Shown: positions 1 to 35,287 of the stretch, in pieces
How the letters are laid out: every line of letters starts with the position of its first letter
Position numbering within the stretch: the stretch's first letter is position 1
Source: Marinicella sp.
GTDB lineage: Bacteria; Pseudomonadota; Gammaproteobacteria; Xanthomonadales; Marinicellaceae
Assembly: GCA_028284365.1 (NCBI GenBank)
Contig: JANQRW010000075.1
Location: forward strand, 1 to 35,287
DNA: 35,287 nucleotides
Direction of reading: 5' to 3'
The notes under the pieces: generated by a model
The model's database searches: none
Seen by the model: only the letters and a program-made list of their open reading frames with translations
What the model was told of the DNA's origin: nothing
Translations under genes and position numbers: made by a program

Positions 1-95
1 AAGTGCACGCATGACAGCATTCAAGCAAGACTTATTGCCTTTCAGGCAAACCGTCATGCTTTCATTGCTTATGCTGGTCAAGCTGCTCAGCAGCT
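1..95 (-). repeat. Structured 66-bp repeat element, copy 1 (one unit plus leader hairpin)
   Basis: Read on the minus strand this matches the three plus-strand elements at 7304, 25214 and 35204. A leader hairpin occupies 81-95 (stem AGCTGC/GCAGCT, loop TGA), followed by TTGACCAGC and one 66-bp unit (72 down to 7). Inside the unit the conserved hairpin lies at 29-55: outer GAC/GTC, inner stem TTGCCT/AGGCAA, loop GAA. These stems differ from the other copies but still pair. A further unit would begin at position 6 (GCACTT), so the element may continue beyond the window. It lies about 120 bp past the stop codon of the upstream minus-strand gene, in the same orientation as that gene. This copy is the most diverged. 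Confidence 0.8.
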
Positions 96-215
96 TTCCT
101 TCAGCATTATAGTGAAGTTCACGCGATAATTGAATTGTAATGTCCCCAGCTTACAGGAATTCCAGTTGTTTGAGGTGTGTTGTTATTTGGACAAGTTCAG
201 AAAACCAGTCACTCA

Positions 216-1529
216 TTAAAACATCAACAAAGTCACTCTTTGTGCAACTACAATGTTGTTGTTTAAATTTCTTACATAACAGGCAACCACTTCGTTGCTG
301 CCTCCTTGCATACCTTTGATGCAATTTACATTGATCAGCACGGTACCAGAATTAACTTCCGCATTGGTGGCAAAAAACAAACCTTGATATGAAAAAGGAA
401 GGTTGACTACACAAGATCCTGCGTTGGCACCGTTCGATACAGAAAGCGCCTGATCATTGATGTTATTAAAGTAATCAAAGGTAACGCTGCCAACATTGCC
501 ACATGAAAAGGTAACACCCGCTTTAGCAAAGCCATAACCAGTAGCAACATTGCTGTGTTTGGCATCACCCGTTATTTCTAAATCATCAGTGATCGTGGTT
601 TTTTGGTTTAATTCAGTCTCTCCATGAACATACAAACCACCACTGGGTGGAGGAATTATATTGGCATTAGCAGGTCCAACGCTGACCCCCCTGTTATCAA
701 CCACCTGTAAAGCAAACTGACCATTGATGCTAACGATCAAAGGATCTACTCCATTAGCCGATAAAATCGATGTATCTTGCAGGTTGGAACGGCCATTGAC
801 TGTAACATCGTTGTTTAAGGTCGTTTCACCTGATACATGAAGGCCGTTGGTTGGCGCAACAGAACCGCCACCAATATTGGTGCCACCATTACTTTGTACC
901 TGAAATTTAGTTCCACCATTCACCCTTGCTCGTATGGGACTATCACCGGCAGAAGTTTCAATGAATAAACTGGTGTCTGTAGAAACCTGATTGCTATTAG
1001 ATCCGCCTATCAAAACATTGCCACTGTTGTAGGCAATACCGTTGGTCCGATCACTCCATAAGGAAGACGTATCATCTGTACCAGGTGACCATTCATTACC
1101 ATCAAACTTCAATACTTGCCCAACTGTGGCTCCGGTTGTATCCAGAAACTGAGATTGAATGGCATAAGGTGTGGCATTGATGCGTTGGGTAGGCAATAAG
1201 GCGGTGTGAGGATTGGTTGAGTCGGCTGGCCTTACCATAATTTTTATAAAATAGTCATCCCCAATAAATGGCCCGGCACCAAAATCCAACTCAACTGAAA
1301 GTAAACCATGATCCACTTCAATGTTTTCAAACTCCAATACCTGTAGCGGGTTATTTGAAGATGCCTCAGTCAACAGCTCAAACCTGAAATCATACTCACC
1401 GTTTGCTGGCGAACCATTGTCAGTCAAACTGCCCTGATAGGTAAACTGGCTGCCTACTGGAGCTGCCGAAAGCAAGACACTGGACAACAACAGCATCAAT
1501 ATCCAAACTTTATAATACCTTGTTTTCAT
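216..1529 (-). CDS. Exported surface-type protein of unknown function
   Basis: This is a 437-residue protein with a clear signal peptide (KTRYYKVWILMLLLSSVLLSAAPVG). The first mature segment has the pattern F-T-Y-Q-G-x-L-x-D-x-G-x-P-x-x-G-x-Y-D-F-x-F, seen at the N-terminus of many bacterial secreted proteins with tail-fibre-like repeats. The middle is rich in Gly, Asn, Ser and Thr with repeating 'GLHVSGETTLN' and 'GLYVHGETELN' segments, like beta-rich fibre or collar proteins. No enzyme motif is visible. I place the start at the second in-frame ATG (1529) because GAGGGG sits seven bases before it; a longer reading from 1559 would overlap the upstream gene. The stop of the 84-residue upstream gene lies at 1540, so translation is probably coupled. 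It does not carry the C-terminal IFxDxFE motif found in its partner. Function unknown; surface or fibre-like role is inference. Confidence 0.8.
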   Translation of the reverse strand: MKTRYYKVWILMLLLSSVLLSAAPVGSQFTYQGSLTDNGSPANGEYDFRFELLTEASSNNPLQVLEFENIEVDHGLLSVELDFGAGPFIGDDYFIKIMVRPADSTNPHTALLPTQRINATPYAIQSQFLDTTGATVGQVLKFDGNEWSPGTDDTSSLWSDRTNGIAYNSGNVLIGGSNSNQVSTDTSLFIETSAGDSPIRARVNGGTKFQVQSNGGTNIGGGSVAPTNGLHVSGETTLNNDVTVNGRSNLQDTSILSANGVDPLIVSINGQFALQVVDNRGVSVGPANANIIPPPSGGLYVHGETELNQKTTITDDLEITGDAKHSNVATGYGFAKAGVTFSCGNVGSVTFDYFNNINDQALSVSNGANAGSCVVNLPFSYQGLFFATNAEVNSGTVLINVNCIKGMQGGSNEVVACYVRNLNNNIVVAQRVTLLMF

Positions 1530-1539
1530 AATAATCCCC

Positions 1540-1794
1540 TCACTCAAATTCATCTTCAAAAATCAAATCAAGATTTTTTTGCCAAAACCCTGCTTGTACA
1601 ACAAACTGTCCACCGCTTGAAGTTTCAACACTGATTTGTCCTACACTGCCATTAAACTTGTACTGACCGCCTTCAGCAGCAGCACCTGAACCCAGCAATG
1701 ACTTGTCTTGTTGATAGGTCTGTCCGCTCAATACAAAAACACTCATTATCATGATGACAACAATCATTAACTTATTCACCGACTCAATATTCAT
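1540..1794 (-). CDS. Small exported protein with C-terminal LIFEDEFE motif
   Basis: An 84-residue protein preceded by a good ribosome binding site (GAGGT, eight bases before ATG at 1794). Residues 1-24 form a hydrophobic signal peptide. The mature part has the pattern G-A-A-A-E-G-G-x-Y-x-F-x-G-S-V-G-Q ... S-G-G-x-F-x-V-x-A-G-F-W, which I know as a short segment in larger secreted proteins of many bacteria; here it stands almost alone. The last residues, DLIFEDEFE, match a motif that ends several other exported proteins in this window. The gene sits 10 bp upstream of the next minus-strand gene, whose Shine-Dalgarno overlaps this stop region. Function unknown. Confidence 0.75.
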   Translation of the reverse strand: MNIESVNKLMIVVIMIMSVFVLSGQTYQQDKSLLGSGAAAEGGQYKFNGSVGQISVETSSGGQFVVQAGFWQKNLDLIFEDEFE

Positions 1795-1882
1795 AACTTA
1801 ACCTCAAAAACTTCACCACCAATGGTACGATAATCAGCCAGCAACCAATTCTGATCATTCCTGAAAAATTCTGAATATCGCT

Positions 1883-2779
1883 GTGGTGAACTCTGAAATG
1901 TTATCAACAAGCAGAAAAACCTGTGCTGCGGTGCAAATTTTTGCGGTTTCTTTTATAATGCTCGGCTCGTCAATTCCTTTGATCATTGCTACCTTGAAAA
2001 CAACCATACATATCATCAGATTTTTATTGCGTCTCACCGCTTTCCTTTTGGCGCTGGTGTTTGTGTTACCGTTTGTGATTCTGGGCATTCTGCTGGCGAA
2101 GTTGTTTCACAATCATCCAGTCAATGAGTTTTTATTGGTTTATTGGTCGCGGTTGCTGTGCTTTATTTGTGGTTTAAAAGTATATGTACACGGTATTAAA
2201 CCAGAAGCGCCGGTATTTTTGGTTGCTAATCACGTTTCCTGGTTAGATATTCCAGTGATCCACTCATTGATGCGAGCAGGTTTTGTGGCCAAAAGTGAAA
2301 TCAAATACTGGCCGATAGTGGGCTGGATTACCATGGTTGGTGATACATTGTTTTTGAAAAGAGGTAATGCCGAATCACGCAAAGGTGTGATCAGCCAAAT
2401 AAAGAAACGCCTGAGTGCGGGGCGATCAGTTGCTGTTTTTCCTGAGGGTACTGTGACGGATGGCAGTTACCTCAGAACCTTTCACCGACAGTTGATCCAT
2501 GCTGCCATCGAAACCCAAACTCCAATCTTGCCAGTGGCGATTAAATTCATCAATGCCAATGGCAGTCGTAATGACAAGGTAGGCTTTTTGAACAATGAAT
2601 TCTTTTTAGGCAGTGTGTGGCGGATTTTAACGTTGCCGAATTCGACCGTGGAAGTACATTGTGGTGGACTGGTAACAGATTTTGATTTAGGAGCAAGGGC
2701 AGTGACTTTACAAGCCCGCGCATACATTGAACAGGAGTTGCTGAGAAATGATTATATGCCAGCCCCCAATCAAGCCTAA
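1883..2779 (+). CDS. plsC: 1-acyl-sn-glycerol-3-phosphate acyltransferase (PlsC/LPLAT family)
   Basis: Member of the lysophospholipid acyltransferase family, which moves a fatty acyl chain onto lysophosphatidate at the inner membrane to make phosphatidate. The catalytic block N-H-V-S-W-L-D is at residues 116-122 (the H-x4-D motif) and the glycerophosphate-binding F-P-E-G-T is at 186-190. A hydrophobic stretch around residues 43-75 is the membrane anchor. The start is uncertain: the 1883 codon is GTG with no clear Shine-Dalgarno, and ATG codons at 1898 and 1958 are alternatives. The residues before about 40 do not look like usual PlsC sequence, so a shorter protein is likely. The gene overlaps the next one by 32 bp and opens a five-gene plus-strand run with envelope-lipid themes (uppP is fourth). 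Could be a related ornithine-lipid or other LPLAT enzyme. Confidence 0.85.
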   Translation: MVNSEMLSTSRKTCAAVQIFAVSFIMLGSSIPLIIATLKTTIHIIRFLLRLTAFLLALVFVLPFVILGILLAKLFHNHPVNEFLLVYWSRLLCFICGLKVYVHGIKPEAPVFLVANHVSWLDIPVIHSLMRAGFVAKSEIKYWPIVGWITMVGDTLFLKRGNAESRKGVISQIKKRLSAGRSVAVFPEGTVTDGSYLRTFHRQLIHAAIETQTPILPVAIKFINANGSRNDKVGFLNNEFFLGSVWRILTLPNSTVEVHCGGLVTDFDLGARAVTLQARAYIEQELLRNDYMPAPNQA

Positions 2780-3707
2780 AAACAAACACATACAATCGAT
2801 ATTGGCCAGTTCAAAGTTACGTTTGTTGCGCTTGCGCAAAAGCAATCCAGTTGTTGAACATGAAGTTAAACAAACGCTAAAAAATCCGCTTGCAACCTTA
2901 TTGGGTTACTACACCAAAAACCCCAATGATTCTGACACCATAGCCATCTTACTACACGGCTGGGAAGGCAGTTCACAATCAACTTATATTCAACTCTTAG
3001 CCGATAGCCTATACCAAACAGGTCTGGATATTTATCGCCTGAATTTGCGTGACCATGGTGACTCGCACCACATGAATGAAGCATTGTTTCATTCTTGTCG
3101 AATTGAAGAAGTTGTCCATGCGATGCAAAACATTCAAGCACAATTCCCGGATAAAGACTTGGTGATGTGCGGTTTTTCACTGGGTGGAAATTTTGCACTG
3201 CGAGTAGCGGCCAGAACCAAAGATGCCGGCTTGTCATTTAAGCATGTGTTTGCTGTTTCGCCACCGATCATACCTAAGCACAGTATGGAAGCCATCCACA
3301 ATTCAAAAATTTACAACAAATACTTCTTACGCAAGTGGAAACGCTCTTTACATATCAAGCACCAGCTGTTTCCACACATTTTCAGCGACAACCGATGGCA
3401 AGATGAGAAAAACTTAGAACGTTTAACCCAAATGCTGATAGTTGCACACACCGAATACACCAGCACCGATGATTACTTCAATGGCTATTCCATCACTCCG
3501 GAAATCATTGCTGAAATTAATTGTCCCACACATGTAATTACTGCCTGGGATGATCCCGTGATACCTTTTAAAGATTTTAGTACAATTGACCGCCTACCAC
3601 AGATTAAACTGATTACCAGCAAACATGGCGGCCATTGTGGCTTTGTCCAGGGCTGGTCGATGCGATCATGGATTGAAGATCATGTCATCAATGAGATAAC
3701 TAAATGA
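2748..3707 (+). CDS. YheT-like alpha/beta hydrolase
   Basis: A 319-residue alpha/beta hydrolase of the YheT (COG0429) type, a family usually annotated as predicted hydrolases or esterases with no firm substrate. Visible features are the oxyanion region LLHGWEG (68-74), the nucleophile elbow G-F-S-L-G-G-N with Ser144, an acidic residue in AWDDPVIP near the C-terminus, and the catalytic His in K-H-G-G-H-C-G-F at about 292-299. No signal peptide, so cytoplasmic. The ATG at 2748 lies within the end of plsC (32-bp overlap), and the stop overlaps the next start as ATGA at 3704-3707. That tight coupling supports one transcript with plsC and the TPR gene. Confidence 0.87.
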   Translation: MIICQPPIKPKNKHIQSILASSKLRLLRLRKSNPVVEHEVKQTLKNPLATLLGYYTKNPNDSDTIAILLHGWEGSSQSTYIQLLADSLYQTGLDIYRLNLRDHGDSHHMNEALFHSCRIEEVVHAMQNIQAQFPDKDLVMCGFSLGGNFALRVAARTKDAGLSFKHVFAVSPPIIPKHSMEAIHNSKIYNKYFLRKWKRSLHIKHQLFPHIFSDNRWQDEKNLERLTQMLIVAHTEYTSTDDYFNGYSITPEIIAEINCPTHVITAWDDPVIPFKDFSTIDRLPQIKLITSKHGGHCGFVQGWSMRSWIEDHVINEITK

Positions 3708-5701
3708 ATGAAATAGAAAACGTAAAAAAATTACATGCTGAGGGCCAGTTTGATGCGGCCATTTCGGCCTACAAAGAAATCCTTACAGCCGAACCAAACA
3801 ATGATGAGGCACATTTTGGCCTTGCTCACGCCAGCAGTCGCATTAATGATGTCGAGACGGCGTTGGAACATGTAGAGCTGGCTGTCAAACTATCACCTAA
3901 CTCTGAAAAATATCACCAGTTTAAAGGGCAAATGCTACTGGCGAACAAAAGAATAGATGAAGCCCTGAAAGCATTCAAAAGATCAATCAAGGAAAACCCA
4001 AATCTATTCTATTCTTACTTGGCTATTGGCGATATATATGCCATGAAAGATAATTTTGTAGAAGCCGAAAAACATTACAAGTTGGCATTGAAAGTCTATG
4101 ATGACGGCATTCCTGCAATCACAAGGTTGGCTAAACTTTACATGCTTTTTAATGACTTGGATGGAGCCGAAAAGGTCTTGCAAACTGCAGAATTAAGATT
4201 TCCAGAAGAAACTAACCTGAAAACGCATATGGGAATTTTACGCCTGGAGCAAGGTCAAGAGGGTTTTGCAGAATTGTATTTTAAAAAGATTATTGAAAGT
4301 GAACCTGATAATTTTGTCGCAAAAGCATACTTAGCCATCAGTCTATTAAAAGCTGATCCAAGTCAAGCCTTACAAATAACCAATGAATTAATCAATAAAA
4401 AAGCCCATATTCCTGAACTTATGATTGCTCTGGGACTCATGCACGTCAAGAGCGGCCACTATGTCGATGCAATAGGGCATCTACAACCAATATGCCAGTC
4501 CGGATTAGCTTATCCCAGTTGGATGGTGGCACTTGCTTTAGCTTACGCCGGTGTATCCAAGCCAGATCAAGCAGAAATTGTATTGCAAGATGTTTTAAGG
4601 AAAGGAAATCACAGCCAAGCCCTCATGATGCTTGCTCAAATTCATCAAGCCAACAAAGATTATGGTAAAGCTTTAAAAGTTTTTAATCAAATAGGCCAAA
4701 ACAGTAATGATTATTTACATTCACTGTTGATGCAAGCAGAGTGCTTATATGCCATGGAAAAACATGATCTAGCAATAGAAAAAATTGATACCATTCTCAA
4801 TAGCAATCCTGACCACAACACTGCTGTCAAACTGAAACTCAATGCCCTGTCACAATTGCATCGCTATGAAGATGCTTTGGAACTGATTGACGCCATCGAT
4901 GAAAACAAACAATCTGATCAGTTCAATCAACTGATGGATCTTTATGCAGGGCTGCTATTGGATGCCAAACAAGACTACCAAAAGGCGTGGCATCATTTCA
5001 GCAAAATTAAACCACCAAAATCGTTTGAGGTTCAATTGTTAACAGCAGACGAAGAAAAACAGGTTCAAGCCTTTGAAACACAAACACCACAATCATTGTT
5101 TAGGTTTGTATTCACCGATCCAGCAACAGGCCATCATGATTTCATCAACTGGCTGCTGGACAATAACGTAACACCCATGATAGATCGTTTTACTTCTAAA
5201 AGTCGAAAAGATCTTTTTAATGAGGAATGGACGGTTAAAAAGTTGGCTGAACTGGATCAAACACAAATTCACTTCTTTCGAAAAAAATACGTTAAACAGT
5301 TGAACTTGTTGATTGATAATAACACCCAAAACATTGCTGACTTCATTCCATTTTCACCGATTAATCTAGCCATCATTAAACGGGTTTTCCCGAAAGCGCA
5401 AGTACTTGTACTTAGTCGAAATTTTGCTGATTTGAGGCTACACAATCACGTATTTGGCAGTTTCCAAGTGCATTATTCTCAGTTTTCCAAAGTGATCAAT
5501 CAAATGGTTGCGATGAACCCTAATTTATCAATGGTCGACATTGATGCCTGGCAAGATGGTGATGAGATGACCATTAATAACATCGAAAAAGTTTTTGGAG
5601 ACAACCTGACGCCATTTAAAGTCAGTGATGTCACTCCATTGGATCGTTTGATCTTTCCATACATGCACTGGAAAAATTACCAACAACAATTGAATCCATA
5701 A
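3704..5701 (+). CDS. TPR protein with degenerate sulfotransferase-like C-terminal domain
   Basis: A 665-residue cytoplasmic protein. Residues about 1-390 are tandem tetratricopeptide repeats, each with the A-x3-[YF]-x3-[LI] ... P-x-N pattern, for example 'AISAYKEILTAEPNNDEA' near residue 20. From about residue 465 the sequence resembles the sulfotransferase domain that often follows TPRs in gammaproteobacteria: I-P-F-S-P-I-N-L-A-I-I-K-R-V-F-P-K-A and V-L-V-L-S-R-N-F-A-D mirror the 'ALFPxAxI' and 'RRDPxD' segments. The phosphosulfate-binding loop expected before this (P-R-S-G-T-T) is replaced by FVFTDPATGHHDF. I infer a non-catalytic domain. It overlaps the upstream gene by ATGA and its TAA is followed directly by the uppP ATG. 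No signal peptide or membrane segment is seen. Confidence 0.8.
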   Translation: MNEIENVKKLHAEGQFDAAISAYKEILTAEPNNDEAHFGLAHASSRINDVETALEHVELAVKLSPNSEKYHQFKGQMLLANKRIDEALKAFKRSIKENPNLFYSYLAIGDIYAMKDNFVEAEKHYKLALKVYDDGIPAITRLAKLYMLFNDLDGAEKVLQTAELRFPEETNLKTHMGILRLEQGQEGFAELYFKKIIESEPDNFVAKAYLAISLLKADPSQALQITNELINKKAHIPELMIALGLMHVKSGHYVDAIGHLQPICQSGLAYPSWMVALALAYAGVSKPDQAEIVLQDVLRKGNHSQALMMLAQIHQANKDYGKALKVFNQIGQNSNDYLHSLLMQAECLYAMEKHDLAIEKIDTILNSNPDHNTAVKLKLNALSQLHRYEDALELIDAIDENKQSDQFNQLMDLYAGLLLDAKQDYQKAWHHFSKIKPPKSFEVQLLTADEEKQVQAFETQTPQSLFRFVFTDPATGHHDFINWLLDNNVTPMIDRFTSKSRKDLFNEEWTVKKLAELDQTQIHFFRKKYVKQLNLLIDNNTQNIADFIPFSPINLAIIKRVFPKAQVLVLSRNFADLRLHNHVFGSFQVHYSQFSKVINQMVAMNPNLSMVDIDAWQDGDEMTINNIEKVFGDNLTPFKVSDVTPLDRLIFPYMHWKNYQQQLNP

Positions 5702-6457
5702 ATGGCAGACTTTTTACAATGGGTAATTTTGGCCTTGGTGCAAGGCCTGACCGAATTTTTGCCTATTTCATCATCGGCCCATTTAATTTTGGCTTCCAAA
5801 TTTGCTGGTTGGCAGGATCAGGGTTTGGTCATGGATATTGCTGCACACTTCGGTTCTTTATTAGCGGTGATTTGGTATTATCGCAAAGATGTGTTGGACC
5901 TGTTAACAGGTAAAGATTGGCCTTTATTTCAACAGCTGTTATTCGCCAGTATCCCCATCGCAATAACCGGTTTTTTATTCGCAGACTACATTGATAACTA
6001 CCTGCGCGGCGTGCTGGTCATTGCCTCATCGTCTGCTTTGTTTGGGGTGTTGTTGTGGTTCACTCAAAGATACAGTAAAAACCAACCCTTAGACTTAAAG
6101 TCTGCTTTGATTATTGGTTTGGCACAATGTTTGGCTTTGATTCCTGGTGCTTCGCGTTCTGGCATTACCATGACCGCTGGTATGGTTTTGGGTTTAAGTA
6201 AAGCCACTGCAGCTAAATTTTCATTCTTGTTAGCCATTCCAGCCATCTTAATGACCACCACCTATGGTGTTTTGAAGTTGATACAAGCCCCACAAAGTTA
6301 CGATTTGGCAGGCGTGTTCACTCTGGTTACCTTGAGCTTTTTTGCCGCCTGGTTTTGTATCCACTGGTTCATGAAGTACATTCAAAAAATTGATTTTGTT
6401 TGGTTCATGCATTACCGGATTCTATTAGCCATTTTGATTGTCTTAACCTTATTATGA
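5702..6457 (+). CDS. uppP: Undecaprenyl-diphosphatase UppP/BacA
   Basis: Integral membrane enzyme that dephosphorylates undecaprenyl pyrophosphate to recycle the lipid carrier for peptidoglycan and other envelope polymers. The 251-residue protein has the two family signatures: Q-G-L-T-E-F-L-P-I-S-S-S-A-H-L at residues 14-28, with the catalytic Glu18, and P-G-A-S-R-S-G at 148-154. About seven to eight hydrophobic segments cover the rest. It is a little shorter than the usual 265-275 residues, but both motifs and both ends look intact. It starts on the base after the TPR stop and its TGA overlaps the ATG of the next gene, so it is in the middle of an operon. Confidence 0.95.
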   Translation: MADFLQWVILALVQGLTEFLPISSSAHLILASKFAGWQDQGLVMDIAAHFGSLLAVIWYYRKDVLDLLTGKDWPLFQQLLFASIPIAITGFLFADYIDNYLRGVLVIASSSALFGVLLWFTQRYSKNQPLDLKSALIIGLAQCLALIPGASRSGITMTAGMVLGLSKATAAKFSFLLAIPAILMTTTYGVLKLIQAPQSYDLAGVFTLVTLSFFAAWFCIHWFMKYIQKIDFVWFMHYRILLAILIVLTLL

Positions 6458-7308
6458 ACAAACCAAAATCAATTACTTTTGAAACCCGCTATGGCAACAT
6501 AGCTGCCTTGCAGTGGGGCGCCGGTAATAAAAGTAAGGTATTGGCATTGCATGGTTGGTTAGACAATGCTGCCAGCTTTTGGCACTTAGCACCTTTATTG
6601 GAATCAAAAGACATGGAAATCACTGCGATTGATTTTCCTGGACATGGCCATTCAGCTCACCGTGCACCTGGACACAACTATGGCTTCATTGATTATGTCA
6701 TGGACATGCAGGCAGTAATTAAACAAGTCGATCAGCCTGTTGATCTGTTGTGCCATTCCATGGGTGCTGCCATTGCAGTGATGTATGCAGCAGCCTTTCC
6801 AGAACAGATTAGAAAAATGGTGTTATTGGAAAATATCGGCCCACTGCCTCCCTATCAGCCAGGTAAGGCTGTTCAGTCATTGCGTGAAGCTTTAAAGTTA
6901 TGGGACAAGCATTCACTGCAACACAAACGCTTTTATCCCAACATTGATCAAGCCATCAAAGCACGACAAGAGGCCACCCCCATGGACAGTGATGTTATCC
7001 GACCTATGGTCGCAAGGGGCTTGTGCGAAACCCCTCAGGGTTATCATTGGCGCACTGATAAGAGATTGCGCCTGCGCAGTTTTTTTCGCATGGCCGAACA
7101 ACAAATTCAAGAATTCCTTGCAGCCACAACTGTACCAACCCAGTTGATCATTGGCGAACCTCGCACCAAAGCATTGCAATACCCGATGTTCGATGAACGT
7201 CTAAAAGCCTTAAATCCAGACGAATGCCTAAAAATCTCAGGTGGCCACCATTTGCACATGACCGATGCCAAACAAGTTGCCAGAGCTGTGCTCAAATTTT
7301 TAAGCTGA
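6454..7308 (+). CDS. Alpha/beta hydrolase (SERHL-like)
   Basis: A 284-residue alpha/beta hydrolase. I start at ATG 6454, which overlaps the uppP stop as ATGA; a longer open frame from 6400 lies wholly within uppP. Visible are L-H-G-W-L-D-N at 32-38, D-F-P-G-H-G-H-S at 60-67, the nucleophile elbow C-H-S-M-G-A with Ser102, and a C-terminal S-G-G-H-H-L-H-M carrying the catalytic His. The D-x-P-G-H-G-x-S and E-N-I-G-P-L-P-P-Y segments resemble the serine-hydrolase-like (SERHL) branch. Substrate unknown. Last gene of the plsC-led run; its stop codon TGA (7306-7308) sits at the leading edge of a repeat element, which would form its 3' untranslated region. Confidence 0.87.
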   Translation: MNKPKSITFETRYGNIAALQWGAGNKSKVLALHGWLDNAASFWHLAPLLESKDMEITAIDFPGHGHSAHRAPGHNYGFIDYVMDMQAVIKQVDQPVDLLCHSMGAAIAVMYAAAFPEQIRKMVLLENIGPLPPYQPGKAVQSLREALKLWDKHSLQHKRFYPNIDQAIKARQEATPMDSDVIRPMVARGLCETPQGYHWRTDKRLRLRSFFRMAEQQIQEFLAATTVPTQLIIGEPRTKALQYPMFDERLKALNPDECLKISGGHHLHMTDAKQVARAVLKFLS

Positions 7309-7458
7309 TAATCACCTCAACCAGCGCAGGTAATGAAAGATTGGCGGTTTTATCGGAGATAAAGAAGCCTGTCTTGAGTACCGTGGCGCGTGCAGGTAAT
7401 GAAAGATTGGCGGTTTTATCGGAGGTAAAGAAGCCTGTCTTGAGTACCGTGGCACCTG
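7304..7458 (+). repeat. Structured 66-bp repeat element, copy 2 (two tandem units)
   Basis: Leader TGATAATCACCTCAACCAGC is followed by two near-identical 66-bp units, 7326-7391 and 7392-7457; I see a single clear internal difference (A/G in the right stem arm). Each has the shared hairpin, at 7343-7369 and 7409-7435: outer GGC/GCC, stem TTTATC, loop GGA, right arm GATAAA in unit 1 and GGTAAA in unit 2. The unit 2 change turns a T-A pair into T-G, which is a G-U wobble if the plus strand is the RNA. The leader hairpin seen in copies 1 and 3 is not formed here. The element begins at the stop codon of the upstream hydrolase gene and is followed by a terminator, so it lies in that gene's transcript. 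Confidence 0.9.
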
Positions 7459-7483
7459 TACTTGTTTAGGCAAGTAGGTTTTT
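7459..7483 (+). terminator. Rho-independent terminator after the plsC-led operon and repeat
   Basis: Stem TACTTG (7459-7464), loop TTTAGG, stem CAAGTA (7471-7476), GG, then TTTTT (7479-7483). The preceding CC could pair with the GG after the right arm, with small bulges. It directly follows the second repeat unit. From 7484 to 7665 I see no gene, only a second small inverted repeat GGCTGT/ACAGCC (7494-7509) without a T-run. Confidence 0.6.
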
Positions 7484-7665
7484 CTGGTAAGGCGGCTGTC
7501 TATACAGCCTTAATCGCAGTTCTTGGATCAGTCCTGACATTGACATAACATCACCATCCTTGGCGAAGATTTTCATGGATATCAATGTCAGAACCGGGAT
7601 TGAATCACACGCCGCAGCCCCAATAGCGCTCCTTAAAAAATTATAGCCGCACTGTCTGTTTACAT

Positions 7666-9222
7666 TTATCCAGCAGGGTACACATAACTGGCTTGCAATC
7701 CTAATGGAATACCAAGCCACCAATAAGCCAATAAAAATACGGTCCAGCCAATTAAGAAGGTAATTGCAAATGGCAACATCAAGGCTATCAATGTACCAAC
7801 GCCGGTGTCTTTAACGTATTTTTGACAATAAACCACCACCAACGGAAAATACGGCATCAATGGTGTGATGATGTTTGAACTTGAATCACCCACTCGATAT
7901 GCAGCTTGCGTTAAATCTGGTGATATACCTAATTGCATCAACATAGGTACAAAAATTGGTGCAAGTAAAGCCCACTTGCCCGATGCTGAACCAACAAACA
8001 AATTCACAAAAGCTGTCAAGAAAATGATTCCCACCACTGTTACAGCGCTGGGTAAAGCCAATGATTTAAGCAACTGAGCACCTTCAATGGCTAACAATGC
8101 ACCTAGATTTGATTGAGCAAAAGCTGATACAAATAAGGCACAGAAAAAGACCATCACTAAATAATATGACATGCCTTGCATGGCCTTGGTCATTGCATCA
8201 ATCATGTCTTTGCTGTTCTTAAAGGTTCCAGAGACAAAACCATAAATCGCACCCGGAATCCAAAACAACAGAAAAATCAGTGGCACAATTGATTGCATCA
8301 AAGGGGCTTGGAACACAGCCAATTCACCTTCATGACGCAGTGGCGAATCAGTCGGCCAAGCAGCCCAAACCAACAAGCCAATGCCAACCAACATAACCAA
8401 TGAGGCAATATAGAAAGACTTACGCTCTGCTGATGAAATTTCATCCAGTTTTGGCAAATCATCAGTCTCACCATCTAATTCAGTAGATGCAAGTCGAGGC
8501 TCAATGATTTTATCTGTTATGTACCAGCCGACAATGATAATGAACAAACTCGATAGTGAGGTAAATGCCCAATTATTCAACGGGTTAACTGCCATCTCAG
8601 GTTGGATGATTTGGGCTGCACTTTGGGTAAAGCTTTGTAATAATGGGTCAATCCCTGAGGGCACAAAATTGGCGCTAAAACCGCCACTAACACCAGCAAA
8701 TGCAGCAGCAATACCAGCCAAAGGATGACGTCCCATTGCGAAATAAATAACCCCTGCCAGCGGGATCACCAAAACATAACCAGCATCGGTGGCAGTATGA
8801 CTGACAATAGCCACTAAAATGATCACGGGCGTCAATAAGGCCTTCGGCGTCCTGCGCAACATCAGTTTAATTGCGGTATTGATATAACCTGAATGTTCAG
8901 CCACACCCACACCCATCATGGCAACCAAGACCACACCTAACGGTGCAAAACCAGTAAAGGTAGTCACCATGGTGGAGAGAAAATTAGCCAATGCCCCACC
9001 TGTCAATAAATTATTGATGATGATCGGTGAATCACTGCGAGGATCTGTGGCACTGAAATTCACCCCGGATAACAACCAGGACAAAACCCAGATGATTAAC
9101 AAGGCAAACAAGAAAATAATGGCCGGATCAGGAAGTTTATTACCTACCCTTTCAACCGTGTTTAAAAAACGTTGTATCCAGCTTTGTTTAACTGGCGCAT
9201 CAGATGCAGTAGTATCGCTCAC
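7666..9222 (-). CDS. AbgT-family transporter
   Basis: A 518-residue inner-membrane protein of the AbgT family (AbgT, MtrF, YdaH). Family members have been described as p-aminobenzoyl-glutamate importers or as proton-driven sulfonamide/antimetabolite exporters; the direction cannot be told from sequence. A soluble N-terminus is followed by a hydrophobic segment at P-D-P-A-I-I-F (about 32-38), then many membrane segments. Conserved-looking segments include G-V-G-V-A-E-H-S-G, H-T-A-T-D-A-G-Y-V, G-F-S-A-N-F-V-P-S-G-I-D and G-D-S-S-S-N-I-I-T-P-L-M-P-Y-F, typical of the family's re-entrant hairpins. Start ATG at 9222 has GAGGAG in front. A likely promoter lies at 9249-9277. Single-gene unit. Confidence 0.92.
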   Translation of the reverse strand: MSDTTASDAPVKQSWIQRFLNTVERVGNKLPDPAIIFLFALLIIWVLSWLLSGVNFSATDPRSDSPIIINNLLTGGALANFLSTMVTTFTGFAPLGVVLVAMMGVGVAEHSGYINTAIKLMLRRTPKALLTPVIILVAIVSHTATDAGYVLVIPLAGVIYFAMGRHPLAGIAAAFAGVSGGFSANFVPSGIDPLLQSFTQSAAQIIQPEMAVNPLNNWAFTSLSSLFIIIVGWYITDKIIEPRLASTELDGETDDLPKLDEISSAERKSFYIASLVMLVGIGLLVWAAWPTDSPLRHEGELAVFQAPLMQSIVPLIFLLFWIPGAIYGFVSGTFKNSKDMIDAMTKAMQGMSYYLVMVFFCALFVSAFAQSNLGALLAIEGAQLLKSLALPSAVTVVGIIFLTAFVNLFVGSASGKWALLAPIFVPMLMQLGISPDLTQAAYRVGDSSSNIITPLMPYFPLVVVYCQKYVKDTGVGTLIALMLPFAITFLIGWTVFLLAYWWLGIPLGLQASYVYPAG

Positions 9223-9248
9223 ATTCGACTCCTCAATTGGTTTGAATT

Positions 9249-9277
9249 GTTATACTCAATATCAAACACTTATTCAA
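9249..9277 (-). promoter_or_regulatory. Sigma-70-like promoter for the AbgT-family gene
   Basis: On the minus strand TTGAAT (9277-9272), a 17-bp spacer and TATAAC (9254-9249) lie 27 bp upstream of the AbgT start codon. Five of six bases match the -10 consensus and four of six the -35. Found by eye only. Confidence 0.5.
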
Positions 9278-9305
9278 GCAGCCATGGGTAAAAATAATTT
9301 TCTAT

Positions 9306-9830
9306 TCAGTTCTTAACCCTTTGATAAGAAATCAAATGCTCCGTTTTACCACCATCTTTATGCCTCATTACAATATAGCCATCAATTTGATCATCACCAC
9401 GTTGATAAAAACTCAAACCGGAAAAATGCACAGCTTTGTCCTCAACTTTAATTAAACGAAACTCAACAAAATCCTCTTTGTCCTCCCAGGCAATAAAATC
9501 AGCAGAGAAATGTTTTACCAACAAAACCAAGCCATCACCCTCCTCTTTAAGCAACATCAATTCATAAAAATCAACGCCTTTTTCCTCATCATACAGCTTC
9601 CACATACCCACCATAGAACCGGCTGAAGCAGGGCTCCACACCTCTTCAAATTGGCTGCCAAATGCCTTACCTTGCCAAGATCCAACCAACCAATCCACAT
9701 CGCTTAAACGGCCTATACCCAAAGGAGCACCCTTGGGTAAATGGTAAGTGTGTTCTGTCAGTCGATTTTGGGCTTTAACCATACCACAGAGCAACAGCAG
9801 TGCACAGAAGGTTAGTATCGATAATTTCAT
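9306..9830 (-). CDS. DUF6265-type exported lipocalin-like protein
   Basis: A 174-residue protein with a signal peptide (residues 1-20, ending V-K-A-Q). The mature part has D-W-L-V-G-S-W-Q-G-K and E-E-V-W-S-P-A-S-A-G-S-M-V-G-M, which I recognise as the core of the DUF6265 family, a small beta-barrel-like domain of unknown function found in proteobacteria and bacteroidetes. The rest reads as alternating beta strands, closing with H-L-I-S-Y-Q-R. Start ATG at 9830 has GGGGA seven bases upstream. Predicted location is periplasm. No functional link to the neighbouring transporter or DM13 gene is evident. Confidence 0.82.
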   Translation of the reverse strand: MKLSILTFCALLLLCGMVKAQNRLTEHTYHLPKGAPLGIGRLSDVDWLVGSWQGKAFGSQFEEVWSPASAGSMVGMWKLYDEEKGVDFYELMLLKEEGDGLVLLVKHFSADFIAWEDKEDFVEFRLIKVEDKAVHFSGLSFYQRGDDQIDGYIVMRHKDGGKTEHLISYQRVKN

Positions 9831-9951
9831 AATTAATTCCCCATATGTTAAGTTATCTTGTTTCTCTAACGAATAAAACCAGCTGAATTCGACATTGGTT
9901 TATTATTTATCTTGGTATCAACGTATCTCAGGAAATACCAAATCTGAATGC

Positions 9952-10119
9952 TCAATCAAAACCATCCATGAATATCAAATCAATAAGATTGGGGTCGATA
10001 GCCACATTAAGGTGTTGAACATCCCCCCTGAAAGAAGCATCGCTGACCACAGCGTCAAGCAGATATGATCCAGCAGATAAATTAACCTCAGGGGCCTCAC
10101 CAACTCCCCAAAAAACCAT
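9952..10119 (-). pseudogene. Orphan C-terminal fragment of a tagged exported protein
   Basis: A 55-codon open frame reads SAGSYLLDAVVSDASF in the middle and ends LIDLIFMDGFD before the stop at 9952. The ending is the same motif found at the C-termini of other secreted proteins here. It has no signal peptide and only a weak start (ATG 10119, no clear Shine-Dalgarno), and the frame is closed upstream by stops at 10132 and 10153. It reads like the tail of a larger secreted protein whose front is missing. A hairpin (GTGGTT/AACCAC) separates it from the DM13 gene. It could instead be a real small gene, or a 3' part left by a deletion. Confidence 0.5.
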
Positions 10120-10152
10120 CGACTTAAGTGGTTAAACGAACCACCTGTTAAC

Positions 10153-10620
10153 TTATTTGTATTGAGCTGCAGTGATGAATTGATCAAATGATTCACACCA
10201 TATAATGGCTGTATTAAAATCATTGATTTCAAGTCCTGCTGGCACTTCAACAATGAAGTTATTGAAAGTTTTGACTTCACCTACTGGCAACATTTTGTTT
10301 TTCAAACGCAGAAAATCTGCCTCTGTTTCAACAAATTCAGGGGATAGGTACAGTATATAATCAGGACCAGGAGACATTGAGCCCTCAAACGTGATGTGAC
10401 CATCACTGACAGTCACTTTCCCTTCAGCCTGATGCAAAAAATCACTGTCTTGCAAATGTTTAACAAACTCGGTTTGGTAGCTGGCATTTTTAGCCATTGC
10501 TGCAACCTGCGAAGAACTGGGTGCATCTGGGGCGGTTATAATTGGCAAGGCATAAATACCAACAGCAAATCCAATGAAGCCAACCAATAAATGGGTGAGT
10601 ATCAAAAATAGTTTTTTCAT
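10153..10620 (-). CDS. Membrane-anchored DM13-domain protein
   Basis: A 155-residue protein with an N-terminal signal anchor (residues 1-27). The rest fits a DM13 domain: A-E-G-K-V-T-V, G-H-I-T-F-E-G, P-G-P-D-Y-I-L-Y-L-S, V-G-E-V-K-T-F-N-N-F-I-V-E-V-P and the closing A-I-I-W-C-E-S-F-D-Q-F-I-T-A-A. DM13 is a small beta-barrel domain with a conserved Cys in that I-W-C motif, proposed to act in electron transfer. ATG at 10620 follows AGGAAA with good spacing. Function here is unknown; periplasmic face of the membrane is the likely location. Confidence 0.85.
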   Translation of the reverse strand: MKKLFLILTHLLVGFIGFAVGIYALPIITAPDAPSSSQVAAMAKNASYQTEFVKHLQDSDFLHQAEGKVTVSDGHITFEGSMSPGPDYILYLSPEFVETEADFLRLKNKMLPVGEVKTFNNFIVEVPAGLEINDFNTAIIWCESFDQFITAAQYK

Positions 10621-10784
10621 TATCGACTTTTCCTGTGTGTTAAACCAAAAGACCTACTAAACCAGAAATCATGTCATTTTTAATCATAGAATCAGGCTTT
10701 TTCACTTGCTAACTGATCCATTATTAACTCCATTTGCCTCCCCAGTCAAACCTGTTTAGAATGATTGGTTTTGGGTACCATTCA

Positions 10785-12005
10785 ATGAACATCAATTGGG
10801 TCAGAGCACAATTCCCAGTATTTCAAACCAATTCCAAAATGGTTTTTATGGACAATGCGGGTGGCTCGCAAACCGTTGGTTATGCCATCAATGCCTTGAC
10901 TGAATACCTGACTCATTATGATGTGCAATTGGGTGCAAGTTACGCCACTTCTCTACAAGCATCAAACAAGTTACAACAAGCCACAAAAGCGATAAAAACC
11001 TTCATCAATGCCAAATATACTGAGGAAGTTATTGTTGGCCCAAGTAGCACAGCCTTGGTACGCATTTTAAGTCTCTGTTTATCACAGAACTGGCAAGCCG
11101 GTGATGAAGTCATCATCACCGATGTTGATCATGAAGCCAACCGCGCGGCTTGGTTAAATTTACAACAACAAGGGCTTATCGTCAAAACCTGGCAGGTTAA
11201 CCCTGAAACCTTTGAGCTTGAAACTGATGATTTATTGGCTTTAATGACCACAAAAACCAAACTGGTTTGTTTCACCCATGTTTCAAATATTTTTGGTAGT
11301 ATCAACCCTGTTGCCGAATGGACTCAATTAATACATCAAAACGGTGCCATGGTGTGTGTGGATGGCGTGGCTTATGCGCCCCATAGATTGATTGATGTAC
11401 AAGCCTGGGGCGTGGATTTTTATTTTTTCAGCACCTATAAAACCTTTGGTCCACATCAGGCAGTGCTGTATGGTAAGTATGACTTACTTAATCACATGCC
11501 TGGGATTAATCATGATTTTATTCAAACCTCACCCTACAAATTTCAGCCTGGCAATGTGAACTATGAATTGTGTTATGCGATGGGAGCGGTGGTACAATAT
11601 TTATGTGATTTGGGCACTGACAATGCCAACGCCCAAATCAACAGAAACAACTTGAACTCCGCCTACCAACAAATTGCTGAGCATGAAGCTCAATTGTTGG
11701 ATCAACTGTTGGCATACATGATTGAAATTCCAGAAATTAAAGTCATTGGTTTACCTCAAAGCAATACAAAATACCGAGTGGCCACTTTATCTTTTGTCCA
11801 CCAGAGCATCAGTTCAAAAACCATTGTAGAACAGGTCGATCAGCACAACATCGGTATTCGCTTTGGTGATTTTTACGCAGTTAAATTAATTGATCACTTA
11901 GGATTGATGGAAAAACAAGGTGTGGTTCGAGTAAGTCTGGCACATTACAATTCACAAAAGGAAGTGCAATTGTTGATTAATGCTTTGAGCCAGGTGTTGT
12001 CTTGA
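10785..12005 (+). CDS. Class V aminotransferase, cysteine desulfurase-like protein
   Basis: A 406-residue PLP enzyme of the class V aminotransferase fold, closest in my reading to the cysteine desulfurase-like subfamily typified by Vibrio VC1184 (TIGR01976). The protein opens with N-W-V-R-A-Q-F-P-V-F then V-F-M-D-N-A-G-G-S-Q, typical of that subfamily. His116 in D-H-E-A-N would stack on the cofactor, Asp193 in V-D-G-V-A-Y pairs with its ring nitrogen, and Lys219 in S-T-Y-K-T-F-G-P-H should form the Schiff base. I chose ATG 10785 because it gives the family N-terminus; longer frames from TTG 10734 or ATG 10761 add unrelated residues. Substrate not known; a role in iron-sulfur assembly is not supported by neighbours. 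Confidence 0.85.
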   Translation: MNINWVRAQFPVFQTNSKMVFMDNAGGSQTVGYAINALTEYLTHYDVQLGASYATSLQASNKLQQATKAIKTFINAKYTEEVIVGPSSTALVRILSLCLSQNWQAGDEVIITDVDHEANRAAWLNLQQQGLIVKTWQVNPETFELETDDLLALMTTKTKLVCFTHVSNIFGSINPVAEWTQLIHQNGAMVCVDGVAYAPHRLIDVQAWGVDFYFFSTYKTFGPHQAVLYGKYDLLNHMPGINHDFIQTSPYKFQPGNVNYELCYAMGAVVQYLCDLGTDNANAQINRNNLNSAYQQIAEHEAQLLDQLLAYMIEIPEIKVIGLPQSNTKYRVATLSFVHQSISSKTIVEQVDQHNIGIRFGDFYAVKLIDHLGLMEKQGVVRVSLAHYNSQKEVQLLINALSQVLS

Positions 12006-12190
12006 ACCACCCACTCTTTAACCCTGGTTTTAGGTACATCTTTTAGATATTCCTCATTTATTGTAACCAATACCATTCATCGGTCTTTAGAGCATCACCA
12101 TAAAGGCCGGCACACTCAAACTTTAGTCATTGCTTCGAGAGATTCTTCCCAGGGAAATAAGGAACACCAGCGAATATACAATTATTTTTA

Positions 12191-12219
12191 TTAACCACTG
12201 AATAAATCAGCTATACAAT
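12191..12219 (+). promoter_or_regulatory. Candidate promoter for the 326-residue exported protein
   Basis: TTAACC (12191-12196), 17-bp spacer, TACAAT (12214-12219), 27 bp before the ATG at 12247. The rest of the gap from 12006 holds no gene that I can see. Confidence 0.4.
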
Positions 12220-12246
12220 GTACAACCTTTGTCAATTTGAAAACAC

Positions 12247-13227
12247 ATGCTTCGATTCATTGTATTAACAGCATTGCTTACACCCTCAGTCTCATCAGTT
12301 TCAGCCCGTGAGTTCACCAAACCACCGAGTATTGCTTTGCGCAGCGAAATCTCTTACGTTGCAGAAACAGTGCTAACGAATAAAAAATACTTGAAAAAAA
12401 GTAAGCAATGGCAGCTTAACTTTTTGCTGCTGCACGACATTCATAACCAGTCCCAAAAAACCATTCAGATTCTGGTTGATAATGACTTGGCTTCATCCTT
12501 GTCATCAAAAGAAAAATACATCATTGCCTATCGAACACACAGAAAAACTAAAATTGATGGTATCACCCGTTATCTACCGTTAGAAAATGGGCCTGTGCCG
12601 ATGTCCGTGCAAGGGGCTGAACCAGCAATATTCCGCAGCCATGAGCAACTCAAAAAACAAATGGCTACAAACCCGCAAATGGCCCAATCCAACCCAAAAC
12701 AATTGATCCAAAATATCTTAACAGGCATCAATAATGAAGACCCAAAAATTCAAGAGTTCTTTATTCGAGAGCTGATAAACTGGAATGGCTTACCTGCACA
12801 ATTGAACCCCAATCAACTTGAGCAGTTGTTAAATGTATTTCTTGATTCCAGTGTCAGTAGCGGCACCCTTACTGCCTTTCTTGAAAACAGGCAAGATTTT
12901 CATAGCGCCCTAGGCGTTAAAGAAATGGCACCCAAAGTGACTGAAATGCTCACTCACATCCCCATCAATTTGAGTAGCGAATCTACAACACCAACTCTGA
13001 TTTATGAAGCTTTGAATTTTCTTAAGTCCCATAAACTAGGAACCTGGGACATATATCAACGCTGGACACGCTCCAATAACCCAAGCATTACAGAACTGGC
13101 CTTATTACAATTGCATCAAATCTGCCCAGAAAAAACATTACAGTTAGCAAAAAGCCGTTTGACCGAATCATTAGTCAGCAACACTTCAAGACGTATTTTA
13201 AAGAGATACGTTCAGAAATATGAATAA
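12247..13227 (+). CDS. Exported protein of unknown function
   Basis: A 326-residue protein with a signal peptide (residues 1-20, ending S-V-S-A-R). I do not recognise the family. The first mature part has K-Q-W-Q-L-N-F-L-L-L-H-D-I-H-N-Q-S; the second half, from about residue 150, is rich in short amphipathic helices (I-Q-E-F-F-I-R-E-L-I, L-E-Q-L-L-N-V-F-L, L-A-L-L-Q-L-H-Q-I) in a HEAT/armadillo-like rhythm, though I cannot assign repeats with confidence. No catalytic motif or C-terminal tag. No strong Shine-Dalgarno precedes the ATG. The next plus-strand gene, a large secreted protein, starts 79 bp downstream and may be co-transcribed. Confidence 0.75.
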   Translation: MLRFIVLTALLTPSVSSVSAREFTKPPSIALRSEISYVAETVLTNKKYLKKSKQWQLNFLLLHDIHNQSQKTIQILVDNDLASSLSSKEKYIIAYRTHRKTKIDGITRYLPLENGPVPMSVQGAEPAIFRSHEQLKKQMATNPQMAQSNPKQLIQNILTGINNEDPKIQEFFIRELINWNGLPAQLNPNQLEQLLNVFLDSSVSSGTLTAFLENRQDFHSALGVKEMAPKVTEMLTHIPINLSSESTTPTLIYEALNFLKSHKLGTWDIYQRWTRSNNPSITELALLQLHQICPEKTLQLAKSRLTESLVSNTSRRILKRYVQKYE

Positions 13228-13306
13228 TGAGTCCAATGACTGTTTGTAATTGAGCTCAAGATAAATTAGACTCGCTACCACAATTATAACTCTAAAGAGG
13301 AAGTCC

Positions 13307-16297
13307 ATGAATATACCAAGCTTACCCAAAGCAGGCTTACTGCTGTCCGCCCTAATCCTAAGCATACCCAGCTCAAATGTTTCTGCAGCGAAGACTGATA
13401 AGCGACTCATAACTGGTCAAGCTGTCAGATTTGATACTTCGCCACCTCTGCGTGAGATGCTTAAGAATATCGAAAAGCAAACCCACACAAGCCAGCAAAA
13501 TATACCCGCTGAGTTCGAAATACCTAATATATTGAACATACCTCCCAGCCAAGCTGAGATGGATTTTTTAAATGCTGCACCACAACCTAGTGCTGGCGTT
13601 AATGGTACCAATGGACTGGATTCGCCGATGGTTGACATCAGTGTTGATGGATTCACTGCCGCTGATAACATAGCTGTCATTGGTGGTGCACCTTTACCAC
13701 CTGATACCAATGGCGACGTTGGTATTCAATATTACATCCAATACGTAAATCTTGGTTGGAAAATCATGAACAAAAGTGATGGCTCAGTTGCCGCCGGACC
13801 TTTTATCGGTAACTCTTTTTGGGATGGTTTCGGCGGTAACTGCGAAACTAACAACGCCGGTGATCCAATCGTTCTGTACGACAAAAATGTAGATCGCTGG
13901 GTATTCAGTCAATTCACCAGTTCAGGCAACCCCGATGGCAGACAATGCTTTGCCATCTCTACAACAAACGACCCTCAGGGTCCATACCATCGTTATGAAT
14001 TTGTTTTTACCGGCGAATTTAATGATTACCCACACATCGGTATATGGGATGATGAATCGGGCCAAAGAAGTGGTTACTACTTTGTAACTCATGATTTTGT
14101 TGATGTTGGTGGACCCAACCAAGGATTTAACCAAGCTTCTTACGCTGTGGTTGAGAGGGATGCAATGTTAACCGGCGATCCAGCACAATTTGTGCGTTTT
14201 ACGGATACCAATTTTTTTGGCGCCTCAAGCTTTGGTGCCCAGCCTGCACATTTAGAAAGCAAAGAATTACCCCCGGCTGGTATGTGTAATCCTTTTGTTT
14301 TAGGGCGACCAGACCAACAAGGTTATCAAATTGTTAACTTTTGTGTGGATTGGAATGACGTTAATAATTCAACACTTTCAACACCATTTATTGCTGCTGC
14401 TGGTGAGTCATGGGCCCCTGGACCCGGCAGTGTTGCACAACCCAACACTGGTCAACAACTCGACACTTTAGCCTCTTTCGGGCGCATTATGTACCGTTCA
14501 AGTTTCCGAGCATACCCTGCTGATAAAGGTTTAGATAACACATTGGTTTTCAGTTTTCCAGTTAATGTAGGCGGTGGTCAAGCTGGTGTGAGGTGGGCAC
14601 AACTTGATTTTCCAACCTCCACTGGTCCAGGTGCAGCCGACTTGATTTTTGAAAATGGCTTTGATCCAGTACTTATCCTGAACCCTGTAGTGGTCAATCA
14701 AGGTGAATATGCACCTGATGGGACAGACAGATGGATGCCAGGTATTTCAGTCGACCAAGATGGTAACATCGGTGTTGCTTACTCTGCTGCTAATAGCGAC
14801 TTGGGTATATTCCCAGGGGTGAGATTCACTACCCGAGGTCACAACGACACTCCAAACACTTTAAGAAACGAGGAGGTTTGTGTTGATGGCGGTGGCTCGC
14901 AAACCAGTTCAAGTGGTCGTTGGGGTGATTATTCATCCTTAAGTGTCGATCCCGTAGATGAATGTACTTTCTGGGCTTCGGTAGAATATCAACCAACCAC
15001 AGCCAATGCCAACTGGAGCAACCGTGTTTGCTCCTTCAAGATGGCAAACTGTGGCGAACCTTCATTCTCATTGGATCAAACGGTATCACAGACCATTCAA
15101 TTATGCTCTGCCACTACCGATGAGGCCACTTATGATTTTGGCCTCAATGCATTCAACAACTTTACTGAATCAGTCGAAGTCAGTCTCAGTGGTGAGCCTG
15201 TAGGATCAATTGTAAGCTACCCAGCTGGAACCACATTCACAAGCTTCCCTGCTACTGGTGGCTTCTTGCTCAGTGGACTGACAGGTCAAGCATCTGCTGA
15301 AGTTGATATGACTTTAACTGCTACTTCTGTCAGTATCACTGATACACTGGTTTATAGACTCAGCATTTCAGACGCCACAACCTCTGATCCAGCTGTTTTA
15401 AATTCCCCTGCTGATAACAGTACAGGTGTCGCATCGTTACCCACATTCGAATGGAATACCGTTACCGCAGCTTTGAATTACCGATTTGAATTAGCTACTG
15501 ATGCAAACTTCAATAACATCATTGTCAGCGCTGTAACAGACGCCCTGACTTACACACCTGAACAGTCCTTAGCTGTTAACACGACTTATTTTTGGCGTGT
15601 AGTTGGTTTGAATAATTGTGGTGACGGAGTGAGTTCAGCAACCTTCCAATTCACGACAGGTAGTTTTGTTACAGGTACGCCAGCTGAGTGTATCAACGGC
15701 ACCTCACCTAACATCGTTTTCTTTGATGACTTAGAAGGGGACGTCAGTGACTGGTCTATACCAACTGCCCCAGTAGGCACAAACACTTGGACACAGAGTA
15801 CAACACAAGCTTTCGCTGGCAGCGCATTCTTTGCACAAGATGTGCCCACCAGTTCTGACCAATATCTGGTTTCACCACCCATTGTGTTACCGAGTATCGC
15901 CGAATCCCCACTGTCCTTGTCATACTGGAACTACCAGGAACTTGAAACTGATTCAGGTTCTGGTAGCAATGCTTGTTGGGATGGCGGCCTATTAGAAATT
16001 TCCACTGATGGCGGTAACAACTTCACTCAAATCAGCAGTGCTGAGTTGTTAGGTGACCAGTACAACGGTGCCATCACTACAAACCCTAACAGCCCAATTT
16101 CAGGGTTGCAAGCCTGGTGTGCTTCTGCTGCTGTACCCGCTGCAGGAAATCAAATTGACATCTCGGTGGTCAACTTGGATAACTATGCTGGCCAAACAGT
16201 CCAATTTAGATTCCGCCTGGGAACAGATAGTGCGGTTGGTGCTGAAGGTTGGTATATTGACAACCCGACTGTTCAAGGCTGTCAAGCTAATAACTGA
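13307..16297 (+). CDS. Large exported multidomain protein with FnIII-like and jelly-roll domains
   Basis: A 996-residue secreted protein with signal peptide (about 1-28) and a strong Shine-Dalgarno (AGAGGAAG). Residues about 100-590 form a repetitive beta-strand domain (P-P-D-T-N-G-D-V-G, D-P-I-V-L-Y-D, R-W-G-D-Y-S-S-L-S-V-D-P-V-D-E-C-T-F-W) that recurs in bacterial exported proteins and looks propeller-like. A D-L-I-F-E-N-G-F-D motif lies inside this domain near residue 446, not at the C-terminus. Residues about 690-790 read as an FnIII-like domain (S-P-A-D-N-S-T-G-V ... T-Y-F-W-R-V). The last 200 residues (V-F-F-D-D-L-E-G-D, L-V-S-P-P-I, G-W-Y-I-D-N-P) resemble a choice-of-anchor-J / MAM-like jelly roll. 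Likely extracellular or surface adhesive; no protease triad seen. Confidence 0.85.
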   Translation: MNIPSLPKAGLLLSALILSIPSSNVSAAKTDKRLITGQAVRFDTSPPLREMLKNIEKQTHTSQQNIPAEFEIPNILNIPPSQAEMDFLNAAPQPSAGVNGTNGLDSPMVDISVDGFTAADNIAVIGGAPLPPDTNGDVGIQYYIQYVNLGWKIMNKSDGSVAAGPFIGNSFWDGFGGNCETNNAGDPIVLYDKNVDRWVFSQFTSSGNPDGRQCFAISTTNDPQGPYHRYEFVFTGEFNDYPHIGIWDDESGQRSGYYFVTHDFVDVGGPNQGFNQASYAVVERDAMLTGDPAQFVRFTDTNFFGASSFGAQPAHLESKELPPAGMCNPFVLGRPDQQGYQIVNFCVDWNDVNNSTLSTPFIAAAGESWAPGPGSVAQPNTGQQLDTLASFGRIMYRSSFRAYPADKGLDNTLVFSFPVNVGGGQAGVRWAQLDFPTSTGPGAADLIFENGFDPVLILNPVVVNQGEYAPDGTDRWMPGISVDQDGNIGVAYSAANSDLGIFPGVRFTTRGHNDTPNTLRNEEVCVDGGGSQTSSSGRWGDYSSLSVDPVDECTFWASVEYQPTTANANWSNRVCSFKMANCGEPSFSLDQTVSQTIQLCSATTDEATYDFGLNAFNNFTESVEVSLSGEPVGSIVSYPAGTTFTSFPATGGFLLSGLTGQASAEVDMTLTATSVSITDTLVYRLSISDATTSDPAVLNSPADNSTGVASLPTFEWNTVTAALNYRFELATDANFNNIIVSAVTDALTYTPEQSLAVNTTYFWRVVGLNNCGDGVSSATFQFTTGSFVTGTPAECINGTSPNIVFFDDLEGDVSDWSIPTAPVGTNTWTQSTTQAFAGSAFFAQDVPTSSDQYLVSPPIVLPSIAESPLSLSYWNYQELETDSGSGSNACWDGGLLEISTDGGNNFTQISSAELLGDQYNGAITTNPNSPISGLQAWCASAAVPAAGNQIDISVVNLDNYAGQTVQFRFRLGTDSAVGAEGWYIDNPTVQGCQANN

Positions 16298-16314
16298 TAA
16301 AAATCACAAGAACA

Positions 16315-16342
16315 AAAAAAGGAGCCTATTGGCTCCTTTTTT
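16315..16342. terminator. Bidirectional terminator between convergent genes
   Basis: AAAAAAGGAGCC, loop TATT, GGCTCCTTTTTT: a 12-bp perfect stem with an A-run on one side and a T-run on the other, so it can end both the plus-strand exported-protein transcript and the minus-strand hrpA transcript. Confidence 0.92.
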
Positions 16343-16359
16343 GATCCCAACTTTCGTTG

Positions 16360-19300
16360 CTACAGGTTTTTGAATGCTTGTTTCAGTCGTTTTACTGATA
16401 CTTTCTGTTGGGTACCAAGACTTTGAGCGAACAGCGAAACGCGGAGTTCTTCCAGTAGCATCAGAAACTCTTGATGGGCTGCCGTGAATTCATCCACTTG
16501 ATCACAATAATCATAAAAAGGTTTACTGACGGCTGATAATTCTTGTAGTTTGTCAGCTTCTTTTTGTGGCGAATGCATGGCCGTTTCAAGGCGCATTTTT
16601 ATGGCGCTGAAGTACCTCGGATAATTGTCCAAATCAGGCAGGCGAATATGGTGCACAAAATCTGCATAGACAAGATAGTCTAGTTGGTATTGCAGATCGT
16701 TGTAACTCGCTTCGGTCAATAGATCGGCTTTTGCTTCAACCAACTGCCAAACCTGATACCATTGTTGTACCACTGGATCGAGTTTTTGTGACCAATCATA
16801 GGTGGTTTTATAGAGTTTTTTACTGAGTGTATCAGCCAGTTGATCAAATTGTTCCTGGCGACTGACAAAACCAAACCCATCAATCTGTTTTTCAATTAAT
16901 GCATCCAGCAATTCATCAATCAATTTGTCCCCACTTTCCAACACATTCCAGGCCATTTCTGCCTTGAGGCTGATTTCTACTTTTTGCGCTTGTTTGATGA
17001 TTTTTGGGTATTTCAGATTTAACAAACGTTTGATACCTTGCTTGTGTTGTAACTCGGCCTGGTGGGGGTGTTCAAACATCCTCAAACCAACACCATCACC
17101 TTGGTCAACAATGCCTTGATAAGCAGGCAAACCGTTATCTAATTGTACTTTTGTAGCCAGATCACCAAAAACCCAGTCACGTGCACCATCAATTTTCTTG
17201 GCTTTCGAAGCAGTCTTTTGAAAACTGCGGTTGGCTTTTTGGGCAAAGTCTGCAGCCAATGTATTAAAATCACGGCTACTTTTCAGGATTTTTTTCTTGT
17301 TATCATAAACCACAAACCTGAATCTCAAGTGATCATCCAGCTTGCTTGATTGCCAATCACTCACTTGGGTTTGTAAACCATTTTTCTTGAAAACAATTTT
17401 AACCAGCTGTTGATAAAAATCTTCCCCATGATCCAAGGTTTCACTCAAAACCTGGGCATATTCTTTAATCGGAAACAGGCCACGGCGAATGCTTTTGGGT
17501 AAGCCTTTGATCAGCATTTCTAATTTTTCAGGCAACAAGCCCGGTACCAAAAATTCAAAATCATTGGTATTCAAAGCATTCAACCACGGTAATTGAATGT
17601 GAGCGGTGACACCATCGCTGTCGCTACCAGGTTGAAATTCATAAGTGAGTCTCAGTTCGAGATTCCGTACTTTAATGGTTTCTGGAAACAGCTGCTCTCT
17701 GTCTTTGGGTGCCTGATGTATATACAGGTCTTCATCAGTAAAACGCAGTGCATGATCACCATTTTTAGCGATGTATTTGCGCAGTTGTACCTCCGAATAA
17801 ATACCTGCTGGAATGACTTTATCATACAGATCATAAAGCGTGTTGTGATCAATCAATAAGTCCTTTTTACGCGAGCGGTCTTCTTCAGCCTGTATGGCAG
17901 CAATCAATTTGGCATTGTGATGAAAAAACGCCATGCGTGTGTGCATAAACTGCTCAACCAATCCTTGGCTGATAAATAACTCACGTGACGTTTTAGGGTC
18001 TTTAGGACCATAATGAATTTGGTGTTTTTCACTCAAAACCAAACCCAGTAAAACGCTGCGCTGATAACCCATAACAGAACCATGCTTTTTTGACCAAAAT
18101 GGATCGTAGTATGATTTTTTAATCAGGTGTCGGCCCACATCGTTGATCCAAAGTACATCCAAACCAGCCACCATCCGGGCAAAAACTTTTGAGGTATGTA
18201 CAATTTCACCTGCTAAAATCCACTTGGGGTTTCTACCGAATAAACCTGAGCCAGGGAATATCATGAATTTTTTGTTTCTGGTGCCCATGTATTCTTTGTC
18301 AGATTGATGCACGCCAATGTGTGATATGAAACCAGCCAATAAGGCTTTGTGAATTTGTTCATAATCTGCTTGTTTATCATTCAAAACCATTTTCTGGCGC
18401 TTGATCAATTGGCTCAATTGGCGATTCACATCACGCCACTCCATGTACCGCTTGATAGATATGAAATTATCTCTACACCATTGTTTAAAGCCTTTGTTTT
18501 TTAAATCCTTTCGCTTTTTGTTGAGCATGTTCCAGAGCTTCAACAAAGCCATAAAATCTGAACGTTCATGGCTGAATTTAGCATGGGCCTTGTCAGCCGC
18601 TTGAGACCATTCCAAGGGTCTTTCACGTGGATCCTGAATGGACAAGCCTGCAACGATAATCAACAGCTCTTGTAAACAACCCAGACCGTTGGCTTTAATT
18701 AAGATCCTGGCTAACTGCACATCAATCGGTAAATGTGCCATCATTCGACCAGTCTTGGTCAGTTGTTGCCCTTCGTCCAATGCTTCCAGCTCAATCAATA
18801 ATTGATAACCATCGCTGATCATTTTGAAATCTGGTTGATCAATGAATGGAAATTCCGTGAGGTGGCCTAAATTCAGCACATGAGTTTGTAGAATCACCGA
18901 GGCCAAAGATGTACGCAAAATCTCAGCATCGGTGTGTTCTGGTCTGCTCTCAAAATCCTGTTCCGAATACAACCGGTAACAGTTTCCGTCAGCAATCCTG
19001 CCACAACGCCCTTTGCGTTGATTGGCACTGTCTTGAGCAATGGTCTCAATTTGTAAACCTTGTATTTTACTGCGCGCTGAATAACGACTGATACGAGCCA
19101 AACCAGAATCAATCACATAATGAATTCTGGGAACAGTCAAGGAAGTTTCAGCAACATTGGTTGATAAAATAACCCGTCTTTTATCACCTGGTTTAAAGAT
19201 TTTCATTTGGTCTGCTGCAGTCAACCTTGCATACAGTTTCAAAACTTCAGTGTTCGGCAAATGTTTACGTTGTAATTGATCCGCTGCTTCGTTTATTTCA

Positions 19301-20166
19301 CGTTCACCAGGCAGAAAAATTAACACATCTCCATCTGGACTGTGCGCATAGACTTCATCAATGGCACGAATAATGCCTTGGTTAAGCTCAATGTTATTTT
19401 CATCCAATGGTCGATAATGCACCGAAACCGGATATGATCGGCCACTGACATTGATGATGGGTGCATCATTGAAGTGTTTGGAAAATTTCTCAGTGTCAAT
19501 TGTGGCCGAAGTAATGATGACTTTTAAATCGGCACGCTCATCAATTAATTGTTTAACAAAACCCAGTAAGAAATCAATATTTAGACTGCGCTCATGCGCC
19601 TCATCTATGATGATGGTGTCATAGTCATTAAGCCATTTATCACGTAGTGTCTGCTGTAACAAAATCCCATCAGTCATAAACCTGACATAACCATCAGTAC
19701 TGAATTTTTCATCAAAGCGAACTTGATAACCAATGGCTTTACCCAATGGCTGTTTAATTTCATCCGCAACCCTTTGTGCCACAGACTTGGCGGCAATTCG
19801 ACGGGGCTGGGTACAGGCGATCTGACCTGCTGTACCTAACCCGGCTTGTAAACATATTTTAGGGATTTGGGTGGTTTTACCCGAACCAGTTTCACCGGCT
19901 ATGATGGTGACTTGGTTTTTTTTGATGGTTTCAGCAATTTTCACAGCCTGCTGACTGATTGGTAAATCTGGTTCTAAATCTACTTTTGGTACTTCTGCTA
20001 CCCGCCTTTTATACTGTTGTTGGCTTGCTGTGACAACAGCTAACACCTGTGCCAGTTTTTGAGGTGATTTTTGGGCTTTTTGCAGTTGATTTTTAAGTCG
20101 ATATAAATCCTTGATCATGACATGACCAGGCAATTGCGCAATCAGTTTTTTAATATCGGCTTGCAC
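16360..20166 (-). CDS. hrpA: ATP-dependent RNA helicase HrpA
   Basis: A 1268-residue DEAH-box helicase, close to the usual 1280-1300 of HrpA. Walker A is G-E-T-G-S-G-K-T-T-Q at 91-100, motif II D-E-A-H at 188-191, S-A-T (motif III) follows, and Q-R-K-G-R-C-G-R is motif VI. After the RecA pair come the winged-helix/ratchet region and the long C-terminal region with DUF3418-type sequence specific to bacterial HrpA. In E. coli HrpA acts in mRNA processing and rescue of stalled ribosomes; cytoplasmic. Start is GTG at 20166 with a weak Shine-Dalgarno, 15 bp after the stop of the mechanosensitive channel gene, so it is probably the last gene of the sspA-sspB-mscS-hrpA transcript and ends at the terminator at 16315. 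Confidence 0.96.
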   Translation of the reverse strand: MQADIKKLIAQLPGHVMIKDLYRLKNQLQKAQKSPQKLAQVLAVVTASQQQYKRRVAEVPKVDLEPDLPISQQAVKIAETIKKNQVTIIAGETGSGKTTQIPKICLQAGLGTAGQIACTQPRRIAAKSVAQRVADEIKQPLGKAIGYQVRFDEKFSTDGYVRFMTDGILLQQTLRDKWLNDYDTIIIDEAHERSLNIDFLLGFVKQLIDERADLKVIITSATIDTEKFSKHFNDAPIINVSGRSYPVSVHYRPLDENNIELNQGIIRAIDEVYAHSPDGDVLIFLPGEREINEAADQLQRKHLPNTEVLKLYARLTAADQMKIFKPGDKRRVILSTNVAETSLTVPRIHYVIDSGLARISRYSARSKIQGLQIETIAQDSANQRKGRCGRIADGNCYRLYSEQDFESRPEHTDAEILRTSLASVILQTHVLNLGHLTEFPFIDQPDFKMISDGYQLLIELEALDEGQQLTKTGRMMAHLPIDVQLARILIKANGLGCLQELLIIVAGLSIQDPRERPLEWSQAADKAHAKFSHERSDFMALLKLWNMLNKKRKDLKNKGFKQWCRDNFISIKRYMEWRDVNRQLSQLIKRQKMVLNDKQADYEQIHKALLAGFISHIGVHQSDKEYMGTRNKKFMIFPGSGLFGRNPKWILAGEIVHTSKVFARMVAGLDVLWINDVGRHLIKKSYYDPFWSKKHGSVMGYQRSVLLGLVLSEKHQIHYGPKDPKTSRELFISQGLVEQFMHTRMAFFHHNAKLIAAIQAEEDRSRKKDLLIDHNTLYDLYDKVIPAGIYSEVQLRKYIAKNGDHALRFTDEDLYIHQAPKDREQLFPETIKVRNLELRLTYEFQPGSDSDGVTAHIQLPWLNALNTNDFEFLVPGLLPEKLEMLIKGLPKSIRRGLFPIKEYAQVLSETLDHGEDFYQQLVKIVFKKNGLQTQVSDWQSSKLDDHLRFRFVVYDNKKKILKSSRDFNTLAADFAQKANRSFQKTASKAKKIDGARDWVFGDLATKVQLDNGLPAYQGIVDQGDGVGLRMFEHPHQAELQHKQGIKRLLNLKYPKIIKQAQKVEISLKAEMAWNVLESGDKLIDELLDALIEKQIDGFGFVSRQEQFDQLADTLSKKLYKTTYDWSQKLDPVVQQWYQVWQLVEAKADLLTEASYNDLQYQLDYLVYADFVHHIRLPDLDNYPRYFSAIKMRLETAMHSPQKEADKLQELSAVSKPFYDYCDQVDEFTAAHQEFLMLLEELRVSLFAQSLGTQQKVSVKRLKQAFKNL

Positions 20167-20181
20167 AGCTGGGACATCAAT

Positions 20182-21351
20182 TTATGCTTGGTTGCTAGGG
20201 AATTCTTTGATGTAAATATCTTGTTTTGTGTAAGGAATTTCAATTTCAGCAGCATTCAACGCAGCATAAACCTGCATATGTAATTCATGCTTAATTCGAC
20301 CCCGTAAAACTGGTTCTGGAATCCAGGCCAACAATTCAAAGTCCAAGGATGATGCTCCAAAAGCCCGCATCCTAACTCTTGGTGCTGGCTCATCAACTGT
20401 TTCTGAATGAGACTCGCCCACTTTTTTTAAAACCTCACATACCTGTTCTACATCACAACCGTAGGCGACACCAACTTTAATCCTTATGCGACTTTTTTCC
20501 CATCGACCAGTACTTTCATTGATGATTTTGGCATTACCGATCACATTGTTAGGAATGGTAATTTCTACATCATCTCGAGTGAGTAATCGTGTTGAGCGCA
20601 TACCCACATGGGTAACCATACCACGCTCACCTGAATCCAAATTAACGAAATCACCAACCTTATACGGTGTGTCTGCAATGATAAAAAAACCTGAAAATAG
20701 GTTAGCTAAGGTGTCTTTAGCAGCAAAACCAACAGCAATACCTATGACACCCGCTGATGCTAGCCATGCTGTGGGGTTGATGCCCCAGATGGTCAATAAA
20801 ATGTATGAGCCCAAACCTATCAATAAAATCTTACCAACCAGCTCGAACAAGGGTATGGTCTTGGGTTGAATAACCTCAAAACGTTCCCTGTTTCTTGACA
20901 ATGTGTCTAACAGGATACGCAACACGTTAAAGCCACGCATCATCCAACTCAGAACCAAGAGACTGGCCAATAGCCTAATGAGTGTTTTTTCCAAACCAGT
21001 CGACAAACCAATGGTTTTGACAGCCATGCCTAAAAAGAAAAAGAAAATGGTAAGAAAAAACGGTTTCCTCAGCACATTAATCAATTGGTCATCAACATCG
21101 CTTTTGGTCCGCTTGGTAATTTGAGACAAGCTTTTAGTGAAAACCATCACACCAATTTTAGCCATGACATAGCCCAGTGCCACTATCACTACGAACGCCA
21201 GCATAGGTATAGACTGCACCTGATCCCAATAGGGTTGCCAAGACTCTGGTAAGTAACTCGATAAATTATTGATGATTTGGGTGATATCACTCACAGGCAC
21301 TGTTTGCTCGGCGGTATCTACAGTATTGTTTATCGCATTTTGTGCTTGCAT
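20182..21351 (-). CDS. MscS-family mechanosensitive ion channel
   Basis: A 389-residue inner-membrane protein. Several hydrophobic segments in the N-terminal half are followed by the pore-lining helix and MscS core: G-V-I-G-I-A-V-G-F-A-A-K-D-T-L-A-N-L-F-S-G, then Y-K-V-G-D-F-V and I-P-N-N-V-I-G. This is the typical MscS domain that opens under membrane tension on osmotic downshock. I prefer ATG 21351, one base after the sspB TGA; an upstream TTG at 21360 would overlap sspB by 8 bp. The spacing suggests coupling to sspB. Confidence 0.92.
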   Translation of the reverse strand: MQAQNAINNTVDTAEQTVPVSDITQIINNLSSYLPESWQPYWDQVQSIPMLAFVVIVALGYVMAKIGVMVFTKSLSQITKRTKSDVDDQLINVLRKPFFLTIFFFFLGMAVKTIGLSTGLEKTLIRLLASLLVLSWMMRGFNVLRILLDTLSRNRERFEVIQPKTIPLFELVGKILLIGLGSYILLTIWGINPTAWLASAGVIGIAVGFAAKDTLANLFSGFFIIADTPYKVGDFVNLDSGERGMVTHVGMRSTRLLTRDDVEITIPNNVIGNAKIINESTGRWEKSRIRIKVGVAYGCDVEQVCEVLKKVGESHSETVDEPAPRVRMRAFGASSLDFELLAWIPEPVLRGRIKHELHMQVYAALNAAEIEIPYTKQDIYIKEFPSNQA

Positions 21352-21352
21352 A

Positions 21353-21757
21353 TCAATCAACCAACTTCAAATGTGATTTTCTGGTTTGCTTAAGTTGTTC
21401 TGGTGTTTGCTTTTCATTTGATTTGGTTTCTTCAGCAATAACCTCATCGTGATCAACTTCAAACATCATGCCTTTACCATTTTCTCTGGCATAAATAGCT
21501 GTTACTGCTTCCATCGGAACGATGATGGCATGGGAAACGCCTGAAAAGCGGGCATTGAATGTCAGTAATTCATCATCCATTTGAATGTGATCTGCCGCAT
21601 CATAAGAAACGTTCAAAGTAACCTTGCCATCTTCTATCACGCCATCAGGGACTCTGGTGCCATTGTAAGTAGCGTCAACCACTACTAATGGGGTCATGCC
21701 ATTATCTGTAATCCACTGGTGCAACGCTTGAATAAAATAAGGCTTAACAGAGGTCAT
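21353..21757 (-). CDS. sspB: ClpXP adaptor SspB
   Basis: Stringent starvation protein B, which binds ssrA-tagged polypeptides and delivers them to ClpXP. From ATG 21757 the protein is 134 residues: M-T-S-V-K-P-Y-F-I-Q-A at the N-terminus, T-P-L-V-V-V-D-A and L-N-V-S-Y-D-A-A core strands, F-N-A-R-F-S-G-V and A-I-Y-A-R-E-N-G-K-G-M, then a charged flexible linker ending S-H-L-K-L-V-D, which corresponds to the ClpX-binding tail of the family. The longer frame from 21844 lies inside sspA and is not used. It follows sspA by 7 bp. Confidence 0.94.
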   Translation of the reverse strand: MTSVKPYFIQALHQWITDNGMTPLVVVDATYNGTRVPDGVIEDGKVTLNVSYDAADHIQMDDELLTFNARFSGVSHAIIVPMEAVTAIYARENGKGMMFEVDHDEVIAEETKSNEKQTPEQLKQTRKSHLKLVD

Positions 21758-21764
21758 GTCAGGA

Positions 21765-22397
21765 TCAAAAATCAAATCTGTACTCACGCTCGGATTCAGT
21801 AATACTCTTCTTGAATGCTTTACTCTGAAACATACGATGGGCATAGTTACGTAAAGACTTGGGTAGTGATTCCCAATCTAAACCATAATGCTCTAAACGC
21901 CATAAGAATGGCACCAAATTTGTATCAACCAGGGTCATGTCAGTATTCATGAAATAAGGGTTTTCACTGAACAACGCCTCTGCCGCAACCAATTCACCAG
22001 TTAAGTCTTCCACCGCTTGTTTTTTTACATCACCCACTGAGTTTTCAATTTTGTCAACGTATTTGAACCAACCATTTTCTAAACGATATACAGTGAATCG
22101 CAGACGCGCTCTGGTCATCGGATCTGGTGGCATTAACGGCGGATGTGGGTACCTTTCGTCCAAATATTCGGTAATGACATTAACACCATATAAATGCATA
22201 TCCCGATCAACCAAAGTTGGTATTTCAAGTTTGGGATTGTTAGCCAACAAATCCTCTGGTGGATCGGCCCTGTCTACAGAAATAATTTTGCAGTTGATAC
22301 TTTTAGTTGCCAAAAGGAAACGAATTCGATGCGAATCAAATGCATCTGTTTCTGAGTAAATGGTTATAACTGATCGTCCACGCTCGATAATAGACAC
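21765..22397 (-). CDS. sspA: Stringent starvation protein A
   Basis: A 210-residue glutathione-S-transferase-fold protein that binds RNA polymerase and shapes the starvation and acid response in E. coli. N-terminal thioredoxin-like part S-E-T-D-A-F-D-S-H-R-I-R-F-L-L-A and L-E-I-P-T-L-V-D-R, helical C-terminal part with Y-P-H-P-P-L-M-P-P-D-P, the SspA P-H-P-P-L signature. Start is GTG 22397 with GGAG nine bases upstream. A 16-bp hairpin lies 29 bp upstream and a good promoter just beyond it. Gene order petABC-sspA-sspB is conserved in many gammaproteobacteria. Confidence 0.94.
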   Translation of the reverse strand: MSIIERGRSVITIYSETDAFDSHRIRFLLATKSINCKIISVDRADPPEDLLANNPKLEIPTLVDRDMHLYGVNVITEYLDERYPHPPLMPPDPMTRARLRFTVYRLENGWFKYVDKIENSVGDVKKQAVEDLTGELVAAEALFSENPYFMNTDMTLVDTNLVPFLWRLEHYGLDWESLPKSLRNYAHRMFQSKAFKKSITESEREYRFDF

Positions 22398-22425
22398 CTA
22401 TATTTTCTCCTTTGTTCAAACGTTA

Positions 22426-22462
22426 AAAGGGTTTTTGCGGTACAACACCGCAAAAACCCTTT
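22426..22462. terminator. 16-bp perfect inverted repeat between petC and sspA
   Basis: Arms AAAGGGTTTTTGCGGT (22426-22441) and ACCGCAAAAACCCTTT (22447-22462), loop ACAAC. In the direction of petABC transcription (minus strand) it is followed by only a short T-run (CCCTTTT), so it is a likely terminator or partial attenuator. It also reads as a hairpin on the plus strand. Confidence 0.7.
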
Positions 22463-22491
22463 ATTTTATCAAATTTTGACTTTTTTGTTAA
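22463..22491 (-). promoter_or_regulatory. Candidate sspA promoter
   Basis: On the minus strand TTAACA (22491-22486), 17-bp spacer, TAAAAT (22468-22463). Transcription would begin around 22456, inside the hairpin at 22426-22462. Recognised by eye. Confidence 0.45.
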
Positions 22492-22511
22492 GTAAAGCTT
22501 GATTTGCTGAG

Positions 22512-23252
22512 TCAGTGAATGTCCCTGAAATAGTTTACTTTCAATAAATAAGCCAAAAATGTAAACAACGAGACAAATAACAGCACCCAAGGTGCATATG
22601 CCATACGGGTTAATTGAGCTGGTTCAGATGAGTAATCCAAAAAATTAACCAAATCTCCAGCCAAATCTTTATACTCTTGCTCACTCAGCTTACCTGCCAC
22701 AACTGTTTCAAAGTTTTTGAATTCCTTGTGCTCATTACCTTCTTCATCGGTGTGAGTTTCAAAATGAGCGGTTCTGACACCTTGCAACTCCCACAAAACA
22801 TGTGGCATAGAAGCATTGGGTAAAGTCAAATTATTCCACCCGGTTACTGATTTGGGGTCTGCATAAAAATTGATCAAAAAGTTATATAACCAATCTAAAC
22901 CCCTGGCCTTAGCAATGACCGTTAAATCAGGCGGTGCCTTACCAAACCATTGCTTGGCCTGAACTTCATCCATGGCAATGGTCATTTTATCAGTGAACTT
23001 GGCATCAGTCAGTACCAGCCCGTTCATCATTTCATCTTCTGTCAATTCTAAATCAGCGGCCACACGGTTGTATCGCTGAAAATCCATTGAATGACAACCC
23101 ATACAATAGTTCATATAGGTTTTAGCTCCTTTTCTTAATGACTCTGTTGAACGGATATTGGTCTGTACTTTCTCACCAATGTAATATCCACCACCTGCAG
23201 CCATTAATAAAGGGCTGGCCATCAATAATATCAATAGTATAATTTTTTTCAT
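22512..23252 (-). CDS. petC: Ubiquinol-cytochrome c reductase, cytochrome c1
   Basis: A 246-residue cytochrome c1 of the respiratory bc1 complex (complex III), passing electrons from the Rieske centre to soluble cytochrome c in the periplasm. Signal peptide at 1-18, haem motif C-M-G-C-H, and the axial Met region N-A-S-M-P-H-V-L-W. A C-terminal membrane anchor (P-W-V-L-L-F-V-S-L-F-T-F-L-A-Y-L) ends with a short cytoplasmic tail. The ATG overlaps the petB stop by one base (TGATG). Last gene of petABC. Confidence 0.96.
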   Translation of the reverse strand: MKKIILLILLMASPLLMAAGGGYYIGEKVQTNIRSTESLRKGAKTYMNYCMGCHSMDFQRYNRVAADLELTEDEMMNGLVLTDAKFTDKMTIAMDEVQAKQWFGKAPPDLTVIAKARGLDWLYNFLINFYADPKSVTGWNNLTLPNASMPHVLWELQGVRTAHFETHTDEEGNEHKEFKNFETVVAGKLSEQEYKDLAGDLVNFLDYSSEPAQLTRMAYAPWVLLFVSLFTFLAYLLKVNYFRDIH

Positions 23253-24493
23253 CAGTGATCCTCTATTCTCGTTGGCACTTCATGGTATTTCTCATTACGA
23301 CTGTAGAAGAATAACCAAGCAAAGTAGAAGAAGTAAAAAGCGGTTAATACCTGAGCCATCAACTTATAAAGCTCCGTTGCTCCCTGCATACCAAGCCAAC
23401 CCAGAATAACAAACGCCACAGCAAATAAACTCAGCATGAGTTTGAAGGGCCACCTGCGGTATCGAATTGATTTAACAGGGGAACGATCTAGCCAAGGCAA
23501 GAAAAATAACACCACAATCGCTAACAACATAATCAGCGCACCTAGCTGCATATCTGGTACCGCACGCAACATGGCATAAAATGGAGTGAAATACCACACT
23601 GGTTTAATATGCTCTGGTGTTACAGCTGGGTTAGCCGGCACGTAATTATCATGTTCAAGGAACAGGCCACCCATATCAGGTTTAACAAATACGATGAACA
23701 GGAATATCAGCAAGAACACACCCACGCCAAAAATATCTTTGACAGTGTAGTACGGATGGAAAGGAATACCGTCTAATGGTTTACCATTTTCATCTTTGTG
23801 TTGCTTAATCTCCACACCTTCAGGGTTGTTTGAACCTACAGTGTGCAGTGCTGCGATATGTATAACCACTAAGGCCACAATAGCCAAAGGCAACGCCACC
23901 ACATGCAGTGCAAAGAATCGATTCAATGTTGCATCAGAGATTAAATAATCCCCCCGGACCCATTCAACCAATGCATCACCCACAAAAGGTACTGCACCAA
24001 ATAACTGGGTAATCACTTTAGCTCCCCAGTAAGACATATTACCCCAGGGCAAAACATAACCCATGAAAGCTTCTGCCATTAAGGCCAGATAGATAACCAT
24101 ACCTATCAACCACACCAATTCTCTGGGTTTTTTGTATGAGCCATAGAGCAACCCTCGAAACATGTGGAAGTAAATCACAATAAAGAATGCCGATGCACCG
24201 GTGGTGTGCAAGTACCTAATCAACCAACCCCAAGGCACATCACGCATGATGTACTCAACCATGCCAAAGGCTTGTGATGCGTCAGGCTTGTAGTGCATGG
24301 TTAGCCAAATCCCCGTTAGGATTTGGTTGACCAAAACCAACAACGCCAGTGAACCAAAGAAATACCAAAAATTAAAATTCTTTGGTGCGTAATATTCAGA
24401 AAGGTGATCTTTATAGAACTGTGTCACAGGCAATCGATCATTGATCCAGCCCATGAAACCGCCTTTACTGTTTGAACTTGCAATCTTACCCAT
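23252..24493 (-). CDS. petB: Ubiquinol-cytochrome c reductase, cytochrome b
   Basis: A 413-residue integral membrane subunit carrying the two b haems and both quinone sites. Visible are H-T-T-G-A-S and Y-F-H-M-F-R-G (first haem-ligand helix), G-Y-V-L-P-W-G-N-M-S-Y-W-G-A (Qo-site region), F-A-L-H-V-V-A-L-P and V-I-H-I-A-A-L-H (second pair of ligands), then P-Y-Y-T-V-K-D at the b/d boundary. The P-E-H-I-K-P-V-W-Y-F-T-P-F-Y-A segment matches the PEWY-like region, here P-V-W-Y. Length is that of a full b plus subunit IV-type fusion, as usual for proteobacteria. Overlaps petA by one base (TAATG). Confidence 0.96.
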   Translation of the reverse strand: MGKIASSNSKGGFMGWINDRLPVTQFYKDHLSEYYAPKNFNFWYFFGSLALLVLVNQILTGIWLTMHYKPDASQAFGMVEYIMRDVPWGWLIRYLHTTGASAFFIVIYFHMFRGLLYGSYKKPRELVWLIGMVIYLALMAEAFMGYVLPWGNMSYWGAKVITQLFGAVPFVGDALVEWVRGDYLISDATLNRFFALHVVALPLAIVALVVIHIAALHTVGSNNPEGVEIKQHKDENGKPLDGIPFHPYYTVKDIFGVGVFLLIFLFIVFVKPDMGGLFLEHDNYVPANPAVTPEHIKPVWYFTPFYAMLRAVPDMQLGALIMLLAIVVLFFLPWLDRSPVKSIRYRRWPFKLMLSLFAVAFVILGWLGMQGATELYKLMAQVLTAFYFFYFAWLFFYSRNEKYHEVPTRIEDH

Positions 24494-25080
24494 TATGCTT
24501 GCTCCCCATCACTACCAATTTCGATGGTGTTTTCATCTAAAAATGTATACGGAGGGATGTCCAAATTACGACTGGCTGGTGATCCCGAAAATACACGACC
24601 TGAAATATCAAATCTGGAACTATGGCATGGACAGAAAAATCCGCCTTTCCATTCCGCATCGAATTGTTGTGGTACCAAATCCGGATAATACTTAGGAGAA
24701 CAGCCCAGATGAGTACAGATACCAACCACCACTAAAAGATTTTCTTTTCTAGATCTGTAGAGCTTATCAACATATTCAGGCTGCACACTACTTTCAGAAT
24801 CTGGATCTTTTAATTTACCATTCAGCGATTCCAATACATCGATTTGTTGATCAGTTCGATTTACTAAAAACACTGGTTGACCCCGCCACAACACATTGAG
24901 CATTTGGCCTGATTCGAGCTTTGAAATATCCGCTTTAACTGGTCCACCTGCAGCTTTTGCTCGCTCAGAAGGCAGCCAAGATTTAAGAAAAGGCACGGCT
25001 GCAAATCCTGCACCCACAACGCCCACAGCGCCAGTGCTGAGCAATAAAGTGCGACGACTTTTATTGACATTATCAGTCAT
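24493..25080 (-). CDS. petA: Ubiquinol-cytochrome c reductase, Rieske iron-sulfur subunit
   Basis: A 195-residue Rieske protein. I start at ATG 25080, which has GGGG eight bases upstream; the open frame extends to 25146 without support. The N-terminus has a Tat-type signal anchor (K-S-R-R-T-L-L-L-S-T-G). The 2Fe-2S cluster is held by C-T-H-L-G-C and C-P-C-H-S-S-R-F-D, both complete. Followed without gap by petB and petC. Upstream, the divergent side holds the three-unit repeat element at 25214. Confidence 0.95.
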   Translation of the reverse strand: MTDNVNKSRRTLLLSTGAVGVVGAGFAAVPFLKSWLPSERAKAAGGPVKADISKLESGQMLNVLWRGQPVFLVNRTDQQIDVLESLNGKLKDPDSESSVQPEYVDKLYRSRKENLLVVVGICTHLGCSPKYYPDLVPQQFDAEWKGGFFCPCHSSRFDISGRVFSGSPASRNLDIPPYTFLDENTIEIGSDGEQA

Positions 25081-25213
25081 TGAATTAACCCCTAATGAAT
25101 TAAATCTTGCGAACAGAACTGGCTCACAAGATGAATCTATTATCAAATCGCGGCAATTTTACAAGATTTTAAAGTCTTTTCATAGCCATGGCTCAATTTA
25201 ATCCACAATGGAT

Positions 25214-25425
25214 AGCCGATGATCGGCTCGACCAGCGCAGGCAATGAGAGCATGGCGGTTTACCTGAAAGGTAAGAAGCCTTGCTTGAGTGTCGTGGCGT
25301 GTGCAGGTAATGAAAGATTGGCGGTTTTATCGGAGATAAAGAAGCCAGTTTTGAATACCGTGGCGCGTGCAGGTAATGAGGGCATGGCGGTTTACCAGAA
25401 AGGTAACAAGCTTTTTGCTTGAATA
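25214..25425 (+). repeat. Structured 66-bp repeat element, copy 3 (three units plus leader hairpin)
   Basis: Leader hairpin AGCCGA (25214-25219), loop TGA, TCGGCT (25223-25228), then CGACCAGC and three units beginning at 25237, 25303 and 25369, exactly 66 bp apart; the third diverges after about 50 bp. Conserved hairpins lie at 25254-25280 (TTACCT/AGGTAA), 25320-25346 (TTTATC/GATAAA) and 25386-25412 (TTACCA/AGGTAA, with GGC/GCT outer stem). So two stem types alternate in one array. It lies between the divergent petA and the DegS-like gene, in the orientation of the latter, which starts 173 bp downstream. From 25426 to 25597 I see no gene or convincing promoter. Confidence 0.9.
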
Positions 25426-25597
25426 ACGAAGCTCACACTCGGCCAAGCAATCTATAAAGCTTTTTTGAACTCTGAAATATCATAACAGTCAAAGACCCAA
25501 GCATTGACTTAATTCAGATATACTTTTTTACTTTGTCACCCAAATATGCGGTGATTTCTTATGTACAAAAAGTCAACTTTACCCTATATTTAGCTAC

Positions 25598-26692
25598 ATG
25601 ATTAACACCTTACAATTTATCAGCAAGTACGCGATTATTGGTTTAGCCTGTGCTTTTCTGTATGTGCTGGCTTCTGGACAGCTTAAACAAAACAAGCCAG
25701 ATACCCAACAACCACAGCTGTTGTTTTCGTATGCGCCAGCCATCAATAAAATCACCACGTCTGTAGTCAGCATCCAGACCCAAAGCAACCAAAAAATAAC
25801 ATCAAATACACCAAGCATTTCACCCAAAGCACCTTTTCTAACCAAAAATTATTTAGGTTCTGGCGTTATCGTTTCATCCACTGGTCACATTGTGACCAAC
25901 AAACACGTGATAGATGGTGCAACGCGGGTGATTGTTTATTTGTGGGATAACCGCGCCTTTGAAGCCAGTTATGTTGGCGCAGACCCTTTAACAGACTTGG
26001 CAGTAATAAAAATTAATGCCCAGGACTTACAACCAGCTGAGTTTGCTGACAGTGATTTGATCAATACTGGCGATGTAGTACTGGCCGTTGGCAACCCATA
26101 TGGCTTAAACCAAAGTGCTTCATTAGGTATAGTCAGTGCCACCGGTCGTCAAGGTCTGGTAGAATCACAAGCAGTGCAATTAGAAAACTATATCCAAACT
26201 GATGCTGCCATCAACCTAGGCAATTCAGGCGGCCCCTTGATTAACCCATTCGGCCAAGTGGTTGGTTTAAGCGCAGCCAGCTTAAGCGCAGTCAATTATG
26301 GACAGTTTGGTGCCGAAGGGATAAATTTTGCCATTCCATCTAACACCACTGTAAGAATAGTTAATGAGCTGATTGAACATGGCAAAGTACTCAGAGGTTG
26401 GGTTGGTCTGGGTTTCTTGGTAGATACTGCATATGTTATTTATGGCATACCAAAACCAGCAAAAGGTATTATGGTTCATAAGGTTCATCCGAACAGTGCT
26501 GCCGATAAAGCAGGTTTAAAAATCATGGATGTAGTCACCCATTTAAATGATGAAGAAGTTAATTCATTTGACCAATATCGAAAGAAACTTTTTGAATTCA
26601 GTATTGGCGATACAATTACACTGAAAGGTTACAATCAAGACGGGGATTTTCAGCGCAGCTTGGTAATTGAACCTCCATTGAACCCACAGTAA
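25598..26692 (+). CDS. DegS-like periplasmic serine protease (trypsin plus one PDZ)
   Basis: A 364-residue HtrA-family protease. A single N-terminal membrane anchor (residues 10-28) with no cleavage site, a trypsin-like domain with His103 (T-N-K-H-V-I), Asp133 (L-T-D-L-A-V) and Ser210 (G-N-S-G-G-P-L), and one PDZ domain (about 265-360, G-I-M-V-H-K-V-H-P-N-S-A-A). One PDZ plus an uncleaved anchor is the DegS layout; DegS starts the sigma-E envelope stress cascade by cutting RseA. No rseA or rpoE is nearby, so the pathway role is inference. No clear Shine-Dalgarno before ATG 25598. Confidence 0.88.
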   Translation: MINTLQFISKYAIIGLACAFLYVLASGQLKQNKPDTQQPQLLFSYAPAINKITTSVVSIQTQSNQKITSNTPSISPKAPFLTKNYLGSGVIVSSTGHIVTNKHVIDGATRVIVYLWDNRAFEASYVGADPLTDLAVIKINAQDLQPAEFADSDLINTGDVVLAVGNPYGLNQSASLGIVSATGRQGLVESQAVQLENYIQTDAAINLGNSGGPLINPFGQVVGLSAASLSAVNYGQFGAEGINFAIPSNTTVRIVNELIEHGKVLRGWVGLGFLVDTAYVIYGIPKPAKGIMVHKVHPNSAADKAGLKIMDVVTHLNDEEVNSFDQYRKKLFEFSIGDTITLKGYNQDGDFQRSLVIEPPLNPQ

Positions 26693-26810
26693 CTAACTGA
26701 TTTTAGCAAGCTAATTTCTGAACCAGCTCACAATTCAAGGATTTAGTCATGGTGTTATTCACTTAATTTGATTAAACTTTTCTGTATATCCTTTAAAAAG
26801 ATTTGGCTTG

Positions 26811-28982
26811 ATGTTTTTTCTTGCGGCACAATTTAAACGTCTTTTATTTTGCACCATCATGCTGTTTTCATGGGCCAGTGAAGCACGTGAGCGTCTTAAA
26901 GTTGGCTTGGCCCTCTCTGGTGGTGGAGCACGGGGCATGGCACATGTGGGGGTACTTAAGGCACTAGAAGAAAAGAACATCCCCATTGATTACATTGCGG
27001 GCACTTCCATGGGCAGTATTGTTGGAGGCCTGTATGCAACAGGCATGAGCCCAGAAGATTTGGAGTGGGCCATACAATCAGTCGACTGGGATGATGCGTT
27101 AAAACCTTCCGCCAAAAGACAGCTTAAAGATTATCAACAACGCCAAGAAGAAAAAGATTACTTTGCTGATCTGGAAATCGGTATTTCCAAAAAAGGTGCT
27201 AAATCCGGTACCGGCTTGGTTGGTGATCATAAAGTCATGTTAGAACTACAACGATTAGTCGGCTCTTTCAGTGAACAGGATTTCAACCAATTTCCAATCC
27301 CTTTTCGAGCGGTGACAACTGACTTGAATGAAGGCGAAGCCTATGTCATTGATCATGGTGATTTGGCCATGGCTATGCGGGCATCAATGGCGGTACCGCT
27401 GGTGTTTGGGCCGGTAAAACACCAAGGCCGAATGCTGGTTGATGGTGGTATGCTAAACAACCTACCAGTGGATGTGGTCAAAGCCATGGGAGCCGATGTT
27501 GTTATTGCAGTCAATATTTCATCACCACTTGCTCAGGTTAATGAGGAGTCTTCGGTGTTGGCCGTTACCTATCAAAGTATTGATGTGGCATTGGTTCAAA
27601 ACACAAAGCGCTCGCTGAAGTTGGCTGATATCGTGATTGAACCAACACTAAATGGCATTGATGCTTCGATGTTTGATCGCGCAACTGAAATGATCAATGA
27701 TGGCTATTTAACCACTTATCAATTATCAGACCAATTATCACCGTTGAGTTTGACTGACAACGAATTCATCACGCATCTGGAAAGTCGAAACTTTTTACCT
27801 CGCGAAATCCCAAGCCGCATCAGTTTCGTAGAATTCACTGGCAATAAGAGAACATCAACTTCTCGACTGATGGCCAGAGCAAATGACCTCATTGGTCAAG
27901 AATTTAAGGCCAAGGTGGTTCAGGATTTTGTTGATCAAGTGGTAGCCAAAGAAGAAGACATCCAGGTTATCACCTATCATGTTGACAAGAACAACGAACA
28001 GAACAAGGGAATCATTTTCAAGGTTCAAGAAAAACGCTGGGGACCAGACTACCTTAAATTCGGCCTGAAAGTAGCCGATGACTTTGACTCAAACACATTG
28101 ATCTCTCTTTTGGTACGCCATCATCGCTACAACATCAACAGCAAAGGGGGGCGTTGGATTAACGACCTCAGTGTTGGTTCGGTATTATCCTGGCAGAGTG
28201 AGTTATACCAGCCTCTGGACTTTGAAAGCAAGTATTTTGCCACAGCCAATATTGACACCATTAAAGACACCAGACGTTTTTATGAAGACCTGGATGCCAC
28301 TGGTGAGTATGATCACAAAAAGTTTGGCTTTGGTATCAACCTTGGCTACAACCCCAACATTAACAGTGAACTGCGCGCTGGCATTTGGTATCAAGACGAA
28401 AGCATTGTTCCTGTTATTAATGACATTGATTTTGACACTGCCATCAACCGCACCATCGGCCTGAAAGTAAATTATGGCTATGACACCCTCGAGAAGGTCA
28501 TTGCAGCGAGAAATGGTTACGACATCAGAGCCGAACTGGGCATCTTTGACCGGGTACAGTATTTAAGTTTCGATGGCTTTAAACGCTTTCCTTTCTTTGA
28601 AAAATCAGCCGCACACTTACGCCTCAAATTTGATTTCACTGATTTAGTCAATAACCATGAATTTTTCAAAGCCTATGGCGGCATTGATGATTTTGCGGGT
28701 TACCCCACCCAATCTTTACTTGGACTGAATGCGTTCTTGTTTGAACTAGGGTGGCATACGCCCCTTGATTCTCTAGACTTACCTATCATTGGCGTGCCTA
28801 ATTTAAATATCAAAACTCACTGGGGCAATGTGTGGCAACGCAACATCAACATCGAGGAAATGATTTATGGATTTTCTGCAGGTATTTCATTTGACGTTCA
28901 GGACACCGTGATGTTTCTGGGCAGTGGTTACAGCCATGATGGCGAAGCGCGTTTTTACCTGCGCCTTGGTACTGGCTTCTAA
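26811..28982 (+). CDS. Patatin-like phospholipase with outer-membrane barrel (PlpD-like)
   Basis: A 723-residue protein of the type Vd (PlpD) kind: signal peptide (1-25), patatin domain, POTRA-like segment, and C-terminal beta-barrel. In the patatin part the oxyanion loop is G-G-G-A-R-G (37-42), the nucleophile G-T-S-M-G with Ser66, and the catalytic Asp211 in D-G-G-M-L-N-N. The region about 340-415 (S-F-V-E-F-T-G-N-K-R-T-S) resembles a POTRA domain, and the rest has alternating strands ending in F-Y-L-R-L-G-T-G-F with terminal Phe, as for BamA-inserted barrels. I prefer ATG 26811 over the preceding TTG (26808). In Pseudomonas PlpD the lipase domain is secreted; here it may stay surface-attached. 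Confidence 0.92.
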   Translation: MFFLAAQFKRLLFCTIMLFSWASEARERLKVGLALSGGGARGMAHVGVLKALEEKNIPIDYIAGTSMGSIVGGLYATGMSPEDLEWAIQSVDWDDALKPSAKRQLKDYQQRQEEKDYFADLEIGISKKGAKSGTGLVGDHKVMLELQRLVGSFSEQDFNQFPIPFRAVTTDLNEGEAYVIDHGDLAMAMRASMAVPLVFGPVKHQGRMLVDGGMLNNLPVDVVKAMGADVVIAVNISSPLAQVNEESSVLAVTYQSIDVALVQNTKRSLKLADIVIEPTLNGIDASMFDRATEMINDGYLTTYQLSDQLSPLSLTDNEFITHLESRNFLPREIPSRISFVEFTGNKRTSTSRLMARANDLIGQEFKAKVVQDFVDQVVAKEEDIQVITYHVDKNNEQNKGIIFKVQEKRWGPDYLKFGLKVADDFDSNTLISLLVRHHRYNINSKGGRWINDLSVGSVLSWQSELYQPLDFESKYFATANIDTIKDTRRFYEDLDATGEYDHKKFGFGINLGYNPNINSELRAGIWYQDESIVPVINDIDFDTAINRTIGLKVNYGYDTLEKVIAARNGYDIRAELGIFDRVQYLSFDGFKRFPFFEKSAAHLRLKFDFTDLVNNHEFFKAYGGIDDFAGYPTQSLLGLNAFLFELGWHTPLDSLDLPIIGVPNLNIKTHWGNVWQRNINIEEMIYGFSAGISFDVQDTVMFLGSGYSHDGEARFYLRLGTGF

Positions 28983-29070
28983 AATCAAAACAGATAATTA
29001 ACAACTCCTTAGCCAAAACTAAACATATCAGCAGCTACCATGAGCCACAGTCAACCAACAACTGTTAATC

Positions 29071-29490
29071 ATGCGAAATTTATCCAAACAGACTGCCCTG
29101 TGCGTCTCGGTGTTGTTGAGTACAACACCTGTTATGGCTCAAAACCAACTCGAACTGATACTTGATGGCCATGCCTACGGGGTTAACAGCAATGTAACAT
29201 CTAATTTAGCCAATAAAACCATCACCGTTACTGACTCCGAAGCAACCAATTGTTTGCGCCCAGGTAACTTAACACCTCTAAATAATGCTGGTAACTTTAC
29301 TTTATTAACCAACAATCAAGCCATTGGAATCGTTCAGAGTCGCTATTGGGTAAAAAATAAGCTGCTTTTTTTGACCAGCGAAACCAGCAACCTAATCTGC
29401 AACAATGGCATTTTTGTTGACCGAATCTTCAAAGAAGGTTTTGGAGAATTCATCAGTCCGTTTTTAATTTTTGCTGATGGCTTTGATTAA
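29071..29490 (+). CDS. Small exported protein with C-terminal FLIFADGFD motif
   Basis: A 139-residue protein with signal peptide (1-23, ending V-M-A-Q). I do not recognise the mature domain: short beta strands around N-K-T-I-T-V-T-D-S, with Cys in T-N-C-L-R and L-I-C-N-N that could form a disulfide. It ends FLIFADGFD at the stop; 15 residues earlier D-R-I-F-K-E-G-F-G looks like a second, weaker copy of the same motif. Starts 88 bp after the patatin gene with a weak Shine-Dalgarno. Function unknown; possibly a surface-exported product. Confidence 0.7.
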   Translation: MRNLSKQTALCVSVLLSTTPVMAQNQLELILDGHAYGVNSNVTSNLANKTITVTDSEATNCLRPGNLTPLNNAGNFTLLTNNQAIGIVQSRYWVKNKLLFLTSETSNLICNNGIFVDRIFKEGFGEFISPFLIFADGFD

Positions 29491-29525
29491 GACCTGCTCA
29501 TACTGAACCAAAGCGCACTGTTTGT

Positions 29526-32161
<2,636 letters not shown>

Positions 32162-32193
32162 AGTTTATTGACACAAGTAAGAAAGTTAAGTGA

Positions 32194-32222
32194 ATCATAC
32201 AAAAACCATCAAAAGACTGCAA
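32194..32222 (-). promoter_or_regulatory. Candidate zipA-ligA promoter
   Basis: On the minus strand TTGCAG (32222-32217), 17-bp spacer, TATGAT (32199-32194), 32 bp upstream of the zipA GTG. The -10 matches five of six consensus bases. By eye only. Confidence 0.5.
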
Positions 32223-32355
32223 CAAATTGAATGTGACCGATTTTTGCAAAACCAATGATTTATCAGAAAATCTTCAGAATCAGATGAAAAATTAAGATTT
32301 AAAGGGCTTTTTTTCAATTTTATGTTGACTTTTGAGAACTGCGTCTCGGTTTTAT

Positions 32356-32385
32356 TTGAGCATTAAGGATTGGAAAGTGTAAAAT
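32356..32385 (+). promoter_or_regulatory. Candidate promoter for the beta-helix protein gene
   Basis: TTGAGC (32356-32361), 18-bp spacer, TAAAAT (32380-32385), followed by AT-rich leader and GAGGTG before ATG 32441. Five of six bases match at -10, four of six at -35. Confidence 0.4.
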
Positions 32386-32440
32386 AATGTTACAAAATTT
32401 GAAAAGGATTCAAATTAGAAATTTTTAATTGAGGTGAATT

Positions 32441-34339
32441 ATGAAAAAGACATTTATAACTGCGGCCCTGCTTTCAGTGGCTGCACCATCCTTGGTGGCT
32501 GGCAAGCTGACCATGGAAGAACACACCATGCAGGCGGTTCTCCAGATGCAAGAAGCCAAAGAAAAACTTGGAGGGCCGGTTGGAGGGTCGATTGTAACAG
32601 TCGGTGACGATGTGCAATGTGACTTCAGATTAGGCACATCAAGAATTCAAGATGCCATCGATGCCGGTAACGATGAAATCAGAATAGCAGACTCGACCTA
32701 TGAGGAAAACCTATTGATAGATGACATCAGCGTCATCTTAAAAGGTGGCTATGCAAGCTGTGCAGACGCCGCAAACGATGTCACCAATAACTCAAAACAA
32801 ACCATAAGTGGCGTACCAGGCGCGGGAGCAGCAACCATAATTATCCAAGGTAATACCCAAAGAAATACCGTGACCCTGGAACGGTTGACTATCGATGGTG
32901 GTACATCTTCTGGTTTTCTACAGGGCGGAGGAGTCTTCACCATTACAGCCGACTTGGCTTTGAATATAAACAATTCGACCATAAGTTTCAACGAAGGCAG
33001 TGCTGGCGGCGGTTTGGGCGTTTTTGCTGGCAACACTGATGTTGTCTTATTTAACACCATAGTTGCTTCAAACACATCTGACACAAGTGGTGGTGGAATT
33101 TGGTGTAACGGTAGTAATTCTTCGATTTTTTATAACGACGACGGCGGCTTATCAGGAGTTTTCAACAATGTCGCTTCAAACGGTGACGGTGGTGGAATTT
33201 TGATTGAAGCCGGGTGTGTATTAACCAGTTATATTGGCAGACCGTATCCTGTTGGGTTTCTTGATTTAAGAGGAATAGTATCCAACACAGCCACTGGCAA
33301 TGGTGGTGGTCTTGCGGTCAGATCAGGTGGAACCGCATTCTTAAATGGCGGTTTATTCTGCTTCTTTTTCTGCTTAGGAGATAACACCCGCCCGGCTAAT
33401 ATTGACTTTAATACAGCTGACAGTGATGGTAATAATGATGGATTTGGTGGCGGCATATATGCCACTGACCCAAATACCACAGTTAATCTGCTAAACACTT
33501 ACATCAGTGATAACGAGGCTCAATCAGGTGGTGGTATTGCTGTAGAAAATCAGGCCAATCTTGTGATGAGATCATCATACGTTTTTGGCACCTGCTGGAA
33601 CCCTGGCTCTTGTAGCCAGCTCAGTAATAACCAATCTGCACAAACAGGATTCCCTACACGCGGTGGCGGCTTATATGCCACTTCAGGGGCTGTGGTTGAT
33701 ATTTCTAACACCGAATTCAGAAACAACCGCGCCGATTTCGGAACCGCAATGTATACATTAGCCGAGGTTGCAGATGCCACTGTTACCAACCTTGATGTAG
33801 AAGGTTCTTTAATTGTGAATAATGGTGATGACGCCAATACCGACTGGTCGGATATTGATACCATCAGAATCAACGGTGGCGAAGTGCTGCTTGATTACAA
33901 CACCATTGCTGATAATGATGTCGGTATTGGCGGAGCCAATATCAACAACACCGGAAGCGTAGAAATATTCTCATCAATCATCCACAACACTGATGGCGCG
34001 CTGGTTTATAGAGGTGATGTTCAACCCAACACAACACTTCCATATGAGTGTTTGATGGTTAATGAAACTGGTTCTCTGCCTGTTGAACCTGAAATCGTGG
34101 CTGATGATCCAGAGTTTATCGACCGAGCCAATGGTGACTTTCATTTGAATGCGGCCATTTCTCCAGCCATCGACTTTTGTACCACACTGAATGCTTCGAC
34201 GCCTGATTTTAATGACTCAGATAATGAAGCACGTGGCTTTGATGACCCTCTGGCCACTAACTTCCAAGGCCCATATGATGTCGGTTATGACGAAACCTAT
34301 CAAAATGACATCATTTTTGAAGATGACTTTGATGGCTGA
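32441..34339 (+). CDS. Exported beta-helix protein with C-terminal IIFEDDFDG motif
   Basis: A 632-residue protein with signal peptide (1-21) and good Shine-Dalgarno (GAGGTG). The body has at least eight G-G-G-[ILV] turns (G-G-G-V-F-T-I, G-G-G-L-G-V-F, G-G-G-I-W-C-N, G-G-G-I-L-I-E, G-G-G-L-A-V-R, G-G-G-I-Y-A-T, G-G-G-I-A-V-E, G-G-G-L-Y-A-T) flanked by N-N/N-T-A, as in right-handed parallel beta-helix proteins and chlamydial Pmp-like repeats. The end (D-P-E-F, G-D-F-H-L-N, S-P-A-I-D, D-V-G-Y-D-E) fits the choice-of-anchor-Q domain, followed by N-D-I-I-F-E-D-D-F-D-G. Likely surface or extracellular; adhesin or polysaccharide lyase cannot be decided. Confidence 0.85.
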   Translation: MKKTFITAALLSVAAPSLVAGKLTMEEHTMQAVLQMQEAKEKLGGPVGGSIVTVGDDVQCDFRLGTSRIQDAIDAGNDEIRIADSTYEENLLIDDISVILKGGYASCADAANDVTNNSKQTISGVPGAGAATIIIQGNTQRNTVTLERLTIDGGTSSGFLQGGGVFTITADLALNINNSTISFNEGSAGGGLGVFAGNTDVVLFNTIVASNTSDTSGGGIWCNGSNSSIFYNDDGGLSGVFNNVASNGDGGGILIEAGCVLTSYIGRPYPVGFLDLRGIVSNTATGNGGGLAVRSGGTAFLNGGLFCFFFCLGDNTRPANIDFNTADSDGNNDGFGGGIYATDPNTTVNLLNTYISDNEAQSGGGIAVENQANLVMRSSYVFGTCWNPGSCSQLSNNQSAQTGFPTRGGGLYATSGAVVDISNTEFRNNRADFGTAMYTLAEVADATVTNLDVEGSLIVNNGDDANTDWSDIDTIRINGGEVLLDYNTIADNDVGIGGANINNTGSVEIFSSIIHNTDGALVYRGDVQPNTTLPYECLMVNETGSLPVEPEIVADDPEFIDRANGDFHLNAAISPAIDFCTTLNASTPDFNDSDNEARGFDDPLATNFQGPYDVGYDETYQNDIIFEDDFDG

Positions 34340-34356
34340 TTGAGAACAATTTTTGA

Positions 34357-35079
34357 TTAACTTTTAAGAGGCCCTGCTTGTTTATCTGGCAGGGCTTTTT
34401 TAATGAAGGGTTTTATATACAAACTAGCCACATCCATCGGCTTGGCCAATGTTGCTGGATTTTCGGCTGGCCAGGCTTTGGCTCTGAGTTGGGTATGCAT
34501 CGGAGGCGGTGTGATGATCTCGACATTAACACCTTGGTTCTCACATTCCTGTGCTAAGACCTTGGCGAATTGTTCTATGGCAGCTTTACCAACAGCATAT
34601 TGACCCCAGTAGGCTTTGGCCATGGTGGCCTGATCGTCTGAAGTAAAAACAATGCTGCCTTTATTTTTCAGAATCAACGGTAACAAAGCCTGGGTCAGAA
34701 AAATTGGTGAATTCACATTGACTTGCATTTCTTTTAACCACCGCGAAGCTTCATACAGTAAAAACGGTGTTAAGCCACTGAACTCAGTGGCAGTGTGTAC
34801 CAAACCATCCAACCCACCAAAGTTATCTTTGATAATTTTAGCTAACTGTAAATAATCATTAGGCGTTGCACCAATCAAATTCATAGGATAGATGATTGGT
34901 TCTGGTAGCTTCCTTTTCACCAACTCATCACACAAACGATCTAAAGCTTTCGGATTTTTATCACTGACTATTAAATTGGCACCCTGTTGTGACAACTTAA
35001 CCGACAAAGCAGAACCCAGCCCCCCACAAGCGCCGGTCAGAAAAATGGTTTTATTGGCTAGCTGTTGGTTATTTTCCAT
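34357..35079 (-). CDS. YciK-like short-chain dehydrogenase/reductase
   Basis: A 240-residue Rossmann-fold oxidoreductase. NAD(P)-binding T-G-A-C-G-G-L-G-S-A-L near residues 15-25, the active-site Y-A-V-G-K-A-A (Tyr-x3-Lys) and upstream Ser in F-T-S-D-D. The pattern F-T-S-D-D-Q-A ... A-Y-W-G-Q-Y-A-V-G-K-A-A and the 'TEFSGLTPF' segment match the YciK group of proteobacterial SDRs, whose substrate is not established. The final codons overlap a plus-strand terminator hairpin. A candidate promoter lies at 35107-35136 (TTGTTC, 18 bp, TAGAAT). ATG 35079 has a weak Shine-Dalgarno. Confidence 0.9.
   Translation of the reverse strand: MENNQQLANKTIFLTGACGGLGSALSVKLSQQGANLIVSDKNPKALDRLCDELVKRKLPEPIIYPMNLIGATPNDYLQLAKIIKDNFGGLDGLVHTATEFSGLTPFLLYEASRWLKEMQVNVNSPIFLTQALLPLILKNKGSIVFTSDDQATMAKAYWGQYAVGKAAIEQFAKVLAQECENQGVNVEIITPPPMHTQLRAKAWPAENPATLAKPMDVASLYIKPFIKKALPDKQAGPLKS
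34371..34401 (+). terminator. Rho-independent terminator after the beta-helix gene
   Basis: GCCCTGC (34371-34377), 11-nt loop, GCAGGGC (34389-34395), then TTTTTT. It lies inside the last codons of the convergent SDR gene. Confidence 0.8.
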
Positions 35080-35106
35080 GGTTCACTATTGAGTCGGGGT
35101 GCGAGA

Positions 35107-35136
35107 ATTCTATCAGCTTTCTGTACTAATGAACAA
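35107..35136 (-). promoter_or_regulatory. Candidate promoter for the SDR gene
   Basis: On the minus strand TTGTTC (35136-35131), 18-bp spacer, TAGAAT (35112-35107), 27 bp before the start codon. Confidence 0.35.
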
Positions 35137-35203
35137 AAGATTATCACCTCGTAAACTAATATTTGTGTTTATTTTGGTAATGTTAATGAAGCTAACTCAT
35201 GGA

Positions 35204-35287
35204 AGAACCGGTGATCAGCTCAACCAGCGCAGGCAATGAACGCATGGCGGTTTACCTGAAAGGTAAGAAGCCTTGCTTGAATGCCGT
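35204..35287 (+). repeat. Structured 66-bp repeat element, copy 4 (cut by the window end)
   Basis: Leader GAACCGG-TGA-TCAGCTC (35205-35221) followed by AACCAGC and a unit starting at 35229; the conserved hairpin is at 35246-35272 with TTACCT/AGGTAA, loop GAA and outer GGC/GCC, the same stem type as the first unit of copy 3. The leader hairpin is weaker here (two mismatches). The sequence ends 59 bp into the unit, so the number of units is unknown. It is on the far side of the SDR gene's promoter, opposite in strand to that gene. Confidence 0.85.

Follow-up and report, generated by a model that had tools for sequence, protein, structure and literature searches.

Elements of the IS200/IS605 type, like their non-autonomous derivatives, carry terminal hairpins and insert beside a short invariant sequence, leaving the target unduplicated; the elements themselves are expected on the G-rich lagging-strand template. 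Rickettsia palindromic elements (RPEs) are palindromic insertions that lie inside protein genes, keep the reading frame and are longer than the repeats known as REPs. REPs themselves are short interspersed palindromes of 20-40 bp with GT pairs and complementary stem variants, described in a report that also names RPEs (PMC3733652). The REP/BIME/REPIN repeats and their RAYT (TnpA-REP) enzymes, as treated in PMC3733652 and PMC8266576, comprise high-copy palindromes, many of them intergenic, whose folded single strand is recognised by an HUH enzyme. The hairpin module reported here is likewise a short, high-copy interspersed palindrome with GT pairs and many intergenic copies, and we infer a corresponding recognition of its folded strand. 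It differs from REPs in its length of 66 nt, which falls outside their range, in its four-stem fold with three conserved internal loops, in carrying GTAG or CGTC letters, in those copies that have them, between two stems instead of at a free end, and in being seldom beside RAYT genes and sometimes within RAYT-like genes. Its arrays run head to tail at exactly 66 nt with few inverted neighbors, unlike REPs, whose dimers are mostly head-to-head or tail-to-tail. The module resembles RPEs in being a palindromic insertion longer than REPs, some copies of which lie in genes; however, it occurs in different bacteria, many of its copies are intergenic or lie within a larger repeat, and its genic insertion is known here from RAYT-like genes. 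With the IS200/IS605 type it shares a hairpin and insertion beside a fixed short sequence, whereas its whole unit is one hairpin, preceded by A and followed by GT, and no linked transposase was found. Finally, it has the covarying stems, conserved loops and sense-strand folding of the structured non-coding RNA classes in Rfam, but it has no family match, no consistent gene orientation, and is insertion-like. A literature search of open-access papers found no description of the element.

The window, meaning the whole 35,287-nt stretch analysed, is contig JANQRW010000075.1, one of the 91 contigs of a 3.11-Mb Marinicella sp. genome (G000, hereafter the own genome). The initial annotation had reported seven units in this window, each with the layout GGC, GGT, a 6-bp stem, a 3-nt loop, a 6-bp stem, 3 nt and GCC. 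The covariance model R1 recovered the same seven as copies of a single 66-nt module, in four groups at 9-74 (minus strand) and at 7324-7455, 25235-25434 and 35227-35287 (plus strand). The minus-strand module (R1 84.6 bits) carries GAC/GTC in place of GGC/GCC in the outer stem of the described layout, as had been noted, and is adjoined at 76-99 (minus) by a 5' leader hairpin, GGAAAGCTGCTGAGCAGCTTGACC, of which there are variants elsewhere that keep their pairing. A tandem pair with a period of 66 nt occupies 7324-7389 (85.1 bits) and 7390-7455 (83 bits), the second module having a T-G wobble in its inner stem (the 7409 unit). The triple array is preceded at 25210-25233 by the leader hairpin GGATAGCCGATGATCGGCTCGACC (one mismatch to the leader pattern) and consists of modules at 25235-25300 (83 bits; fold z -3.37), which covers the originally described 25254-25280, at 25301-25366 (83 bits), and at 25367-25434. 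This third module is degraded (61.7 bits; alignment A1, below): its 3' arm is 2 nt longer, and its inner stem, TTACCA/AGGTAA at 25386, holds an A·A mismatch beside the loop that went unmentioned in the initial annotation, which had read all other inner stems correctly. The T-G wobble in the outer stem of this unit is real, as is that of the 7409 unit. A degenerate leader hairpin at 35202-35225, identified by sequence and in the leader count, precedes the last module (35227-35287; 78.3 bits), whose 3' part is cut by the contig end. The repeat is beyond chance: a fixed-letter pattern of the module has five matches in the window and none in 100 shuffles. Both ends of the contig (window 1-74 and 35227-35287) lie in or beside a module and several further contigs of the genome stop in a module, indicating that the repeat breaks assembly.

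The module folds into four stems (22 pairs). From the outside, P1 (4 bp) is followed by the 1x3 loop A/GTN, P2 (GGYA/TRCC), the loop AATGA/TGAA, P3 (about 8 bp), the loop GRT/GAA, P4 (6 bp) and a triloop that is mostly GNA. The stem described initially is therefore real and forms only part of this structure: its GGC/GCC is the inner end of the middle stem of about 8 bp, and the two outer stems, GCGC/GCGC and GGCA/TGCC, covary as well. Length, loop and flank counts were taken from all full-length matches, namely 68 of 76 in the own genome, 33 of 35 in other species of the genus and 31 of 31 in other families. The length is exactly 66 nt in 51/68, 24/33 and 19/31 of these, respectively, with near-complete variants of 64-69 nt. 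A GNA apical triloop is present in 39/44, 16/22 and 14/16 of the distinct 66-nt modules, and within each of the three sets 13 of the GNA-loop modules have C(GNA)G. The RNA counterpart of a GNA mini-hairpin is weaker. In DNA, GNA mini-hairpins have been described as extraordinarily stable (PMC4686876). The prevalence of this loop is consequently a pointer towards DNA, short of proof.

To evaluate the fold, a search with the loop letters yielded 74 distinct 66-nt stretches, 60 of which matched either reference in at least 38 letters. Three of the 60 (L007:1491-1556, L040:2214-2279 and L043:2258-2323) were removed by hand before alignment, leaving an alignment, A1, of 57 rows with modules of the own genome and of G015. 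A2 contains modules from other species of the genus (35 matches, 32 distinct) and A3 modules from other families (31 matches, 28 distinct). In A1, 88.7% of cells are paired under the four-stem fold, and 18 of the 22 pairs change on both sides among the 57 distinct copies, so the compensatory change reported for a few units is borne out and extends to copies from other species. The covariation score of A1 is 0.492, a value reached in 0 of 500 shuffles, against 0.185 when shuffled and at most 0.104 when the structure is slid. A2 is 94.2% paired with a covariation of 0.596 (0.157 shuffled), and A3 is 96.4% paired with 0.578 (0.176 shuffled), again with 0 of 500 shuffles reaching either value; the copies in A2 and A3 were absent from model building, yet in both sets the alignment was fitted to the model and so leans towards it. 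RNAalifold recovers the inner part of the fold from A1 unaided and omits P2. In all three alignments the unpaired columns are better conserved than the paired ones. Compensatory change thus preserves the fold across three bacterial families, and the structural family is secure. Such covariation is what is expected of a structured RNA, and folded single-stranded DNA would display it equally.

The initial annotation had also proposed that the wobble pairs point to RNA, and their strand bias had been set beforehand as a check. The bias persists at scale: on the sense strand, G·T cells outnumber A·C cells by 83:16 in A1, 43:7 in A2 and 37:3 in A3 (92:22 when all 60 rows replace the 57 of A1). Positions with more G·T than A·C number 19, 14 and 12 in the three alignments, and the reverse is seen at 0, 3 and 1. 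The sense strand also has the better folding energy in 109 of 113 modules with RNA parameters and in 99 of 113 with DNA parameters, and four sense modules have fold z-scores between -3.4 and -6.2, compared with -2.2 for one antisense module. The G·T excess identifies the sense strand as the strand that folds. In single-stranded DNA, too, G·T is the milder mismatch, so the bias is no specific sign of RNA, and the wobble excess does not tell RNA from single-stranded DNA. The part of the proposal that concerns the folding strand therefore holds. The insertion behavior and the lack of an orientation preference described below speak against a role carried on mRNA.

As a DNA query, the array at 25230-25430 finds 42 places in its own genome. 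R1, built from the 57 distinct rows, has at least 135 matches there with E-values no higher than 1e-3; since scoring covered 150 candidates, this number is a minimum. Within the genus, R1 finds the module in 17 of 18 genomes, the own genome counted, and in genomes from other genera of the same family it finds it in 0 of 15. Among genomes sampled from the order, 37 of 151 have matches under stricter filters, spread over three families; 22 of these 37 come from outside the genus and belong to two other families, and 114 of the 151 have no match. A 91-nt DNA query reaches 4 of 61 genomes including the own, two of them through a single short match. Among the 18 genus genomes, this query finds 3 and the structure model 17, while longer composite queries reach further species. 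Searches of viral contigs, phages and plasmids for the element gave no match. Genome G121 has arrays of three and six units with a spacing of exactly 66 nt; at its locus L286, module arrays lie among adjacent long ORFs with similar starts (MNLWDELQRRNVFRIALFYIVSAWVVVQVAE and similar).

Many modules lie within a larger composite element made up of a 5' leader hairpin, a variable set of hairpin modules, and a 3' end. The leader, GGAGAGCCGATGATCGGCTCGACC, is found at 43 places with up to three mismatches (reversed control 0) and the 3' end, CCCAAGAGYATTCCTT, at 113 places with up to two (control 1). Paired changes are seen in the leader too, such as AGCCGA/TCGGCT, AGCTGC/GCAGCT and AGTTGA/TCAACT; a search by flank and loop letters gave 35 distinct matches, in 33 of which six or more of the seven pairs are intact and in two of which a single pair is left. 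A search with the exact leader pattern returned contigs of one named metagenome-assembled genome, in a collection from which close relatives of the own genome may be absent. Genome G017 has 16 listed matches to one composite element; they are of similar extent, at about 598-848 of the query, and show 73-76% identity to the query.

Comparison of related loci revealed sites with and without the insert in DNA that matches otherwise, as expected of a mobile insertion. The triple array lies in the gap between petA and DegP. Nine relatives keep both flanking genes around a gap that is shorter by 77-246 bp and contains no R1 match (0/9); the stretch missing from them corresponds approximately to 25207-25465 on the plus strand. 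In G015, a piece of the composite element that includes the 3' end lies at a different point of the same gap. Distinct copies of one backbone have an empty length of 22 nt (four copies), 23 nt (two) or 24 nt (one), or a filled length of 88 nt (four) or 89 nt (one), and the difference between like forms gives a net gain of 66 nt. At full-length modules without a preceding module, the adjoining 5' base is A in 40/47 own-genome, 27/28 genus and 23/23 other-family cases, and GT follows directly in 38/47, 24/28 and 19/23. At two compared sites, the base or dinucleotide 3' of the module is unlike that of the empty site, so insertion is not perfectly clean. Movement by insertion is nevertheless well supported. 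Lone modules at L130, L140, L143, L291, L301 and L293 have common flanks, GAGCGAA before and GTGAGTGG, GTGGAGGG or GCGTGGAG after, and perhaps sit in the loop of another repeat; no empty copy of this backbone was present in the loci searched. A REP-like second backbone was considered and not established, as only L140 was found and no empty copy.

Gene context was counted for 40 own-genome stretches with 62 termini, 14 of which lie inside a crudely called ORF and 16 of which have no gene called on one side. The 46 termini with genes on both sides are tandem in 23 cases, divergent in 13 and convergent in 10, against a background of 172, 76 and 52. Composite elements show no orientation preference relative to neighboring genes, their sense agreeing with that of the tandem genes in 12 of 23; the gene upstream of a leader is co-directional in 32 of 56. 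A cis-regulatory or terminator element was rejected on the basis of these background-like contexts and the 12/23 sense agreement. With respect to replication, own-genome stretches of at least 9 kb have the sense strand on the C-rich side in 43 of 60 cases, and the composite-element ends compared with GC skew split 26 stretches to 7, with 5 ties (p 0.0013). A hand count of 20 stretches from other genomes showed no strand bias for modules, the strongest module being on the C-rich strand in 9 and the G-rich strand in 11, and the bias is therefore not general. Elsewhere in the window, the predicted proteins at 1540-1794, 29071-29490 and 32441-34339 resemble one another in their acidic and aromatic C-terminal tails (LIFEDEFE, IFADGFD and IFEDDFDG), possibly a shared sorting signal.

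The relationship of the module to RAYT-like genes was assessed by searching 81 loci with one intact RAYT-like protein, a search that covered genes of this kind. A module lies inside or at the edge of such a gene in 6 of the 81 (L040, L137, L145, L289, L292 and L303), a rate that is not unbiased because the loci were chosen by score. At L289 the module is on the strand opposite to the gene. Modules within RAYT-like genes are accompanied by stops or frame changes. The positions are varied and come from species of different families (L145 1501-1741, L137 1281-1566, L040 626-691, L292 1032-1099, L303 1049-1116); some recur in more than one species. For two species with a module at the same place, the flanking coding segments give a pS of 0.656 and a pN of 0.189 over 81 codons and the modules are 58/66 identical. 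This is either an old insert in a gene still under selection or related modules that landed twice at one spot. A module lies within about 1.5 kb at only 1 of the 30 RAYT loci. RAYT and module counts do not go together: no RAYT match was obtained in G000, with its 135 modules, or in G006, with 3, while G004 has 7 RAYT matches and no module. PF01797 had no match in the own genome at an E-value of 1e-3, and the broken RAYT-like gene in L040 (Pfam E-value 7e-4) is below the cut-off.

Three other explanations were weighed against a mobile strand of DNA. The main rival is RNA function, whereby the module would be transcribed, with tandem copies per transcript, and act as a protein-binding, sRNA or processing element selected at the RNA level and spread by other means. 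The G·T excess on one strand in all three alignments, the sense-strand folding energies and z-scores, the conserved internal loops and a tandem 66-nt register that recurs in another family are all consistent with this. Conversely, copies sit at unrelated places and in transposase genes on both strands, and neither gene orientation nor context departs from background. Rfam release 15 likewise gave no match in the window at gathering and a single below-gathering match of chance level (E 0.75) in 20 loci, so that no known RNA family fits. We consider a structured RNA possible, with the odds clearly against it.

An element that is a REP in the strict sense, a GTAG/CGTC palindrome that is merely long and moved by its own RAYT, is improbable. 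Interspersion in more than 100 copies and the GT pairs and covarying stems that PMC3733652 describes for REPs would suit it, as would a few inverted neighbors (L290 985-1051 and 1092-1157; L275 8036-8101 and 8135-8200). The letters after P2 even include CGTAG in 25 of 57 rows of A1 and CGTCG or CGTCA in 16 of 31 in A3, but this tag is located between two stems, P2 and P1, on the 3' side and has no free end, the outer flanks being A and GT; the unit is also 66 nt instead of 20-40, and, where a REP would flank its RAYT gene, a module is near the RAYT gene at only 1 of the 30 loci examined. A protein-coding tandem repeat of 22 residues, with the fold as by-product, can be given hardly any credence. 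The 66 nt do equal 22 codons, one frame is open across the array at 7224-7469, and in the GC-rich other-family set most frames are free of stops (stops in 1, 0 and 0 of 16 antisense; 5, 12 and 2 of 16 sense). Despite these mostly open frames, stops in the frame of the 7224-7469 ORF (17 of 57 own-genome and G015 modules, 11 of 22 genus modules), the covariation of paired columns and the existence of modules of 64, 65, 67, 68 and 69 nt disfavor a coding repeat.

The best explanation in our assessment, with a probability of roughly one half, is that the repeat is a non-autonomous mobile 66-nt hairpin that moves as a folded single DNA strand, most likely through an HUH/Y1 (RAYT-like) transposase acting in trans. 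The enzyme that carries the folded strand would recognise its conserved loops, and the RAYT-like transposase is the candidate mover; odds are about even that an HUH enzyme transports the module as single-stranded DNA. Landing sites would comprise the hairpin loop of the larger interspersed element, intergenic DNA and RAYT-like genes, the head-to-tail arrays would arise from repeated insertion or recombination, and selection for the fold would amount to selection for being mobilised. The covariation, the better conservation of unpaired columns, the A and GT flanks, the empty and filled backbones and the nine of nine empty petA-DegP gaps argue for the mobile hairpin, as do the six loci among 81 with a module in or at the edge of a RAYT-like gene, the GNA loops and the strand bias of the composite element in the own genome. 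It is weakened by RAYT and module counts that do not track, by the single RAYT locus in 30 with a module nearby, by a strand bias that is not seen elsewhere and that favors the C-rich strand, not the G-rich one as for IS200/IS605, by the imperfectly clean insertion, and by a G·U tolerance that suits RNA at least equally. A fuller version, in which a self-contained folded-strand unit of 66 nt targets hairpin loops and RAYT-like genes, builds head-to-tail arrays in fixed register and lets its stems drift through loop-only recognition, seems to us unlikely. On that view the module may also be an insert that RAYT-like genes put up with, as the coding segments next to it in the two species with a shared position still show purifying selection.

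If the mobile hairpin reading is right, the module would be a natural example of a mobile hairpin that is maintained by its structure instead of its sequence, and elements kept in this manner can evade ordinary repeat finding. Its many natural variants provide a means to ask what a folded-strand enzyme or an RNA-binding partner needs, and the same variants bear on whether wobble bias alone separates RNA from single-stranded DNA.
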